Assembly (NCBI RefSeq): GCF_024609765.1
Contig: NZ_JANFDG010000029.1
Location: forward strand, 1 to 64,000
Source of the DNA: Shinella pollutisoli
Lineage (GTDB): Bacteria > Pseudomonadota > Alphaproteobacteria > Rhizobiales > Rhizobiaceae
Length of the DNA stretch: 64,000 nucleotides
Reading direction: 5' to 3'
This document shows positions 1-64,000 of this stretch, piece by piece. Position numbers and translations under genes: made by a program. Numbering within the stretch: position 1 is the first letter of the stretch; every line of letters begins with the position of its first letter. The notes under the pieces are model-generated. The model was not told the origin of the DNA, searched no databases, and saw only the letters and a program-made list of their open reading frames with translations.

Positions 1-122
1 ATAGCGAATAGCGAATAGCGAATAGCGAATAGCGAATAGCGAATAGCGAATAGCGAATAGCGAGATCGGGGAAACCGTTTCTGTCGTCAACCCTATTCGC
101 TATTCGCCACTCGCTATTCGCT
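1..122. repeat. Heptamer tandem repeat with inverted copies (long hairpin)
   Basis: Positions 1-63 are nine exact copies of the 7-bp unit ATAGCGA; the array may continue to the left of the window. After a 28-bp spacer, positions 92-122 carry about four copies in the opposite orientation (TATTCGC units, one degenerate as CACTCGC). The two blocks are complementary over about 30 bp, so the transcript can fold into a long stem. It lies directly 3' of the lipoprotein gene that ends at 127 and could help terminate or stabilise its mRNA; that role is inference. A pure short tandem array is prone to copy-number change. Confidence 0.9.
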
Positions 123-126
123 CATC

Positions 127-753
127 TCACTTCGTATTATACGGCCCCTCGTCGAACCCCATGTAGAGCTTGGTGAAGTTGCCGGAACCGCCGGGCAGCG
201 GGATGTTGGCGTGGCTGAAGATGAACTGGCCGGTGCCGGAATCGGCCGGGATCGTCGCCTCGAACTGGACGAGCTGCGAATAGAGCGTCTGCGTGCCGTC
301 GGTGGCGGCGACGCGGATCGGCATGGTCACGGTGCCGGGCGTGCCGGCGGGACCCGTGACAATGCGGCCCTGCGCCATGACCGTGACGACGAGCTGGCTC
401 TCGTTCAAGACGCAGCGGCGCGTCGTGTCGGCAAGCGTCGCCTGGAAGAGCAGCTTCTCCGGATCGTCCTTCGCGCCTTTCGCATATTTGCGGTAGACCG
501 CCGTGCCGTCGCGCAGGAAGACCTGCGGGCAGCCGCCCTGGATGACGGCGGCCTGCTGCTGGGCCGCGGCGGGCTGGTCGCCGGTGGCAGCCGCGTCGCT
601 GGAGACGCCGAGATTCGCGCTGTTGTCCGTCTGGTTGCAGCCGGCGAGGATCGCCAGGAGGGAGAGGCCGGCGAGGGTTCCACGCAATCGCGGACGCGAA
701 ACGGCTGCGGACTTCTGCTGCGATTGCTCTTGGCGGGTCGTCATTCCAAACAC
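127..753 (-). CDS. Predicted outer-membrane or periplasmic lipoprotein, unknown function
   Basis: A 208-residue protein with a short charged N-terminus, a hydrophobic stretch and a lipobox ending LAGC with the lipidated cysteine near residue 39, so a signal peptidase II substrate is expected. A low-complexity Ala/Gln linker follows, then a beta-rich domain with two further cysteines (GGCPQ and RRCVL) that could form a disulfide. I do not recognise the family by name; lipoproteins of this shape occur in Rhizobiaceae. The GTG at 753 has a GAGGGG ribosome site about ten bases upstream; the ATG at 744 is the alternative start. It stands alone, divergent from thrC. Confidence 0.75.
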   Translation of the reverse strand: MFGMTTRQEQSQQKSAAVSRPRLRGTLAGLSLLAILAGCNQTDNSANLGVSSDAAATGDQPAAAQQQAAVIQGGCPQVFLRDGTAVYRKYAKGAKDDPEKLLFQATLADTTRRCVLNESQLVVTVMAQGRIVTGPAGTPGTVTMPIRVAATDGTQTLYSQLVQFEATIPADSGTGQFIFSHANIPLPGGSGNFTKLYMGFDEGPYNTK

Positions 754-937
754 GTTACTGATACCCCTCGATCAGGCCGCGCCGCGGGTGCGCGGGCCTT
801 TCGGATGTGGTGTGGCGGGCCTTTTCACGACCCCGGGCGATGGTCTATAGCAGCGGCGCGGCGAAAAATCGATTGTCGAATGGAACCGCCCGCAGAATTT
901 CCGGCGCGCCTGCGCGATATTCCAAGGATTTGTGCTC

Positions 938-2335
938 GTGGACTATGTTTCGACGCGGGGCGAGGCCCCTTCCCTCGGTTTCTCCGATGCGCTTCTCGCC
1001 GGGCTCGCCCGCGACGGCGGCCTCTACGTGCCGCGCGAATGGCCGGTCTTCTCGAAGAAGGAGATCCGGCAGCTCCGCGGAAAATCCTACCAGGAGATCG
1101 CCTTCACGGTGCTGTCGCCCTTCGTCGAGGGCGACATCGCGCCGGAGGAGTTCCGGGCGATGATCGACGAGGCCTATGCCACGTTCCGCCATCCGGCGGT
1201 GGCGCCGCTGGTGCAGACCGGGCCGAACGCCTTCGTGCTGGAGCTCTTCCACGGCACGACGCTCGCCTTCAAGGACGTGGCGATGCAGCTCCTCGCCCGG
1301 CTGATGGACCATGCGCTGGCCGCCCGCGGCGAGCGCGCGACCATCGTCGGCGCGACCTCCGGCGACACCGGCGGCGCGGCCATCGATGCCTTTGCGGGCC
1401 GCGAGCGCACCGACATCTTCATCCTTTTCCCGCAGGGCAAGGTCTCGCCGGTGCAGCAGCGGCAGATGACGACCTCGACGGCGAAGAACGTGCACGCCAT
1501 CGCCGTGAAAGGCAATTTCGACGACTGCCAGAACCTCGTGAAGGCGATGTTCAACGACCAGTCGTTCCGCGACCGGATGAAGCTCTCCGGCGTCAACTCG
1601 ATCAACTGGGCGCGCATCATGGCCCAGATCGTCTACTACTTCACGAGCGCCGTGACGCTGGGCGCGCCGGACCGCAAGATCTCGTTCACCGTGCCGACCG
1701 GCAATTTCGGCGACATCTTCGCCGGCTACGCCGCCAAGCGCATGGGGCTTTCGATCGACAGGCTGGTGATCGCCACCAACGAGAACGACATCCTCGCCCG
1801 CACGCTGAAGACCGGCCGCTACGAGATGCGCGACGTCAAGGCCACCACCTCGCCGTCGATGGACATCCAGATCTCCTCCAACTTCGAGCGGCTGCTCTTC
1901 GAGGCGCACGGGCGCGACGCGGGCGCGGTGCGCCGCGCGATGGACGGCCTGAGGCAATCCGGCGCCTTCGAGATCGGCGAAGGCGCGCTGAAGGCGATCC
2001 GCAGGGAGTTCCGGGCCGGCCGCGCCTCGGAAAAGCAGGTCGCCGCGACGATCCGCGAGACGCTCGCCTCGACCGGCTACCTGCTCGACCCGCATTCGGC
2101 GATCGGCGTCTTCGTGGCGGCGAAGCACGAGAAGCCGGGTGCGCCGATGGTGACGCTCGCGACCGCCCATCCGGCGAAATTCCCCGCCGCAGTAAAATCC
2201 GCGAGCGGTATTGACCCGGCGCTTCCGACGTGGCTTGCTGATCTGATGCAAAGGGAGGAGCGGTTCGACGTCCTGGAAGCAAAGCTCGACAACGTGGAAG
2301 CCTTCATCGGCGACCATTCGCGGGTCCGGGGCTAG
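938..2335 (+). CDS. thrC: Threonine synthase
   Basis: Converts O-phospho-L-homoserine to L-threonine in the cytosol, the last step of threonine synthesis; PLP-dependent. The 465-residue length fits the long proteobacterial/fungal class of the enzyme. The N-terminal YVSTRGEAP motif, the AFKD segment carrying the PLP lysine (about residue 110), the GATSGDTGGAA phosphate loop and the NSINWARI segment are all present. The GTG at 938 is preferred because AAGGA lies 9 bases upstream; the GTG at 932 would leave only 3. The M16 peptidase gene follows about 20 bases later and is probably co-transcribed. The homoserine kinase gene thrB lies about 10 kb away on the other strand. Confidence 0.95.
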   Translation: MDYVSTRGEAPSLGFSDALLAGLARDGGLYVPREWPVFSKKEIRQLRGKSYQEIAFTVLSPFVEGDIAPEEFRAMIDEAYATFRHPAVAPLVQTGPNAFVLELFHGTTLAFKDVAMQLLARLMDHALAARGERATIVGATSGDTGGAAIDAFAGRERTDIFILFPQGKVSPVQQRQMTTSTAKNVHAIAVKGNFDDCQNLVKAMFNDQSFRDRMKLSGVNSINWARIMAQIVYYFTSAVTLGAPDRKISFTVPTGNFGDIFAGYAAKRMGLSIDRLVIATNENDILARTLKTGRYEMRDVKATTSPSMDIQISSNFERLLFEAHGRDAGAVRRAMDGLRQSGAFEIGEGALKAIRREFRAGRASEKQVAATIRETLASTGYLLDPHSAIGVFVAAKHEKPGAPMVTLATAHPAKFPAAVKSASGIDPALPTWLADLMQREERFDVLEAKLDNVEAFIGDHSRVRG

Positions 2336-2356
2336 GAAGCGCGGAAAGTGCGGAAG

Positions 2357-3652
2357 ATGAGAGTTGAGTGCACCCGGCTTCAATCCGGGTTGACCGTGGT
2401 GACGGAAACGATGCCCCATCTGGAGAGCGTGGCTCTCGGGGTCTGGATCAAGTCGGGATCGCGCAACGAAACCACGGACGAGCACGGCATCGCCCACCTC
2501 CTCGAGCACATGGCCTTCAAGGGCACGGCACGCCGCTCCGCCCGCGAGATCGCCGAGGAGATCGAGAACGTCGGCGGCGAGGTCAACGCCGCCACCTCCA
2601 CCGAGACCACCTCCTACTACGCCCGCGTGCTGAAGGACCACGTGCCGCTGGCCGTCGACATCCTCGCCGACATCCTCACCGAGTCCGTCTTCGACGAGGA
2701 GGAGCTGCGCCGCGAGAAGCACGTCATCCTGCAGGAGATCGGCGCGGCCAACGACACGCCCGACGACGTCGTCTTCGACAAGTTCTCCGAGACCGCCTAT
2801 CGCGGCCAGACGATCGGCCGGGCCATCCTCGGCACGCCGGAGACGGTGCTCTCCTTCTCGCCCGGCGAGATCCGCACCTATCTGTCGCGCAACTACACGA
2901 CGGACCGCATGTTCGTGGTGGCGGCGGGCGCCGTCGAGCACGACGAGTTCGTGCGCCAGGTCGAACAGCGCTTCGCCTCGCTGCCGGTCGCGCCGAGCGC
3001 GCCGCCGGTCTTCGAGGCCGCGCGCTATTCGGGCGGCGACGTGCGCGAGACGCGCGACCTGATGGACGCGCAGGTCCTCCTCGGCTTCGAGGGCAAGGCC
3101 TATCATGCCCGCGACTTCTACTGTTCGCAGATCCTCGCCAACATCCTCGGCGGCGGCATGTCCTCGCGCCTCTTCCAGGAGGTACGCGAGCACCGCGGCC
3201 TCTGCTACTCGATCTACGCCTTCCACTGGGGCTTCTCCGACACCGGCATCTTCGGCATCCATGCGGCGACCGGCGGCGAGAACCTGCCGGAGTTGATGCC
3301 CGTCATCTTCGAGGAACTGCGCAGGGCCTCCGACCGTATCGACCAGCAGGAGATCGAGCGGGCGCGGGCGCAGATCCGCGCGCAGCTGCTGATGGGCCAG
3401 GAAAGCCCGGCCGCCCGCGCCGGCCAGATCGCCCGGCAGATGATGCTCTACGGCCGGCCGATCCCCAACGAGGAACTGATGGAGCGGCTCGCCGGCATCA
3501 CCACCGAGCGGCTGACCGATCTCGCCGGCCGGCTCTTCTTCGACACAGTGCCCACCCTTTCGGCGATCGGCCCGCTGGACCAGCTCGTGCCCGCCGGCGA
3601 CATCACGCGCTCCCTGTCGCGCGGGACGGAGGCGCAGCGGGCGGCGGGATAA
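2357..3652 (+). CDS. M16 family zinc peptidase (processing-peptidase-like)
   Basis: A 431-residue insulinase/mitochondrial processing peptidase-like protein. The inverted zinc motif HLLEHMAF (HxxEH) lies near residue 50, with the downstream acidic ligand region EVNAATSTETTSYY-EE. Two M16 halves of about 200 residues are visible, and the C-terminal half carries the GGGMSSRLFQEVRE segment typical of the family. There is no signal peptide, so it is probably cytosolic. The ATG at 2357 is chosen over the in-frame GTG at 2348 because a GGAAAG site fits it. It follows thrC closely, an arrangement I recall from other Rhizobiaceae. The physiological substrate cannot be told from sequence. Confidence 0.93.
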   Translation: MRVECTRLQSGLTVVTETMPHLESVALGVWIKSGSRNETTDEHGIAHLLEHMAFKGTARRSAREIAEEIENVGGEVNAATSTETTSYYARVLKDHVPLAVDILADILTESVFDEEELRREKHVILQEIGAANDTPDDVVFDKFSETAYRGQTIGRAILGTPETVLSFSPGEIRTYLSRNYTTDRMFVVAAGAVEHDEFVRQVEQRFASLPVAPSAPPVFEAARYSGGDVRETRDLMDAQVLLGFEGKAYHARDFYCSQILANILGGGMSSRLFQEVREHRGLCYSIYAFHWGFSDTGIFGIHAATGGENLPELMPVIFEELRRASDRIDQQEIERARAQIRAQLLMGQESPAARAGQIARQMMLYGRPIPNEELMERLAGITTERLTDLAGRLFFDTVPTLSAIGPLDQLVPAGDITRSLSRGTEAQRAAG

Positions 3653-3674
3653 CGGCTGCGCGGCATTCGTGATA

Positions 3675-3931
3675 CCCCCCTCTGGCTGCCGGCCATCTCC
3701 CTCTCAAGGGGGATTGTCGAATATGGCTCGACGCTGCCGGTTCCTCCTTCTCCCCGGCGGGGAGAAGGTGGCCCGAAGGGTCGGATGAGGGGGTTGGGCA
3801 CGCCTTCGGCGTTCCCCCTCATCCCGCTGCCGCGACCTTCTCCCCGCCGGGGAGAAGGGACAGGCGGCACCCTCGGAACTCCATATGCGATAGCCCTGCT
3901 CGAGGGGGAGATGCCCGGCGGACCAGAGGGG
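3675..3931. repeat. Nested palindromic intergenic mosaic element (RIME-like)
   Basis: This gene-free stretch is a composite of two palindrome families. The outer arms (about 3675-3713 and 3897-3931) are an inverted pair of the CTGCCGG-CATCTCCC type. The inner part holds two inverted copies of a CTTCTCCCC-GGGGAGAAGG hairpin unit (about 3747-3793 and 3814-3857), each with a GGATGAGGGGG-type tail. Related blocks recur near 13.4, 15.8, 26.6, 34.9, 42.2, 47.6, 52.4 and 60.0 kb. They match the description of Rhizobium-specific intergenic mosaic elements. I see no gene inside. Confidence 0.85.
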
Positions 3932-4008
3932 TAGGCCATTTCCTCCATTTGACGCCGTCACACATACCGGCATAGTCTCGGCGCAGGCATGCCCGTGCGG
4001 AGGATTTG

Positions 4009-4641
4009 ATGGCGAGGTCGGTTTTTCGGTTCCTGTCGCGGCAGTCCGAATCCGTCGAGCTTGCCGGCGAAGCGCATTTCCTCCGCCTGCCCCGCTACCA
4101 GGACTACCGGCAATGGTCGGCGCTGCGCTCGGAGAGCCGGCGCTTCCTCGAACCCTGGGAGCCGACCTGGCGCGGCGACGAGCTGAGCGAGAGCGCGTTT
4201 CGCGCCCGGGTCACGCGCAACGAGCAGGAATACGCCTCGGGTCAGGCCGTTCCCCTCCTCCTCTTCTCCCGGTCGGACAACGTGCTGCTCGGCGGCCTCA
4301 CCGTCGGCTATATCCGCCGGGGTGCCGCGCAATGCTGCATGATCGGCTACTGGATGGGCGAGCGCCACGCCGGCAAGGGCCACATGTTCGCGGCGCTCAA
4401 ACTGGTTATTCCCTACATCTTTTCCAGCCTTCAGTTGCACCGTATCGAGGCAGCCTGTATTCCAGACAACACGAGAAGCATACGCCTCCTTGAAAAGGCC
4501 GGCTTTCGGCGCGAAGGCTACCTCAGGGAGTATCTGAAGATAAACGGGGAGTGGCGCGACCACGTCATGTATTCGCTGCTTGCGGCCGACGCACGGCCGG
4601 GGCCGCAGACAAGCGTGATGCAGACGGACGCGGCCGGGTGA
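4009..4641 (+). CDS. GNAT N-acetyltransferase, RimJ/RimL-like
   Basis: A 210-residue acetyl-CoA-dependent acetyltransferase of the GNAT fold. The acetyl-CoA loop is seen as GERHAGKGHMFAAL (about residues 119-132), followed by the family's HRIEAACIPDNTRSIRLLEKAGF segment, which is characteristic of the ribosomal-protein alanine acetyltransferases RimJ/RimL. The substrate may be a ribosomal protein N-terminus or a small molecule. The ATG at 4009 is preceded by GGAGGA at close spacing; a TTG sits just before it. The gene lies between a repeat element and the EAL-domain gene, whose start is about 27 bases after this stop. Confidence 0.85.
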   Translation: MARSVFRFLSRQSESVELAGEAHFLRLPRYQDYRQWSALRSESRRFLEPWEPTWRGDELSESAFRARVTRNEQEYASGQAVPLLLFSRSDNVLLGGLTVGYIRRGAAQCCMIGYWMGERHAGKGHMFAALKLVIPYIFSSLQLHRIEAACIPDNTRSIRLLEKAGFRREGYLREYLKINGEWRDHVMYSLLAADARPGPQTSVMQTDAAG

Positions 4642-4667
4642 GGACAGCCAAGGGCAATGCAGTTTCC

Positions 4668-7580
4668 ATGATCTTTTCCCGCCTGCCGCAAACGCCGCCC
4701 GCCGGCCGGCTGCTCGCGCTCGTCCTTCTGGCGGCCATGCTGCTCGTCGGCGCGCTTTCGGGCCTGGCGCACGCGGTCGAGCCGGTCCGGATCTCGCGCG
4801 ACGACACCGCGCTCGACCTGACGGCGACGACGGAAATCTATACCGGCCGGGGCGAGGCCTTCCAGGTCTCGACCGCGCCCGGCACCGACGGCATCGTGCG
4901 GCGCATCGAGGTGCGCGCCACCTCCCCCGAGCATCAGGGCGACTGGGCGGTCTTCGCGCTCGCCAACGTCTCCGAGGAGCAGATCGACCGGGTGATCGTC
5001 GCGCCGCATTTCCGCCTCGTGCAGTCGAAGCTGTTCTGGCCGGACCTCGGCGCGAAGCGCATCCTCTCCATCACCCCGTCCGAAGGTTTTGCGCTCGACC
5101 GGCAGCCGAGCGACGAGGCGGACGTCTTCCGCATCACGCTGAATCCCGGCTCCGTCGTTACCTTCGTCGCCGAGCTCGCCACGCCCGACCTGCCGCAGAT
5201 CTACCTCTGGGAGCCGGACGCCTACAAGGACACGGTCAACGCCTTCACGCTCTACCGCGGCATCGTGCTCGGCATCGCCGGCCTGCTCGCCGTCTTCCTC
5301 ACCATCCTCTTCGTGGTGAAGGGCACCTCGATGCTGCCGGCGACGGCGGCGCTCGCCTGGGCGGTGCTCGGCTATATCTGCGTCGATTTCGGCTTCCTCT
5401 CCAAGCTCATCAGCATCACGGCCGGCGACGAGCGGATCTGGCGGGCGGGAACGGAGGTCTTCCTCGCCGCCGGCCTCGTCGTCTTCCTCTTCACCTATCT
5501 CAATCTCAACCGCTGGCACGCGCATCTCTCCTACGCCACGCTCGCCTGGGTGCTCGGCCTTGCGCTGCTCTTCGGCGTGGCGATCTACGACCCGCCGATC
5601 GCGTCCGGCATCGCCCGGCTCTCCTTCGCGCTCACCGGCTCGGTCGGCATCGTGCTGATCGCCTATCTCGGCTTCAACCGCTACGACCGGGCGATCCTGC
5701 TGGTGCCGGCCTGGGCGCTGATCCTCGTCTGGCTGTTCGGGGCCTGGCTGACGGTGACGGGCCAGCTCAACAACGACATCATCCAGCCGGCGCTCGGCGG
5801 CGGGCTGGTGCTGATCGTGCTGCTCATCGGCTTCACGGTGATGCAGCACGCGTTTGCCGGCGGCGCCTACGGCCAGGGCCTGTTCTCCGACCTCGAACGC
5901 CAGTCGCTGGCGCTGACGGGCTCCGGCGACACGGTCTGGGACTGGGACGTGGCGCGCGACCGCGTCGTCACCATTCCGGACATCTCCACCCAGCTCGGCC
6001 TTGCGCCCGGCGTCATGCACGGGCCGGCGAGGAACTGGCTGCCGCGCCTCCATCCGGACGACCGCGACCGTTTCCGCGCGACGCTCGACGTGCTGCTCGA
6101 ACACCGCCGCGGGCGACTCAACCACCAGTTCCGCGTGCGCGCCGAGGACGGCCATTACCACTGGCTGTCGATCCGCGCCCGGCCGGTGCTCGGCGCCAAC
6201 GGCGAGGTCATCCGCTGCGTCGGCACGATCATCGACATCACCGAGCAGCGCAATTCCGTCGACCGGCTGCTGCAGGACGCGCTGCACGACAACCTCACCG
6301 GCCTTCCCAACCGCCAGGTCTTCCTCGACCGGCTGCAGGCGATCCTGTCCTTGACGGGAAGCTCGGAAGAGGTGCGCCCGACCGTGCTCACCATCGACAT
6401 CGACCGCTACAAGCAGGTGAACGACGCATTGGGCATCGCCGCCGGCGACAATATCCTGATCGCGCTGACGCGGCGGCTGCGCCGGCTGCTCAAGCCGCAG
6501 GACACGCTGGCGCGGCTTTCCGGCGACCAGTTCGGCCTGATCCTGATGTCGGAGCGCGACCCGGCCAAGGTCGCCGACTTCGCCGACGCCGTCAGCAAGG
6601 CGATCATGGTGCCGATCAACTTCGCCGGCCGCGAGATCATCCTGACGGCCTCGATCGGCCTCGTTTCCTGGGTCGACCAGCAGGAGGACGCCGCGGGCCT
6701 CCTCAACAACGCCGAGCTTGCCATGTACCGGGCGAAGAAGGCCGGCGGCAACCGCGTGGAGCCCTTCCGTCCCGCCTTCCGCACGCTCGGCGCGGACCGT
6801 CTCCAGATCGAGACGGACCTGCGCCGCGCCATCGAGCGCAAGGAACTGTCGCTCGCCTACCAGCCGATCGTCCGGCTCTCCGACGCCGAGATCGCCGGCT
6901 TCGAGGCGCTGATGCGCTGGGACCACCCGAAGCGCGGCAATATCTCGCCGGCCGAGTTCATCCCGATCGCCGAATCCTCCGACCTCATCGGCCAGCTCGG
7001 CCTCTTCGCGCTCGACCGCGCGGCGAGCGACCTGATGGACTGGCAGCTGCAGACGGGCGAGCTGCCGATCTTCGTCTCCGTCAACCTGTCGAGCGCCCAG
7101 CTCATCAACAACGAGCTCTACACCGATGTCCGCGCGGTGCTGGCGAAGACCCACTGTGCGCCGGAGAAGCTGAAGCTGGAGCTCACCGAATCGGTCGTGA
7201 TGGAGAACCCGGAACAGGCCCGCCTGATCCTCACCAAGCTGAAGGAGGCGGGCCTCGGCCTCGCGCTCGACGATTTCGGCACCGGCCATTCCTCGCTCTC
7301 CTACCTCACCCGCTTCCCCTTCGACACGATCAAGATCGACAAGGCGCTGGTGCGCGACGGCTCGGACAAGCGCACGGTGCTGCTGCGCTCCGTCATCTCG
7401 ATGGCGCGCGAGCTCGACATGCAGGTCGTGGCGGAAGGCATCGAGTCGGAGGAGGACGCCATCGAGCTCGGCAACATGGGCTGCGCCTACGGCCAGAGCT
7501 ACCTCTTCGGCCCGCCGATCGGCTGCGATTCGGTGCAGCGGCTGCTGAAGGAGCGGTTTCCGCTGATGAAGCGGGCGTGA
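4668..7580 (+). CDS. Membrane PAS-GGDEF-EAL protein, probable c-di-GMP phosphodiesterase
   Basis: A 970-residue integral membrane signalling protein. Order: signal/TM segment (about residues 8-32), a periplasmic 7TMR-DISMED2-like beta domain (to about 185), about seven transmembrane helices (about 190-390), a PAS domain with PAC motif (about 405-525), a GGDEF domain (about 535-695) and an EAL domain (about 710-960). The GGDEF signature is degenerate (SGDQF at 618-622), so cyclase activity is unlikely. The EAL domain keeps EALMRW (746-751), the ELTES glutamate, DDFGTG (868-873) and VVAEGIES, so c-di-GMP hydrolysis is expected. The ATG at 4668 avoids a long overlap with the upstream gene; a GTG at 4638 overlaps its stop. 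Confidence 0.9.
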   Translation: MIFSRLPQTPPAGRLLALVLLAAMLLVGALSGLAHAVEPVRISRDDTALDLTATTEIYTGRGEAFQVSTAPGTDGIVRRIEVRATSPEHQGDWAVFALANVSEEQIDRVIVAPHFRLVQSKLFWPDLGAKRILSITPSEGFALDRQPSDEADVFRITLNPGSVVTFVAELATPDLPQIYLWEPDAYKDTVNAFTLYRGIVLGIAGLLAVFLTILFVVKGTSMLPATAALAWAVLGYICVDFGFLSKLISITAGDERIWRAGTEVFLAAGLVVFLFTYLNLNRWHAHLSYATLAWVLGLALLFGVAIYDPPIASGIARLSFALTGSVGIVLIAYLGFNRYDRAILLVPAWALILVWLFGAWLTVTGQLNNDIIQPALGGGLVLIVLLIGFTVMQHAFAGGAYGQGLFSDLERQSLALTGSGDTVWDWDVARDRVVTIPDISTQLGLAPGVMHGPARNWLPRLHPDDRDRFRATLDVLLEHRRGRLNHQFRVRAEDGHYHWLSIRARPVLGANGEVIRCVGTIIDITEQRNSVDRLLQDALHDNLTGLPNRQVFLDRLQAILSLTGSSEEVRPTVLTIDIDRYKQVNDALGIAAGDNILIALTRRLRRLLKPQDTLARLSGDQFGLILMSERDPAKVADFADAVSKAIMVPINFAGREIILTASIGLVSWVDQQEDAAGLLNNAELAMYRAKKAGGNRVEPFRPAFRTLGADRLQIETDLRRAIERKELSLAYQPIVRLSDAEIAGFEALMRWDHPKRGNISPAEFIPIAESSDLIGQLGLFALDRAASDLMDWQLQTGELPIFVSVNLSSAQLINNELYTDVRAVLAKTHCAPEKLKLELTESVVMENPEQARLILTKLKEAGLGLALDDFGTGHSSLSYLTRFPFDTIKIDKALVRDGSDKRTVLLRSVISMARELDMQVVAEGIESEEDAIELGNMGCAYGQSYLFGPPIGCDSVQRLLKERFPLMKRA

Positions 7581-7589
7581 GGGGCGGCG

Positions 7590-7895
7590 TCAGGCGGCAA
7601 GGACACGAAGCACGGCTTCGGGTTCCTTCTCCATGACGCGCAGGAGCGTGCGGGCGGCGCCGCTCGGTTGCCGCTGTCCCTGTTCCCATTTGCGGTAACC
7701 GGAAACGCTCGTTCCCAGGAAGCGCGCCATCTGCTCCTGCGTCAGGTTGAGGTTCCTGCGAATGGCCTTGGGATCGACGCCGTCAGCGTCGACGGTATGG
7801 ACGATCGTGCCATGCAAGGGGCTGCCCGAGGCATGGGCAAGCGCCTCGGACAACGCTTGGGAAAGCTCGCTTCCAAACGCCGTCTTCTTTGTCAT
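7590..7895 (-). CDS. Helix-turn-helix antitoxin, HigA/NadS-like
   Basis: A 101-residue DNA-binding protein whose C-terminal half is a helix-turn-helix of the Xre type (NLTQEQMARFLGTS followed by the YRKWEQGQRQPSG recognition segment). That places it with HigA/NadS/MqsA-type antitoxins. Its start codon is one base after the stop of the RelE-like gene, and toxin-first order is usual for higBA systems. The expected role is to neutralise the toxin and repress the shared promoter through the palindrome at 8240-8258. The pair looks less GC-rich than its neighbours, which suggests horizontal acquisition. Confidence 0.85.
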   Translation of the reverse strand: MTKKTAFGSELSQALSEALAHASGSPLHGTIVHTVDADGVDPKAIRRNLNLTQEQMARFLGTSVSGYRKWEQGQRQPSGAARTLLRVMEKEPEAVLRVLAA

Positions 7896-7896
7896 A

Positions 7897-8232
7897 TCAC
7901 TTGCTCCTCTGATGCTGTTTTATCGCCTTCGCAATCGCAGCAACCGTCTTCTTCTCCGCAGGCGACAGATCCGTGCGAACGCTCTTGGCATAGACGAGCA
8001 GGGCGTAGATCGGTGCCTCATCGCCATACCAGTAATAGATCACGCGCGCACCGCCGCGCTTGCCCTTGCCGCCCGCTGAGAAGCGCAGCTTGCGAACGCC
8101 GCCCGTGCCGGGAATCTCGTCTCCCATCAACGGATATGCCGCAAGATAGTCGATCAGCGCCGTGCGCTCTTCCGGCGAGAAGATCGCCTCCGCCTGCCGG
8201 ATGAACGTTGGAAGCTCGACGACCGTCTGCAT
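7897..8232 (-). CDS. RelE/HigB-like toxin of a type II toxin-antitoxin module
   Basis: A 111-residue protein matching RelE/HigB-type toxins: an N-terminal helix (FIRQAEAIFSPEERTAL), a central GTGGVRKLRFS beta segment, the basic GGKGKRGGARVIYYW stretch and a C-terminal YAKSVRTDLSPAEKK segment. Relatives are ribosome-dependent mRNA interferases. It is the first gene of a two-gene operon with the HTH antitoxin. No good ribosome site is visible before the ATG, and the upstream palindrome ends 8 bases from it, so the transcript leader may be very short. Confidence 0.85.
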   Translation of the reverse strand: MQTVVELPTFIRQAEAIFSPEERTALIDYLAAYPLMGDEIPGTGGVRKLRFSAGGKGKRGGARVIYYWYGDEAPIYALLVYAKSVRTDLSPAEKKTVAAIAKAIKQHQRSK

Positions 8233-8239
8233 GATTGAA

Positions 8240-8258
8240 CATAACCCATTGGGCTATG
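8240..8258. promoter_or_regulatory. Palindrome upstream of the toxin-antitoxin operon (candidate operator)
   Basis: CATAACCCA and TGGGCTATG flank one central base: 9-bp arms with one mismatch, immediately upstream of the toxin start at 8232. The position fits autorepression by the HTH antitoxin or the toxin-antitoxin complex. No binding data; inference from position and symmetry. Confidence 0.6.
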
Positions 8259-8269
8259 CTTTCCAAGCA

Positions 8270-9337
8270 TCATTCCGCCGATTCATGCACCAGCCGATTG
8301 ATGAAATCCAGCTTCTCCACCACCGGCGGCGGCAGGACGAAGGGGTAGCTGTCGGGCTGGCCCATCGAGCGCTGGATGGCGTTGAGCGCGACGCTGAGCG
8401 GTATCCAGGCCTCGACGAGGCGGGCGGCGTCCGGGGCGCGGTAGGGGTCGAAGGTCACCTCGGCCTCCAGCTCCGCGTGGCCCTTCGGGTCGGTGACGAG
8501 GCCGAAGGCGCGGGCGGTCTCCAGCGTGTCGACGATGTGGAAGAAATGCGCCCAGCACTCGGCGAAATCCTCGGCCGGATGGCTGCTCGCGTAGGTGCTG
8601 ATGAAATGCTGCTGCCAATCGGCGGGCGGGCCTTCGTCGTAGTTGCGCCGGAGGGCCGCGGCGTAATCCGCGCGCTCGTCGCCGAACAGGCGGCGGGCTT
8701 CCTCCAGCGTCGCCTCGTCGCGCACCAGCCGCTGCCAGTAGAAATGGCCGATCTCGTGGCGGAAATGGCCGAGCAGCGAACGGTAGGGCTCGTTCATCGA
8801 CACGCGCACGCTCTCGCGCACCTCGTCGTCGGCTTCGGCCGCGCGCAGGCTGATCAGCCCCGCCTCGTGGCCGGTCATGGCGGCGGAAACGACGTTGCCG
8901 TTTTCGTCCAGCTCGTCGGCGAGGAAATCGAAGACGAGGCCGCCCTCCGGATCCTCCTCGCGCGTCGGGCGCGGCAGGTTCCAGCGCAGCAGCGAATAGA
9001 AGAGATGGCGCTGGGCGAGGCCGATGCGACGCCAGCGTTCGAGGCCGCGCGGATCCGTGACGGGCACGATGCGGTTGTGACGGCAGGCCTCGCAGAAGGC
9101 GTGCGGGCCGTCGGCCGGCACCAGCCAGTTGCAGACCCCGTGTAGGGCGTTGTCGCAGAAGCGGTAGAGCGCGCCGCCCCCGCCCGGCGCCAGCGCCCAC
9201 AGGCCCTCGCCCGCCGGCACGAGCGCGTGCAGCGTCACGTCCCCGGCGACGAAACCGAGCATGGCGCCGCAGCGGACGCAGAGGCGGTTGTCGAAGTGGA
9301 CGGTCTGCCCGCAGGTGCGGCAGGTGAAGAGCTTCAT
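8270..9337 (-). CDS. Putative zinc-binding metallopeptidase with N-terminal zinc ribbon
   Basis: A 355-residue protein of the COG4307-like putative zinc peptidase family, as far as I recognise it. The N-terminus has a rubredoxin-like ribbon (CRTCGQ and CVRCGA) and a second cysteine set (FCDNALHGVCNW and FCEACRHN). A zincin motif HEIGHFYW lies near residue 205, followed by the ECWAHFFH helix near residue 270 that would supply a third ligand. No signal peptide, so cytosolic. The ATG at 9337 has a GGGGGA site just upstream; an in-frame ATG at 9349 is less suitable. Function unknown; peptidase activity is inferred from the motif. Confidence 0.85.
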   Translation of the reverse strand: MKLFTCRTCGQTVHFDNRLCVRCGAMLGFVAGDVTLHALVPAGEGLWALAPGGGGALYRFCDNALHGVCNWLVPADGPHAFCEACRHNRIVPVTDPRGLERWRRIGLAQRHLFYSLLRWNLPRPTREEDPEGGLVFDFLADELDENGNVVSAAMTGHEAGLISLRAAEADDEVRESVRVSMNEPYRSLLGHFRHEIGHFYWQRLVRDEATLEEARRLFGDERADYAAALRRNYDEGPPADWQQHFISTYASSHPAEDFAECWAHFFHIVDTLETARAFGLVTDPKGHAELEAEVTFDPYRAPDAARLVEAWIPLSVALNAIQRSMGQPDSYPFVLPPPVVEKLDFINRLVHESAE

Positions 9338-9354
9338 CGATCCCCCCATCCGGA

Positions 9355-9490
9355 AGGCGGCTTCGGCCCGCCTCCCTCGATGGGGAGGTCGCCGCGCAGC
9401 GGCGGGCGGGGATGAACCGCCGGCATTTTGATATGCCGCTTCACCCCACCCCGGACCGGCAGTCCGACCCTCCCCGTCGAGGGGAGGGTA
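9355..9490. repeat. Palindromic intergenic repeat, CCTCCCC-GGGGAGG type
   Basis: Two hairpin-forming blocks, CCTCCCTCGATGGGGAGG (about 9370-9387) and CCTCCCCGTCGAGGGGAGG (about 9469-9487), with GGGATGA/TTCACCCC-type tails facing each other. A similar block opens the repeat cluster at 59872. It lies between the CsbD gene and the zinc peptidase gene. No gene is seen inside. Confidence 0.7.
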
Positions 9491-9513
9491 AGCGTGCCGC
9501 GAGCGCCGACCGC

Positions 9514-9705
9514 TTACAGCCGGTCGACGGCGCCCTTCACCGCGTCCTTGGCCTTGCCGACGGCCTTCTGGGTCTTGCCCTTGGCTTCCTGGCCGGCGCC
9601 CTCGGCGCGCAGCTTCGGGCTGTCGGTCGCCTTGCCGACGGCCTGCTTGGCCTTGCCGGCCATCTCGTTGGCGGTGCCCTTGATCTTGTCGGAGGTGCTG
9701 CCCAT
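9514..9705 (-). CDS. CsbD family small stress-associated protein
   Basis: A 63-residue, lysine- and alanine-rich hydrophilic protein with the CsbD signature: [18 protein letters not shown] at the N-terminus followed by repeated KAKQAVGKA / [18 protein letters not shown] segments. CsbD-like proteins are abundant general-stress proteins of unknown biochemical role. The ATG at 9705 is chosen because AAGGGAG lies about 9 bases upstream and the domain begins at this residue; an upstream in-frame ATG would add an unrelated 22 residues. Confidence 0.9.
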
Positions 9706-9806
9706 CGTTCTGCTCCCTTGCTGAACCGCATGATCATTCATGCCGCCGGAAAACGGGACGGAGGGAGACAAGTTCCAGGGATGCGGAAAAAATCCGCGTG
9801 AATGCG

Positions 9807-10412
9807 TCAGGCGTGCCCCGCCTCGGCGGAGAGCATGGCGGGGGTGACGCCCATCAGCGCCAGCGCCCGCTCGTACTTGCTGTCGAGGTTGGTGTCGAAG
9901 ATCAGCTCCTCCTGCGCCGGGCAGGTCAGCCAGCCGTTCGCGCCGATCTCGCTCTCGATCTGGCCGGCGCCCCAGCCGGCATAGCCGAGCATCATCAGCC
10001 CGCGCCGGGGGCCGCGGCCGCGGGTGATGGCCTTGACGATGTCGAGCGTCGCCGTGAGGCAGATGTCGTCGCTGACGGGAATGCTCGATTCGGACATGTA
10101 GTCGTCCGAATGCAGCACGAAGCCGCGGCCGCTCTCCACCGGCCCGCCGCTGCGGATCGGGAAGTCGCGCGTGGCGCCCGGCAGGCGGATCAGCTCCTCC
10201 TCGCCGACGAGCTGGAGGTGCAGCAGCACGTCGGAAAAGCTCAGCGGCTGCGGCCGGTTGATGACGAAGCCCATCGCCCCGTCCTCGGAATGGGCGCAGA
10301 TATAGACGACCGTGCGGGCGAAATTGGTGTCGGCCATGTTCGGCATGGCGATCAGGAAGTGACCGTCAAGGAAACCGCGCTCGCGCCTGTTTCTCAGCAC
10401 CGAAATAGCCAT
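9807..10412 (-). CDS. YqgE/AlgH family protein (UPF0301)
   Basis: A 201-residue protein of the YqgE/AlgH (DUF179) family. Typical segments are [20 protein letters not shown] near the N-terminus, [20 protein letters not shown], the [14 protein letters not shown] loop and the [14 protein letters not shown] motif. The family is widespread in proteobacteria; its molecular function is unknown. It lies divergent from the DsbD-alpha-like gene with about 130 bp between their starts. Confidence 0.92.
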
Positions 10413-10468
10413 AGCCCCACCAGCCTACCAATTCGCCGGCAAATGAAAAGCTCTCTTTTTGCGCCCCG

Positions 10469-10490
10469 ACGATCAAGCATTTATGATCGT
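10469..10490. promoter_or_regulatory. Inverted repeat in a divergent promoter region
   Basis: ACGATCA and TGATCGT, 7-bp perfect arms around an 8-base spacer, lie midway between the divergent yqgE-like and DsbD-alpha-like genes. It could bind a dimeric regulator; no specific family is indicated. Confidence 0.3.
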
Positions 10491-10542
10491 TCCCGGCGCT
10501 TTGCCGCTGGAAAGCGGCCCGCGCCGGCGCTAGACCTTCGGC

Positions 10543-11340
10543 ATGACGCGCTTCCGCACGGCCCTCGCCGCCCTCGTTCCGCTCCTCCTCCTGCCCCCCG
10601 CGGCGCTCGCCGCCGCCTCGGCATGGGTCGCCACGCCCGGCGGGGATGTGCGGCTGGTGGCGCTGCCGGCGGATGCCTCCGGCCGGGTGCGGGCGATGCT
10701 CGACATCCGCCTCCACGACGGCTGGAAGACCTATTGGCGCGATCCCGGCGGCGCCGGCATCCCGCCGGCCCTGACGGCGACGGGGGCGAGGCTCGAGGCG
10801 GTGCGCTTTCCCGTGCCGAAGCGGCTCGGCGACGCGGAGCTGCACTATGTCGGCTACGACGCGCCGGTCGCCCTGCCGCTGACGCTCACGGACGTCTCCG
10901 GGCCGGTGACGCTCTCCGTCTTCCTTGGCGTGTGCAAGGAGATCTGCATTCCCGTGCAGGCGGAGCTTGGCGTCGACCCGCGGCAGGAAGCCTTCGCCAA
11001 CCCGCTGGAGGAGACGGCGATCGCCGCCGCCGAGGCGAAGCTGCCGCCCGCCGCCGCCGAAGACCTCGCGCCGCTCTCCGGCCGCTGGTCGGCCGACGGC
11101 AAGACGCTCACCGTGCGCTTCCGCGCGCCGGAGGGCGGCGGGCCGCCGGAGGTCTATGTCTCGGGTCCCGACGACATCCAGTTCGGCCCGGCGGGCGCGG
11201 CAAGGCGCGACGGTGAAGCCTATGTCGCCGACGTGCCGGTGCTCTACCGGCCGAAGGCCTTCGACGCGGCGGCGGGGCCCGTCCTCCTTGCCGTGCGCAT
11301 CGGCACGCGCACGATGGAAGCCCCGCTTGCGATCGAGTGA
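10543..11340 (+). CDS. DsbD alpha-domain-like periplasmic protein
   Basis: A 265-residue secreted protein with a clear Sec signal peptide (hydrophobic leader ending near ALAAA, about residue 23). The mature part matches the N-terminal (alpha) domain of the disulfide interchange protein DsbD, including DGWKTYWRDPGGAG and the cysteine pair in GVCKEICIPV (about residues 128-137). The membrane and thioredoxin domains of full DsbD are absent. It may pass reducing equivalents to periplasmic partners together with a separate membrane component not in this window. The peroxiredoxin gene follows 45 bases downstream and may be co-transcribed. Confidence 0.85.
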   Translation: MTRFRTALAALVPLLLLPPAALAAASAWVATPGGDVRLVALPADASGRVRAMLDIRLHDGWKTYWRDPGGAGIPPALTATGARLEAVRFPVPKRLGDAELHYVGYDAPVALPLTLTDVSGPVTLSVFLGVCKEICIPVQAELGVDPRQEAFANPLEETAIAAAEAKLPPAAAEDLAPLSGRWSADGKTLTVRFRAPEGGGPPEVYVSGPDDIQFGPAGAARRDGEAYVADVPVLYRPKAFDAAAGPVLLAVRIGTRTMEAPLAIE

Positions 11341-11385
11341 TCCGCCTCTATATTGCCCGCACGTCACCAGAAAAGGGAGAGACCC

Positions 11386-11871
11386 GTGACCATAGCCGTT
11401 GGCGACAAGCTGCCCGACCTCAAGCTCAAGGAACGCACGCCGGACGGCCCGGCCGACGTCTCCACAAACGACCTCTTCAAGGGCCGGCGCGTCGTGCTCT
11501 TCGCCGTGCCCGGCGCCTTCACGCCGACCTGCTCGCTGAACCACCTGCCGGGCTATCTTGAAAACCGCGACGCCATCCTCGCCAAGGGCGTGGACGACAT
11601 CGTCGTCGTCGCGGTCAACGACCATCACGTCATGGGCGCCTGGGCAAATTCCACCGGGGCGGCCGGCAAGCTGCGCTTCATCGCCGACTGGGACGCCGCC
11701 TTCACCAAGGCGCTCGGCCTCGACGCCGACCTCTCCGGCGGCGGCCTCGGTGTCCGCTCCAAGCGCTATTCCATGCTCGTCGACGACGGCGTGGTGAAGA
11801 CGCTCAACATAGAGGAAAGCCCCGGCCAGGCGACCGTCTCGGCGGCGGCTGCGATGATCGGGCAGCTGTGA
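11386..11871 (+). CDS. Peroxiredoxin (Prx5/AhpE-like, redoxin domain)
   Basis: A 161-residue thiol peroxidase of the Prx5 subfamily. It reduces hydrogen peroxide and organic hydroperoxides; the peroxidatic cysteine sits in the motif PGAFTPTCSLNHLPGY (Cys about residue 48), and the RSKRYSMLVDDG segment is also typical. The start is the GTG at 11386, preceded by a strong AAAGGGAG site. It lies downstream of the DsbD-alpha-like gene, consistent with a thiol-redox theme. Confidence 0.93.
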   Translation: MTIAVGDKLPDLKLKERTPDGPADVSTNDLFKGRRVVLFAVPGAFTPTCSLNHLPGYLENRDAILAKGVDDIVVVAVNDHHVMGAWANSTGAAGKLRFIADWDAAFTKALGLDADLSGGGLGVRSKRYSMLVDDGVVKTLNIEESPGQATVSAAAAMIGQL

Positions 11872-11938
11872 GGCAGTAGGGAAGATAGCCGGTTTTCCGG
11901 ATTCCTACTGCCTAATTCCTATTGCCTATTGCCTGCCT
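11871..11938. terminator. Hairpin and heptad repeat between convergent genes
   Basis: AGGCAGTAGG (11871-11880) and CCTACTGCCT (11904-11913) form a perfect 10-bp stem enclosing a second small stem, CCGG-TTTT-CCGG. From 11904 the sequence continues with a period-7 degenerate repeat (CCTACTG, CCTAATT, CCTATTG, CCTATTG, CCTGCCT) that runs into the last codons of rnhA. Position between two convergent genes suggests a bidirectional terminator; no clear U-tract is present. Confidence 0.55.
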
Positions 11939-12368
11939 TGAACGGCGCCATGCCCCCGCGCGCCAGCTCGTCGGCGCGTTCGTTTTCCGGGTGGCCGGCG
12001 TGGCCGCGGACCCAGTGCCACTCGACCTTGTGGCGCAGCCGGGCCTCGTCGAGGGCCTGCCAGAGGTCGCCGTTCTTCACCGGCTTCCTGTCGGCCGTCT
12101 TCCAGCCGTTCTTCTTCCAGCCGTGGATCCATTTCGAAATGCCGTCCATGACGTATTTCGAGTCCGTGTAGAGGTCGACCTCGCAGGGGCTCTTCAGCGC
12201 GGTGAGCGCGCTGACGGCGGCGGTCAGCTCCATGCGGTTGTTGGTCGTCAGCGCCTCGCCGCCGGAAAGCTCCTTCTCGACCTCGCCGTAGCGCAGCACC
12301 GCGCCCCAGCCGCCCGGGCCGGGATTGCCCGAGCAGGCCCCGTCCGTGAAGATGTCGACGTGCTTCAT
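11919..12368 (-). CDS. rnhA: Ribonuclease HI
   Basis: A 149-residue RNase HI that cleaves RNA in RNA-DNA hybrids in the cytosol. The four catalytic acids are in place: Asp in [14 protein letters not shown], Glu in NRMELTAA, Asp in YTDSKYV and Asp in NERADELA. The [15 protein letters not shown] basic-protrusion region is present. The ATG at 12368 overlaps the thrB stop by 4 bases (ATGA), which suggests translational coupling. The last codons fall inside the heptad repeat at the 3' end, so the C-terminal tail (NRQ) is repeat-encoded. Confidence 0.96.
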
Positions 12369-13330
12369 CGCGCAAGCCCGTATTCGGCCGGACCCGCCAC
12401 CTGCCGGTGGAAGCGCAGCTTGCGCAGATATTCGAGCGGGTCCTTCTTCACCACCAGCGCGCCCTCCGGCGTCGTCAGCCAGTCGTAGAGCCGCGTCAGG
12501 AAGAAGCGCAGCGCCGAGCCGCGGGAGAGCAGCGGCAGCGCCGCCGCCTCGGCCTCCGACAGCGGCCGCACGCTCTCGTAGCCGGCCAGCAACGCCATGC
12601 CCTTCGTCAGGTTGAAGGCGCCGTCCTTCTCGAAGCACCAGGCGTTGAGGCAGATCGAGACGTCGTAGGCGAGGAGGTCGTTGCAGGCAAAGTAGAAGTC
12701 GATCAGGCCGGAGAGCCGTTCGCCGATGAAGAAGACGTTGTCCGGGAAGAGGTCGGCATGGATGACGCCGGCCGGCAGGTCCTTCGGCCAGCGGGCTTCG
12801 AGGAAGGCGAGCTCGCCGCCGATCTCCGCCTGCAGGCCCGTCTCCACCTCGTCGGCGCGGCCGGCCGACTTCTCCCAGAGCGGCCGCCAGCCGTCGACGG
12901 AGAGCGCGTTGCGGCGGGTGAGCGAAAAGCCCTCGCCGGCGAGATGCATCTCGGCGAGCGCCCGGCCGACCTCGCGGCAATGCTTCGCCGCGGGCTTGCG
13001 CAGCCACATGCCTTCGAGGAAGGAGATCATCGCGGCGGGGCGGCCGGAGAGCTCGCCGAGCAGCGCGCCGTCGTTCCTCGGCAGCGGCAGCGGGCAGGAC
13101 AGGCCCTTCTCCGCCAGATGGTGCATCAGGCCGAGGAAGAAGGGCAGGTCGCCCGGGTCGACGCGCTTCTCGTAGAGCGTCAGGATGAAGGCGCCCTTCG
13201 TCGTGTGCAGGAGGAAATTGGAGTTCTCGACGCCCTCGGCGATGCCCTTGTAGGAGGTGAGCGTGCCGGCGTCGTAGGCGGTGAGGAAGCGGGCGAGGTC
13301 GTCCTCGGTGATGTCGGTGTAAACGGCCAC
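12365..13330 (-). CDS. thrB: Homoserine kinase (ThrB type II, choline-kinase fold)
   Basis: A 321-residue ATP-dependent kinase that phosphorylates L-homoserine, the substrate step for ThrC. It belongs to the APH/choline kinase-fold form found in alphaproteobacteria and pseudomonads, not the GHMP form. The N-terminus [19 protein letters not shown], the catalytic [11 protein letters not shown] loop (Brenner motif) and the [13 protein letters not shown] magnesium segment are diagnostic. It lies in an ispH-thrB-rnhA minus-strand group; a RIME-like element separates it from ispH. Confidence 0.95.
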
Positions 13331-13377
13331 GGCGGGTCTCAGGTTGGGATAGTATGGACAGGTTTGATGGGGATCAG

Positions 13378-13495
13378 GCCCCTCACCTGCCTGTCGGCAT
13401 CCTCTCCCCGCAAGCGGGGCGAGGAAGGATGGGCGCGCCGGCTTCCTCCTTCTCCCCGTTTACGGGGAGAAGGTCCCGGCAGGGGGATGAGGGGC
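13378..13495. repeat. RIME-like palindromic intergenic element
   Basis: The outer arms GCCCCTCACCTGCC and GGGGGATGAGGGGC are inverted. Inside are a CTCTCCCCGC-GCGGGGCGAGG hairpin and a CTTCTCCCC-GGGGAGAAGG hairpin. It is the same family and orientation as 15741-15860, located between thrB and ispH. Confidence 0.85.
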
Positions 13496-13516
13496 GGACG
13501 CCCGAGGAGAACCGTA

Positions 13517-14521
13517 CTATTCGCCATTCACGAAGGCCATGTCGGCGGCGGTGAGTTCGATGGCGCGCAGTTCCCGGTTGACGAGGAAGTGCTCGTTCTC
13601 CTCGACGGTGTCGGCAAGCTCCACCTTCGCGTCGTAGCGGGCGCGGAAGGCCTCGATGATCTCGTTGACGATAACCTCGGGCGCCGAGGCGCCGGCGGAG
13701 AGGCCGACGGTGCGGATGGCGCCGATCGCCTCCCAGTCGATCTCGGCGGCGCGCTGGACGAGCACGGAGCGCGTCGCCCCGGCGCGCAGCGCCACCTCGA
13801 CGAGGCGCTTGGAGTTCGACGAGTTCGGCGCGCCGACGACGAGGAAGAGGTCGCAGCCGGGCGCCGCCTGCTTCACCGCCTCCTGCCGGTTCGTGGTGGC
13901 GTAGCAGATCGAATCGGCGGCGGGCGCCGTGAGATTCGGGAAGCGCTCGTGCAGGCGCTTGATGACGCCGGCCGTGTCGTCCACCGACAGCGTCGTCTGG
14001 GTGACGTAGCCGAGATTGTCCGGATCCGGCGGCACGTAGGCGTCGGCGTCGGCGACGGTCTCGACCAGCGAGACGGAGCCTTCCGGAAGCTGGCCCATGG
14101 TGCCGATCACCTCCGGGTGGCCGGCATGACCGATCAGCACGACGTGGCGGCCCTGGCGCTGGTGGCGCATCGCCTGCTTGTGCACCTTGGAGACGAGCGG
14201 GCAGGTCGCGTCGAGATAGAAGAGGTTGCGCGCCTGCGCATCCTCCGGCACCGACTTCGGCACGCCGTGGGCGGAGAAGACGACGGGCTGCTTGCGGTGC
14301 TCCTCGGGAATCTCGTCGAGCTCCTCGACGAAGATCGCGCCCTTCGCCTCCAGGCCCTCGACGACATAGCGGTTGTGGACGATCTCGTGGCGGACATAGA
14401 CCGGCGCGCCGTAGGCCTTCAGCGCCAGCACCACGATCTGGATCGCCCGGTCGACGCCGGCGCAGAAGCCGCGCGGCCCGCAGAGCCGGATCGTGAGGGG
14501 GGATTTCACCTGCATGTCCAT
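13517..14521 (-). CDS. ispH: 4-hydroxy-3-methylbut-2-enyl diphosphate reductase
   Basis: A 334-residue iron-sulfur enzyme of the MEP isoprenoid pathway; reduces HMBPP to IPP and DMAPP. The three cluster cysteines are visible in [26 protein letters not shown] and [13 protein letters not shown]. The [17 protein letters not shown]-type ([11 protein letters not shown]) and [13 protein letters not shown] substrate motifs are conserved. The ATG at 14521 has AAAGGA at suitable spacing; the ATG at 14515 is an alternative. Dxs, the first enzyme of the same pathway, is encoded at 40254. Confidence 0.96.
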
Positions 14522-14591
14522 CGGATCGTCGCCGTCCTTTCGGTTCGCCCCGGGTTTACCACAAAATGCCGCGAGGAAAAGGCTCCCGCCC

Positions 14592-15335
14592 TCAGGAACG
14601 CCGCCGGAAGACGTAGAAGCCGCTGACGAGCACCAGCGCCAGCGCCAGCCCGTACCAGGTGACGGCGTATTGCAGGTGGTTGTTCGGCAGGTCGAACTGG
14701 GTGACGCCGCCGATCGGCAGGCCTTTCGGGTTCGGCGCGTCGCCGGCATCGACGAAGAAGGGCACCAGCCGGTCGGGCCCAATCCCGGTGCTCGCCGCCA
14801 TCGCGTCGAGGTCCTTCCAGTAGAAGACGTTCTTGGCGAGGTCGTTGTCGGGCACCAGCGAGGACGGCTTTTCCGCGAGCCGCGCGCGGGCGAGCCCGGT
14901 CACCGTCTGCACGCCGGTCAGTTGCCCCTGCTTGCGCATCTCCGGCTCCTTCGCCTCGAAGGGCACGAAACCGCGGTTGACGAAGAGGAAGCGGCCGTCG
15001 GCAAGCGCCAGCGGCGTATAGACGTGGTAGCCCGTCCGGCCGCGCCAGGTGGCGAAGAAATGCCGCTCGCGGTCGTTGGCGAAGGTGCCGGTGACCGTCA
15101 CCGGGCGGTATTCGATGTCCTCGCCGCGCGCCGCCATCGCCTCGATCTCGGCGAGCGGCGCCGGGGGCGCGACGCGGCGTTCCGCCATGTCGGCGAGCAG
15201 CGCCTCCTTCCAGAAAAGCCGCTGCACCTGCCAGGTGCCGAGCGACAGCAGGATGGCGAGCGCCGCGAGCACCAGGGCGACGGAAAGCGTCGTGCGCACC
15301 CTGCCCGGCCGGCGGCCCGCCTGTGCCTCAGCCAC
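14592..15335 (-). CDS. SURF1 family cytochrome oxidase biogenesis protein
   Basis: A 247-residue SURF1/Shy1-like inner-membrane protein with two transmembrane helices, one near the N-terminus (about residues 17-36, followed by [12 protein letters not shown]) and one at the C-terminus (about 220-240). The [16 protein letters not shown] and [14 protein letters not shown] motifs are typical. SURF1 helps insert heme a into subunit I of aa3-type oxidase, which fits its place downstream of the cta genes. Its start overlaps the DUF983 gene by 8 bases. Confidence 0.95.
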
Positions 15336-15711
15336 GGTCGATCTCGCCGGGCCGCGCGTTGTTGCGGTATTGCAGCGCGATCAGCACGCCCTTGAGCACG
15401 CGCATCACCGTGAGGCCGAGGACGATCGTCAGCGGTATCCACATGATGAAATGCACCCAGAGCGGCGGGTTGACGTTGACCTCCGTCCACAGCGCCGCGC
15501 CGACGACGATGAAGCCGACGATCAGGAGAACGAAGACCACCGGCCCGTCGCCCGAATCGGCGAAGGAATAGTCGAGCCCGCAATTGCTGCAGGCCGGCCT
15601 CACCTTCAGCAGCCCGTCGAACAGCCGGCCCTCGCCGCAGCGCGGGCAGCGGCCGCGCGCGCCGGCGCTGAAGGGATCGACCGGCGGAAAGAGCGCCTTG
15701 TCCTCATCCAT
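15328..15711 (-). CDS. DUF983 zinc-ribbon membrane protein
   Basis: A 127-residue protein with an N-terminal zinc ribbon (CPRCGEGRLFDG and CSNCGLDYS) and two predicted transmembrane helices (about 60-82 and 90-112). This is the DUF983 family, often found beside cytochrome oxidase assembly genes; its biochemical role is unknown. The ATG at 15711 begins MDEDKALF; an upstream in-frame start would extend into the repeat element and is unlikely. Confidence 0.9.
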   Translation of the reverse strand: MDEDKALFPPVDPFSAGARGRCPRCGEGRLFDGLLKVRPACSNCGLDYSFADSGDGPVVFVLLIVGFIVVGAALWTEVNVNPPLWVHFIMWIPLTIVLGLTVMRVLKGVLIALQYRNNARPGEIDRG

Positions 15712-15740
15712 GATCGGTATCCGTCCTCGTGCGGTTGCGG

Positions 15741-15860
15741 GCCCCTCACCTGCCTGCCGGCATCCTCTCTCCGCAGGCGGGGCGAGGAACGATGGGCTCA
15801 CGGTTTTCCTCCTTCTCCCCGTTTACGGGGAGAGACGGTCCCGGCAGGGGGATGAGGGGC
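15741..15860. repeat. RIME-like palindromic intergenic element
   Basis: Nearly the same structure as 13378-13495: arms GCCCCTCACCTGCCTGCCGG and GGGATGAGGGGC around two short hairpins. It separates the DUF983 gene from the ctaE terminator. Confidence 0.85.
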
Positions 15861-15904
15861 AAATCCGGATGCCGGTATAGCCGCCTCGCCCCTTCGCGTC
15901 CAAC

Positions 15905-15937
15905 CCAAAAGCAAACGGCCGCATCGCTGCGGCCGTT
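15905..15937 (-). terminator. Intrinsic terminator of the cta operon
   Basis: On the minus strand, 23 bases after the ctaE stop, a perfect 10-bp stem AACGGCCGCA / TGCGGCCGTT with a 4-base loop (15914-15937) is followed by TTTGCTTTT. This is a classic Rho-independent terminator and separates ctaC-ctaE from the downstream DUF983-surf1 genes. Confidence 0.85.
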
Positions 15938-15959
15938 CGGTTCCTTCGTGCCGGCGAAA

Positions 15960-16835
15960 TCAGCCGTGCACCGGCGCGCCCCAGCCGCCCCAGATGTAGA
16001 TGGCGAAGAAGAGGAAGAGCCAGACGACGTCGACGAAGTGCCAGTACCAGGCGGCCGCCTCGAAGCCGAAATGCTGCTTCGGCGTGAAGTCGCCGCGCAT
16101 GGCGCGGACGAGGCAGACGATCAGGAAGATCGTGCCCACCAGCACGTGGAAGCCGTGGAAGCCGGTCGCCATGAAGAAGGTCGCGCCGTAGATCGAATCC
16201 TTGAAGGCGAAGGGCGCATGCGCATACTCGTAGGCCTGCACGAAGGAGAACAGGATGCCGAGCGCGACGGTCAGCGCCAGGCCGTTGACGAGGCCCTTGC
16301 GGTCGTTGTGGAGCAGCGCGTGGTGCGCCCAGGTCACGCAGGTGCCGGAGAGCAGCAGGATCACCGTGTTGTAGAGCGGCAGGTGCCAGGGATCGAGCAC
16401 CTCGATGCCCTTCGGCGGCCAGACGCCGCCGGTGTGCTCGACGCGGGCGGCCTGGATCGCCTCGCCCGGGAACAGGCTGGCGTCGAAGAAGGCCCAGAAC
16501 CAGGCGACGAAGAACATCACCTCGGAGGCGATGAACATGATCATGCCGTAGCGCAGGTGCAGCGAGACGACGCGGGTGTGGTGTCCCTCATGCGCTTCCT
16601 TCACCGTGTCGGCCCACCAGCCGTACATGGTGTAGAGGACGATCAGGAGGCCGATGAAGAAGATCCACGGCGTGGCGAGGTCGAGGCCGAAGAGATGCAG
16701 CGAGCCGCCCGACAGGTAGCGCATGTAGGCGACGCCGCCGATCGCCAGCACGAAGGCGCCGATCGAGGCGAGCAGCGGCCACGGGCTGGGGTCGATGATG
16801 TGGTAGTCGTGTTTCTTCTGGTGCGCATCGGCCAT
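15960..16835 (-). CDS. ctaE: Cytochrome c oxidase subunit III
   Basis: A 291-residue membrane subunit of aa3-type cytochrome c oxidase with about seven transmembrane helices. Characteristic segments are [54 protein letters not shown], the [14 protein letters not shown] helix and the C-terminal [14 protein letters not shown]. It is the last gene of ctaC-D-B-G-E and ends at an intrinsic terminator. The ATG at 16835 begins MADAHQKKH. Confidence 0.96.
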
Positions 16836-16893
16836 GTGACTTATCCCCGAATGTATCGCTTCAGCTCCCGGCATAGCCGGAAACGTCTGTTTT

Positions 16894-17499
16894 TCAAAGC
16901 TGGTTTGCGTTCCCCGCCTTCGTCTCGACGGCCGAGGCCACGGGCTTCGTGCCGGCATGCGGATAGAAGGTGTAGGAAAGCGTGATCGTGTGGATGCCCT
17001 TCGTCTCGACCGGATCGACGATCGCCGGGTCGACGAAGAAGACGACCGGCATCTCGAGCTCCTCGCCCGGCTTGAGCGCCGTCTCGGTGAAGCAGAAGCA
17101 CTCCACCTTGTTGAAATAGGCGCCCGCCGCCTCCGGCGTGACGTTGAACGTCGCCTGGCCGGCGGTCGGCGTCGAGGCGAGATTGCGGGCCTTGTAGAGC
17201 ACCTGCACCGTCTCGCCGATCCGAAGCTCCACCTCGCGCTGCACCGGCGTGAAGGACCAGGCGAGGCCCGGCGCGGTGTTGGCGTCGAAGCGCACCTTGA
17301 TCTTGCGGTCGAGGATGACGTCGGAGGCTTGCTCGACGCGCTGCGTCGTGCCGCCGTAGCCCGTGACCTTGCAGAACAGGTCGTAGAGCGGCACGGCCGC
17401 ATAGGCCATGCCGAGCATGCCGAAGACGAAGGCGCAGCAGACGGCGACGATCCCGCCGTTGCTGATGCCGCTCTTCTCGATCTTCCGCGGTTCCGTCAT
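16894..17499 (-). CDS. ctaG: Cytochrome c oxidase assembly protein CtaG (Cox11 family)
   Basis: A 201-residue copper chaperone that delivers copper to the CuB site of subunit I. It has a single N-terminal transmembrane helix (about residues 17-35) and a periplasmic immunoglobulin-like domain with the copper-binding CFCFTET motif. The [17 protein letters not shown] and [10 protein letters not shown] segments are also conserved. It sits between the small 46-residue gene and ctaE in the oxidase operon. Confidence 0.96.
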
Positions 17500-17502
17500 G
17501 GC

Positions 17503-17643
17503 TCAGCCCGCTATTCCGCCGGTGAACTTCACCAGCGTGATCACGTAGAACAGGACGACGAGGGCGAAGAGCACGACGGCGAGCGCGACGTTGCGGCCGC
17601 GGCGCGACTTCTTCTGGTTCTCGGTGAGGTTCACGGTTTCCAT
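17503..17643 (-). CDS. 46-residue single-TM protein in the oxidase operon (CoxF-like)
   Basis: A 46-residue protein beginning [18 protein letters not shown], with a basic N-terminal segment and one transmembrane helix (about residues 21-40). Its ATG shares one base with the ctaB stop (TGATG) and it ends 3 bases before the ctaG start, so it is clearly embedded in the operon. A small unnamed ORF between ctaB and ctaG, sometimes called CoxF, is usual in alphaproteobacteria; function unknown, assembly role inferred. Confidence 0.85.
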   Translation of the reverse strand: METVNLTENQKKSRRGRNVALAVVLFALVVLFYVITLVKFTGGIAG

Positions 17644-18587
17644 CACGACACCCATCCGAAGGCGGCGACCAGGTGGTCGAGCATCAGGCCCGAGAAGATC
17701 GCGAAGAGATAGAGGATGGAGAAGGCGAAGAGCTTCTTCGCCGGCACCATGGCGCGGTCGCCCTCCGGCATGAAGAGCACGCCCAGCGAATACCAGACGA
17801 AGCCCGCGCCGAGCACGGCGGCGAAGACGCCGTAGCCGAGGCTCGCGAAGCCGAGGAAGGTCGGCACGACGGCGATCGCCGCCGTCAGCACGGCATAGGC
17901 GAGGATCTGCACCTTGGTCGTCGCCTCGCCCGCCACGTTCGGCAGCATCGGCACGCCGACGGCGTCGTAGTCGCGCATCTTGAAGAGCGCGAGCGCCCAG
18001 AAATGCGCCGGCGTCCACAGGAAGGTGATGAGAAAGAGGACGACGCTCTCGATGGAGACGCCGCCGGTGACACAGGCCCAGCCGATCATCGGCGGGAAGG
18101 CGCCGGCGGCCCCGCCGATGACGATGTTCTGCGGCGTCGAGCGCTTCAGCCACATCGTGTAGACGACGGCGTAGAAGAAGATGGTGAAGGCGAGCAGGCC
18201 CGCCGAGAGCCAGTTGACCGCAAGGCCGAGGATGACGACGGAGAAGACCGAGAGCGTCAGCCCGAAGGCGAGCGCCTCTTCCGGCCGGATGCGGCCGGCG
18301 GGGATCGGACGCCTCGCCGTGCGCGACATCACCGCGTCGATATCGGCGTCGTACCACATGTTGAGGGCACCGGACGCGCCGGCGCCCACGGCGATACAGA
18401 GGATGGCGATGAGGCCGAGGACCGGGTTGATCGTGCCCGGCGCGACGACGAGGCCGGCGAGCGCCGTGAAGACGACGAGCGACATCACGCGCGGCTTCAG
18501 CAGCTCGAAGAAATCGCGCGCGGTGGCTTCGGAGAGAGCGATCTCGCCCGCGCCGCTTTCCGCCTCAAAATGTTCGATGACCGCCAT
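17643..18587 (-). CDS. ctaB: Protoheme IX farnesyltransferase (heme O synthase)
   Basis: A 314-residue UbiA-family prenyltransferase of the inner membrane that adds a farnesyl group to heme b to make heme O for the aa3 oxidase. The aspartate-rich motif is [21 protein letters not shown] (about residues 77-97), with the second, [10 protein letters not shown], further on. About nine transmembrane helices are expected. No heme A synthase (ctaA) gene is present in the window. Confidence 0.95.
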
Positions 18588-18680
18588 GGCTTACCCGTCT
18601 TGCTCGTCGGCCGGTTCCGCCGGCCCTTCATCCTTGTGGCGGAGCCGCCGTCTCCGGCGGCCCCGTCGTTCACGCGAAGA

Positions 18681-21252
<2,572 letters not shown>

Positions 21253-21272
21253 AACGTATCTCCCCAAGGTGT

Positions 21273-21286
21273 TTGATCGGGATCAA
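21273..21286. promoter_or_regulatory. Perfect FNR/FixK-type box upstream of ctaC
   Basis: TTGATCGGGATCAA exactly fits TTGAT-N4-ATCAA, and the dyad extends to GTTTGATC-GG-GATCAAAC (21271-21288). It lies 20 bases upstream of the ctaC start, downstream of a possible -10 element at 21306-21311. The likely binder is an FnrL/FixK-type regulator, and its position suggests repression at low oxygen. Confidence 0.75.
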
Positions 21287-21305
21287 ACAGATGCGCAGAA
21301 TCCCT

Positions 21306-21311
21306 GCTATA
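21306..21311 (-). promoter_or_regulatory. Possible -10 element of the cta operon
   Basis: TATAGC on the minus strand, about 54 bases upstream of the ctaC start, is the best -10-like hexamer in the leader. A good -35 is not obvious. If used, transcription would start near 21299 and the FNR-type box would lie in the first 30 transcribed bases. Confidence 0.35.
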
Positions 21312-21647
21312 CTGACTGCTTAAAATCACAGTTTCATGCTCGCCGCAACCGCATTGGGGGAGAGCCCGTGCGGCATTTTTGCGCAAAGGCAAGTCGCGCG
21401 CGCACTTCCCACATTTTCTTCCTATTTCCTTATAGCATGAATGGGTTGACCGGGGCGAGCCCGCCGGCGGACGCCGTCGCGCGCCGCTGCCGGACCGCCC
21501 TCCGCAAAGGGCCGGAAGCGCGCGGCGCGCGGCGCGGCGGCGGTCCAAATTCCGCCCACAATCGACCGGAAATGAGGGGCCGGGGCTTTTCATTTCGCCG
21601 CCGGCTATTCAAAGATACCGGCGATGATTCGAGATTTCGAGGTTTTC
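21312..21647. other. Intergenic region between ctaC and the IalB-like gene
   Basis: About 335 bases without a convincing gene. The part next to ctaC is AT-richer (21400-21440), as expected for promoters; the middle (21460-21550) is a GC-rich low-complexity stretch of GCGCG runs. I find no RNA gene or clear operator other than the FNR-type box next to it. Confidence 0.5.
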
Positions 21648-22178
21648 ATGGGTTTCCTCTCCCTTTCCAGGCTGTCGCGGGCGGCATCCGGCCTTGCCGT
21701 CCTGGCGCTCGGCACCGCCGCGCTCTCCGCTCCGGCGGCGGCGCAGCAGCCCGGCACGGTGAAATCGAACCACGGCGCCTGGTCGATCGTCTGCGACCAG
21801 CCGGCGGGTGCCTCGGCCGAGCAGTGCGCGCTGATGCAGAACGTCATCGCCGAGGACCGGCCGGAGCTCGGCCTTTCCGTCGTCATCCTCAAGACCGCCG
21901 ACCGCAAGGCGAAGATCCTCCGCGTGCTCGCGCCGCTCGGCGTGCTGCTGCCGAACGGCCTCGGCCTCAACGTCGACGGCAAGGACATCGGGCGCGCCTA
22001 TTTCGTGCGCTGCTTCTCCGACGGCTGCTATGCGGAGGTGGTGCTGGAGGACGAACTGCTGAAGACCTTCCGCTCCGGCGCCACCGCCACCTTCATCGTC
22101 TTCCAGTCGCCCGAGGAAGGCATCGGCATCCCCGTCGACCTCAAGGGCTTCGGCGACGGCTACGACGCCCTGCCCTGA
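21648..22178 (+). CDS. Invasion-associated locus B (IalB) family protein
   Basis: A 176-residue secreted protein: signal peptide with cleavage near APAAAQQ (about residue 32), then the IalB domain with HGAWSIVCDQPAG, EQCALMQNV and the YFVRCFSDGCYAEVVL motif holding paired cysteines. IalB was named for an invasion role in Bartonella, but relatives are common in free-living Rhizobiales with unknown function. The ATG at 21648 follows a CGAGG site; an ATG at 21624 is possible. The gene's 3' end overlaps the convergent MazF-like gene by 19 bases. Confidence 0.88.
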   Translation: MGFLSLSRLSRAASGLAVLALGTAALSAPAAAQQPGTVKSNHGAWSIVCDQPAGASAEQCALMQNVIAEDRPELGLSVVILKTADRKAKILRVLAPLGVLLPNGLGLNVDGKDIGRAYFVRCFSDGCYAEVVLEDELLKTFRSGATATFIVFQSPEEGIGIPVDLKGFGDGYDALP

Positions 22179-22507
22179 GCGGTCTCCGCAAGGCCCAGGA
22201 ACAAGGCCATGGCGCGGGTAACGGCCGCAAGCGTCTCCTCGTCCAGGCGGCCCAGGGCCGCACCGATCCTTTCACGCCGCACCGTCACGACCTTGTCGAC
22301 CATGACCTGCGAGGGCAGGCGCAAGCCATTCGCCGCATCGGGCGCGACATCGATGCGCAGGCGCGGCGCATCGCGCAGCGTGCTGGACAGAAGCAGCAGC
22401 GTCACCGTCGGCGCATCGGCGAAGAGGTCGGACTGCACGACGAGCGCCGGCCTCGGCTTGCCGAAATCGCCCGGCACGGCCACCGTGACGAGATCGCCGC
22501 GCTTCAC
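22160..22507 (-). CDS. PemK/MazF-type toxin
   Basis: A 115-residue mRNA interferase-like protein. The N-terminal VKRGDLVTVAVPGDFGKPRP stretch is the MazF/PemK signature, and the later TLLLLSSTLRDAPRLRIDV and LPSQVMVDKVVTVRRERIG segments carry the conserved basic residues. The GTG start at 22507 overlaps the antitoxin stop by 4 bases (GTGA). Expected to cut mRNA when the antitoxin is lost. Its 3' end runs 19 bases into the IalB-like gene on the other strand. Confidence 0.88.
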   Translation of the reverse strand: MKRGDLVTVAVPGDFGKPRPALVVQSDLFADAPTVTLLLLSSTLRDAPRLRIDVAPDAANGLRLPSQVMVDKVVTVRRERIGAALGRLDEETLAAVTRAMALFLGLAETAQGRAS

Positions 22508-22725
22508 GTATCCGGGCCGTCGAGATCGGTGAACGCCGCGTCGAGGAAGCCGGCGAGATCGCGGTCCGACATCTCCGCCTCGGCGACGAGCCGCGCCTGG
22601 CGGCGGCACTCCTCCGCGAAGCCGGGCGTGCGCGTGTCGGGAAGCCAGATCTGCACGGGGCGCAGGCCGGCGGCGCGAAGCGCGTCGCGCCGCTTGCGCA
22701 CCCGCTCGCTGACGGTGCTGGCCAT
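22504..22725 (-). CDS. MazE-like antitoxin (DUF3018 type)
   Basis: A 73-residue antitoxin of the DUF3018/MazE-like family found next to PemK/MazF toxins: SERVRKRRDALRAAGLRPVQ at the N-terminus, then the IWLPDTRTPGFAEECRRQ segment and an acidic C-terminus that likely binds the toxin. The ATG at 22725 has a strong GGAGGA site. A perfect 12-bp palindrome begins 18 bases upstream of the start and is a likely operator. Confidence 0.85.
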   Translation of the reverse strand: MASTVSERVRKRRDALRAAGLRPVQIWLPDTRTPGFAEECRRQARLVAEAEMSDRDLAGFLDAAFTDLDGPDT

Positions 22726-22743
22726 GGGCGGTCCTCCGGTTTC

Positions 22744-22755
22744 GTTACATGTAAC
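22744..22755. promoter_or_regulatory. Perfect 12-bp palindrome upstream of the MazEF-like operon
   Basis: GTTACATGTAAC reads the same on both strands. It lies in the divergent region, 18 bases from the antitoxin start and about 110 bases from tldD. Autoregulation by the antitoxin is the likeliest role. Confidence 0.55.
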
Positions 22756-22866
22756 ATGGATACCACGGATGCCCCCGCCGAGGCAACGCGCAGCCGTGCG
22801 AACTTGCCCTGCCCCGCCGTCGTCTCTACATGGGGGAAAACGATCAAGCAGCAGCGGAGCCGCCCC

Positions 22867-24282
22867 ATGAACACCGATCTCCTCTCCCTCTTCGACGCCG
22901 ACGAGGCGACGGTGCAGGCGGTGCTGCGCGAGACGCTTTCGGGCGCCGACGACGGCGAGCTCTTCGTCGAGCACGCCGAGGCCGAGACGCTCTCCTTCGA
23001 CAACGGCCGCCTCAAGGGCGGCAGCTTCAACACCGACCAGGGTTTCGGCCTGCGCGCCGTCGCCGGCGAGGCGGTGGGGTATGCGCATTCGGGCGAACTG
23101 TCGCTCGCGGCGCTGAAGCGGGCGGCGGATGCGGCGGGCGCGGTCGCGCGCGGCCGTTCCGGCACCTATGCGGACGCGCCGCAGGGCACGATCCGCCGGC
23201 TCTACGGCCCGGACAACCCGATCGGCGCGCCCAGCTTCGAGGAGAAGGTGGCGCTGCTGACGGAAATCGATGCCTATCTGCGCGCCAGGGACCCCAAGGT
23301 GCGGCAGGTGACGGCCTCGCTCGCGGCGAGCTGGCAGGTGGTCAACATCCTGCGCGCCGACGGCCATCGCGTCGGCGACGTCCGGCCGATGACGCGGCTC
23401 AACATCTCGGTCGTCGTCGGCGAGGGCGACCGGCAGGAGACCGGCAGCTACGGCATCGGCGGGCGCACGGGCTTCGGCGACTTCCTGACGGCGGAAGGCT
23501 GGCGGACGGGCGCCGACGAGGCGCTGCGGCAGGCGCTCGTCAACCTGGAGGCGATCGAGGCGCCGGCGGGCACGATGGACGTGGTGCTCTCCTCCGGCTG
23601 GCCGGGCGTGATGCTGCACGAGGCGGTCGGCCACGGGCTGGAGGGCGACTTCAACCGCAAGAAGACCTCCGCCTTCGCCGGCCTGATGGGCGAGCAGGTG
23701 GCGGCGAAGGGCGTCACCGTCGTCGACGACGGCACCATCGACAACCGCCGCGGCTCGATCACCGTCGACGACGAGGGCACGCCGTCCGCCTGCAACGTGC
23801 TGATCGAGGACGGCAGGCTGGTCGGCTACATGCAGGACCGGCAGAACGCGCGCCTCATGGGCATGGCGGCGACCGGCAACGGCCGCAGGCAGGGCTACGC
23901 CCACCGCCCCATGCCGCGCATGACCAACACCTACATGCTGTCCGGCAGCCAAACGCCGGAAGAGATCATCGCCTCGGTGAAGAAGGGCCTCTATGCCGTC
24001 TCCTTCGGCGGCGGGCAGGTCGACATCACCTCGGGCAAGTTCGTCTTCGGCTGCACGGAGGCCTATCTCATCGAGGACGGCAGGGTGACGGCGCCCGTCA
24101 AGGGCGCGATGCTGATCGGCAACGGGCCGGACGCGATGAAGCGCGTCACCATGGTCGGCAACGACACGAAGCTCGATACCGGCATCGGCAATTGCGGCAA
24201 GGCGGGCCAATGGGTGCCGGTCGGCGTCGGCCAGCCGCACCTGCGCATGGACCAGATCACGGTCGGCGGCACGAAAGCCTGA
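22867..24282 (+). CDS. tldD: Metalloprotease TldD
   Basis: A 471-residue TldD subunit of the TldD/TldE zinc protease, which degrades unfolded peptides and processes some ribosomal peptides in enterobacteria. The zinc motif HEAVGHGLEGD (HExxxH) lies near residue 255, and a conserved cysteine is in VFGCTEAYLIE. The ATG at 22867 has a GGAG site 6 bases upstream; the reading frame extends further 5' but without a suitable start. The TldE partner is not in the window. It converges with the LysR gene, 4 bases apart. Confidence 0.95.
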   Translation: MNTDLLSLFDADEATVQAVLRETLSGADDGELFVEHAEAETLSFDNGRLKGGSFNTDQGFGLRAVAGEAVGYAHSGELSLAALKRAADAAGAVARGRSGTYADAPQGTIRRLYGPDNPIGAPSFEEKVALLTEIDAYLRARDPKVRQVTASLAASWQVVNILRADGHRVGDVRPMTRLNISVVVGEGDRQETGSYGIGGRTGFGDFLTAEGWRTGADEALRQALVNLEAIEAPAGTMDVVLSSGWPGVMLHEAVGHGLEGDFNRKKTSAFAGLMGEQVAAKGVTVVDDGTIDNRRGSITVDDEGTPSACNVLIEDGRLVGYMQDRQNARLMGMAATGNGRRQGYAHRPMPRMTNTYMLSGSQTPEEIIASVKKGLYAVSFGGGQVDITSGKFVFGCTEAYLIEDGRVTAPVKGAMLIGNGPDAMKRVTMVGNDTKLDTGIGNCGKAGQWVPVGVGQPHLRMDQITVGGTKA

Positions 24283-24286
24283 GCGC

Positions 24287-25186
24287 CTAGGACCCGGCCG
24301 GCACGCCGAGACGCCGCAACAGCCAGGCGCGGAACGCGCGCGCCTGCGGCGAGAGGCGGCGGAAGCTGCGCGCCACCAGCCAGTAGGCGCCGTGGCGGAC
24401 GGATAGGCCGAACGGCTGGACAAGGCGGCCTGCGGCGATGTCCTCGGCCGCGAGGAAGAGATCGACCAGCGCGACGCCGTGGCCGCGCAGCGCCGCCTGC
24501 AGCACCAGGTTGCCCTCGGCGAATATCTGCGCGCGGCCGAGCGGCGCATCCGGCAGACCGGCGGCGGCAAACCAGCGCTCCCAGACGCTGCGGTTTTCCT
24601 CGTGCAGCAGCGTGTAGGCGAGCAGGTCGGCCGGTCCCTCCAGGGCGGGGCCGCCCGCCAGCAAAGCGGGCGCGATCACCGGCACCATCGTCACGTCCAT
24701 CAGGTGATCGGCCTCCGCGCGCGGCCAGGCGCCGGCGTGCGCGCCGTGGCGGATGGCGATCTCGGCCTCGTGCGCACGGAACTCGATGAGCCGCATGTCG
24801 GAATCGACCGCGACGTCGATCTCGGGAAATCCCGCGCGAAAATCGTCGAGATGCGGCACCAGCCAGCAGGCGGCGAACGAGGGCTCGGCGCTGATTTCCA
24901 GCAGCCCGCCGCCGCGCCGCCCGCGGATTTCCGAGAGGCCGGCATCCATCGCATCGAAGGCGCGCGAGACCGTGCCGAGCAGCGCCGTGCCCGCCGCCGT
25001 CAGCCGCACGGCGCGGTGGCGCCGCTCGAAGAGCGGCTTGCCGATCTCGGCCTCCAGTTCCTTGATCTGCCGGCTGACGGCGGCCTGCGAGACGAAAAGC
25101 TCGTCGGCGGCCAGCGTGAAGCTTCCGAGCCGGCCCGCCGCCTCGAAACTCCTGAGCGCCGTCAAAGGCAGCCGTCCGCGCTTCAT
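24287..25186 (-). CDS. LysR family transcriptional regulator (GcvA-like)
   Basis: A 299-residue regulator: N-terminal winged helix-turn-helix (RLPLTALRSFEAAGRLGSFTLAADELFVSQAAVSRQIKELE, given here as the LysR hallmark) and a periplasmic-binding-like effector domain from about residue 90. The sequence resembles the GcvA branch. A T-N11-A dyad lies 4 bases upstream of its start, as expected for autoregulation. The divergent neighbour is a 42-residue ORF, so the regulator may control that peptide or the deacetylase gene downstream of it. The effector is unknown. Confidence 0.93.
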   Translation of the reverse strand: MKRGRLPLTALRSFEAAGRLGSFTLAADELFVSQAAVSRQIKELEAEIGKPLFERRHRAVRLTAAGTALLGTVSRAFDAMDAGLSEIRGRRGGGLLEISAEPSFAACWLVPHLDDFRAGFPEIDVAVDSDMRLIEFRAHEAEIAIRHGAHAGAWPRAEADHLMDVTMVPVIAPALLAGGPALEGPADLLAYTLLHEENRSVWERWFAAAGLPDAPLGRAQIFAEGNLVLQAALRGHGVALVDLFLAAEDIAAGRLVQPFGLSVRHGAYWLVARSFRRLSPQARAFRAWLLRRLGVPAGS

Positions 25187-25189
25187 GGC

Positions 25190-25204
25190 ATAACCTCAAG
25201 TCAT
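25190..25204. promoter_or_regulatory. LysR-type T-N11-A box
   Basis: ATAACCTCAAGTCAT has near-dyad ends (ATAAC / GTCAT, one mismatch) and a T-N11-A core, the usual form of a LysR-type operator. It abuts the LysR gene start at 25186. Confidence 0.55.
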
Positions 25205-25223
25205 CCGAAACCGACGATAAACT

Positions 25224-25272
25224 CGTTTGAACCGTGCAGGCAAGCGGGCGGACAATCCATGCGGTTCAAACG
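25224..25272. promoter_or_regulatory. 11-bp perfect inverted repeat before the small ORF
   Basis: CGTTTGAACCG (25224-25234) and CGGTTCAAACG (25262-25272) are exact reverse complements separated by 27 bases. The second arm touches the GGGAGGG ribosome site of the 42-residue ORF. It may be a pair of protein-binding half sites, or an RNA hairpin next to the ribosome site. Confidence 0.55.
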
Positions 25273-25287
25273 CAGGGAGGGCCGGAC

Positions 25288-25416
25288 ATGGCCGGCAGCA
25301 TCACCGCCATCATCCTGGACGTCGTGCGCATCCTCACCTTCCAGCGCAGGCAGGCCGCCCCGCCCCGCCGCGGGGAGGCCGCCGTTAACCGCTCGGATAC
25401 CAACCGGATGCGATAA
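25288..25416 (+). CDS. 42-residue small protein, unknown
   Basis: A short ORF with a hydrophobic amphipathic N-terminal segment (GSITAIILDVVRILTF) followed by a basic, Arg/Pro-rich tail. The ATG at 25288 has a strong GGGAGGG ribosome site at ideal spacing and lies beyond an 11-bp inverted repeat, so translation is plausible. The tail contains a GCCCCGCCGCGGGG palindrome, so a repeat could be part of it. I do not recognise a family. It sits between a divergent LysR gene and the polysaccharide deacetylase gene. Confidence 0.5.
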   Translation: MAGSITAIILDVVRILTFQRRQAAPPRRGEAAVNRSDTNRMR

Positions 25417-25451
25417 CGGCCGCGGGAAGCGAAAAGGAAGACCGGGCCGCC

Positions 25452-26507
25452 ATGCCGATCCGCAGCGTCATGCGACAGGGACTGAAGCGCGCCGTCATCA
25501 CCGGCGGGCTGGAGTTCGCCCACCTCGCCGAGCGCGCCGGCCTGATGACCTCGGCGCGGGGCCAGGGGGCGATCTTCACGCTGCACCATGTGCGCCCGAA
25601 GGTCCCGCACGCCTTCGATCCCAACGCCCATCTGGAGATCACCCCGGACTTCCTCGACGCGGCCATCGAGCATCTGCGCGCGGAAGGCTACCAGTTCGTG
25701 GCGCTCGCCGACATGCCGGCGCGCATGGCCGTCGCCCGTCCCGGCGAGCGCTTCGCCGCCTTCACCCTCGACGACGGCTACCGCAACAACGCGGTCCATG
25801 CCCAGCCGGTGTTCACGCGGCAGAAGGTGCCCTTCACCGTCTTCGTCGCGCCGGGCCTGTCCTGCGGCACGCACGGCCTCTGGTGGGAGACGCTGGCGGA
25901 GCTGCTGCGCGCCCTCCCCCATCTCGAATTCGACTTCGGCTCTGGCCCGGTGACGATGCCGCTCGCCACGCCCTTCCAGAAGCAGGCCGCCTTCGACCGC
26001 TTCGCCGCCTTCATCCGCTCGGGCCCCGACGAGGCGGCGGCGGTCGAAAAGCTCGACGCGGCGGCGCAAGCGCACGGCATCGACCCGCGGATGATCACCG
26101 AGCGGCTGGTGCTGCGCGAGCCCGAGCTGAAGAGCCTCGCGCTCAACCCCTTCGCCGCGCTCGGCGCGCATACGGTGAGCCACCGCGCGCTCGCCATGCT
26201 CGGCGACGGGGAGGCACGCCGCGAGATGGCGGAATCGGCCGAGCGCGTTGCCGCGCTCACCGGCCGGCCGCCGGAGGCCTTCGCCTATCCCTACGGCGAC
26301 CGCGCCGCCGTCTCGCCGCGCGAGCACAGGCTCGCCGCCGAGCTCGGCTTCCGCGTCGCCGTCACCACCGAGCCCGGCACGCTCTCCCCCCGTTCCTTCG
26401 ACGCGCCGACGGCGTTGCCGCGTATCTCGCTGAACGGTCTCTACCAGAAGCGCAAATATGTCGGCGCGCTCGCCTCCGGCATCCCCTTCCGGCTGATGCG
26501 GCGGTAG
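25452..26507 (+). CDS. Polysaccharide deacetylase family protein (NodB homology)
   Basis: A 351-residue carbohydrate esterase 4-like enzyme. The NodB motifs are the TLDDGYRNN aspartates (about residues 111-119), the GAHTVSHRAL metal histidines (about 238) and AYPYGDRAA (about 278). There is no obvious signal peptide, so a cytosolic location is possible. Relatives remove N- or O-acetyl groups from glycans or lipid-linked sugars. The substrate is not evident; no other polysaccharide genes are adjacent. Confidence 0.87.
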   Translation: MPIRSVMRQGLKRAVITGGLEFAHLAERAGLMTSARGQGAIFTLHHVRPKVPHAFDPNAHLEITPDFLDAAIEHLRAEGYQFVALADMPARMAVARPGERFAAFTLDDGYRNNAVHAQPVFTRQKVPFTVFVAPGLSCGTHGLWWETLAELLRALPHLEFDFGSGPVTMPLATPFQKQAAFDRFAAFIRSGPDEAAAVEKLDAAAQAHGIDPRMITERLVLREPELKSLALNPFAALGAHTVSHRALAMLGDGEARREMAESAERVAALTGRPPEAFAYPYGDRAAVSPREHRLAAELGFRVAVTTEPGTLSPRSFDAPTALPRISLNGLYQKRKYVGALASGIPFRLMRR

Positions 26508-26535
26508 CGGAACGGCAGGTTTCGACCTCGCAATT

Positions 26536-26653
26536 GCCCCTCATCCCCCTGCCGGGACCTTCTCCCCGTAAGCGGGGAGAAGGGGGAAAACGGCACGGCA
26601 TAAGTTCCTCGCCCCGCTTGCGGGGAGAGGATGCCGGCAGGCAGGTGAGGGGC
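26536..26653. repeat. RIME-like palindromic intergenic element (inverted orientation)
   Basis: Same composition as 13378-13495 but in the opposite orientation: GCCCCTCATCCCCCTGCCGG at one end and CAGGCAGGTGAGGGGC at the other, with CTTCTCCCC-GGGGAGAAGG and CCTCGCCCCGC-GCGGGGAGAGG hairpins inside. It separates the convergent deacetylase and pdxH genes. Confidence 0.85.
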
Positions 26654-26662
26654 AAATAATCC

Positions 26663-27277
26663 CTAGGGATACATCCTCACCTTCTCCCATCCCTCCCCGG
26701 CACGGCGGAATTCGATGCGGTCGTGCAGGCGGAAGGGGCGGTCGTGCCAGAATTCGATGGAGACCGGCTTCAGGCGGAAGCCGGACCAGTGGGACGGGCG
26801 CGGGATCTCGCCGATGGCGTAGCGGGCGGTGTATTCGGCCACCGCCTTCTCCAGCGCGAAGCGGCTTTCGAGCGGGCGGGACTGCTTCGAGGCCCAGGCG
26901 CCGATGCGGCTGCCGCGCGGGCGCGAGGCGTAATAGGCGTCGGCCTCGGTGTCGGCGACGATCTCGACGTCGCCCCTCACCCGCACCTGGCGGCGCAGCG
27001 ACTTCCAGTGGAAGCACATGGCGGCCTTGCGGGCGGAAAGCAGCTCGACGCCCTTGCGGCTCTCGAAATTGGTGTAGAAGACGAAGCCCTTCGCGTCGAA
27101 ATCCTTGAGCAGCACCATGCGCACATTGGGCATGCCGCTTTCGTCGACGGTCGCCAGCGCCAGCGCGTTGGGGTCGTTCGGCTCGCTCTTTCCCGCCTCC
27201 GCAAGCCATGTGCCAAACAGGGAATAGGGTTCGCTTTCCTCGGTGAAGTCACCGGTTGTTAACGCTTTTTCGCTCAT
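26663..27277 (-). CDS. pdxH: Pyridoxamine 5'-phosphate oxidase
   Basis: A 204-residue FMN enzyme that oxidises pyridoxine or pyridoxamine phosphate to pyridoxal phosphate. FMN-binding segments [20 protein letters not shown] and [16 protein letters not shown], the [17 protein letters not shown] segment and the C-terminal [17 protein letters not shown] and VRMYP ends are all canonical. Complete. It is divergent from the lipoprotein gene that starts only about 10-40 bases away. Confidence 0.96.
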
Positions 27278-27287
27278 ATTCGTCTCA

Positions 27288-27776
27288 ATGCCGATCTTTC
27301 TGGCTCACGGGCGGGCAGGAGTGGAAGTCATAGCAAAGTCGCGACCGCAGACAAACCCTTGCGCAGCACGGCGCCTTGCGCGCGCCGTGGCGGCGGTGTC
27401 GGTCGTCCTGCTTTGCGGCTGCACCAGCACGCTCGACCTGTTTCCGACCGGCAAGGTCGACACCGCCGTCAAGACCAGCTCGGTCGGCGGCGCGCAGGGC
27501 AAGGACCGCGTCTCCGACGAGACGACGATCCGCAACGCCGTCTCCTCCGTCGACATCCAGCGCAACGCCGGCAATCCCATCCCCTGGGCCAATTCCGCCT
27601 CGGGCAGCGCGGGCGTCATCTCGCGCATCGCCGAGCAGCGCGACGAGGCGGGCCGGCTCTGCCGCGACTTCGTCACGACGCGCCATTCCTACCAGGGCAT
27701 CGCCAATTTCCGCGGCCGCACCTGCGCGGGCGGCGACGGCGAATGGATGCTGCTCTCCTTCGACCGGCAGGGCTGA
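27288..27776 (+). CDS. Surface-antigen-like lipoprotein (RT0821/Lpp0805-type)
   Basis: A protein of up to 162 residues with a hydrophobic signal and lipobox LLCGC (Cys about residue 45 from the ATG). The C-terminal region [24 protein letters not shown] matches the 17-kDa surface antigen-like family seen as RT0821/Lpp0805 proteins in alphaproteobacteria. The start is uncertain: the ATG at 27288 lies only 10 bases from the divergent pdxH start, so the GTG at 27321 or a later GTG may be used. Probably outer-membrane anchored. Confidence 0.75.
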
Positions 27777-27866
27777 ACATTTGCGTTTCGTCAACATTGT
27801 CACGTAACCAGCGGTTAGGACGTTGCCACCTATGATGGCCGGCAAAACGGATAAGGGCGGATAGTC

Positions 27867-28910
27867 ATGCGTGACCCCTATACGGTGCTTGGCGTCAAGA
27901 GGAACGCGGGCCAGGACGAGATCAAGGCCGCCTGGCGCTCGCTCGCCAAGGCCGTGCATCCGGACCAGAACCACGACGATCCGCTGGCGACGGTGCGCTT
28001 CACCGAGGCCGGCCGCGCCTACGACCTGCTGCGCGATCCGGACAGGCGCAGCCGCTACGACCGTGCCCAGCGCGAGGCGGAGCTGCGCCGCATGGAGCAG
28101 ATGCGCCGCCAGCAGGCCGAGCGCAAGGCCCGCGCCGAAGCCCCGAAAATGTCGGACGAGAGCGCCGAGGACATGATCGCGCGAATCTTCGGCGTCGATT
28201 CGCGCGGCCAGCCCGCCGAGCCGAAGGCCGAGGTCCGCCCGCAGCCGCAGCAGGCCGCGCAGGCGCAGGACGCCCGCAGGGCGGCCGTCGACGAGGAGGC
28301 CTCGGACGACGAGACGCTGGCGGCCAGGGAGCGCGGCGTCGCGCCCGCGGCGGCGATCATCTCGGCCATCGTGCGGCGCATCCGCGGCGCGCGCGTCAAG
28401 GCGGACAAGGCGCCGGACCTCGCCTGCGAGGTCGTGGTCGACGTCGCGGACATCCTGAAGAAGACGCGCGCCAGCGTCGAGACGCCGGACGGGCAGGTGC
28501 TGCGCGTGCCGCTCGGCGCGGGCTCGACCGACGGCCAGGTGATTCGCCTGCGCGAGCAGGGCCACCGCATCGAGAAGCTGAAGCGCGGCGACGCCGTCGT
28601 GACCGTGCGCGTGGCGCCCGGCCCCTTCCGCGTCGACGGCTTCGACCTCAGGACCGACCTGCCGATCACCATCGAGAACGCCGTGCTCGGCTGCGAGGCG
28701 ACGATCGACGGGCCGCTCGGTCCGGTCGCGGTGACGGTGCCGGCCTGGTCCGGCTCCGACCAGGTCGTGCGCATTCCCGGCGAAGGCCTGATCAAGGAGG
28801 ACGGCGAGCGCGGCGACCTCATCGCCGAAATCCGCCTCCTGCTCTGGGAAAAGCCGGACGACAAGATGATCGACCTGATGCGCAGCCTGCGCGAAGGCCT
28901 TTATCTTTAG
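27867..28910 (+). CDS. DnaJ-like co-chaperone (J domain plus C-terminal domain)
   Basis: A 347-residue protein with an N-terminal J domain (DPYTVLGVKRNAGQDEIK, then AKAVHPDQN with the HPD tripeptide at about residues 32-34), an Arg/Glu-rich linker (about 65-150) and a DnaJ C-terminal substrate-binding domain (about 180-340). The cysteine-rich zinc domain of true DnaJ is missing, so it is of the CbpA/DjlA-like class B form. It would stimulate DnaK. The gene lies just upstream of fabI. Confidence 0.93.
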   Translation: MRDPYTVLGVKRNAGQDEIKAAWRSLAKAVHPDQNHDDPLATVRFTEAGRAYDLLRDPDRRSRYDRAQREAELRRMEQMRRQQAERKARAEAPKMSDESAEDMIARIFGVDSRGQPAEPKAEVRPQPQQAAQAQDARRAAVDEEASDDETLAARERGVAPAAAIISAIVRRIRGARVKADKAPDLACEVVVDVADILKKTRASVETPDGQVLRVPLGAGSTDGQVIRLREQGHRIEKLKRGDAVVTVRVAPGPFRVDGFDLRTDLPITIENAVLGCEATIDGPLGPVAVTVPAWSGSDQVVRIPGEGLIKEDGERGDLIAEIRLLLWEKPDDKMIDLMRSLREGLYL

Positions 28911-28995
28911 TCAATTCATGACGTCCGGGTGAAACATGCACCCATTGTTACCTGTGCTAACAGTTCCTGATGCTCCGCGCGCTTGAACCGCATTG

Positions 28996-29014
28996 CCGCC
29001 TATGCCATAGGCGG
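28996..29014. promoter_or_regulatory. Perfect 19-bp palindrome upstream of fabI
   Basis: CCGCCTATG and CATAGGCGG flank a single C: 9-bp perfect arms. The site ends 28 bases before the fabI start, next to a TTGAAC -35-like hexamer (about 28983-28988). It is either an operator or a small leader hairpin. Confidence 0.5.
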
Positions 29015-29042
29015 AAGCGATTGAGATAGCAGGGGACACACC

Positions 29043-29861
29043 ATGGTTCAGGCAACCGGTCTGATGCAGGGCAAGCGCGGCGTCATCATGGGCGTCGCCA
29101 ACAACCGCTCCATCGCCTGGGGCATCGCCAAGGCCATCCACGCGCAGGGCGGCGAGATCGCCTTCACCTACCAGGGCGACGCCCTGAAGAAGCGCGTCGA
29201 GCCGCTCGCCGCCGAGATCGGCGCGGTGCTTGCCGGGGACTGCGACGTGAGCGACGAGGCCTCGATCGACGCCGTCTTCGAGAACGTCGGCAAGATGTGG
29301 GGCAAGATCGACTTCGTCGTGCACGCCATCGGCTTCTCCGACAAGGACGAACTGACCGGCCGCTACGTCGACACCACGGCGGACAATTTCGCCAAGACGA
29401 TGCAGATCTCCGTCTATTCCTTCACCTCGGTCGCGCGCCGGGCGGAGAAGCTGATGACCGACGGCGGCTCGATGCTGACGCTGACCTACTACGGCGCGGA
29501 AAAGGTCATGCCGAACTACAACGTCATGGGCGTGGCCAAGGCGGCGCTGGAGGCGAGCGTGAAATACCTCGCCGTCGACCTCGGCCCGAAGAACATCCGC
29601 GTCAACGCCATCTCGGCAGGCCCGATCAAGACGCTCGCGGCCTCGGGCATCGGCGACTTCCGCTATATCCTCAAGTGGAACGAGTACAACGCGCCGCTGC
29701 GCCGCACCGTCACCATCGAGGAGGTGGGCGACGTCGGCCTCTACATGCTGTCCGATCTGTCGCGCTCCGTCACCGGCGAGGTCCACCACGCCGACAGCGG
29801 CTACCACGTCATCGGCATGAAGGCCGTCGACGCGCCCGACATCTCCGTCGTCAAGGACTGA
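29043..29861 (+). CDS. fabI: Enoyl-[acyl-carrier-protein] reductase (NADH)
   Basis: A 272-residue short-chain dehydrogenase-fold enzyme that reduces the trans-2-enoyl-ACP in the last step of each fatty acid elongation cycle; the target of triclosan. The FabI-specific nucleotide motif GVANNRSIAWGIAK, the VVHAIGFS segment, the catalytic Tyr-x6-Lys in YNVMGVAK and the SAGPIKTLAASGIGDF loop are present. It is followed after 10 bases by a phosphatase gene that starts with TTG. A strict palindrome lies in its leader. Confidence 0.96.
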   Translation: MVQATGLMQGKRGVIMGVANNRSIAWGIAKAIHAQGGEIAFTYQGDALKKRVEPLAAEIGAVLAGDCDVSDEASIDAVFENVGKMWGKIDFVVHAIGFSDKDELTGRYVDTTADNFAKTMQISVYSFTSVARRAEKLMTDGGSMLTLTYYGAEKVMPNYNVMGVAKAALEASVKYLAVDLGPKNIRVNAISAGPIKTLAASGIGDFRYILKWNEYNAPLRRTVTIEEVGDVGLYMLSDLSRSVTGEVHHADSGYHVIGMKAVDAPDISVVKD

Positions 29862-29871
29862 GCCCGGGGCC

Positions 29872-30450
29872 TTGCGCATCTACCTGATCCGTCACGGCGA
29901 GACCGACTGGAACGCCGAGGGCCGGCTGCAAGGGCAGAAGGACATCCCCCTCAACGGGACCGGCCGCGGACAGGCGGCCGGCAACGGCCGCGCGCTGAAG
30001 ACGCTTCTCGGCGATGCCGCGGGCTTCGATTTCGTGGCGAGCCCGCTGTCGCGCACCCGCGAGACCATGGAAATCCTGCGCGGCGCCATGGGCATCGACC
30101 CCGCCGCCTACCGCACGGACCGGCGCCTCGTCGAGGTCTCCTTCGGCGACTGGGAGGGCCATACGCTGCCCGAGCTGATGGAGATCGCGCCGGAGCGCGT
30201 GCGCGAGCGGGCGCGCGGCAAATGGGACTTCATCCCGCCCGGCGAGGCGGCGGAAAGCTACGAGATCCTCTGCTGGCGGGTAGGCTCCTGGCTCGCCGAC
30301 GTCCGCGGCCCGACGGTCTGCGTCGCGCATGGCGGCGTCTGCCGCGCCCTCTTCCGCCTCCACGGCATGGAGCCCGAGGAGGCGGCCGGCACGCCGATCC
30401 ATCAGGACCGGATCCTCTCGATAGACGAGACGGGCATGCGCTGGCTGTAG
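29872..30450 (+). CDS. Histidine phosphatase superfamily protein
   Basis: A 192-residue protein of the phosphoglycerate mutase-like family: the catalytic RHGETDWN motif lies at residues 7-14, with the second histidine in CVAHGGVCRA. The EVSFGDWEG motif is typical. The start is TTG at 29872, since no ATG precedes the RHG motif; the ribosome site is weak. It lies 10 bases after fabI and is probably co-transcribed. The substrate is unknown; relatives act on phosphosugars and phosphoglycerate. Confidence 0.87.
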   Translation: MRIYLIRHGETDWNAEGRLQGQKDIPLNGTGRGQAAGNGRALKTLLGDAAGFDFVASPLSRTRETMEILRGAMGIDPAAYRTDRRLVEVSFGDWEGHTLPELMEIAPERVRERARGKWDFIPPGEAAESYEILCWRVGSWLADVRGPTVCVAHGGVCRALFRLHGMEPEEAAGTPIHQDRILSIDETGMRWL

Positions 30451-30467
30451 GCCGCCGGCGCGCCCTG

Positions 30468-30728
30468 CTATTCGACGATCTCGAGGTCGTTGATGACGCG
30501 CTTGCCGTCGACCTCGGTATAGAAGACGAGCACTTTCACCCCCGGCTCCAGGCCCTCGAAATTGAACTCCTCCGGCGCCTGGTAGCTCTTGCCGTCGTCG
30601 AGCAACAGGCTGAGCGCGTTGAGATCGACCTTGGTGATGACCGCCTCGACGTCGGCGCTTTCGGCCGAGGCGCTGAGCGGCGACAGGATGCCGACGACTG
30701 CCAGCAGCGTTGCGATCAGGAACCGCAT
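30468..30728 (-). CDS. DUF1344-like secreted protein
   Basis: An 86-residue protein with a signal peptide (cleavage near SASAES) and a small beta-rich domain (VEAVITKVDLNALSLLLDDG, ending RVINDLEIVE) as in the DUF1344 family found in Rhizobiales. Function unknown; periplasmic location expected. The ATG at 30728 is preceded by GGGAGGG; an in-frame ATG further upstream would add an unusual charged extension before the signal peptide. Confidence 0.83.
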   Translation of the reverse strand: MRFLIATLLAVVGILSPLSASAESADVEAVITKVDLNALSLLLDDGKSYQAPEEFNFEGLEPGVKVLVFYTEVDGKRVINDLEIVE

Positions 30729-30983
30729 CTTACGAACCCTCCCGGAGGAATCACTCTTCTTCGTGGCCACGTCAGATGCCTCCCAAATATGGCGAAATTC
30801 GCCGTGCCGGCGCGTGCGATCGCACAGGGATGGCCGGAAAGCCGGGGCAAATCAAGGCGGAGGCCGGCGTCATCCCCCGGATTGTCGGGCGCACAGCGTG
30901 AAACCCGTGTCGCGAAACCCTTGTCGCCCGCCTGCCTTTTCCACTAAGAGAGGACCCACGTCTCCAGGGGTCCCGTTCCGCTC

Positions 30984-32096
30984 ATGTCGCACAACACCTT
31001 CGGTCATCTCTTCCGCGTCACCACCTGGGGCGAAAGCCACGGGGCGGCGCTCGGCTGCGTGGTGGACGGCTGCCCTCCCGGCATCCGCTTCACGCTCGCC
31101 GAGATCCAGGCCTGGCTCGACAAGCGCAAGCCCGGCCAGTCGCGCTTCGTCACGCAGCGGCGCGAGGACGACCTCGTCAAGGTGCTCTCGGGCGTGATGC
31201 CGGACGACGACGGCGAGACGATGATCACCACCGGCACGCCGGTCTCGATGCTGATCGAGAACACCGACCAGCGCTCCAAGGATTACGGCGAGATCGCCCG
31301 GCGCTACCGCCCGGGACACGCCGACTATGCCTATGACGTGAAATACGGCATCCGCGACTATCGCGGCGGCGGCCGCTCCTCGGCGCGCGAGACGGCGGCG
31401 CGCGTGGCGGCCGGCGGCCTCGCCCGCAAGGTCGTGCCGGGACTTACCGTACGCGCCGCGCTGGTGCAGATCGGCAGGCACAGGATCAACCGCGACAACT
31501 GGGACTGGGCCGAGGTCTCCAACAACCCGTTCTTCGCCCCCGACCCGGCGATCGTGCCGGTCTGGGAGGAATATCTGGACGGCATCCGCAAGGCCGGCTC
31601 CTCGATCGGCGCCGTGGTCGAGGTGGTGGCCGAGGGCGTGCCGGCGGGCATCGGCGCGCCGATCTACGGCAAGCTCGACCAGGACATCGCCTCGCTGCTG
31701 ATGTCGATCAACGCGGTCAAGGGCGTGGAGATCGGCGAGGGCTTCGCCGCCGCCGAGCTGACCGGCGAGGAGAACGCCGACGAGATGCGCATGGGCAACG
31801 ACGGCAAGCCGATCTTCCTCGCCAACCACGCGGGCGGCATCCTCGGCGGCATCGCCACCGGCCAGCCGGTCGTGGCGCGCTTCGCCATCAAGCCGACCTC
31901 CTCGATCCTCACCGAGCGCCGCTCGATCGACGCCGACGGCAACAATGTCGACGTGCGCACCAAGGGGCGGCACGACCCCTGCGTCGGCATCCGCGCCGTG
32001 CCGATCGGCGAGGCGATGGTCGCCTGCGCCATCGCCGACCATTATCTACGCGACCGCGGCCAGACCGGCCGGCTGCAAACAGGAGCATTTTCATGA
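30984..32096 (+). CDS. aroC: Chorismate synthase
   Basis: A 370-residue FMN-dependent lyase that converts EPSP to chorismate, the end of the shikimate pathway. Motifs: [19 protein letters not shown] (N-terminal signature), [29 protein letters not shown] and the C-terminal KPTSSI segment. The stop overlaps the ribB start by 4 bases (ATGA), suggesting translational coupling. Confidence 0.97.
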
Positions 32097-33193
32097 GCTA
32101 CGACCAGACGCGCGTCGTCGAGGCCATCCGGGCCTTCGAGGCCGGCGAGATCGTCGTCGTCACCGACGACGACGGGCGCGAGAACGAAGGGGACCTCATC
32201 GTCGCCGCCGTGCACTGCACGCCGGAGAAGATGGCCTTCATCGTGCGCCACACCTCCGGCATCGTCTGCGCCCCGATGCCGCGCGAGGAGGCGAAGCGCC
32301 TGAACCTCAACGCGATGGTGGCGGAGAACGACAGCGCCCACACCACCGCCTTCACCGTCTCCGTCGACTTCAAGCACGGCACGACCACCGGCATCTCCGC
32401 CGACGACCGCACGCTGACGGTGCGCAACCTCGCCAACCCGAATGTCGGCGCCACCGACTTCGTGCGCCCCGGCCACATCTTCCCGCTGGTCGCGCGCGAG
32501 GGCGGGGTGCTGATGCGCTCGGGCCATACCGAGGCCGCCGTCGACCTCTGCAAGCTCGCGAGCCTGCCGCCGATCGGCGTGATCTGCGAGCTCGTCAACG
32601 ACGACGGCAGCGTGATGCGCGGGCCCCAGGTCGCCTCCTTCGCCGAGACGCACGGGCTGAAGCAGGTCTCCGTCGCCGACCTCATCGCCTACCGCCAGCG
32701 CAAGGAGACGCTGATCGAGCAGGTGGGCACGTTCGACGTCGAGACCCCCTACGGCAAGGCCAGGGGCCATACCTACACGCTGCCCTGGGATCCGATGCAC
32801 CACCTCGCCGTCGTCTTCGGCGACATCCGCGACGGCGTGGACATCCCCGTGCGCCTGCATCTGGAAAACGTCGGCGACGACGTCTTCGGCGCGCAGCGGC
32901 AGGTGGACGCCTTCATGAAGCGCATCGCCGAGGCCGGGCGCGGCGTCATCGTCTACCTGCGCGAGGGGTCCGTCGGCGTCGGCGCCTCGCAGACCGCGCG
33001 CAAGGGCAAGCACGACCGCGAGGGCCACGACGAGGCGCGCACGCGCGAGAGCGAATGGCTGGAAATCGGCCTCGGCGCGCAGATCCTCAAGGACCTCGGC
33101 GTCACCTCGATCCGCCTGATGGCCTCGCGCGAGCGCCACTATGTCGGCCTGGAAGGGTTCGGCATCCGCATCACGTCGACGGATATCGGCTGA
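32093..33193 (+). CDS. ribB: 3,4-dihydroxy-2-butanone 4-phosphate synthase (RibB) with degenerate RibA-like domain
   Basis: A 366-residue protein. The N-terminal about 205 residues are the DHBP synthase of riboflavin synthesis, with [15 protein letters not shown], the [11 protein letters not shown]-type segment and the [15 protein letters not shown] signature. The C-terminal half resembles GTP cyclohydrolase II, but the zinc-binding cysteines of RibA are missing (the segment reads [15 protein letters not shown]), so it is probably not catalytic. This fused form is common in alphaproteobacteria, so a separate RibA would be needed. Confidence 0.94.
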
Positions 33194-33216
33194 AGACGGG
33201 CGAAGGCCCCTCCGTT

Positions 33217-33240
33217 GCCGCCGGGCCGTTTCCCGGCGGC
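33217..33240 (+). terminator. Hairpin after ribB
   Basis: GCCGCCGGG / CCCGGCGGC, a perfect 9-bp GC stem with a 6-base loop, 23 bases after the ribB stop. No run of T follows, so it may act as a 3' stabiliser rather than a full intrinsic terminator. Confidence 0.5.
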
Positions 33241-33579
33241 AGTTCTCAGGGCCCGCTTTCAGGGCTTCCGCGCGCCGGACGATATCGCCGATGCGTTCCA
33301 GAGTTCCCTCGATCGTCGTGCGGACAGGCGCCGGCGCGCCGCCCGGTTCCGCCCCCGTCATCGGTTCCAAACCGTCGCGAAGCTCGCTCCGGCGCGCCAG
33401 GTCGTCGCTGGCGTTCAGACGCCGCATCATGCCGGCGATATCCTTCCGGATCGGGCGCATTCCCCCACGTTCGCCTTCGCCTGCCGCGCCAGACATTCGA
33501 CGCCTGTGTTTCCGACGCCGCGTCGACCCCACCCGCCCGGCGATCCGTTCCATCGCCGGGGGCGCAGAACCACAAACCG
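33241..33579. other. Gene-poor gap with a coding-like minus-strand frame
   Basis: Between ribB and the YcaQ-like gene I cannot assign a gene with confidence. One minus-strand frame reads like a real protein from an ATG at 33460 (or an upstream ATG), with MRPIRKDIAGMMRRL and then alternating acidic and basic helical sequence, but it stays open far into ribB antisense. It could be a degraded or frameshifted small gene; the start has no good ribosome site. Confidence 0.3.
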
Positions 33580-34776
33580 CTACTCCTCCCCCCGCCAGCC
33601 GTCGAGCCAGCGCACCGTCTCGACGCCGGAGAATTTCGCGAGGCGGGAGAGCTCCGCCTCCAGCTTCTCCATCCGGCCGGCCGAGGCCCTCACCTTCGGT
33701 TCCCACCAGAGGCGGCGGACGTCGAGCGTGCCGCTCCTGCGGTCCGCCTTCATGTCGATGCGGCCGACGAGGCGGTCGCCTTCGAGCAGCGGGAAGACGT
33801 AGTAGCCGTATTGCCGCTTCGGCTCCGGCACGAAGATCTCGATCCGGTAGAAGAAGCCGAACAGCCGTTCGGTGCGGTTTCGGTCGCGGATGAGCGGATC
33901 GAAGGGCGAGAGCACGCGCAGCCGCGCGGGCGGCTCGGGAATGTCGCCGAGGTTCTCCGGGAAGCCGGAAAAGGCGTGCGAGGGGCGCGGCCTGCCGCCG
34001 TCGGCGGGCGCGACCAGCACGGGGCGCAGCGCGTCGCGATGCGTCTCGACCCAGGCCTTCGCCTCCTCCGGCGCGACGAGGTCGAAGAAGGCGGCGATCT
34101 CGCCATGGGTGGCGAAGCCGAGCCGTTCCAGCGCGCTGCGGCAGGCCCAGTCGACGAAGGCGTCGTGGCCGACCTCCGGCGCGTGATGGTGCGGCGGCAG
34201 CACGCGCTCGGCGAGGTCGTAGACCTTCTGGAAGTTCTCCCGCCTTGCGATCGCCACCTTGCCGGTGCGCCACAGATATTCGAGCGCCGTCTTGTTCGGA
34301 TGCCAGTTCCACCAGCCGCCGGACTTGTGGTCGTCCGCCTTGAGGTCGCGCGACATCACCGCGCCGCCCTCGGCGATGCGGGCATAGGTCTCGTCGAAGG
34401 CCTCCTCGAAGCCCGGTCCGCGCCATTTGCGCCAGCGCTCCAGGATCGAGGCCTCCTCGCGGCGGAAGCGGTGCTTCCAGTAGCGGTAGAAGGCGCTCGG
34501 GATGATCGAGGCGTCGTGCGTCCAGTTCTCGAAGAGCTCGCCGTCCCTCTCCAGCAGCTCGGCGAGATGCTCGCGGCGATAGGTCTGGTTGCGGGAAAAC
34601 AGGATCTGGTGATGCGCCCGCTCGACGGTGGCGATGCTGTCCACCTGCACGAAGCCGAGGTCGTGGATGAGCGAAAGCAGCCCCTCCTTGCCGAGCGCCC
34701 TGCCCGGCGGCGCGGAAAGCCCCTGACGGGCGAGGAAGATGCGGCGGGCCTCGGTGTTGGAAAGGAGAATCGTCAT
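33580..34776 (-). CDS. YcaQ-like winged helix protein (DNA glycosylase family)
   Basis: A 398-residue protein of the YcaQ/AlkZ-like family (winged helix-turn-helix, formerly DUF1006). Matches include the N-terminal SNTEARRIFLARQGL, FVQVDSIATVERAHH, SFYRYWKHRF-type helix and the RLVGRIDMKADR beta segment. E. coli YcaQ (AlkX) unhooks DNA interstrand crosslinks, and the actinobacterial relative AlkZ excises bulky adducts; this role is by analogy. Complete, single gene, convergent with nothing. Confidence 0.87.
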   Translation of the reverse strand: MTILLSNTEARRIFLARQGLSAPPGRALGKEGLLSLIHDLGFVQVDSIATVERAHHQILFSRNQTYRREHLAELLERDGELFENWTHDASIIPSAFYRYWKHRFRREEASILERWRKWRGPGFEEAFDETYARIAEGGAVMSRDLKADDHKSGGWWNWHPNKTALEYLWRTGKVAIARRENFQKVYDLAERVLPPHHHAPEVGHDAFVDWACRSALERLGFATHGEIAAFFDLVAPEEAKAWVETHRDALRPVLVAPADGGRPRPSHAFSGFPENLGDIPEPPARLRVLSPFDPLIRDRNRTERLFGFFYRIEIFVPEPKRQYGYYVFPLLEGDRLVGRIDMKADRRSGTLDVRRLWWEPKVRASAGRMEKLEAELSRLAKFSGVETVRWLDGWRGEE

Positions 34777-34828
34777 GCGGGATGATAGGCATATATTCTT
34801 GGTTTGTTCCAGCCTTCCTGCGGCACGT

Positions 34829-34979
34829 GCCCCTCACCTGCCTGCCGGCATCCTCTCCCCGCAAGCGGGGCGAGGAGCGACGGGCGCAACGGTTTCCCGA
34901 CTCTCGACAGGAGGAAAACGGCGCGACATCACCTTCTCCCCGCCTGCGGGGAGAAGGTGGCGGCAGCCGGATGAGGAGC
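34829..34979. repeat. RIME-like palindromic intergenic element
   Basis: GCCCCTCACCTGCCTGCCGG at the left, a CTCTCCCCGC-GCGGGGCGAGG hairpin, an unrelated spacer, a CTTCTCCCCGC-GCGGGGAGAAGG hairpin and a GCCGGATGAGGAGC right end. It lies between the divergent YcaQ-like and bioM genes. Confidence 0.82.
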
Positions 34980-35056
34980 ATCCTGCAAAACCGCTTCCCA
35001 CGTCTCCCGCAATTGCTCTATAGCTCCCCCAGCCTCGCGAACCGGGACCCAGACCC

Positions 35057-35737
35057 TTGGACATCGTCTTTACCGCCGCCACGGTCAGCTATGCCGGGCG
35101 CGTCGCCCTCCACCCGCTCTCGCTCACGCTGTCGGAACGGCGCATCGGCGTCGTCGGGCTGAACGGCTCCGGCAAGACGACGATGGCGCGGCTGATCAAC
35201 GGGCTGGTGAAGCCGAGCGGCGGCGCGGTGACGGTGGACGGGCTCGACACCGTCAAGGATGAGGAGGCCGCGCGCGGAAAGACCGGCTTCATCTTCCAGA
35301 ACCCGCAGCACCAGATGATCCTGCCGATCCTCGCCGAGGACATCGCCTTCGGGCTGAAGAACCGCGGGCTCGACAAGGCGGAGATCGCGGCGCGGACGGC
35401 GGCGATCCTCGAGCGCTTCGGCATTTCCCATCTCGCCCGCCGCCGCGTGCACGAGCTGTCCGGCGGCGAGACGCAGCTCGGCGCGATCGCCAGCGTGCTG
35501 GTGACCGGCCCGAAGCTGCTCATCCTCGACGAGCCGACCAACCAGCTCGACCTCAGGAACCGGGCGCTGATCGCCCGCACCATCGCCGGCCTGCCGGAGC
35601 AGGTGCTGGTCATCAGCCACGACCTGCCGCTCCTCGACGGCTTCGACCGGGTGCTGGTGTTCCACGAGGGCCGGCTTGCCGCCGACGCGCCGCCGGCGCA
35701 GGCGATCCGCGCCTACCGGGAGATCGCCGCATGCTGA
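35057..35737 (+). CDS. bioM: Biotin ECF transporter ATPase
   Basis: A 226-residue ABC ATPase of an energy-coupling factor transporter: Walker A GLNGSGKTT (about residues 36-44), Q-loop FIFQNPQHQ, signature LSGGETQLG, Walker B LLILDEPTNQLD and the H-loop VISHDL. The start is TTG at 35057, with a weak ribosome site. bioM-bioN-bioY form the tripartite biotin importer known from rhizobia; stop and next start overlap by 7 bases. Confidence 0.92.
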   Translation: MDIVFTAATVSYAGRVALHPLSLTLSERRIGVVGLNGSGKTTMARLINGLVKPSGGAVTVDGLDTVKDEEAARGKTGFIFQNPQHQMILPILAEDIAFGLKNRGLDKAEIAARTAAILERFGISHLARRRVHELSGGETQLGAIASVLVTGPKLLILDEPTNQLDLRNRALIARTIAGLPEQVLVISHDLPLLDGFDRVLVFHEGRLAADAPPAQAIRAYREIAAC

Positions 35738-36336
35738 ACGGGCTCGACATCGAGGGCCGCACGCTCCTCCACCGCCTGCCGGTGCGCGGCAAGCTCGTCC
35801 TCCTGTTCACCGCCGCCATCCTGCTGTTCCTGACCTCGGACCTCCGCATCCTCGGCCCGGCGCTCGCCGCCGCGGCGGTCCTCTTCCTGTCGACCGGCAT
35901 CGGCCTCCGCGAGGCCTTCCGGCGCGTGCGCTTCGTGCTCTTCACCGTCGCGCTGGTCGCCGCCGCGAACTACGTCTTCGTGTCGCCGCGCGAGGCGGCC
36001 GCCGTCCTCTGCCGGCTTTCCGCGCTGGTGCTGCTCGCCGCCGCCGTGACGGCGACGACCGGCATCCCGGCCTTCATGGACGAGGTCGCGCGGCTCCTCG
36101 CCCCGTTCGAGCGGCTCGGCCTCGTGCGCGCCGCCGACGTCAGCCTCGCCGTCGGCCTCGTCATCCGCTTCGTGCCGGAGATCCTCGCCCGCTACGGCGA
36201 GATTTCGGCCGCGCACAAGGCGCGCGGCCTGCCGGTGCGGCCGCTCACGCTCCTGACGCCGCTCGTCATCCTGACGCTGAAGGACGCCGACACGATCGCC
36301 ATGGCGATTGACGCGCGCGGCTTCCGGCGGCATTGA
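35731..36336 (+). CDS. bioN: Biotin ECF transporter transmembrane coupling protein (T component)
   Basis: A 201-residue EcfT/CbiQ-like membrane protein with about five transmembrane helices. The two Ala-Arg-Gly coupling motifs that contact the ATPase are visible as HKARGLP (about residue 167) and DARGFRR near the C-terminus. It links BioM to the biotin-binding BioY. Its start overlaps bioM. Confidence 0.9.
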   Translation: MLNGLDIEGRTLLHRLPVRGKLVLLFTAAILLFLTSDLRILGPALAAAAVLFLSTGIGLREAFRRVRFVLFTVALVAAANYVFVSPREAAAVLCRLSALVLLAAAVTATTGIPAFMDEVARLLAPFERLGLVRAADVSLAVGLVIRFVPEILARYGEISAAHKARGLPVRPLTLLTPLVILTLKDADTIAMAIDARGFRRH

Positions 36337-36365
36337 ACGGGCATCCATCAACGGGGACATCAGAC

Positions 36366-36929
36366 ATGACCACCAGAGACATCGTGCTCGTCGCCCTCTT
36401 CGCCGCCATCATGATCGTGCTCGGCCTCATCCCGCCGGTGACGCTCGGCTTCATTCCGGTGCCGATCACCGCGCAGTCGCTCGGGCCGATGCTGGCCGGC
36501 TGCATCATCGGCGCGCGGCGCGGCGCCGCCTCCATGCTGCTCCTGCTGCTGCTGGTCGCCATCGGCCTGCCGGTGCTGTCGGGCGGACGCGGCGGCCTCG
36601 CCGTCTTCGCCGGGCCGACGGCCGGCTATCTCGTCGGCTGGGTCGTCGGCGCCTTCGTGACCGGGCTCATTGCCGAGCGCTTCGTGCGCGAGGGGCAGAA
36701 GGAAGTCCTCCAGCTCGCCGCCTTCCTCGGCGCGGCCGTCATCGGCGGCATCCTCGTCAACTATCTCTTCGGCCTCGCCTGGCTCGCCCACATGAGCGGC
36801 AAGGCCTTCCTCGAAGTGTCGCTCGCCTCCGCCGTCTTCCTGCCCGGCGACCTCCTCAAGGCGGCGATCGCGGCCCTTGCCGGCCGTGCCGTGCTCGCCG
36901 GCTATCCGCTGCTGCACCAGCGCGCCTGA
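36366..36929 (+). CDS. bioY: Biotin transporter BioY (S component)
   Basis: A 187-residue membrane protein with six transmembrane helices, the substrate-specific component. BioY features: N-terminal hydrophobic TTRDIVLVALFAAIM, the VPITAQSLGPMLAG segment, GARRGA, and the FAGPTAGYLVGW helix. BioY can act alone as a low-affinity carrier or with BioMN at high affinity. A 15-bp stem follows the operon. Confidence 0.93.
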   Translation: MTTRDIVLVALFAAIMIVLGLIPPVTLGFIPVPITAQSLGPMLAGCIIGARRGAASMLLLLLLVAIGLPVLSGGRGGLAVFAGPTAGYLVGWVVGAFVTGLIAERFVREGQKEVLQLAAFLGAAVIGGILVNYLFGLAWLAHMSGKAFLEVSLASAVFLPGDLLKAAIAALAGRAVLAGYPLLHQRA

Positions 36930-36947
36930 GCGAGCCCTGTTGAAAGA

Positions 36948-36986
36948 CGGCGGGCGCGGTCCCTTTTCCGTGGACCGCGCCCGCCG
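36948..36986 (+). terminator. 15-bp GC hairpin after bioY
   Basis: CGGCGGGCGCGGTCC and GGACCGCGCCCGCCG are exact reverse complements around a 9-base T-rich loop. It begins 19 bases after bioY and ends 21 bases before the deacetylase gene. No T-run follows, so it may be a terminator or an mRNA processing hairpin. Confidence 0.55.
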
Positions 36987-37006
36987 CAGACGGTAGCCTT
37001 GCCGGC

Positions 37007-37933
37007 ATGACGACGATCCTCTTCGAGAATCCGATCTTCCTCGAGCACCAGACCCCCGAGGGCCATCCGGAGCGGGCCGACCGGCTGCGCGCACTGAACA
37101 TCGCGCTGGAGCACGAGCGCTTCGCCGCGCTCGCGCGCGAGAAGGCCCCGCAGGCGAACGAGGACCTCGTCCTGCTCGCCCATCCGGAAAGCCACCTGCG
37201 CGCTGTCATGCAGGCGATCCCGGAGGAGGGCATCAACCATTTCGAGGCCGATACCCATGCGAGCCCCGCGAGCCTCCAGGCGGCGCTGACGGGCGTCGGC
37301 GGGGCGGTCGCCGCGGTCGACGCCGTCCTCTCCGGCAAGGCCGACAACGCCTTCGTCGCCGCCCGCCCGCCCGGCCACCATGCCGAGCGCGAGAAGGCGA
37401 TGGGCTTCTGCTTCTTCAACAATGCCGCGATCGCCGCCCGCCACGCGCAGAAGGCCCATGGCGTCGAGCGCGTCGCCATCGTCGACTGGGACGTGCACCA
37501 CGGCAACGGCACGCAGGACATCTTCTGGGACGATCCCTCCGTGCTGTTCTGCTCGACGCACCAGATGCCGCTCTATCCCGGCACCGGCGCGAAGGACGAG
37601 ACGGGGGCCGGCAACATCGTCAACGCGCCGCTGTCGCCCGACACCGGCAGCGAGCATTTCCGCGAGGCCTTCAAGTCGCGCGTGCTGCCGCGCGTCGCCG
37701 ACTTCCGGCCGGACCTGATCATCGTCTCGGCGGGCTTCGACGCCCATCACCGCGACCCGCTGGCGCAGTTGAACCTCGTCGCCGAGGATTTCGACTGGGC
37801 GACGGCGAAGCTGATGGAGCTCGCCGACCGCTCGGCGCAGAACCGCGTCGTCAGCCTGCTGGAAGGCGGCTACGACCTGCAGGGGCTCGCCGAATCCGCC
37901 GCCACCCACATCCATCGCCTGATGAGAGGCTGA
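37007..37933 (+). CDS. Histone deacetylase family protein (acetylpolyamine amidohydrolase-like)
   Basis: A 308-residue zinc-dependent deacetylase of the arginase/HDAC fold. Catalytic and metal motifs: RPPGHHAE (His-His pair, about residue 125), [23 protein letters not shown] (Asp/His zinc ligands, about 165-176), [12 protein letters not shown] and LEGGYDL. Bacterial members act on acetylpolyamines or acetylated small molecules and proteins. It is followed 5 bases later by xseB, an arrangement common in rhizobia. Confidence 0.93.
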
Positions 37934-37938
37934 CACCC

Positions 37939-38196
37939 ATGACCAATGCCGCACCTTCCGCCCCGGACGTTTCCGCCCTCACCTTCGAGCAGGCCGTGGA
38001 GGAGCTGGAGAAGATCGTCGCCGCGCTGGAACGCGGCGACGTGGCGCTCGACCGCTCCATCGAGATCTACGAGCGCGGCGAGGCGCTGAAGAAGCACTGC
38101 GAGGCCCTGCTCTCCGCCGCCGAGAACCGCATCGAGAAGATCCGCCTCGACCGCGCCGGCAGGCCGCAGGGCACGGAGCCGCTCGACGGGGGGTGA
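37939..38196 (+). CDS. xseB: Exodeoxyribonuclease VII small subunit
   Basis: An 85-residue coiled-coil protein with the XseB signature [22 protein letters not shown] followed by [15 protein letters not shown]. It forms the ExoVII nuclease with XseA (not in this window). Complete; sits between the HDAC-like and pirin genes. Confidence 0.93.
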
Positions 38197-38294
38197 AGGC
38201 CCCGTTCCCTGACCACACCGTCAACCGCCCGCGCCCTATCCATGCTCCGCTTGCCCCGCTAGCATTGCGCCATCGACAACAGAAGGAGGGCGCC

Positions 38295-39218
38295 ATGAGC
38301 TTCTTTCCCGGAAAGGACCCGGAGGCAGGCGATGCTGCGGCCTGCGATGCGCTGGAGCACCTGATCATCCCGCGCACGAGCGACATCGGCGGCTTCGCGG
38401 TGCGGCGCGCGCTGCCGACGGCGAAGCGCCGGCTGGTCGGGCCGTTCATCTTCTTCGACCGGATGGGGCCGGCGCTGCTGAAAGCCGGCGAGGCGATCGA
38501 CGTGAAGCCGCATCCGCATATCGGCCTTTCCACCGTCACCTATCTCTTCGACGGCGAGATCAAGCACCGCGACAGCCTCGGCACCGAGATGGTGATCGCG
38601 CCCGGCGACGTGAACCTGATGACGGCGGGGCGCGGCATCGTCCATTCCGAGCGTTCGCCGGAGAACCTCCGCGGGCGGCCGCAGTCCCTCTCCGGCCTGC
38701 AGACCTGGCTGGCGCTGCCGGACCACCTGGAGGAGAGCGTCCCGGTCTTCGCCCACACGACGGCGGCGGAGCTGCCGTCCTTCTCGGCGGACGGCATTTC
38801 CGGGCGCACGATCATCGGCCGCTACGAGGGCCATGCCTCGCCGGTCCGCGTGCCGACCGACACGCTCTATACCGACCTGACGCTTTCGCCGGGCGCCGCA
38901 GCACCGCTCGCCGCCGACTGGGAGGAGCGTGCGGTCTACGTGCTTTCCGGCACGGTGGACGTGGCGGGCGATCTCTTCGAGGCCGACCGGCTGCTCGTCT
39001 TCCGGCCCGGCGACGCGATCACGCTGAAGGCGGGCGCGCAGGGCTGTCACCTGATGCTGTTCGGCGGTGCGGCGCTCGGCTCGAAGCGCTATATCTGGTG
39101 GAATTTCGTCTCCTCCTCGAAGGAGCGGATCGAGCAGGCGAAGGAGGAGTGGCGCACCGGCCACTTCGACATCGTGCCCGGCGACGAGGAGGAATTCGTG
39201 CCGCTGCCCGCCGGCTGA
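38295..39218 (+). CDS. Pirin family bicupin protein
   Basis: A 307-residue protein with two cupin domains. The N-terminal metal site is seen in HPHIGLSTVTYLFDGEIKHRDS and the conserved IVHSERSPE segment; the C-terminal cupin includes the WEERAVYVLSGTV strand. Bacterial pirins can act as quercetinase-like dioxygenases or regulators; the substrate is not evident. The ATG at 38295 has AGGAGGG at good spacing. It interrupts the usual xseB-dxs neighbourhood together with two DUF1801 genes. Confidence 0.92.
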   Translation: MSFFPGKDPEAGDAAACDALEHLIIPRTSDIGGFAVRRALPTAKRRLVGPFIFFDRMGPALLKAGEAIDVKPHPHIGLSTVTYLFDGEIKHRDSLGTEMVIAPGDVNLMTAGRGIVHSERSPENLRGRPQSLSGLQTWLALPDHLEESVPVFAHTTAAELPSFSADGISGRTIIGRYEGHASPVRVPTDTLYTDLTLSPGAAAPLAADWEERAVYVLSGTVDVAGDLFEADRLLVFRPGDAITLKAGAQGCHLMLFGGAALGSKRYIWWNFVSSSKERIEQAKEEWRTGHFDIVPGDEEEFVPLPAG

Positions 39219-39253
39219 CAAAATCGGGTGCGACGATGGCGCGGAGGAGAACC

Positions 39254-39688
39254 ATGGAACGCAAGACGCCGAAGACGAAACCGGACGAGGTGGTGCTGCT
39301 TTCGGGCGGCAATCCGCAGATCGCCAAGGGCTACGGCGACGGCCCGGTGCAGGCCTATATCGCCGCCATGCCCGGCTGGAAGAGCGACGTCGGCCGGAGA
39401 ATCGACGCGCTGATCGAAAAGACCGTGCCGGACGTCGCCAAGGCGGTCAAATGGAACTCGCCGCTCTACGGCATCGAGGGCGACGGCTGGTTCCTCAGCC
39501 TCCATTGCTTCGCGAAATACATCAAGCTCGCCTTCTTCCGCGGCACCTCGCTCGATCCGGTGCCGCCGGTCGCCTCGAAGACGGCGGAGGCGCGCTATTT
39601 CCATATCCACGAGGGCGACGACCTGGACGAGGCGCTGCTTTCCCGCTGGATCGAACAGGCGAGCCGGCTTCCCGGCGAGCGCATGTAG
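39254..39688 (+). CDS. DUF1801 family protein
   Basis: A 144-residue protein of the DUF1801 (YdhG/YjbR-like) fold, with the family's AVKWNSPLYGIEG(D)GWF and FAKYIKLAFFRG segments near the middle. The ATG at 39254 is chosen because GGAGGA precedes it; an ATG at 39236 would give a short Arg-rich extension. The next gene, 10 bases downstream, is a second DUF1801-type protein. Function unknown. Confidence 0.83.
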   Translation: MERKTPKTKPDEVVLLSGGNPQIAKGYGDGPVQAYIAAMPGWKSDVGRRIDALIEKTVPDVAKAVKWNSPLYGIEGDGWFLSLHCFAKYIKLAFFRGTSLDPVPPVASKTAEARYFHIHEGDDLDEALLSRWIEQASRLPGERM

Positions 39689-39698
39689 GAGACGGACC

Positions 39699-40097
39699 AT
39701 GGAGCAGACGGAATCGCCATCCGAGAAGATCGATGCGCGGATCGCGGAACTCGCCGACTGGCGCGGCGAGACGCTGGCGCGGCTGCGCGCGCTCGTCCGC
39801 GAGGCCGATCCCGACGTGGTCGAGGAATGGAAGTGGCGCGGCGTGCCCGTCTGGTCGCATGCCGGCATCCTGTGCACCGGCGAGACCTACAAGGCGGTCG
39901 TGAAGATGACCTTCGCCAAGGGGGCGTCGCTTCCGGATCCGAAGGGCCTCTTCAACGCCAGCCTCGACGGCAACACGCGCCGCGCCATCGATGTCCGCGA
40001 GGGCGACCGGATCGACGCGGAGGCGCTGAAGGCGCTTGTCCGCGAGGCCGTGGCGCTGAACGTCGCGGCGCGGGCGAAACGGTCCGGCAAGGGCTGA
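39699..40097 (+). CDS. DUF1801 family protein (second copy)
   Basis: A 132-residue protein with the DUF1801-type core: ADPDVVEEWKWRGVPVWSHAG and KAVVKMTFAKGASLPDP. It is clearly related in fold to the preceding protein but diverged in sequence, so the pair may be an old duplication or separate acquisitions. Known as DUF1801/YdeI-like domains, with no established activity. It is in the same orientation, 10 bases from the upstream gene. Confidence 0.83.
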   Translation: MEQTESPSEKIDARIAELADWRGETLARLRALVREADPDVVEEWKWRGVPVWSHAGILCTGETYKAVVKMTFAKGASLPDPKGLFNASLDGNTRRAIDVREGDRIDAEALKALVREAVALNVAARAKRSGKG

Positions 40098-40253
40098 GCG
40101 GCGGCTGCGGCGTTTCTCCGGTATCAATCCGGAGAAATCGGTTCTAGACTGGCCGAAACGGTTGAAATCGCGCGCCGCATTCTGCATGGACGGGGCGAGC
40201 CTGCCGGCTCTCCGAGCGGACGGTCCGGCCAGGCGTGACGAAGAGGCACGAGA

Positions 40254-42173
40254 GTGACAAAAGCACCCGCCACCCCCCTGCTCGACACGGTCCGCATCCC
40301 GGCCGACCTCAAGGCCGTGCCGGACCGCGACCTGCCGCAACTGGCAGGCGAGCTGCGCGCGGAGATGATCGACGCCGTCTCGCGCACGGGCGGGCATCTG
40401 GGCGCCGGGCTCGGCGTGGTGGAGCTCACCATCGCCATCCACAAGGTCTTCGACACGCCGCACGACCGGCTGATCTTCGACGTCGGCCACCAGTGCTATC
40501 CGCACAAGATCCTGACCGGAAGGCGCGACCGCATCCGCACGCTGCGCCAGGAGGGCGGGCTCTCCGGCTTCACCCGCCGGGCGGAGAGCGAGTACGATCC
40601 GTTCGGCGCCGCGCATTCCTCGACATCGATTTCCGCCGGCCTCGGCATGGCGGTGGCCGCCGACCTTTCCGGCGAGAACCGCAACGTGATCGCCGTCATC
40701 GGCGACGGCGCCATGTCGGCCGGCATGGCCTACGAGGCGCTCAACAATGCCGGCGCGCTCGACGCCCGCCTGATCGTCATCCTCAACGACAACGACATGT
40801 CGATCGCGCCGCCGACCGGGGCGATGAGCGCCTACCTGGCGCGGCTCGCCTCGGGCCGCACCTACATGGGTTTCCGCGAGCTCGGCAAGAAGCTGACGGC
40901 CTATCTCGGCAAGACGGTCGACCGCGCCATCACCCGCGCCGTCGAGCACGCCCGCGGCTACGTGACCGGCGGCACGCTGTTCGAGGAGATGGGCTTCTAT
41001 CACATCGGCCCGATCGACGGGCATTCCTTCGAGCACCTGCTGCCCGTGCTGCGCAACGTGCGCGACAATGCCAGGGGACCGGTGCTGATCCATGTGGTGA
41101 CGCAGAAGGGCAAGGGCTATCCGCCGGCCGAGGCGGCCGCCGACAAGTACCACGGCGTCAACACCTTCGACGTCATCACCGGCGCGCAGGCGAAGGCCAA
41201 GCCGAACGCGCCCGCCTACACCGCCGTCTTCGCCGAGGCGCTGGTGCAGGAGGCGGGCTATGACGAGAAGATCGTCGGCGTCACCGCCGCCATGCCGTCG
41301 GGCACCGGGCTCGACAAGCTCGCCATCGCCTTCCCCGAGCGCACCTTCGACGTCGGCATCGCCGAGCAGCATGCCGTCACCTTCGCGGCGGGGCTCGCGG
41401 CGGAAGGGTACAAGCCGTTCTGCGCGCTCTACTCCACCTTCCTGCAGCGCGGCTACGACCAGGTGGTGCACGACGTGGCGATCCAGGGTCTGCCGGTGCG
41501 CTTCCCCATCGACCGCGCCGGCTTCGTCGGCGCCGACGGGCCGACGCATGCGGGCTCCTTCGACACCGCCTATCTCGCCGCCCTTCCCGGCTTCGTGGTG
41601 ATGGCGGCGGCCGACGAGGCGGAGCTGAAGCACATGGTGCGCACCGCAGCGGCTCACGACGACGGCCCGATCTCCTTCCGCTATCCGCGCGGCGAGGGCG
41701 TCGGCGTCGAGATGCCGGCGCGCGGGGAGATCCTTGCCATCGGCAAGGGTCGCGTGGTCAAGCAGGGCTCCAAGGTGGCGCTCCTCTCCTTCGGCACGCG
41801 CCTTGCCGACTGTTTGCTGGCCGCCGAGGACCTCGACGCGGCGGGCCTTTCCACCACGGTCGCCGACGCCCGCTTCGCAAAACCCCTCGACCATGACCTT
41901 ATCCGCCAGCTCGCCCGCCATCACGAGGTGCTGATCACCGTCGAGGAGGGCTCGGTCGGCGGCTTCGGCAGCCACGTGCTGCAGTTCCTGGCGGTGGAAG
42001 GGCTGATCGACCACGGGCTGAAGGTGCGGCCGATGGTGCTGCCGGACATCTGGATGGAGCAGGCCAAGCCCGAGGCGATGTATGCCAAAGCCGGCCTCGA
42101 CCGCGCCGGCATCGTCGCCACCGTCTTCCAGGCACTCGGCCAGAAGGCCGTCGGCGTCGGCGCGGCGGGGTGA
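40254..42173 (+). CDS. dxs: 1-deoxy-D-xylulose-5-phosphate synthase
   Basis: A 639-residue ThDP enzyme catalysing the first step of the MEP isoprenoid pathway from pyruvate and glyceraldehyde 3-phosphate. Motifs: [30 protein letters not shown], the thiamine-binding [16 protein letters not shown] and the [15 protein letters not shown] segment, plus the C-terminal [13 protein letters not shown]. The start is GTG at 40254. Its partner ispH is at 13517. It is followed by a RIME-like element. Confidence 0.97.
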
Positions 42174-42191
42174 TCTTTTAGAATCGGCTGC

Positions 42192-42329
42192 GCCCCTCAT
42201 CCGCCTGCCGGCATCTTCTCCCCGCAAGCGGGGAGAAGGGGTTTGTCGGGGCGTTTTCCGAAGGAAGCCTTAGCCGGGTTCCCTTTCTCCCCGCTTGCGG
42301 GGAGAAGTCGCGGCAGCGGGATGAGGGGC
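42192..42329. repeat. RIME-like palindromic intergenic element
   Basis: GCCCCTCATCCGCCTGCCGG at the left and GCAGCGGGATGAGGGGC at the right, each with a CTTCTCCCCGC-GCGGGGAGAAG-type hairpin, and an unrelated spacer with a TTTTCC core between. It lies between the convergent dxs and DUF4424 genes. Confidence 0.85.
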
Positions 42330-42340
42330 CTTTCGCGGCC

Positions 42341-43351
42341 CTACTGCATCGCCGCCATCGGCTTCAGCAGCAGGATGTCGATGTCGCGTTCCGGGTAGAA
42401 ATCCTTCGCCTTCATCTCGAAGGTGGTCGGGCCGGTCTTGCGGACGCCGTCGCCGCAGAAGCTGACGAGGTTTTCCGGCGCCCCCTTGTCGACGGTGAGC
42501 GTGAAGTCGCGGATCGGGCCGCTCCAGTTGGCACCGGTCGTCAGCACGTAGGAGATCCAGTTCTCGACGAGATAGGATTTTCCCGCCGCCATGTCCTTCT
42601 CCGACTGCACGGCGCGGCGCACGATGTCGTCCTCGATGCAGTAGCGCTTGCGGTAGTCCTCGAAGCGCTCGCCCTTGCCGGCGCCGTCCTCCAGGAAGGT
42701 GATGCCGACCGTGCCGCCGACGCCCGGACGGTAGCGGTGCTGCACGGCGACCTCGCGGCCCGCCGGAAAGGTCGTGCGCCACCAGTAGACGGATTTCAGC
42801 GTCCAGAGCGGCGTGCGATGGTCCTTCATGCCGGTGCCGTCGTCGTCGTAGCTGTCGACGAAGATGATGCCGCGGGAAATCCAGTCCCCGGCCACCTCGG
42901 CGGGAAGCTTTTCCAGCGCCGCCTTCGTCGCTTCCGCATAGGGCAGCAGCGGGACGCCGCGGGCGACGAGGTCCCCGGTGACGTCGAGGCCGGCGGCCTC
43001 CGCGCGCTGCTGCAGGTTGACGGCGACCGCCCGGCCGTCCTGCGCGGCGGTGAAGGCGAGGTAGTTGTCCGTCTCCGTGTCGTCGAGGGCGACATTGGCA
43101 TAGGGGTCGCCGCCGATCTCCGGCATCGGGAAGGCGACGAGGCCGGAGACGTCCTTGTCCGAGGTGTTGGTGAAGACGTAGTCGACGCGGATCTCCGTCG
43201 GCGAGATGAAGAGCGCCTCGCGCGTCATCTCCACGTCCGGCGAGCGCACGAAGGTGAGGCCGCCCGCCTTCAGCTCGGCCATGGTGTCGTTCGCCGCGGC
43301 GGGCGCGGCGGCGAGAGCGAGAAGCGCAAGCAGGCTGAGAAGGGCTTTCAT
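42341..43351 (-). CDS. DUF4424 family secreted protein
   Basis: A 336-residue secreted protein with a Sec signal peptide (cleavage near AAPAAAND). The mature domain matches DUF4424: LKAGGLTFVRSPDVEMTREALFIS, YVFTNTSDKDVSGLVAFPMPEI, and a conserved C-terminal FCGDG and ERDIDILLL. Found in Rhizobiales and Pseudomonadales; function unknown, periplasmic. The ATG at 43351 follows GAGGACGACC. It is divergent from the small secreted gene at 43527. Confidence 0.86.
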   Translation of the reverse strand: MKALLSLLALLALAAAPAAANDTMAELKAGGLTFVRSPDVEMTREALFISPTEIRVDYVFTNTSDKDVSGLVAFPMPEIGGDPYANVALDDTETDNYLAFTAAQDGRAVAVNLQQRAEAAGLDVTGDLVARGVPLLPYAEATKAALEKLPAEVAGDWISRGIIFVDSYDDDGTGMKDHRTPLWTLKSVYWWRTTFPAGREVAVQHRYRPGVGGTVGITFLEDGAGKGERFEDYRKRYCIEDDIVRRAVQSEKDMAAGKSYLVENWISYVLTTGANWSGPIRDFTLTVDKGAPENLVSFCGDGVRKTGPTTFEMKAKDFYPERDIDILLLKPMAAMQ

Positions 43352-43526
43352 GGTCGTCCTCGGAGGGTCAGGCCTTGCGATATCAGCCGAAATCCCCTTC
43401 GCCGGCAAGGCCTCATCCTTTCTCAACCATGCCGCTTTGCCCGGGCGTAACCATGTCCCTTGGCCGTTCCGCAACCTCCCGCCGCTAGTCTTGCCGGCAA
43501 CGAGAAAAGACCGGACAGGGAATACC

Positions 43527-43799
43527 ATGCGCCATCTGCCGATTGCGGCCGCCGCCGCGATGCTTTGCCACGCCGCCGTCGCCGCGGCCGAGGAGCGGCC
43601 CTCGCACGACCCCGCCGTCGAGGCGGCGGCGATCGCCATCCTGCAGAAGAAGCTGCCGGAGATCCGCAAGTCGCACGGCATCGCCGACAGGCCGGTGATC
43701 GTCCGCAGGCCCGACGACGCGGCGAAGCCGCAGGGGATCGCCGCGATCGTCGAGCCCGGCGAGGGCCCCTCCCCGACCGGCCGGATCATCTGGCTCTGA
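43527..43799 (+). CDS. Small secreted protein, unknown
   Basis: A 90-residue protein with a signal peptide (cleavage near AVAAAEE, about residue 21) and a short charged mature part (ILQKKLPEIRKSHGIADRP). It ends with a GPSPTGRIIWL tail. I do not recognise the family. It lies between the divergent DUF4424 gene and tlyA. Codon use and position support a real gene, but only moderately. Confidence 0.6.
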   Translation: MRHLPIAAAAAMLCHAAVAAAEERPSHDPAVEAAAIAILQKKLPEIRKSHGIADRPVIVRRPDDAAKPQGIAAIVEPGEGPSPTGRIIWL

Positions 43800-43854
43800 C
43801 GGCGGCGGTGATGCCGGCTCTTGCCAGCGCCGCGCCGAGGCGGCATGAGAGGCG

Positions 43855-44601
43855 ATGCCTCACGAACCCACCCGCCTCGACCAGCTCCTCGTCAATGCCG
43901 GCCTCTTCGCCAGCCGCTCGCGGGCGCGCGACGCGATCGCCCGCGGCACGGTCCGCGTCGACGGCCGCGTGATCACCAAGCCGGGCGCCGCCGTCCTGCC
44001 CTCCGCCGTCCTTGCCGTGGACGATCCGGCGCAGGCCTACGTCTCGCGCGCGGCGCTGAAGCTGATTGCGGCACTCGACGGCTTCGGCCTCGATCCGGCG
44101 GGCCGCGACTGCCTCGACATCGGCGCCTCCACCGGCGGCTTCACGCAGGTGCTGCTGGAGCGCGGCGCGCGCCACGTCGTCGCCGTCGACGTCGGCCACG
44201 ACCAGCTGCACCCGAGCCTCCGCGACGATCCGCGCGTGACCAATCTCGAAGGGCTGAACGCCCGCGCGCTCGGCCGGGCCGACCTCGGCGGGCGCGAGAT
44301 CGGCGCGGTCGTCTCCGACGTCTCCTTCATCTCGCTGAAGCTGGCGCTGCCGCCGGCGCTCGCGCTCGCGGCACCCGGCGCCTTCTGCGCGCTGCTCGTC
44401 AAGCCGCAGTTCGAGGCCGGCCGCGCGGCGATCGGCAAGGCGGGCCTGCTCAAGGACCCGGAGAGCGCGCCGCAGGTCGCCGCCGGGCTGGAGCGCTGGC
44501 TCGCGGAGGAGATGGGCTGGAAAAGCCTCGGCCTCATCCCCTCGCCGATTTCCGGCGGCGACGGCAATGTCGAATTCCTGCTCGGAGGCCTGAAGCCATG
44601 A
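43855..44601 (+). CDS. tlyA: TlyA-family rRNA methyltransferase/hemolysin-like protein
   Basis: A 248-residue protein with an N-terminal S4 RNA-binding domain (TRLDQLLVNAGLFASRSRARDAIARGTVRVDG) and an FtsJ-like SAM methyltransferase domain (CLDIGASTGGFTQVLLERGA, then VAVDVGHDQLHPSLR). In mycobacteria TlyA 2'-O-methylates 16S and 23S rRNA. The ATG of the next gene overlaps its stop by 4 bases. Confidence 0.9.
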   Translation: MPHEPTRLDQLLVNAGLFASRSRARDAIARGTVRVDGRVITKPGAAVLPSAVLAVDDPAQAYVSRAALKLIAALDGFGLDPAGRDCLDIGASTGGFTQVLLERGARHVVAVDVGHDQLHPSLRDDPRVTNLEGLNARALGRADLGGREIGAVVSDVSFISLKLALPPALALAAPGAFCALLVKPQFEAGRAAIGKAGLLKDPESAPQVAAGLERWLAEEMGWKSLGLIPSPISGGDGNVEFLLGGLKP

Positions 44602-45848
44602 CCGCCGAAACGCTCACCGTCTCCCGGCTCGGCAGCGGCGGCGACGGCATCGCCGACGCACCCGGCGGGCCGGTCTACGTGCCCTTCTCGCTGCCCGGCG
44701 AGACGGTGGCCGTGGCGCGTGTGAAGAACCACGGGACGATCCTCTCCATCGCCAAGACCTCACCCGAGCGGGCGGAGCCGCCCTGCGTGCATTTCGGGCC
44801 GGACGGGAAGAACGGCACCTGCGGCGGCTGCACGCTGCAGCACGCGGGCGACGCGCTCTACCATGCCTTCAAGCGCGACCTCGTCGTCAACGCGCTGAAA
44901 TCGAAGGGGCTTGTCGCGGACGTGGCGCCGCTCGTCATCGCCCGGCCGGGCGAGCGCCGCCGCGTCGTCTTCACCGCGCGCCGGACGGAGAAGGGCATGC
45001 TGCTGGGCTTCAACCAGGCCGGCAGCCACCACATCGTCTCCATCGACCACTGTCCGATCAGCAGCCCCGGCATCGTCTCGCGGCTCGGGACGATCCGCCG
45101 CGTGGCGGGCGCGATCGCCACCGGCGCCGAGCCGTTCCGCATCACCGTTCTGGAGACGCTGACCGGCCTCGACCTCGCCTTCGAGGGCGTGAAAAAGGTG
45201 GGCGACCGGGAGCGGCGGGCGGTGACGGAATGCGTGCTCGCCACGCGCGGTATCGCCCGGGTGACGAGCGACGGCGAGGTGCTGATTTCGCCGGAGCGGC
45301 CGGAGATCGACTTCGGCGGCGTCATCGTCTCGCCGCCGCCGGGCGGCTTCACCCAGGCGACGAAGCCCGCCGAGGACGCCATGGCCGACATCGTGCTCGC
45401 CGCCATCGGCAAGGCGAAACGCGTCGCCGACCTCTTCGCCGGCGCCGGCACCTTCTCGCTGAGGATCGCCCGCAAGGTGCGGGTGCATGCCGTCGAGGGC
45501 GAGGAGAAGGCGCTGAAGGCGCTCGACCATGCCGCGCGCAACACGCAGGGGCTGAAGCCGGTGACGGTGGAGAAGCGCGACCTCTTCCGCCGCCCGCTGA
45601 TGGCCTCCGAGCTCAAGGCCTACGACGCCGTCGTCTTCGACCCGCCGCGCGCCGGCGCCGAGGACCAGTGCCGCGAGCTCGCTCGCTCCGGCGTGAAGAC
45701 GATCGTCGCCGTCTCCTGCAATCCGCTGACGCTCGCCCGCGACCTCGCGATCCTGACGGCCGCGGGCTACCGCATCCGGCTCGTCACGCCGATCGACCAG
45801 TTCCTCTGGTCGGCGCATGTCGAGGCCGTGGCGGTGCTGGAGAAATAA
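44598..45848 (+). CDS. RNA (uracil-5-)-methyltransferase-like, RlmD/TrmA family
   Basis: A 416-residue class I SAM-dependent RNA methyltransferase. An N-terminal TRAM-like region is followed by iron-sulfur cluster cysteines (CVHFGPDGKNGTCGGCTLQH), then the SAM-binding VADLFAGAGTFSLRIA, the FDPPRAGAEDQ motif and the catalytic cysteine in VSCNPLTLARDL. It is expected to methylate a uridine of 23S rRNA or tRNA. The start overlaps tlyA by 4 bases. Confidence 0.93.
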   Translation: MTAETLTVSRLGSGGDGIADAPGGPVYVPFSLPGETVAVARVKNHGTILSIAKTSPERAEPPCVHFGPDGKNGTCGGCTLQHAGDALYHAFKRDLVVNALKSKGLVADVAPLVIARPGERRRVVFTARRTEKGMLLGFNQAGSHHIVSIDHCPISSPGIVSRLGTIRRVAGAIATGAEPFRITVLETLTGLDLAFEGVKKVGDRERRAVTECVLATRGIARVTSDGEVLISPERPEIDFGGVIVSPPPGGFTQATKPAEDAMADIVLAAIGKAKRVADLFAGAGTFSLRIARKVRVHAVEGEEKALKALDHAARNTQGLKPVTVEKRDLFRRPLMASELKAYDAVVFDPPRAGAEDQCRELARSGVKTIVAVSCNPLTLARDLAILTAAGYRIRLVTPIDQFLWSAHVEAVAVLEK

Positions 45849-45854
45849 GCGGCC

Positions 45855-46682
45855 TCAGTGCCGTTCCATCAGGAAGGCGAGGAGGTCGCGGGTGATGTCC
45901 GCCTTGTGGGTGGCGAGCAGGCCGTGCGGCGCGCCCTCGTATTCGATCAGCCGGCTTCCCGAGATGCCGCGCGCGGCCGCCCGCGCCGAGGCGTCGATCG
46001 GCACCGTCTCGTCCTTGGTGCCGTGGACGATCAGCGTCGGCACGGAGAAGGCCGCGAGATCGCCGCGGAAATCCGTGGTGGCGAAGGCCTTCGCGCAGGC
46101 CAGCGTCGGATGCAGCCCCGCCAGCATCGACTGGCTCACCGACCAGTCGAGCACCTCCTGGCTCACCGGGTGCTCGAAGAAGCCGACGCCGTAGAAGCTC
46201 TGGAAGAACTGGGCGAAGAACTGGGCGCGATCCTTCCGGATGCCGGCCTCTATCCCGTCGAAGGTCGATTGCGGCGTGCCGTCAGGGTTGTCGGGGGTCT
46301 TCAGCATGTAGGGCACGACGGAGGCGATCAGCCCGGCCTGGCGGATGTTGCGGCCGCCGTGCCGGCTCATGTAGCGCGCGACCTCGCCGCCGCCCATGGA
46401 GAAGCCGATCAGCGCCGCATTCTCCGCGCCGGTGGCGGCGATGACGTCGGCGAGATCGTCGGCGAGCGTGTCGTAGTCGTAGCCGGCCCAGGGCTGGGCG
46501 GAGCGGCCGAAGCCGCGGCGGTCGTAGGCGATCGCCCGCATGCCGGCCTCGGCGATGGCGAGCGCATGGTCGTCCCAGCTGTCGGCCGACAGCGGCCAGC
46601 CGTGGAGGAGGATGACGGGGCGACCCTCGCCCCACTGTTTGACGTAGAGCGTCGTCCCGTCGCGTGTCTCGATCGTGGCCAT
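45855..46682 (-). CDS. Alpha/beta hydrolase, non-heme chloroperoxidase/esterase-like
   Basis: A 275-residue alpha/beta-hydrolase with oxyanion HGWPLSADSWDDH, nucleophile elbow GFSMGGGE (Ser about residue 98) and a late catalytic histidine in GAPHGLLATH. The FRGDLAAFSVPTLIVHGTKDETVPID segment holds the acid. Such proteins are annotated as cofactor-free haloperoxidases but mostly act as esterases. It is convergent with the RNA methyltransferase gene 6 bases away. Confidence 0.88.
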   Translation of the reverse strand: MATIETRDGTTLYVKQWGEGRPVILLHGWPLSADSWDDHALAIAEAGMRAIAYDRRGFGRSAQPWAGYDYDTLADDLADVIAATGAENAALIGFSMGGGEVARYMSRHGGRNIRQAGLIASVVPYMLKTPDNPDGTPQSTFDGIEAGIRKDRAQFFAQFFQSFYGVGFFEHPVSQEVLDWSVSQSMLAGLHPTLACAKAFATTDFRGDLAAFSVPTLIVHGTKDETVPIDASARAAARGISGSRLIEYEGAPHGLLATHKADITRDLLAFLMERH

Positions 46683-46749
46683 GGCGTTTCCTCTCGATTG
46701 GAATCGGGGAGGAAAGCCGGAGGCGGCGGATTGTTCCGCCGCGGGAGGC

Positions 46750-47499
46750 TCAGCGCCGGGCGAGGAAGGCCTCGAAGGCGGCGCGCGCCTCCGGGCTTGT
46801 AAGCTGCCGGGCGAAATGCGCCGCCTCCTCGTCGATCCGGGCGGCGACGGCCGCGCGGTCGCCGCGGATGAGGTCGCGGGCGATCGCCAGCGCCTGCGGC
46901 GGCTTGGCGGCGAGCCGGGCGGCGGCGGCAAGCGCCGTCTCCTCCACCGCCCCGGCCTCGACGACGGCATGGATCAGCCCCGCCTCGCGCGCCGCGTCCG
47001 CGGAGAAGGCCTCGCCCGCGGCGAGCAGCGCGAAGGCGCGCTGGTGGCCCATGACGCGCGGCGCCAGCAGGCTGGAGGCCGCCTCCGGCACCAGCGCGAG
47101 ATCGACGAACGGGGTGCGGAACTCGGTACGCGGCGAGGCGTAGGTGAGGTCGCAATGGAGGTGGATCGTCGTGCCGATGCCGATCGCCAGCCCGTCGACG
47201 CCGGAGACGAGCGGCTTGCGGTGCGCGGCGAGCGCATGCAGGAACTCCACCACCTCGCCGCCCATCGTGCCGCCCCTGGCGAAGGCGAGGAAGTCGTTGA
47301 GGTCGTTGCCGGCGGAAAAGCAGCCCTCGCGGCCGAGGAAGAGGGTGGCGCGCACGGCCTCCTCCGCGTCGGCGCCGCGAAGGGCCGCCGTCATCGCCGC
47401 GTACATGGCGCGGGTGATGGCGTTCTTCTTCTCCGCCCGGTCGAGGCGGATCACCAGCACGCCGGACACGGGGCGCTCGATGCGGATGTGGTCGGTCAT
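46750..47499 (-). CDS. Enoyl-CoA hydratase/isomerase family protein
   Basis: A 249-residue crotonase-fold protein. The CoA-binding and oxyanion segments are LDRAEKKNAITRAMYAAM, CFSAGNDLNDFLAF and GVDGLAIGIGTTI, and the acidic residue in ALVPEAASSLL is at the expected position. It would hydrate or isomerise enoyl-CoA in beta-oxidation, consistent with the upstream acyl-CoA dehydrogenase gene in the same orientation. A 28-bp hairpin lies in the gap between the two genes. Confidence 0.9.
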   Translation of the reverse strand: MTDHIRIERPVSGVLVIRLDRAEKKNAITRAMYAAMTAALRGADAEEAVRATLFLGREGCFSAGNDLNDFLAFARGGTMGGEVVEFLHALAAHRKPLVSGVDGLAIGIGTTIHLHCDLTYASPRTEFRTPFVDLALVPEAASSLLAPRVMGHQRAFALLAAGEAFSADAAREAGLIHAVVEAGAVEETALAAAARLAAKPPQALAIARDLIRGDRAAVAARIDEEAAHFARQLTSPEARAAFEAFLARR

Positions 47500-47536
47500 G
47501 GCGCTCTCCCCTCGCGTCTGTTCTGGCTGTCGCCAC

Positions 47537-47598
47537 CCCCCTCTGCCCTGCCGGGCATCTCCCCCCTTGAGGGGAGATGCCCGGCAGGGCAGAGGGGG
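47537..47598. repeat. 28-bp perfect inverted repeat (hairpin)
   Basis: Left arm 47537-47564 and right arm 47571-47598 are exact reverse complements around a 6-base loop, containing CTGCCCTGCCGGGCATCTCC. This is a very stable stem, a minimal member of the CTGCCGGGCATCTCC repeat family. It lies between the acyl-CoA dehydrogenase gene and the enoyl-CoA hydratase gene on their shared transcript, so it may cause partial termination or protect mRNA. Confidence 0.85.
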
Positions 47599-47607
47599 CA
47601 AAAGCCT

Positions 47608-49383
47608 TCACCCCAGCACCACCCGCGCCGCATCGAGGCTCGCCGCGCCCGAGACCACGCGGTCGCGCAGCGCGGCCGCCTCGGAAAGCAGGTTCTCGGC
47701 GAAGAAGCGGCAAAGCGCGCGGCGCTCGTCCCGGCGGCCGTCGCCGGCCTCGGCGAGCGCGCCTTTGGCGAGGTAGCAGCCGGTGAGCACGAGGCCGAGC
47801 AGGCGCTGGTAGGGCGTGGCGCCGGCGAGCGCCCCGGCCTGGCGGCCTTCGGCCAGGGCCGCGGCGAGCCAGGCGGTCGCGGCCTCGAGGTCGGCGACTG
47901 CGGCTTCGAGGCGGGGGCCGGTCTCGCCGAGGGCCGGGTCGGTCCCGGCTTCGGCGGCGACGGCACGCAACTCGGCGATCAGGCTCCCGATCTGCCGGCC
48001 GTCGGAGAGCGGCAGCTTGCGGGTGACGAGGTCGATCGCCTGGATGCCGTTGGTGCCCTCGTAGATCGGCGCGATGCGGGCGTCGCGGTAGAGGCGGGCG
48101 GCCCCGGTCTCCTCGATGTAGCCCATGCCGCCGTGCACCTGCAGGCCGAGCGAGGCGACCTCGACGCCGACGTCGGTGGTAAAGCTCTTGGCGACGGGGG
48201 TGATGAGGCTCGCCCGCTCCGCCCAGTGCCGGCTCTCCTCCCCCTCCGTGGTGTGCGCCATGTCGACGGCATGGGCGCAGGCATAGGCGATGGCGCGCGC
48301 GCCCTGGGTCAGCGCCTTCATGGTCAGCAGCATGCGGGCGACGTCCGGGTGCTCGACGATCGCGCTCATGCCCTCGCCCGTCCGGCCGGGCGCGCGGCCC
48401 TGCGTGCGCTCCCTCGCATAGGCGAGCGCCTTCTGCGTGGCGGCCTCGGCGATCGCCACACCCTGCATGCCGACGGCGAGCCGCGCATTGTTCATCATCG
48501 TGAACATGCAGGCGAGCCCGCGGTTCTCCTCCCCGACCAGCCAGCCGACGGCGCCGGGCTCGTCGCCGAAGCGGCCGTCGCCGTAGATCATCGTGCAGGT
48601 GGGGGACGCGTGGATGCCGAGCTTGTGCTCGATGGAATGGCAATGGACATCGTTGCGCCGTCCGGGCGCGCCGTCCTCGCCGACGAGGAACTTCGGCACG
48701 AGGAAGAGCGAGATGCCGCGCGTGCCGGCGGGCGCATCCGGCAGGCGGGCGAGCACCAGATGGACGATGTTCCCGGTGAAATCGTGCTCGCCATAGGTGA
48801 TGAAGATCTTCTGGCCGAACAGCCGGTAGGTGCCGTCGCCGCGCCGCTCGGCCCGCGTCTTCAGCGCGCCGAGGTCGGAGCCGGCATGCGGCTCGGTGAG
48901 GTTCATCGAGCCCATCCACTCGCCGGAGACCATCTTCGGCAGGTACTTCGCCTTGAGCTCCGCAGAGCCGTGCGCGGCGAGCGCCTCGACCGCGCCGATG
49001 GTGAGCGTCGGGCCGATCGCGAAGGCCATCGAGCCGCCGTTCCACATTTCCAGCGCCGCGACGTGCAGCATGTGCGGCAGGCCCTGCCCGCCGAATTCCG
49101 GCGGCGCGGTGAGCGCGTTCCAGCCGCCCTCGGCCCAGGCGCGGTAGAGCGCCGGCCAGCCGTCAGGCATCGTCACCTCGCCGTTTGCCAGTCGCGCGCC
49201 CTGGCGGTCGCCGACCTCGGCGAGCGGCGCGATCTCCTCCGTCGCGAAGCGGCCGGCCTCGGTGAGGATCGCGTCGACGAGGTCGTCGGTGAGCTCGCCG
49301 AGCCGGCCGGATTCGAGCGCGCCGGCAAGCCCCGCGACATGCCGCAGCGTGAAGGCGATCTCCTCGACCGGCGCCCTGTACAT
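47608..49383 (-). CDS. Acyl-CoA dehydrogenase (long form)
   Basis: A 591-residue FAD-dependent dehydrogenase for the first step of beta-oxidation, of the extended bacterial form. N-terminal domain about 1-165, catalytic middle domain with NLTEPHAGSDLGALKT, GQKIFITYGEHDF, and the YIEETGAARLYRDARIAPIYEGTNGIQA segment that carries the catalytic base (about residues 410-437); the C-terminal 100 residues are the extra domain of this subgroup. Its substrate chain length is not evident. Followed by a hydratase gene. Confidence 0.92.
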   Translation of the reverse strand: MYRAPVEEIAFTLRHVAGLAGALESGRLGELTDDLVDAILTEAGRFATEEIAPLAEVGDRQGARLANGEVTMPDGWPALYRAWAEGGWNALTAPPEFGGQGLPHMLHVAALEMWNGGSMAFAIGPTLTIGAVEALAAHGSAELKAKYLPKMVSGEWMGSMNLTEPHAGSDLGALKTRAERRGDGTYRLFGQKIFITYGEHDFTGNIVHLVLARLPDAPAGTRGISLFLVPKFLVGEDGAPGRRNDVHCHSIEHKLGIHASPTCTMIYGDGRFGDEPGAVGWLVGEENRGLACMFTMMNNARLAVGMQGVAIAEAATQKALAYARERTQGRAPGRTGEGMSAIVEHPDVARMLLTMKALTQGARAIAYACAHAVDMAHTTEGEESRHWAERASLITPVAKSFTTDVGVEVASLGLQVHGGMGYIEETGAARLYRDARIAPIYEGTNGIQAIDLVTRKLPLSDGRQIGSLIAELRAVAAEAGTDPALGETGPRLEAAVADLEAATAWLAAALAEGRQAGALAGATPYQRLLGLVLTGCYLAKGALAEAGDGRRDERRALCRFFAENLLSEAAALRDRVVSGAASLDAARVVLG

Positions 49384-49558
49384 CGCTATCCTCCTCCCGG
49401 CCCCGCCCTGACTCGCGGGCTTTTTTCCAGACTATTTGTTTGTACGTAAGCGTCAACGGCCGCCCGCCGATCGCGGGTGCGCTGCGTCAAGCCTTTGTTA
49501 ACCATGTTCGCGCCACCATGGCCGCTTGCGGAGGACCGTCGATCCGACAGGAGCGCCC

Positions 49559-50635
49559 ATGATCGCCAAGCACCTTTGCGGCCTCGCCGCCCTTCTCCTC
49601 GCCTGCCTGCCCCATGCCGCCGGGGCGGCCGACGTCGAGCCGTGGAAGAAGCGGGAGAACGCCATCGTCATCGACGCCTACGAGCTCAACGAGATCGACT
49701 GGGCCGAGATGCTGACGGACAAGCGCATCGCCGGCTTCATCTCCAAGGCCTCGGACGGGCTGCCGGAAAGCTACAGCTGCAAGGGCGACCACGGCGGCGA
49801 CACCTTCGCCCATTGCAAGACGATGTGGCGCAAATACGCGGTGAGCCGCGAGCTCTACGAGACGCGCCGGCTGCTCGCCCGCTCCAAGGGCCTGCTCTGG
49901 GGCGCCTATCACCTCGCCCGTCCGGGCAATCCGGTCGACCAGGCCAACCACTTCCTCGACTACGCCAATCCGCGGGACGACGAGATGATGGTGCTCGACA
50001 TCGAGGCGATCGATCCGGAGCGCTTCATGTCGCTTGCCGACGCGCAGGTCTTCGCCGGCCACATCAAGACGCGCACGGGCCGCTATCCAGTGCTCTACAC
50101 AAACCACGCGACGGCGCGCCACATCGCCGCCAACCGCGACAGATACCGCATCCTCTCGCGCCTGCCGCTCTGGTATGCCCGCTACAAGCCGGGCATCGAG
50201 GGCGTCTTCCCGATGGGCAACTGGGACAATTACGCGCTCTGGCAGTTCTCCGCCGCCGCCAACTGCACGAAGCGCGCCTGCCCCTACCGGGTGAAGGGTG
50301 CCGCAAACGACATCGACGTCAACGTGGCGGCGATGACCAGGGCGGAGCTCCGCAAGGCCTGGGCCTTCGGCGGCCTGCTGCCGGAAAAGCCCTTCGAGCC
50401 GCTCGACGGCATGTTGACGGCCTCCATCTCCGCCGAAGGCCGGCTTTCGGCGCGTGCCGAGGCGGACGCGACGGCCGGCGCATCGGCCGCGGTGACGGGC
50501 ACGATGGCGCTTTCCGGTGTGCTGGCGACGGTTTCGGCGGATGCGCGCGCGGGCGCGGGCGTCAACGGCGCCGCCACGGTCTCGCTGTCGCGCCGGCTCG
50601 TGGAGGTCACACCGCTCAACTACCAGGATTTCTGA
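49559..50635 (+). CDS. Glycoside hydrolase family 25 (lysozyme-like) secreted protein
   Basis: A 358-residue secreted protein: signal peptide ending near AAGAAD (about residue 23), then a GH25-type (Chalaropsis lysozyme) domain of about 210 residues with the DIEAID acids (about residues 147-152), KASDG(LP) and LWGAYHLARPGNP segments. The first catalytic Asp region reads IVIDAYELNEIDW. A C-terminal Ala-rich low-complexity region of about 70 residues follows. It would cut peptidoglycan, perhaps its own wall; a toxin or phage role is not indicated. Confidence 0.82.
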   Translation: MIAKHLCGLAALLLACLPHAAGAADVEPWKKRENAIVIDAYELNEIDWAEMLTDKRIAGFISKASDGLPESYSCKGDHGGDTFAHCKTMWRKYAVSRELYETRRLLARSKGLLWGAYHLARPGNPVDQANHFLDYANPRDDEMMVLDIEAIDPERFMSLADAQVFAGHIKTRTGRYPVLYTNHATARHIAANRDRYRILSRLPLWYARYKPGIEGVFPMGNWDNYALWQFSAAANCTKRACPYRVKGAANDIDVNVAAMTRAELRKAWAFGGLLPEKPFEPLDGMLTASISAEGRLSARAEADATAGASAAVTGTMALSGVLATVSADARAGAGVNGAATVSLSRRLVEVTPLNYQDF

Positions 50636-50697
50636 AAGGTTTGCTTAACCCTGTCTGCGTAACCTTCGCTGCAGGTGGCGCGAGATGGAGCCGGCGC

Positions 50698-51303
50698 GTG
50701 GAGACCAGGAAGTTCCGCTATTACGATGCCGTCGCCTACAAGCGGGCGACGCTGGCGAAGGTCGCCGTGCACACCGAGTTCCTGCGCACCGGCCGCATCG
50801 AGCGCAGCAGCGCCTGGAGCGCCAGCGAGAAGCGCTACCTCACCCATGCCGAAGTCGCCGAGCGCACCGGCCGCAAGCTGGAGCGGGCCGGCACGACGAC
50901 GCACGAGCGCATCAACGGCTTCCACCGCTCGATCCGCTTCCCGAAGCTCATCTTCCACCGCACGCTCGCCGAGACGCCGCATCTCGGCTATTGCCACGTG
51001 ACGGTCGCCAACTCCCGCTTCGCCGAGTTCGACAACGTGCAATGGGCCTTCTACATCGCCAATTTCCATGCGGAGATCGGCGCCGGCGAGCAGTTCTTCG
51101 CCGACATCTCGCAGAAGCAGGGCCGCATGTATTTCGCCGTCGCCATCACGCCGGCCGAGGAGGAAGGCCGGCTTTCGATCGACCGCAAGGTGCGCGGCAA
51201 CGGCGTCATCTTCCGCACCGCCGACCCGAAGACGGCGATGAAGAACGTCCTGATGCTGGGCGCGCGCGACGAGGCGCTGCGCAAGATCATCGACGCGCTG
51301 TAA
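50698..51303 (+). CDS. Conserved hypothetical protein
   Basis: A 201-residue protein with no signal peptide or membrane segment. It has alternating charged and aromatic segments (ETRKFRYYDAVAYKRATLAK, then SIRFPKLIFHRTLAETPHLGY and QWAFYIANFHAEIGAGEQFFADI). I do not recognise the family with certainty; it may be one of the Rhizobiaceae-only DUFs. The GTG at 50698 is chosen because GGAG lies 7 bases upstream. It lies between the GH25-like gene and the threonylcarbamoyl-AMP synthase gene. Confidence 0.7.
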   Translation: METRKFRYYDAVAYKRATLAKVAVHTEFLRTGRIERSSAWSASEKRYLTHAEVAERTGRKLERAGTTTHERINGFHRSIRFPKLIFHRTLAETPHLGYCHVTVANSRFAEFDNVQWAFYIANFHAEIGAGEQFFADISQKQGRMYFAVAITPAEEEGRLSIDRKVRGNGVIFRTADPKTAMKNVLMLGARDEALRKIIDAL

Positions 51304-51344
51304 CGCCCCTTGGCATCGCCGGCCAAAGCCCTGTAAAGGGAGGC

Positions 51345-52340
51345 ATGGCCGAGATCATCGACACGAGGACGGACCCGGAGGAAGCGTTCGCGCGCGGCTG
51401 CGAGGCGCTCGCGCGCGGCGTGCCGGTCGCCATTCCCACCGAGACGGTCTACGGCCTTGCCGCCGACGCCACCGATCCGCGGGCGATCGCCCGCATCTAC
51501 GAGATGAAGGGCCGGCCGCGCTTCAATCCGCTGATCTGCCACATGGCCGACCTCGCCATGGCGGAGCGGCACGCCGTCTTCGATCCCCTGTCGCGGACGC
51601 TGGCGGAGGCCTTCTGGCCGGGGCCGCTGACGCTGGTGCTGCCGGTGAGGCCGGACAGCGATATCCATCCCCTCGCCCGCGCCGGGCTCGACACGGTCGG
51701 CATCCGCGTGCCGACGGGATTTGCGAGCCGGCTGCTTGCCGCCTTCGGCCGGCCGCTCGCCGCCCCCAGCGCCAACACCTCCGGCCGCATCAGCCCGACG
51801 ACCGCCGCACACGTGGCGGCCGATTTCGGCGGGAAGCTGGAACTGGTGCTCGACGCCGGGCCGGCCAGGGTCGGCCTCGAATCGACGATCCTCAAGGTGG
51901 AGGGCGGCACGGTCCGGCTGCTTCGGCCCGGCGGGCTCGACGCGGGCGAGATCGAACGCGTCGCCGGCCGGCCGGTCGAGCGGCCGGAACGGGCAGGCGC
52001 GGCCATCGTCGCGCCCGGCATGCTCGCCTCGCACTATGCGCCCGGCGCACCCGTGCGGCTCGAGGCGGAGGACGTGCGGCCGGGCGAGGCGCTGATCCGC
52101 TTCGGCGGCCGTCCGCTGCCGGGCGAGGACAAGGCCGCGCTGGTGCTCGACCTCAGCCCGAGCGGCGACCTCGCGGAAGCCGCCGCCAATCTCTTCGGCT
52201 ACATGAAGCGGGCGGATGCGGCCGGTGCCGCCGCGATCGCCTTCTCGCCGGTGCCCGCGACCGGCCTCGGCGAGGCGATCAACGACCGTCTGCAGCGCGC
52301 CGCGGCACCGCGGCCCGGGGCTGCGGAACGGGCAAGTTGA
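51345..52340 (+). CDS. L-threonylcarbamoyladenylate synthase (Sua5/YrdC)
   Basis: A 331-residue protein that makes threonylcarbamoyl-AMP for the t6A37 tRNA modification. The N-terminal YrdC domain shows PTETVYGLAADAT, KGRPRFNPLICHM, PSANTSGRISPT and the ESTILKVEGG segment; the C-terminal Sua5 domain includes ASHYAPGAPVRLEAE. The ATG at 51345 is preceded by AAAGGGAGG. A repeat element follows. Confidence 0.94.
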   Translation: MAEIIDTRTDPEEAFARGCEALARGVPVAIPTETVYGLAADATDPRAIARIYEMKGRPRFNPLICHMADLAMAERHAVFDPLSRTLAEAFWPGPLTLVLPVRPDSDIHPLARAGLDTVGIRVPTGFASRLLAAFGRPLAAPSANTSGRISPTTAAHVAADFGGKLELVLDAGPARVGLESTILKVEGGTVRLLRPGGLDAGEIERVAGRPVERPERAGAAIVAPGMLASHYAPGAPVRLEAEDVRPGEALIRFGGRPLPGEDKAALVLDLSPSGDLAEAAANLFGYMKRADAAGAAAIAFSPVPATGLGEAINDRLQRAAAPRPGAAERAS

Positions 52341-52355
52341 GGATGCCGCGCCATA

Positions 52356-52508
52356 CCCCCCTCCGCCCTGCCGGGCATCTCCTCCTCAAGGGGGGAGATC
52401 GGCAAGAGGCGAAGACCCCGCTCACATTGCGTCGCTCAGGATGGGCGGGACGAAGCCCCATCCAATCTCCCGCCTTGAGGAGGAGATGCCCGGCAGGGCA
52501 GAGCGGGG
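52356..52508. repeat. Palindromic intergenic element (CTGCCGGGCATCTCC type)
   Basis: The two ends, CCTGCCGGGCATCTCCTCCT (about 52368) and GGAGGAGATGCCCGGCAGGG (about 52479), are inverted copies of the arm seen at 47537. The spacer holds a GATTGG/GGGATGG-type mix. The right end abuts the start of the FAD-linked oxidase gene, so its 5' leader contains half of the element. Confidence 0.8.
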
Positions 52509-52542
52509 CGAGGCGGCATTTGACCAACGGAAAGGCAAGCCC

Positions 52543-53994
52543 ATGACCCCGGACCTCATCGCCCGCTTCGCCGACATCACCGGCCCCGCGCACGCGCTCG
52601 TCACGCCGCAGGACATCGCCCCCTATCTCGTCGAGAGCCGCGGCCTCTATCACGGCTCCTCGCCGCTGGTGCTGAGGCCCGGGTCGGTCGAGGAGGTGTC
52701 GGCGATCCTGGCGCTCGCCAGCGAGACCGGGACGGCGGTCGTGCCGCAGGGCGGCAATACCGGCCATGTCGGCGGGGCGGCGCCGCGCGAGGGGCAAAGC
52801 GACGTCGTGCTGTCGCTTGCGCGCCTCAACCGCATCCGCGAGGTCGATCCGGTCGGCAACGTCATCGTCGCCGATGCGGGCGCGGTGCTCGCCGAGATCC
52901 AGCGGGCGGCGGAGGCGGCGGACCGGCTGTTCCCGCTGTCGCTCGGCTCGGAGGGCTCCTGCCAGATCGGCGGCAACCTTTCCACCAATGCCGGCGGCAC
53001 GGCCGTGCTGGCCTATGGCGGCGTGCGCCAGCTCTGCCTGGGGCTGGAGGTGGTGCTGCCGACCGGCGAGATCTGGAACGGGCTGCGCAGGCTGCGCAAG
53101 GACAATACCGGCTACGACCTGCGCGACCTCTTCATCGGCGCGGAGGGCACGCTCGGCGTCATCACCGGCGCGGTGCTGCGGCTCTTCCCCCGCCCGCTCG
53201 GCCACGAGGTCGCGCTCGCCGGGCTGAAATCTCCCGCCGACGCACTGAAGCTCTTCGAGCGCGCCGCCGAGCGCTGCGGCATGGCGCTCACCGGCTTCGA
53301 GCTGATGCCGCGGCTCGGCGTCGACTTCACCATGCGCCACATTCCCGGCGTACGCGACCCGCTCGCCGGCCGGCACGACTGGTATGCGCTGGTCGACGTC
53401 TCGACCTCCGATTCGGCCGAGGCCGCGCGGCGGATGATCGAGGTCCTGCTTTCGGAAGGAATCGAGACCGGGCTGATCGAGGATGCGGTGATCGCCGAGA
53501 GCGAGACGCAGCGCCAGGCGCTCTGGCACATGCGCGAGAGCATGTCGCCGGCGCAGAAGCCGGAGGGGGGCTCGATCAAGCACGACGTCTCGGTGCCGGT
53601 CGCAAGCATCCCCGCCTTCATGGCCGAGGCGGACGCGGCGGTGCTCGCGGCGATCCCCGGCGCGCGCATCTGCGCCTTCGGCCACATGGGCGACGGCAAC
53701 ATCCACTACAACGTCTCCCAGCCCGTCGGCGCCGACACGGCGGCCTTCGTCGCCCGCCGGCGCGAGATCAACGCGCTGGTGCACGGCCTCGTGCGGAAAT
53801 ACGAGGGCTCGATCTCCGCCGAGCACGGCATCGGCCAGATGAAGCGTGACGAGCTGGCGGAGGTGCGCGCGGGAATCGAGATCGAGCTGATGCGCCGCGT
53901 CAAGCGCGCCTTCGACCCGGCCGGGATCATGAACCCCGGGAAGGTATTGGCCCAGGACCGATCGACACCCGGTTCCGGCCGGTATCGGTCCTAG
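52543..53994 (+). CDS. FAD-linked D-2-hydroxyacid dehydrogenase (GlcD/D2HGDH-like)
   Basis: A 483-residue oxidoreductase of the FAD-binding PCMH type. The N-terminal domain carries VVPQGGNTGHVGG, NLSTNAGGTAVLAYGG and RDLFIGAEGTLGVITGAV; the C-terminal domain carries SIKHDVSVPV, AFGHMGDGNIHYNVSQP and EHGIGQMKRDEL. Relatives oxidise D-lactate, D-2-hydroxyglutarate or glycolate. It may belong with the sugar locus downstream as the enzyme for a hydroxyacid intermediate; this is inference. Its stop shares 3 bases with the convergent LacI gene stop. Confidence 0.91.
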   Translation: MTPDLIARFADITGPAHALVTPQDIAPYLVESRGLYHGSSPLVLRPGSVEEVSAILALASETGTAVVPQGGNTGHVGGAAPREGQSDVVLSLARLNRIREVDPVGNVIVADAGAVLAEIQRAAEAADRLFPLSLGSEGSCQIGGNLSTNAGGTAVLAYGGVRQLCLGLEVVLPTGEIWNGLRRLRKDNTGYDLRDLFIGAEGTLGVITGAVLRLFPRPLGHEVALAGLKSPADALKLFERAAERCGMALTGFELMPRLGVDFTMRHIPGVRDPLAGRHDWYALVDVSTSDSAEAARRMIEVLLSEGIETGLIEDAVIAESETQRQALWHMRESMSPAQKPEGGSIKHDVSVPVASIPAFMAEADAAVLAAIPGARICAFGHMGDGNIHYNVSQPVGADTAAFVARRREINALVHGLVRKYEGSISAEHGIGQMKRDELAEVRAGIEIELMRRVKRAFDPAGIMNPGKVLAQDRSTPGSGRYRS

Positions 53995-55061
53995 CGCCGG
54001 CGCGGCTCGGCGGTCGTGCCGCGCACGACGAGGGGGCCGTCGACCTTGATGGTCATGGCGCGCGCCGGCTTGCCGTGGATCGCCATGTCGATGAGGATCT
54101 CGGCCGCCTTCTGGCCCATCTCGTAATTGGGCAGCACGAGGGTGGAGAGCGGCGGATGCGTGTAGCGGGCGAGCTCCTGGTCGTCGTAACCCATGACGGA
54201 GAGGTCCTCCGGCACGCGCCGGCCCTTCTCCTGCGCCGCCTCCATCATGCCGATCGCCATCAGGTCGTTGCCGCAGAAGATCGCCGTCGGCGGATTGTCC
54301 AGCGACAGGAGCTCCAGCCCCGCCTCGTAGCCGCGCAGCGGCAGCCAGTCGCCGTCGCGCACGAGGCTCTCGTCGAAGGCGATGTCGGCGGTGGCGAGCG
54401 CCTGCTTGTAGCCCTTGAGGCGGTCGATCGCCGCGTCCATCCACGGCTCGCCGTTGATGAAGCCGATGCGCTTGTGGCCGAGCGCCGTCAGGTGCGCCGT
54501 CGCCGCGAAGCCGCCGGCCACCTCGCCCGGCACGATCGCCACGTGCTGGCGCGGCTCGCAATAGCAGTTGAGCAGCACGGTCGGGATGGACTTCAGCGCG
54601 GGCGGCACGCGCACCTTGCGGGTGAAGATCGTGGCGTAGACGACGCCGGCGATCGCCGGGTCGCGCAGCACGGAGCGCAGCACCGCCTCCTCCAGGTCCG
54701 GGTTCGAGCGCGTCGCATGGGCGGAGACGAGCAGGCCCTGCTCGAAGGCGTAGTCGCGGATGCCGTCGAGGCTGACGACGGGATGCGGGCTCGTGGAGAT
54801 CTCGTCGACGATGAAGGCGATCGTGTCCTTCTCCACCGCGGGCGCGGCGACAGGGGCGCGGGTCGCCGGTAATTTATAACCTATTTTATGAGCAGCCTCG
54901 CGCACCTTCTGCTGCGTCTCGGGCGAGATGCGCGAGCCGGACATCTCGTTGAGCACGAGGGAGACGCTGGACTGGGAAACGCCCGCGATCCGCGCGACAT
55001 CCGTCATCGTCGGCCGCCCGTCGCCGCCTCGTCCGGCATTCCTCCCGTTTTCCCTGGCCAT
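53991..55061 (-). CDS. LacI family transcriptional regulator
   Basis: A 356-residue repressor: N-terminal helix-turn-helix (PTMTDVARIAGVSQSSVSLVLN, with the SVSLVLN recognition helix), then a hinge helix and a periplasmic-binding-type sugar domain (about residues 80-350) with the GFINGEPWMDAAIDRLKGY and FCGNDLMAIGMM segments. It is divergent from the ABC transporter genes and is likely their sugar-responsive repressor, binding the repeats at 55109-55153. Confidence 0.94.
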   Translation of the reverse strand: MARENGRNAGRGGDGRPTMTDVARIAGVSQSSVSLVLNEMSGSRISPETQQKVREAAHKIGYKLPATRAPVAAPAVEKDTIAFIVDEISTSPHPVVSLDGIRDYAFEQGLLVSAHATRSNPDLEEAVLRSVLRDPAIAGVVYATIFTRKVRVPPALKSIPTVLLNCYCEPRQHVAIVPGEVAGGFAATAHLTALGHKRIGFINGEPWMDAAIDRLKGYKQALATADIAFDESLVRDGDWLPLRGYEAGLELLSLDNPPTAIFCGNDLMAIGMMEAAQEKGRRVPEDLSVMGYDDQELARYTHPPLSTLVLPNYEMGQKAAEILIDMAIHGKPARAMTIKVDGPLVVRGTTAEPRRR

Positions 55062-55108
55062 CCGCGTTCCTCACCTCCGATGTGCAGCGCAGCAGGACTT
55101 TTTGCACC

Positions 55109-55153
55109 TGCTCATAATTTTAGCGCTTGACTGCTCATATTATTAGCGCAAGA
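55109..55153. promoter_or_regulatory. Pair of 22-bp direct repeats (candidate LacI operators)
   Basis: Two copies (55109-55130 and 55132-55153), 18 of 22 bases identical and 23 bases apart, each with a TAGCGC core. They lie between the divergent LacI and transporter genes. A TTGACT -35-like hexamer (55127-55132) lies within the pair. The period of about two helical turns fits cooperative binding. Confidence 0.6.
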
Positions 55154-55228
55154 TTTACCCATGTGAAGCACAAAATGCTCACGTCCGGTAGAGATATCGG
55201 TTCCGTTTTTTGGGAGGAGAACCCGCCT

Positions 55229-56209
55229 ATGACCATGATTTCCCGCCGCACCTTCCTGCTCGCCGCGACGGCGGCCGGTGCGCTGGCCGCCGCCGGCGTC
55301 GCCATGGCCGAACTGCCGAAGCTGGCCCAGAAGGACACCTACAAGGTCGGCTTCGCGCAGACGGAGTCCAACAATCCCTGGCGCATCGCCCAGACGAACA
55401 GCATGAAGGCCGAGGCCGAGAAGCTGGGCTTCCAGCTCGTCTACACGGACGCCGCCGGCTCCGCCGCCAAGCAGGTCGCCGACGTCAACTCGATGATCGC
55501 CCAGGGCGTCGACGTCATCTTCCTCGCCCCGCGCGAGGAGAAGCCGCTGATCCCCGCCGTCATGGCGGCCAAGAAGGCCGGCATCCCGGTGATCCTGCTC
55601 GACCGCTCGGTCGATCCGTCGCTCGCCAAGGCCGGCGAGGACTACGTGACCTTCATCGGCTCCGACTTCATCGAGGAAGGCAAGCGCGTCGCCGAATGGC
55701 TGATCAAGAACGCCAACGGCAAGTCGAAGATCATCGAACTCGAAGGCACGACCGGCTCGTCGCCCGCCAACGACCGCAAGAAGGGCTTCGACGAGGCGAT
55801 CAAGGCGGCCGGCGGCTTCGAGATCGTCGCCTCGCAGACCGGCGACTTCGCCCGCGACAAGGGCCGCCAGGTCGCCGAGGCCCTGCTCCAGGCCCATCCG
55901 GACGCCGACGTCATCTACGCCCACAACGACGAGATGGCGATGGGCGCCATCGCCGCGCTCGAAGCGGCCGGCAAGGTGCCGGGCAAGGACGTGCTGGTGC
56001 TCTCCATCGACGGCGGCAAGGAGGCCGTGCAGGCGGTCGTCGACGGCAAGATCGCCGCGGTCGTCGAGTGCAACCCGCGCTTCGGCCCCAAGGCCTTCGA
56101 GACGATGCTGCGCTATGCCAAGGGCGAGGCCATCGACCCGTGGGTCATCAACGAGGACAAGTTCTACGACGCCTCGAACGCGGCCGCGGAACTCGCCGAC
56201 GCCTACTGA
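55229..56209 (+). CDS. Sugar ABC transporter substrate-binding protein (YtfQ-like)
   Basis: A 326-residue periplasmic binding protein with a twin-arginine-like signal (SRRTFLLAATAAG, cleavage near AMAEL). The mature protein resembles YtfQ of the galactofuranose transporter (sugar-binding PBP type I fold), with VGFAQTESNNPWRIAQTNSM and ARDKGRQVAEALLQAHPDAD. The ATG at 55229 follows GGGAGGAG. It is separated from the ATPase gene by a strong intrinsic terminator, so it can be made in excess. Confidence 0.92.
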   Translation: MTMISRRTFLLAATAAGALAAAGVAMAELPKLAQKDTYKVGFAQTESNNPWRIAQTNSMKAEAEKLGFQLVYTDAAGSAAKQVADVNSMIAQGVDVIFLAPREEKPLIPAVMAAKKAGIPVILLDRSVDPSLAKAGEDYVTFIGSDFIEEGKRVAEWLIKNANGKSKIIELEGTTGSSPANDRKKGFDEAIKAAGGFEIVASQTGDFARDKGRQVAEALLQAHPDADVIYAHNDEMAMGAIAALEAAGKVPGKDVLVLSIDGGKEAVQAVVDGKIAAVVECNPRFGPKAFETMLRYAKGEAIDPWVINEDKFYDASNAAAELADAY

Positions 56210-56229
56210 TCTGATCTCCCGAGACCTTT

Positions 56230-56266
56230 CCGGCCGGGGCGGCACAACCGTCTCGGCCGGCTTTTT
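56230..56266 (+). terminator. Intrinsic terminator between binding protein and ATPase genes
   Basis: A 13-bp stem, 56230-56242 with 56248-56260 (two G-U pairs), a 5-base loop and CTTTTT right after it. A weaker alternative pairing, CCGAGAC (56219-56225) with GTCTCGG (56250-56256), shares the 3' arm and would exclude the terminator stem. Confidence 0.8.
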
Positions 56267-56362
56267 GAACGGACGGCCCCGCCGCGGCACCGGGCCTGAC
56301 ACGGCGGCCCGTTCGGGTGTAGTCTTGCGCCGGCCGGCGGGCTGGCGAAGGGGAGGAATGCG

Positions 56363-57868
56363 ATGCTTCTGTCCATGCAGGGCATTTCCAAGGCGTTTGC
56401 CGGCGTGGCGGCGCTGAGATCGGCCTCGCTGGAGGTCGGGCGCGCCGAGGTCATGGCGCTGGTCGGCCAGAACGGCGCCGGCAAATCCACGCTCATCAAG
56501 ATCCTGACCGGCGTCTACCGCCGCGACGAGGGCACGATCGCGCTCGACGGTCGCGAGGTCGACTTCGCCATGCCGGCCGAGTCGCAGGCCGCCGGCATCG
56601 CCACGATCTACCAGGAGATCAATCTCGCACCGCAGCGCTCGGTGGCGGAGAACATCTATCTTTCGCGCGAGCCGCGGCGCTTCGGCATGATCGACCACGC
56701 CGCCATGCGGCGCGGCGCCGAGGCGGTGCTCGCGACCTTCAACCTTGCAATCGACGTCGACCGGCCGGTCGCCCGCTTCGACGCGGCGACGCGGCAGATG
56801 GTGGCGATCGCCCGCGCCGTCACGCAGAACGCCCGCCTCGTCATCATGGACGAGCCCACCTCCTCGCTCGACGAGCGCGAGGTCGCCGTGCTGTTCGAGA
56901 CGATCCGCACGCTGAAGCGCTCCGGCGTCTCCGTCATCTTCATCGGCCACCGGCTGGACGAGCTCTACGCGATCTGCGACCGCGTCACCATCATGCGCGA
57001 CGGCCAGACCGTGGCGAAGAGCGCGATGGCCGACATGTCGAAGATGGACCTCGTGCGCCACATGCTCGGCAAGGAGCTCGCCGCCTTCCAGGCAATGGCC
57101 GCCGACGGCGCGACGAGCGACCGGCCCGTGCGGCTCGCCGTCGAGAAGGCCGGCGCGGGCGTGCGCGTGCGCGACGTCAGCCTCACCGTGCGCGAGGGCG
57201 AGATCTCCGGCCTCGCGGGTCTCCTCGGTTCCGGCCGCACGGAGACGGCGCGGCTGATCTTCGGCGCCGACCGCATGGAGCGCGGCACGATCCGCATGGA
57301 CGGCAAGGCGCGCGACTACCGTGAGCCGGCCGCCGCCATCGCCGACGGCATCGGCCTCGTCTCCGAGGACCGCAAGGTCGACGGCATCGTGCCCGACATG
57401 AGCATCCGCGAGAACATGACGCTGGCGCTGCTGCCGAAGCTCAGGAAGGCCGGCATCGTCGACCGCGCCCGGCAGGACGAGATCGTCGCGCGCTACATCC
57501 GCGCGCTCGGCATCAAATGCGCCTCGCCCGACCAGCCCATCAAGGAGCTCTCCGGCGGCAACCAGCAAAAGGTGCTGCTCGCCCGCTGGCTTGCAACCGA
57601 CCCGCGCGTGCTGATCGTCGACGAGCCGACGCGCGGCATCGACATCGGCGCAAAGTCGGAGATCCTGAAGCTCTTGCGCGGCCTCGCCGACGAAGGCCTG
57701 AGCGTGCTGATGATCTCCTCGGAGCTGGAGGAGCTCTTGGCGGCGGCCGACCGCGTCACCGTGCTCAGCGACGGCTCCTCCGTCGCCGAGATCGCGCGCA
57801 AGGACCTGAGCGAGGCGGCGCTGCTTGCCGCCATGGCCCACCAGATGCCCCAGGGTGAAACGGCATGA
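56363..57868 (+). CDS. Sugar ABC transporter ATP-binding protein (fused, two ABC domains)
   Basis: A 501-residue ATPase with two ABC domains, as in the YtfR/RbsA/GguA families. First: Walker A GQNGAGKST, Q-loop, Walker B VIMDEPTSSLD; its signature is a variant (FDAATRQMVAIARA). Second: degenerate Walker A GLLGSGRTET, signature LSGGNQQKV, Walker B VLIVDEPTRGID. Such unequal pairs are normal in this family. Its stop overlaps the first permease start by 4 bases. Confidence 0.94.
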   Translation: MLLSMQGISKAFAGVAALRSASLEVGRAEVMALVGQNGAGKSTLIKILTGVYRRDEGTIALDGREVDFAMPAESQAAGIATIYQEINLAPQRSVAENIYLSREPRRFGMIDHAAMRRGAEAVLATFNLAIDVDRPVARFDAATRQMVAIARAVTQNARLVIMDEPTSSLDEREVAVLFETIRTLKRSGVSVIFIGHRLDELYAICDRVTIMRDGQTVAKSAMADMSKMDLVRHMLGKELAAFQAMAADGATSDRPVRLAVEKAGAGVRVRDVSLTVREGEISGLAGLLGSGRTETARLIFGADRMERGTIRMDGKARDYREPAAAIADGIGLVSEDRKVDGIVPDMSIRENMTLALLPKLRKAGIVDRARQDEIVARYIRALGIKCASPDQPIKELSGGNQQKVLLARWLATDPRVLIVDEPTRGIDIGAKSEILKLLRGLADEGLSVLMISSELEELLAAADRVTVLSDGSSVAEIARKDLSEAALLAAMAHQMPQGETA

Positions 57869-58869
57869 CGACCATCGAGACCCCCGCCTCCCGCTCCGGG
57901 CCGTTTTCCGGCGGCCGGCTCTTCACGCTCGCCGGCCGCTACGGCACCTTCGTCGCCTTCCTGGCGCTGATCCTGTTCAACGTGATCGTCACGCCGAATT
58001 TCCTGTCGCTGCAGACGCTCAACGTCAACCTCACGCAGGTGGCGACCATCGTCATCGTCGCGACCGGCATGACGCTGGTCATCGCCACCGGCGGCATCGA
58101 CCTCTCCGTCGGCTCGCTGATGGCGATCTCCGGCGCGCTCGCGCCGATGATCTTCATGGGCCGGTTCTGGCCCGTGGAGAACATGGCGTTGGCCGTGGCG
58201 CTCGCCTTCGTCATCCCCGTCGTCGTCGCCGGCCTGTTCGGGCTCTTCAACGGCGCGCTGGTGACGCGCTTCTCGATCCAGCCGATCATCGCCACGCTGG
58301 TGCTTTTCATCGCCGGGCGCGGCATCGCCCAGGTGATGACCAACGGCAACCTGCAGGTCTTCAAGAACGAGGGCTTCCAGTTCATCGCCATGGGCCGCAT
58401 CGCCGGCATCCCGGCGCAGGTCGTGCTGATGGCGGTGATCGTCGCGCTCGCCTGGGCGATGGTGCGCTACACGGTCATCGGCCGGCAGATCATCGCCGTC
58501 GGCGGCAACGAGAAGGCCGCACGGCTTACCGGCATCCCGGTGAAGCGCGTCAAGCTCTTCGTCTACATGGTGAGCGGGCTGCTTGCGGGCGTCGCCGGCC
58601 TCGTCGTCGTGGCGCGCAACGCGGCGAGCGACGCCAACCTCGTCGGGCTGGGCATGGAGCTCGACGCGATCGCGGCGGTGGCGGTCGGCGGCACGCTGCT
58701 GACCGGCGGGCGCGCCAACATCATCGGCACCGTGCTCGGCGCCTTCGTCATCCAGCTCGTGCGCTACACGCTGCTCGCCAACGGCGTGCCGGACGCGGCC
58801 GCCCTCGTCGTCAAGGCGGCGCTGATCGTGCTCGCCGTCTTCATCCAGCAGCGCGCCGACAAGCATTGA
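57865..58869 (+). CDS. Sugar ABC transporter permease (YtfT-like)
   Basis: A 334-residue membrane protein with about eight to ten transmembrane helices, of the BPD_transp_2 family (RbsC/YtfT). The conserved GMTLVIATGGIDLSVGSLMAISGA segment (about residues 67-90) and the IGRQIIAVGGNEKAARLTGIPVKRVK loop (about 210-235) are typical. It starts with ATG overlapping the ATPase stop. It would pair with the second permease as a heterodimer. Confidence 0.93.
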   Translation: MTTIETPASRSGPFSGGRLFTLAGRYGTFVAFLALILFNVIVTPNFLSLQTLNVNLTQVATIVIVATGMTLVIATGGIDLSVGSLMAISGALAPMIFMGRFWPVENMALAVALAFVIPVVVAGLFGLFNGALVTRFSIQPIIATLVLFIAGRGIAQVMTNGNLQVFKNEGFQFIAMGRIAGIPAQVVLMAVIVALAWAMVRYTVIGRQIIAVGGNEKAARLTGIPVKRVKLFVYMVSGLLAGVAGLVVVARNAASDANLVGLGMELDAIAAVAVGGTLLTGGRANIIGTVLGAFVIQLVRYTLLANGVPDAAALVVKAALIVLAVFIQQRADKH

Positions 58870-58880
58870 GGAGCCCCGCC

Positions 58881-59864
58881 ATGCAAGCGATACTCAGGCC
58901 CTTTGCCATCAAGTCCTCCGGCGACATCGCCCGGCTCGGCGTCATCCTGGCGCTTCTCGGGCTGATCCTGTTCGGGGCGCTGCGCTACGACTACTTCCTG
59001 TCGCCCTACAACATCCTCTCGTTCCTGCGCTACAATTCCATGTTCGCGCTGATCGCGCTCGGCATGGCCTTCGTCATCATCACCGGCGGCATCGACCTGT
59101 CGGTCGGCGGCACGGCGGCGATGGCGAGCGTGGTGGCGGCGCTGCTGTCGCCCCACCATTGGGCGGCCGGGCTCCTGGGCGGCATGGCGGCGGGGCTCGC
59201 CGTCGGCGCGGTGAACGGCTTCATCATCACGAAGATGCGCATCCAGCCCTTCATCGCCACGCTCGCGACCATGCTCGCGGCCTACGGCACGGGGCTGCTG
59301 CTCGCCGGCAACCAGTCGGTCTCCGTCTCCTACGACAGCGGCTTCACGGTGATCGGCCAGGACGATTTCCTCGGCTTCCCGATCCCCGCCTGGATCGCGC
59401 TTGCCGCCTATGTCGCGGGCTGGCTGGTGCTGGAGAAACTGCCGATCGGCCGGCACATCCTCGCCATCGGCGACGGCGAGGCGACGGCGGGGCTGATGGG
59501 CCTCAAGGTCGAGCGCACGCTCGCCGGCGTCTACCTCGCCTCCGGTGCGCTCGCGGGGCTTGCCGGCGTCGTCCTCGCCGCGCAGTTCGGGGCGGGCCAG
59601 CCGACCGAGGGCGTCGGCTGGGAGCTCTTCGCCATTGCCTCCGTCGTCGTCGGCGGCACCTTGCTCACCGGCGGTGCGGGCTCCGTCGGGGCGACGCTCG
59701 CCGGCGCGCTACTGCTCGCCATGGTCTTCAACATCCTCAACTTCGAGAACGGGCTCGGCTGGATCTCGCTGTCGGCCTACTGGCAGTCCGTCATCCGCGG
59801 CGCCTTCCTGCTCGTCGTCGTGGTGCTGCAGGCCAAGCTGATGAAGAAGCACGAGGGGGCGTGA
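58881..59864 (+). CDS. Sugar ABC transporter permease (YjfF-like)
   Basis: A 327-residue membrane permease of the same family as the preceding gene, but separate in sequence. It has GMAFVIITGGIDLSVGGTAAMAS, the GLKVERTLAGVYLASG loop and NFENGLGWISLSAYW near the C-terminus. Two permeases beside a single ATPase match the E. coli ytfQ-R-T-yjfF arrangement. The ATG at 58881 has GAGGAG at good spacing. Confidence 0.92.
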   Translation: MQAILRPFAIKSSGDIARLGVILALLGLILFGALRYDYFLSPYNILSFLRYNSMFALIALGMAFVIITGGIDLSVGGTAAMASVVAALLSPHHWAAGLLGGMAAGLAVGAVNGFIITKMRIQPFIATLATMLAAYGTGLLLAGNQSVSVSYDSGFTVIGQDDFLGFPIPAWIALAAYVAGWLVLEKLPIGRHILAIGDGEATAGLMGLKVERTLAGVYLASGALAGLAGVVLAAQFGAGQPTEGVGWELFAIASVVVGGTLLTGGAGSVGATLAGALLLAMVFNILNFENGLGWISLSAYWQSVIRGAFLLVVVVLQAKLMKKHEGA

Positions 59865-59871
59865 GGTTTTT

Positions 59872-60078
59872 ACCCTCCCCTCGATGGGGAGGACTATCGC
59901 CCATGGAATGATGAGGGTGCTTCCTGCCGCCTTCTCCCCGGCGGGGAGAAGGTCGCGGCAGCGGGATGAGGGAGTGCCGCAGGCACGATACGACGAGCTT
60001 GCCCCCTCATCCGGCCCTTCGGGCCACCTTCTCCCCGGCGGGGAGAAGGGGCGATTGCCCTGCCCTTGAGGGGGAGGC
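59872..60078. repeat. Composite palindromic intergenic element
   Basis: A nested arrangement of CCCTCCCCTCGATGGGGAGG (59873-59892), two inverted CTTCTCCCCGG-CGGGGAGAAGG hairpins with CCCTCATCC tails, and a final CCTTGAGGGGGAGG. It resembles the element at 3675-3931 and lies between the transporter and the convergent kinase gene. Confidence 0.82.
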
Positions 60079-60100
60079 GAAGACGCCGCCGGCGCCCGGG

Positions 60101-61720
60101 TCAGCCCGTCCTGATCTCCCGCGCGACCGCCTGCAGGCGCTCGAAGGCACGGTAGCGGGCGGCGTGGGCGGCGGCGATGTCGCCGCCGGCGGGACGGAAG
60201 ACCGTGGCGAGGCGCGACATCGCCGTCATCGCCGCGTTCAAGGAGGGATAGCGGCCGGCCGCGACGGCGCCGAGCATGGCCGCGCCGAGCAGGACCGGCT
60301 CGTCCGTATCGGCGGCGCTGAGCGCGACGCCGGTCGTGTCGGCGAGCACCTGGCGCACGAGGCCGCTCTGCGCCGCCCCGCCGCTCGCGACGATGAGATC
60401 GATCGCAATTTCCGCCTCCGAAAGCTTGTCGAGGAGCTGGCGCAGGCCGTAGCCGATGCCGCAGAGGCCGGCGACATAGAGCGAGACGAGGCTGTCGACG
60501 CCGGTTTCGAGCCCGATGCCGGCGATCACCGCGCGCGCGTCCGGGTCGGCGTGGGGCGAGCGGTTGCCGAGGAACTCCGGCACGACATGGACGGCGCCGG
60601 CAAGCGTCACGGCCCTTTTCGGGCTGCCGGCTCGCCGGCCCGCCTCGCGGTCGAGCCAGGCGACGAGCGACAGGCCGGCCGCCTCGGCGAGCCGCCGCGC
60701 CTCGGGCGCTGCCGGATGCATCGTCACCAGGTGGTCGATGGCCGCGCCCGCGGCGGACTGGCCGCCCTCGTTCAGCCAGAGGCCCGGCAGCATGGCAGAG
60801 AAATAGGGACCCCACACACCGCGCACGAAGACCGGCTCGCGGCTCGACGCCATGGAGCAGGCCGAGGTGCCGAAGATATAGGCGAGCCGGCTGCCGACGC
60901 CGGCGTCGATGCCGGGCGCCGTGCCGCCGAGCGTGCCGACGCCGCCCGCATGCGCGTCGATCAGCGCGGCGGCGACGGCGGTGCCCGGGGCAAGGCCGAG
61001 GTCGGCGGCGGCAGCCGCCGTCAGGCCGTGCCCGAGCGGCGTGCCGGGATCGACCACCGCGGTGCCGATGCGCGCAAAGCCCTCGGCCGCGAGCTCGCCG
61101 AGGCCGATCGCCTCGAAATAGGCGGCGTCCCAGCGCTTCTCGTGGGCGAGATAGGTCCACTTGCAGGTCACCGTGCAGACCGAGCGGGCGAGCGAGCCGG
61201 TGGCCCGGAAGGTGAGATAGTCGGGAAGGTCGAAGAAATGGCCGGCGGCGGCGAAGGATTGCGGCCGGTTGCGCTTGAGCCAGAGGAGCTTCGGCGTCTC
61301 CATCTCCGGCGAAATGCGTCCGCCGACATAGTCGAGGACGGCGTGTCCGCCGGCGTTGATCCCGGCCGCCTCGCCCGCCGCCCGATGGTCCATCCAGACC
61401 ATGACGTTGCGGGCGGGGTCGTCCGAGGGTCCGACCGCCACCGGCGCGCCGTCGGGATCGATCACGACGAGCGAGCAGGTCGCGTCGAAGCCGAGCCCGG
61501 CGACGTCCTCCGCCGCGATGCCGGCTTCGGCCACCGCCTCGCGCACGCTCTCGCAAACGGCCTGCCAGATCTGCTCGGAGGACTGCTCGACGATGTGGCC
61601 CGGCTCGTGCCAGATGGTCACCGGACGCTTCGCGGCGGCGACGAGGCCGCCCTTCTCGTCGAAGATGCCCGCCCGCGCACTGCCCGTGCCGACGTCGATG
61701 CCGATGAAATAACGCGCCAT
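60101..61720 (-). CDS. FGGY-family carbohydrate kinase, ribulokinase-like
   Basis: A 539-residue sugar kinase with the two FGGY actin-fold domains. The phosphate-1 motif is YFIGIDVGTGSARAGIFDE at the N-terminus; the GFDATCS and the C-terminal IVASGGAAQSGLVRQVLAD segments match the pentulose kinase (FGGY_YpCarbK/AraB) branch. Likely substrates are D-ribulose or a related pentulose. It is convergent with the transporter genes and probably part of the same catabolic locus. The ATG at 61720 begins MARYFIG; a longer start is less likely. Confidence 0.91.
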   Translation of the reverse strand: MARYFIGIDVGTGSARAGIFDEKGGLVAAAKRPVTIWHEPGHIVEQSSEQIWQAVCESVREAVAEAGIAAEDVAGLGFDATCSLVVIDPDGAPVAVGPSDDPARNVMVWMDHRAAGEAAGINAGGHAVLDYVGGRISPEMETPKLLWLKRNRPQSFAAAGHFFDLPDYLTFRATGSLARSVCTVTCKWTYLAHEKRWDAAYFEAIGLGELAAEGFARIGTAVVDPGTPLGHGLTAAAAADLGLAPGTAVAAALIDAHAGGVGTLGGTAPGIDAGVGSRLAYIFGTSACSMASSREPVFVRGVWGPYFSAMLPGLWLNEGGQSAAGAAIDHLVTMHPAAPEARRLAEAAGLSLVAWLDREAGRRAGSPKRAVTLAGAVHVVPEFLGNRSPHADPDARAVIAGIGLETGVDSLVSLYVAGLCGIGYGLRQLLDKLSEAEIAIDLIVASGGAAQSGLVRQVLADTTGVALSAADTDEPVLLGAAMLGAVAAGRYPSLNAAMTAMSRLATVFRPAGGDIAAAHAARYRAFERLQAVAREIRTG

Positions 61721-61885
61721 GATCCCCGATCCGTCATCGGCGGCACGGGGTCGCGGACTTCCGGCGGCGGCGTCAGCCTGAACGGCGAGCGCCTGCGCCA
61801 TGTCGATCCGATCCGCGATATCCCGGCCGCCCTTTCCGCCGCACCTTAGCCCCGGGCCTGCCGCCGATCAATGCGGCGACCCCGC

Positions 61886-64000
61886 TCAGCCGCCGATGCG
61901 CAGCTGCGCGAGCGACATCAGCAGGTCGGCACCGATGCCGGCGCCGGCGGAGCCCGTGAGCACGGAGAGCGCCGGGTCGAGGGTGGCCGCATTGTCGGCA
62001 TCGTAGAGCACGGAGAACTTCACGATCATCTTGGAGACCTTCTCCGGGTCCTGCAGGTCCTTCAGGTCCATGTAGCGCTCGATCATGTCGGCCTGCGCGT
62101 CGACGTCGGCGTTGCCGATCTCGTCGGGCAGGGAGTAGAGGACCTTGAACACTTGGAAGAGCGCGTCGTCGGCGAGCAGGTCGTAGGGGCTCGATATGGT
62201 GGCGGCCTTGCGCTCGAAATAGAGGGCGAGGCGCACGCCGGCATTGTCGGCGCCGGCGTCCTCCTCCATCATCTGCCGGACGAAGCTGTCGATCGTCTGG
62301 TAGATGCCGCGGCGCGACTGGATCTCGGCCTCGTCGGGCCGCACGACCAGGCCGTCGGGACCGAAGTTGAAGGAGGCGACGATCTTGCGGAAGGAGCGGT
62401 CCGCCTGCTGGTTGACGAAGCTCGCGGGGTCGTCGAGGTCGGAGGTGAAGATCTTCGCCATGAATTCGGCGTCCACGCTCGCCGGGTCGATGCCGTTCGC
62501 CTCCAGCACGAAGGCGACGAGGCGCGGGTCGGAGAGGAACGCCTTGACCGAATCGACCTTCTGCATCTGCCGCGAGTAATATTTCGCCTCCTCCTCGGCG
62601 AGCGTCTTGTCGTCGGCCGTGCCGAAACGGGATTTCTCGACGATATAGGCCCGCGACATGGCCAGCACCTCGGCGGAGGACTGTGCCAGCTTGGGCTGCG
62701 TGACGATGCCGTCCGATCCGAAATTGAACGCCTTGGCGAGCTCGACGAAACGCTCGTCCTTGAGCGTGTAGACGTAGCTCTTCGGGTCGTTGAGGTCGCT
62801 CTTGAGCACGTTCTTGACGGTCAGGACGGAGACCTTGGCCGGGTCGATGCCGAAGGCCTTGAGGGCGAAGTCGTAGATGGTCGCCTCGCCGACGAAATCC
62901 TGCACCGAGGTGACGGCGCCGATCTGCGCCCTGAACCGGCTGACCGCCTTGTCGTCCGCCTCCTCGTCCTTGTCGTTGTAGTGGACCATGTAGCCGCTCG
63001 TCGTGACGCTCGTCTGGCCGATCGTCTGCGCCGCGTCGCCGGCGGCGAGGGTGCCGTCCTCCTGGAAGTTGAAGGCCGCCCGCAGCGCGACGTACTTCTC
63101 CTTGTCCGCCCCGCCGAACCGGTTGATGTAGCTGTCCGGGTTGTCCGGGTCGGGATCGCTCGTCAGGATGTTGCGGACCGTGTAGCCGACGACGGAGAGC
63201 TTATCGAGGTTGAAGGCCACCTTGACGTAGGAGAGGAGCCGCGGGTCGGCGATGAGCTCGTCGACCGTGCCGATGCTGCCGATCCGGCTCTCGAAATAGT
63301 CGCGGTTCATCACCGCCGCCGCCGTCGTCACGCGCGGATTGGAGAGCGTGTAGAGGTCGTTGGTGTTCTTCTTCTGCTCGACCGTCTGCACGGTGCCGGC
63401 CACCGCCGTGCCGTCGGCGGAGAAGCTGAGGGCGCTGGCGAGCGAGATGTAGCCGGCGGCGCGCTTGACGACGCCCTGCATCGTCGCGATCTCGGCCCGC
63501 ACCTTGTCCTTCTCCGCGTCGGTGAGCGTGCCGGAATTGAGGCGCGTGTTGGCCTCCGCGATCTTGACGCCGAGCTCCTCGATGACGGGGACATAGGTCC
63601 GGTTGACGTAGCTGTCCGGGTCGCCGACGTCGCTCGTCAGCACCTGCTTCATGTTCTCGCGCGACCAGGTCTTCTCGTCGAGGCCGAAGGCGGTGAGGAG
63701 GTAGCTGCGCAGCCGCTCGTTGTTGAGGAGCTGGTCGACGCTCGTCACCGTGTCGACGACGATGTTGTAGTAGCGCGTCTCCTCCTTGATCGCCGTCCCC
63801 GCATTGGCCGCGGTCGCCTTGTAGAGGCCGATGACCTCGTCGAGCTGGGCCTCGGTCTGCGCCGTCGCGGTGGTCGAGCCGCCGAAGCTGAAGGCAGCGG
63901 CGAAGGTGCGGTAGCGATCGTCGGTGAGTAGGTTGGCGAAGCTGTTCGAATCGGAGACGTCGCTTTCCAGGACCTTGCGCATGAAGGCCTTGGCGTAGGT
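61886..64000 (-). CDS. DUF1217 repeat protein (flagellum-associated), partial
   Basis: At least 704 residues are in the window; the N-terminus lies beyond position 64000. The sequence is a chain of about five DUF1217 repeats of roughly 140 residues, each with a pattern such as DPxSYVN, RFxxLAKAFNFGxDG and a TVKNVLKSDLNDP- type end. In rhizobia, DUF1217 proteins are encoded in the flagellar cluster, but their role is not settled. It ends MSLAQLRIGG. Most of the residues are polar, with no transmembrane segments. Confidence 0.88.
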   Translation of the reverse strand, partial: TYAKAFMRKVLESDVSDSNSFANLLTDDRYRTFAAAFSFGGSTTATAQTEAQLDEVIGLYKATAANAGTAIKEETRYYNIVVDTVTSVDQLLNNERLRSYLLTAFGLDEKTWSRENMKQVLTSDVGDPDSYVNRTYVPVIEELGVKIAEANTRLNSGTLTDAEKDKVRAEIATMQGVVKRAAGYISLASALSFSADGTAVAGTVQTVEQKKNTNDLYTLSNPRVTTAAAVMNRDYFESRIGSIGTVDELIADPRLLSYVKVAFNLDKLSVVGYTVRNILTSDPDPDNPDSYINRFGGADKEKYVALRAAFNFQEDGTLAAGDAAQTIGQTSVTTSGYMVHYNDKDEEADDKAVSRFRAQIGAVTSVQDFVGEATIYDFALKAFGIDPAKVSVLTVKNVLKSDLNDPKSYVYTLKDERFVELAKAFNFGSDGIVTQPKLAQSSAEVLAMSRAYIVEKSRFGTADDKTLAEEEAKYYSRQMQKVDSVKAFLSDPRLVAFVLEANGIDPASVDAEFMAKIFTSDLDDPASFVNQQADRSFRKIVASFNFGPDGLVVRPDEAEIQSRRGIYQTIDSFVRQMMEEDAGADNAGVRLALYFERKAATISSPYDLLADDALFQVFKVLYSLPDEIGNADVDAQADMIERYMDLKDLQDPEKVSKMIVKFSVLYDADNAATLDPALSVLTGSAGAGIGADLLMSLAQLRIGG

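Follow-up and report, generated by a model that had tools for sequence, protein, structure and literature searches.

A start-proximal FNR-type box at the aa3 oxidase operon of Shinella and its relatives, a probable site of low-oxygen repression

The ctaC box described here belongs to an already published kind, as repression of the aa3 oxidase by FnrL is on record in other genera and FnrN/FixK sites at cta genes are on record in Rhizobiales (here and below, each cited paper is represented by a part of its text). A 2010 study of Rhodobacter sphaeroides lists FnrL binding by ChIP-chip at coxII (ctaC), with the site TTGATtcagATCAA and the sign ‘-’, and describes the gene as ‘apparently repressed’ (PMC2908626), and FnrL is reported to mediate aa3 repression in Dinoroseobacter shibae (PMC5398030). 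A 2016 study predicted FnrN/FixK sites at the cta operon in both Rhizobiales and Caulobacterales (PMC4999443). Anaeroboxes at fnrN (-2) and fxkR9 (+38) of Rhizobium leguminosarum have been taken to repress, the wording for fxkR9 being ‘likely represses’ (PMC7888657), and two CtaC genes of this species, which may not be the ctaC considered here, are about sixfold up in bean bacteroids (PMC6421345). For Escherichia coli, 19 of the 23 promoters that FNR activates directly and whose starts are known have the site at -41.5 +/- 4, and the covered part of the same source describes no repressing FNR site wholly downstream of +1 (PMC3688515).

The locus that we compare with these systems lies in a 64,000-nucleotide stretch of the Shinella pollutisoli genome (the window). 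The aa3 operon is on the minus strand and begins with ctaC (20368-21252; TIGR02866, E 1.2e-59), which encodes cytochrome c oxidase subunit II from a GTG start that is conserved in Shinella. Downstream are ctaD for subunit I (18681-20348; PF00115), a haem O synthase gene that we name ctaB by its position (17643-18587; PF01040, the UbiA family), ctaG for a Cox11-type assembly factor (16894-17499; PF04442) and ctaE for subunit III (15960-16838, start estimated by eye; PF00510). This run of a TIGR02866 CtaC followed by COX1, UbiA, CtaG and COX3 proteins bears out the initial annotation, which had placed an FNR-type site at the aa3 operon. The site itself, at 21273-21286, reads TTGATCGGGATCAA on the plus strand and is a perfect FNR/FixK-type box, or anaerobox, identified from the sequence, a motif scan and its conservation; the exact fit to the TTGAT-N4-ATCAA palindrome that had been claimed for it is thus confirmed. 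It forms the core of a longer dyad, TGTTTGAT-CGGG-ATCAAACA, which had been described as perfect over 18 bp; perfect it is, but read from the sequence it extends over 20 bp (21270-21289), and neither box nor dyad is assigned a strand. The ctaC GTG at 21252 is 20 bp from the box, with the ribosome-binding site GGGGAG in between (21260-21265, minus strand; mostly conserved among the named loci, which are the best 80 of 594 confirmed ctaC loci). On the other side lies a divergent ialB-like gene (21624-22178, plus strand; PF06776), and an IalB match stands divergently beside ctaC in all 80 named loci.

Allowing one mismatch, the window contains three such sites where 0.28 are expected, and none of 100 shuffles reached three. 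The 5.22-Mb Shinella genome has eight perfect palindromes, against none for a reversed-pattern control. Among relatives, the box is strongly localised to the last 60 bp before the ctaC start: there, TTGAT-N4-ATCAA is perfect in 25 of the 80 named loci and within one mismatch in 34, figures that may miss a box in a few rows through a wrongly picked start codon, starts having been set by a ribosome-site heuristic. The best of 19 permuted-arm controls gave no perfect match in the same 60 bp and one within one mismatch. From -300 to -61, by comparison, the true pattern occurs in the named loci never perfectly and twice within one mismatch, and permuted arms reach up to one perfect match and five within one mismatch.

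Conservation of the dyad in close relatives, which the initial annotation had named as a test of its proposal, was found wherever CtaC is most similar. A first CtaC search matched 60 of 61 genomes and supplied 30 loci for inspection. Every one of the 21 Shinella genomes has a perfect box, 20 nt before the start in 20 of them and 21 nt in the other, and the nine remaining loci comprise two with a perfect box, one with one mismatch and six with at least two mismatches within 200 bp. At 78% or more CtaC identity, all 20 named loci have a perfect box, 19-21 bp before the start codon, with variation in its centre and flanks and none in its arms. Perfect boxes then fall to 1 of 5 at 74-77% identity, to 4 of 24 at 70-73% (with five more at one mismatch) and to 0 of 31 at 63-69% (with four at one mismatch). 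Among the 34 named box loci, all but one have the box 19-24 bp from the start, the exception being at 35 bp. We also scanned about 400 bp in each of 80 further genomes (5 from the same family and 75 from outside it), where boxes are rare: four perfect ones and nine within one mismatch occur, at other positions, the best permuted control giving one and three.

When the box is placed on a CtaC tree of 81 rows, it occurs within one mismatch in 35 of the 50 rows of one clade and in none of the 31 rows outside, a pattern that needs six changes. This clade is nearly all Rhizobiaceae, with Martelella (Aurantimonadaceae) inside it, and three of the rows outside are also named Rhizobiaceae. The simplest reading of the tree is that the box was gained once and lost in Rhizobium sensu stricto, the losses also including part of Neorhizobium. 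Because of this loss, and because Mesorhizobium and Brucella-group rows have no box either, the box does not seem essential for oxidase switching.

The remaining perfect boxes of the Shinella genome point to a familiar regulon. They precede uspA, ccoN, a c-type cytochrome gene, a gene for a DUF465 protein and a Crp-like gene, one lies between hemN and fnrN, and one of the eight (locus L007) has no assigned gene. Several of the genes at these boxes are listed FnrN/FnrL targets (PMC4999443, PMC2908626). Since sister sites precede ccoN, uspA, hemN/fnrN and the c-type cytochrome gene, we read the ctaC site as an anaerobox of the same set. Some of the wider set of boxes have features of their own. 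The second TTGATCGGGATCAA of the genome (L006:1501-1514) precedes the gene of the DUF465 small protein, upstream of what by eye is a lipoamide dehydrogenase-like gene, and has TAGGCT 21 nt away, while Rhizobium aethiopicum (the L060 genome) carries two perfect boxes 5 bp apart elsewhere (G270:C1:282755-282787).

The genome encodes a single FnrN (L119, beside hemN), with cysteines at positions 17, 20, 28 and 116 and an ETVSR recognition helix. N-terminal cysteines and an E-x2-S-R helix are hallmarks of iron-sulphur FNR proteins. Among NCBIfam models it fits FnrL best (E 1.2e-66; 224 bits, under the model cut-off of 300). An HMM search for Crp-type helix-turn-helix domains, in which 150 of 179 first-look candidates from the 79-contig genome were scored, returned ten matches over the cut-off, and ETVSR occurs in FnrN alone; the same search recognised no separate FixK. 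As none of the ten has a further ETVSR helix, FnrN is the likely protein at the ctaC box. It is unlikely that the box is instead bound by another Crp/Fnr protein answering another signal, such as the FtrB-like regulator L123. The recognition helix of that protein reads PEALSR and its gene start carries a perfect box, and two genomes keep the ctaC box although no ETVSR protein was found in them, but the ctaC box fits the full FNR consensus, the genes at its sister boxes are the known FnrN ones, and L123 matches FtrB models best while falling below their cut-offs.

The two genomes just mentioned are those of Rhizobium sp. Root482 (L043) and Pararhizobium polonicum (L046), in which a search at E 1e-6 found no ETVSR-type FNR/FixK protein; recent loss, draft gaps or another binder could each account for them. 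More broadly, the box does not follow the regulator across genomes, which speaks against repression by FnrN: a close FnrN/FixK match or an ETxSR helix is present in 24 of the 26 box genomes and in 20 of the 24 that lack the box. In this comparison, which showed no signal, 28 genomes were counted by their close FnrN/FixK matches (E up to 1e-80) and not by a helix, and the search cut-off stood at 1e-6 for six box genomes searched a second time and at 1e-12 for 16 others. The gene for L123 (L123/L008) sits beside a ureG-like gene (by eye), its own perfect box has TATCGT 22 nt away, and with FtrB as its best NCBIfam models, below their cut-offs, it is possibly a second regulator under FnrN control.

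How FnrN would act on ctaC depends on where the box lies relative to the promoter. The candidate elements that we favour, both on the minus strand and both predicted from the sequence, are a -35 TTTAAG (21319-21324; TTGAAG in most relatives) and a -10 GATTCT (21297-21302; three of six positions to consensus), which would put +1 near 21290 and the box at about +5 to +18. TTKAAG followed after a spacer of 15-18 nt by GATTCT (once GATTGT) is found in 35 of the 38 loci, out of the 80, where the script found both elements; the Shinella spacing is N16, and the pair is kept also in rows without the box. The initial annotation had instead assigned the promoter to TATAGC (21306-21311) as the only good -10. 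Its position on the minus strand stands, and it recurs in 21 of 21 Shinella loci, where it would give a +1 near 21299 and a box at about +14 to +27, but it does not deserve the description: T6 is absent, no properly spaced -35 is seen by eye, and, of the 39 named loci that hold GATTCT, only four have TATAGC at its place, others showing TATCGC, GATGGC or different hexamers. Because the TTKAAG-N15..18-GATTCT pair is better conserved, a promoter at TATAGC is unsupported. A sigma-70 scan of 21150-21700 returned no promoter-like site on either strand and thus recognised neither GATTCT nor TATAGC; this result and the weakness of GATTCT as a -10 count against the repression reading.

With either candidate, the box is downstream of the promoter and within the first 30 nt of the predicted transcript. 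The initial annotation had argued that an FNR-type site placed downstream of the start is usually a repressing one. This does not hold for E. coli as far as the source goes: repressing sites there span -125.5 to overlapping +1 (PMC3688515), and by that standard one lying entirely beyond +1 would be unusual. The box at ctaC is centred at 21279.5. Class II activation (-41.5) would require ctaC transcription to start at about 21238, within the coding sequence, and is therefore excluded for ctaC unless the start codon is wrong. The initial annotation had raised the -41.5 placement as the finding that would speak against it, and for ctaC this placement is not possible, as it puts +1 within the gene. 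With class II activation ruled out by the position of the box, repression by FnrN becomes likely.

We thus think it probable that the dyad is an FnrN site and that binding at low oxygen turns down the aa3 operon. FnrN, an oxygen-sensitive iron-sulphur regulator of the Crp/Fnr family encoded elsewhere in the Shinella genome, would dimerise at low oxygen and bind the box, which would lie at about +5 to +27 depending on the true promoter. Because the box sits between the ctaC promoter and the ribosome-binding site, bound FnrN would block RNA polymerase and lower expression of the aa3 operon, and it would meanwhile activate the cbb3 operon. What we observe is the box sequence, its conservation and fixed place, the gene for the regulator, and boxes at further genes of the known FnrN regulon; from these we infer not only binding by FnrN but also the start site of ctaC and the negative sign of regulation. 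The initial annotation had proposed direct repression by FnrL or FixK: FNR-type repression agrees with the FnrL precedents (PMC2908626, PMC5398030), but the protein would rather be FnrN, no FixK having been recognised. The literature that we searched described neither expression nor binding measurements for a ctaC box in this start-proximal position.

A dyad within a leader could also act as RNA. The corresponding explanation would have the hairpin UGUUUGAU-CCCG-AUCAAACA in the ctaC leader limit ribosome access independently of FnrN, and we consider it very improbable. The 8-pair hairpin does fold well as a 30-nt piece (-6.5 kcal/mol, z -3.92) and stands just before the ribosome-binding site, but the fold of the 60-nt leader is unremarkable (z -1.26), and Rfam gave no match up to E 1 in 20900-21900. 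Moreover, a set of 18 distinct sequences gives no clear sign that the flanking pairs covary (P 0.50, 1.00, 0.06 and 0.34), and the arms keep the letters of the FNR consensus. Separately, the ctaC (minus) strand has two terminator-like stems, at 21295-21307 and 21212-21227, where 0.9 would be expected, and one such stem (GCAGGGATTCTGC) falls between the candidate ctaC promoter and the box.

FnrN repression of ctaC may be only one side of the site. On the plus strand, the -10-like hexamer TATACT (21308-21313) would specify a start near 21320 and place the box, centred at -40.5/-41.5, where class II activators bind. We take seriously the possibility of a divergent promoter activated by FnrN, with the ialB-like gene as its possible target. 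The full proposal, in which a single FnrN site would repress ctaC and at the same time class II-activate a plus-strand promoter towards ialB, is possible if somewhat doubtful. TATACT matches the consensus at five of six positions, a better -10 than TATAGC, and is 21 nt from the box, which is the class II gap. No A2/T6 hexamer occurs at gap 21-23 from the ctaC box on the ctaC-facing strand, whereas the opposite strand has the best such hexamer of all the boxes compared. At the other Shinella boxes, A2/T6 hexamers at that gap are found on six of seven gene-facing strands (the one at ccoN only 2/6) and on none of the seven other strands; this split was drawn up with the hexamers already known, and one of the ‘other’ strands (L005 minus) likewise has an open frame ahead of it. 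There is a published case of two divergent promoters that share one FnrL site, by which both are activated (PMC5398030). Against the proposal, the sigma-70 scan of 21150-21700 found no site on the plus strand, and the ialB start is about 300 nt from the candidate promoter.

Counts of hexamers across relatives cut both ways. Under a strict rule, with A2 and T6 built in and at least four of six positions matched, 22 of the 34 named box loci have a hexamer at gap 20-22. Over the same 14 nt, loci with a strict hexamer number 22 for the opposite strand and ten for the ctaC strand, or 7 vs 1 when five of six positions must match. Strict hexamers are, however, commoner at gap 8-10 (30 of 34), where they derive from a conserved GCAGAAT. 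A 3/6 rule yields 31 of 34 at gap 20-22 against a median of three, yet gap 9-10 also reaches 31 and the rule is not strand-specific, both strands giving 33 of 34 in the same stretch; with a 2/6 rule, windows at gap 41-42 reach 30. Anchoring the count on GAATCC, an anchor that 7 of the 49 rows lack, separates 23 of 32 box loci from 0 of 10 loci without the box, but mis-anchored rows account for two of the 23 matches and for at least two misses, most rows without the box belong to one clade, and six of those ten pass a looser rule by eye. Neorhizobium JUb45 and Agrobacterium bohemicum have no hexamer at gap 19-23.

If both promoters are real, they would overlap: polymerase recruited to the plus-strand promoter would sit over the ctaC promoter, and promoter competition may then contribute to repression as much as FnrN itself does. 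We regard as rather doubtful the evolutionary form of this idea, according to which the anaerobox gained near the base of the mostly Rhizobiaceae clade would be a two-way switch, turning the aa3 operon off and the plus-strand promoter, with its -10 inside the ctaC promoter, on, such that the promoters are mutually exclusive and a low-oxygen transcript runs towards ialB. Mutually exclusive promoters, if true, would make the change from aerobic to microaerobic growth sharper than simple blocking, and the opposite-strand promoter, if real, would be a compact case of one regulator at one site producing opposite outcomes at overlapping promoters.

The region upstream of the ctaC promoter has a conserved feature of its own at 21342-21388, with GCAAAAATG[AC]CGCA in 62 of the 80 named loci and TTGCGGC in 39 of the 80. 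In the loci inspected, these half-sites stand about 21 nt from each other, and they occur also in genera without the box. We presume that they are perhaps an activator site of the RegR/ActR type, for which the literature searched yielded no usable consensus for comparison; alternatively, they may form a terminator-like inverted repeat on the plus strand. A plus-strand small RNA ending at GCCGCAA-N-TGCGGCATTTTTGC (about 21342-21388) was considered and is unlikely. It has no Rfam match up to E 1, pieces of the window of 73, 53 and 101 nt fold no better than shuffles (z 0.32, -0.27 and -1.78), and by eye the half-sites hold their 21-nt spacing and break without compensation in some relatives. In favour of such an RNA, a 91-nt plus-strand piece of Sinorhizobium glycinis that begins at the box reaches z -3.01, with 2 of 200 shuffles as good.

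The arrangement at ctaC ties the likely change from aa3 to cbb3 oxidase in a large plant-associated clade to a single site at one place. Because Sinorhizobium symbionts keep the box and the R. leguminosarum group does not, oxidase switching could be compared between these symbionts. The open-licence papers searched did not contain the fixed start-proximal placement in the clade, the loss in Rhizobium or the opposite-strand class II geometry.

The Shinella site resembles that of R. sphaeroides coxII/coxI in having a perfect TTGAT-N4-ATCAA at the operon of aa3 subunit II, where in R. sphaeroides it is bound by the FNR orthologue FnrL (PMC2908626). The likeness is one of site and operon, as the placement 19-24 bp before the start (all but one, at 35 bp) is a feature of the named box loci. 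The 2016 prediction for the cta operon likewise shares the type of site and the operon, and in the covered part of that paper it comes with no sign, position or opposite-strand promoter and does not name Shinella (PMC4999443). An anaerobox that overlaps a start site or, as predicted for ctaC, lies downstream of it is known also from fnrN and fxkR9 of R. leguminosarum, although those are regulator genes and not an oxidase (PMC7888657), and rows of the R. leguminosarum group have themselves lost the ctaC box. Finally, the FnrL/Dnr site between nirS and nosR2 of D. shibae offers a parallel for one site serving two divergent promoters; both are activated there, whereas in Shinella one of the two sides would be repressed (PMC5398030).
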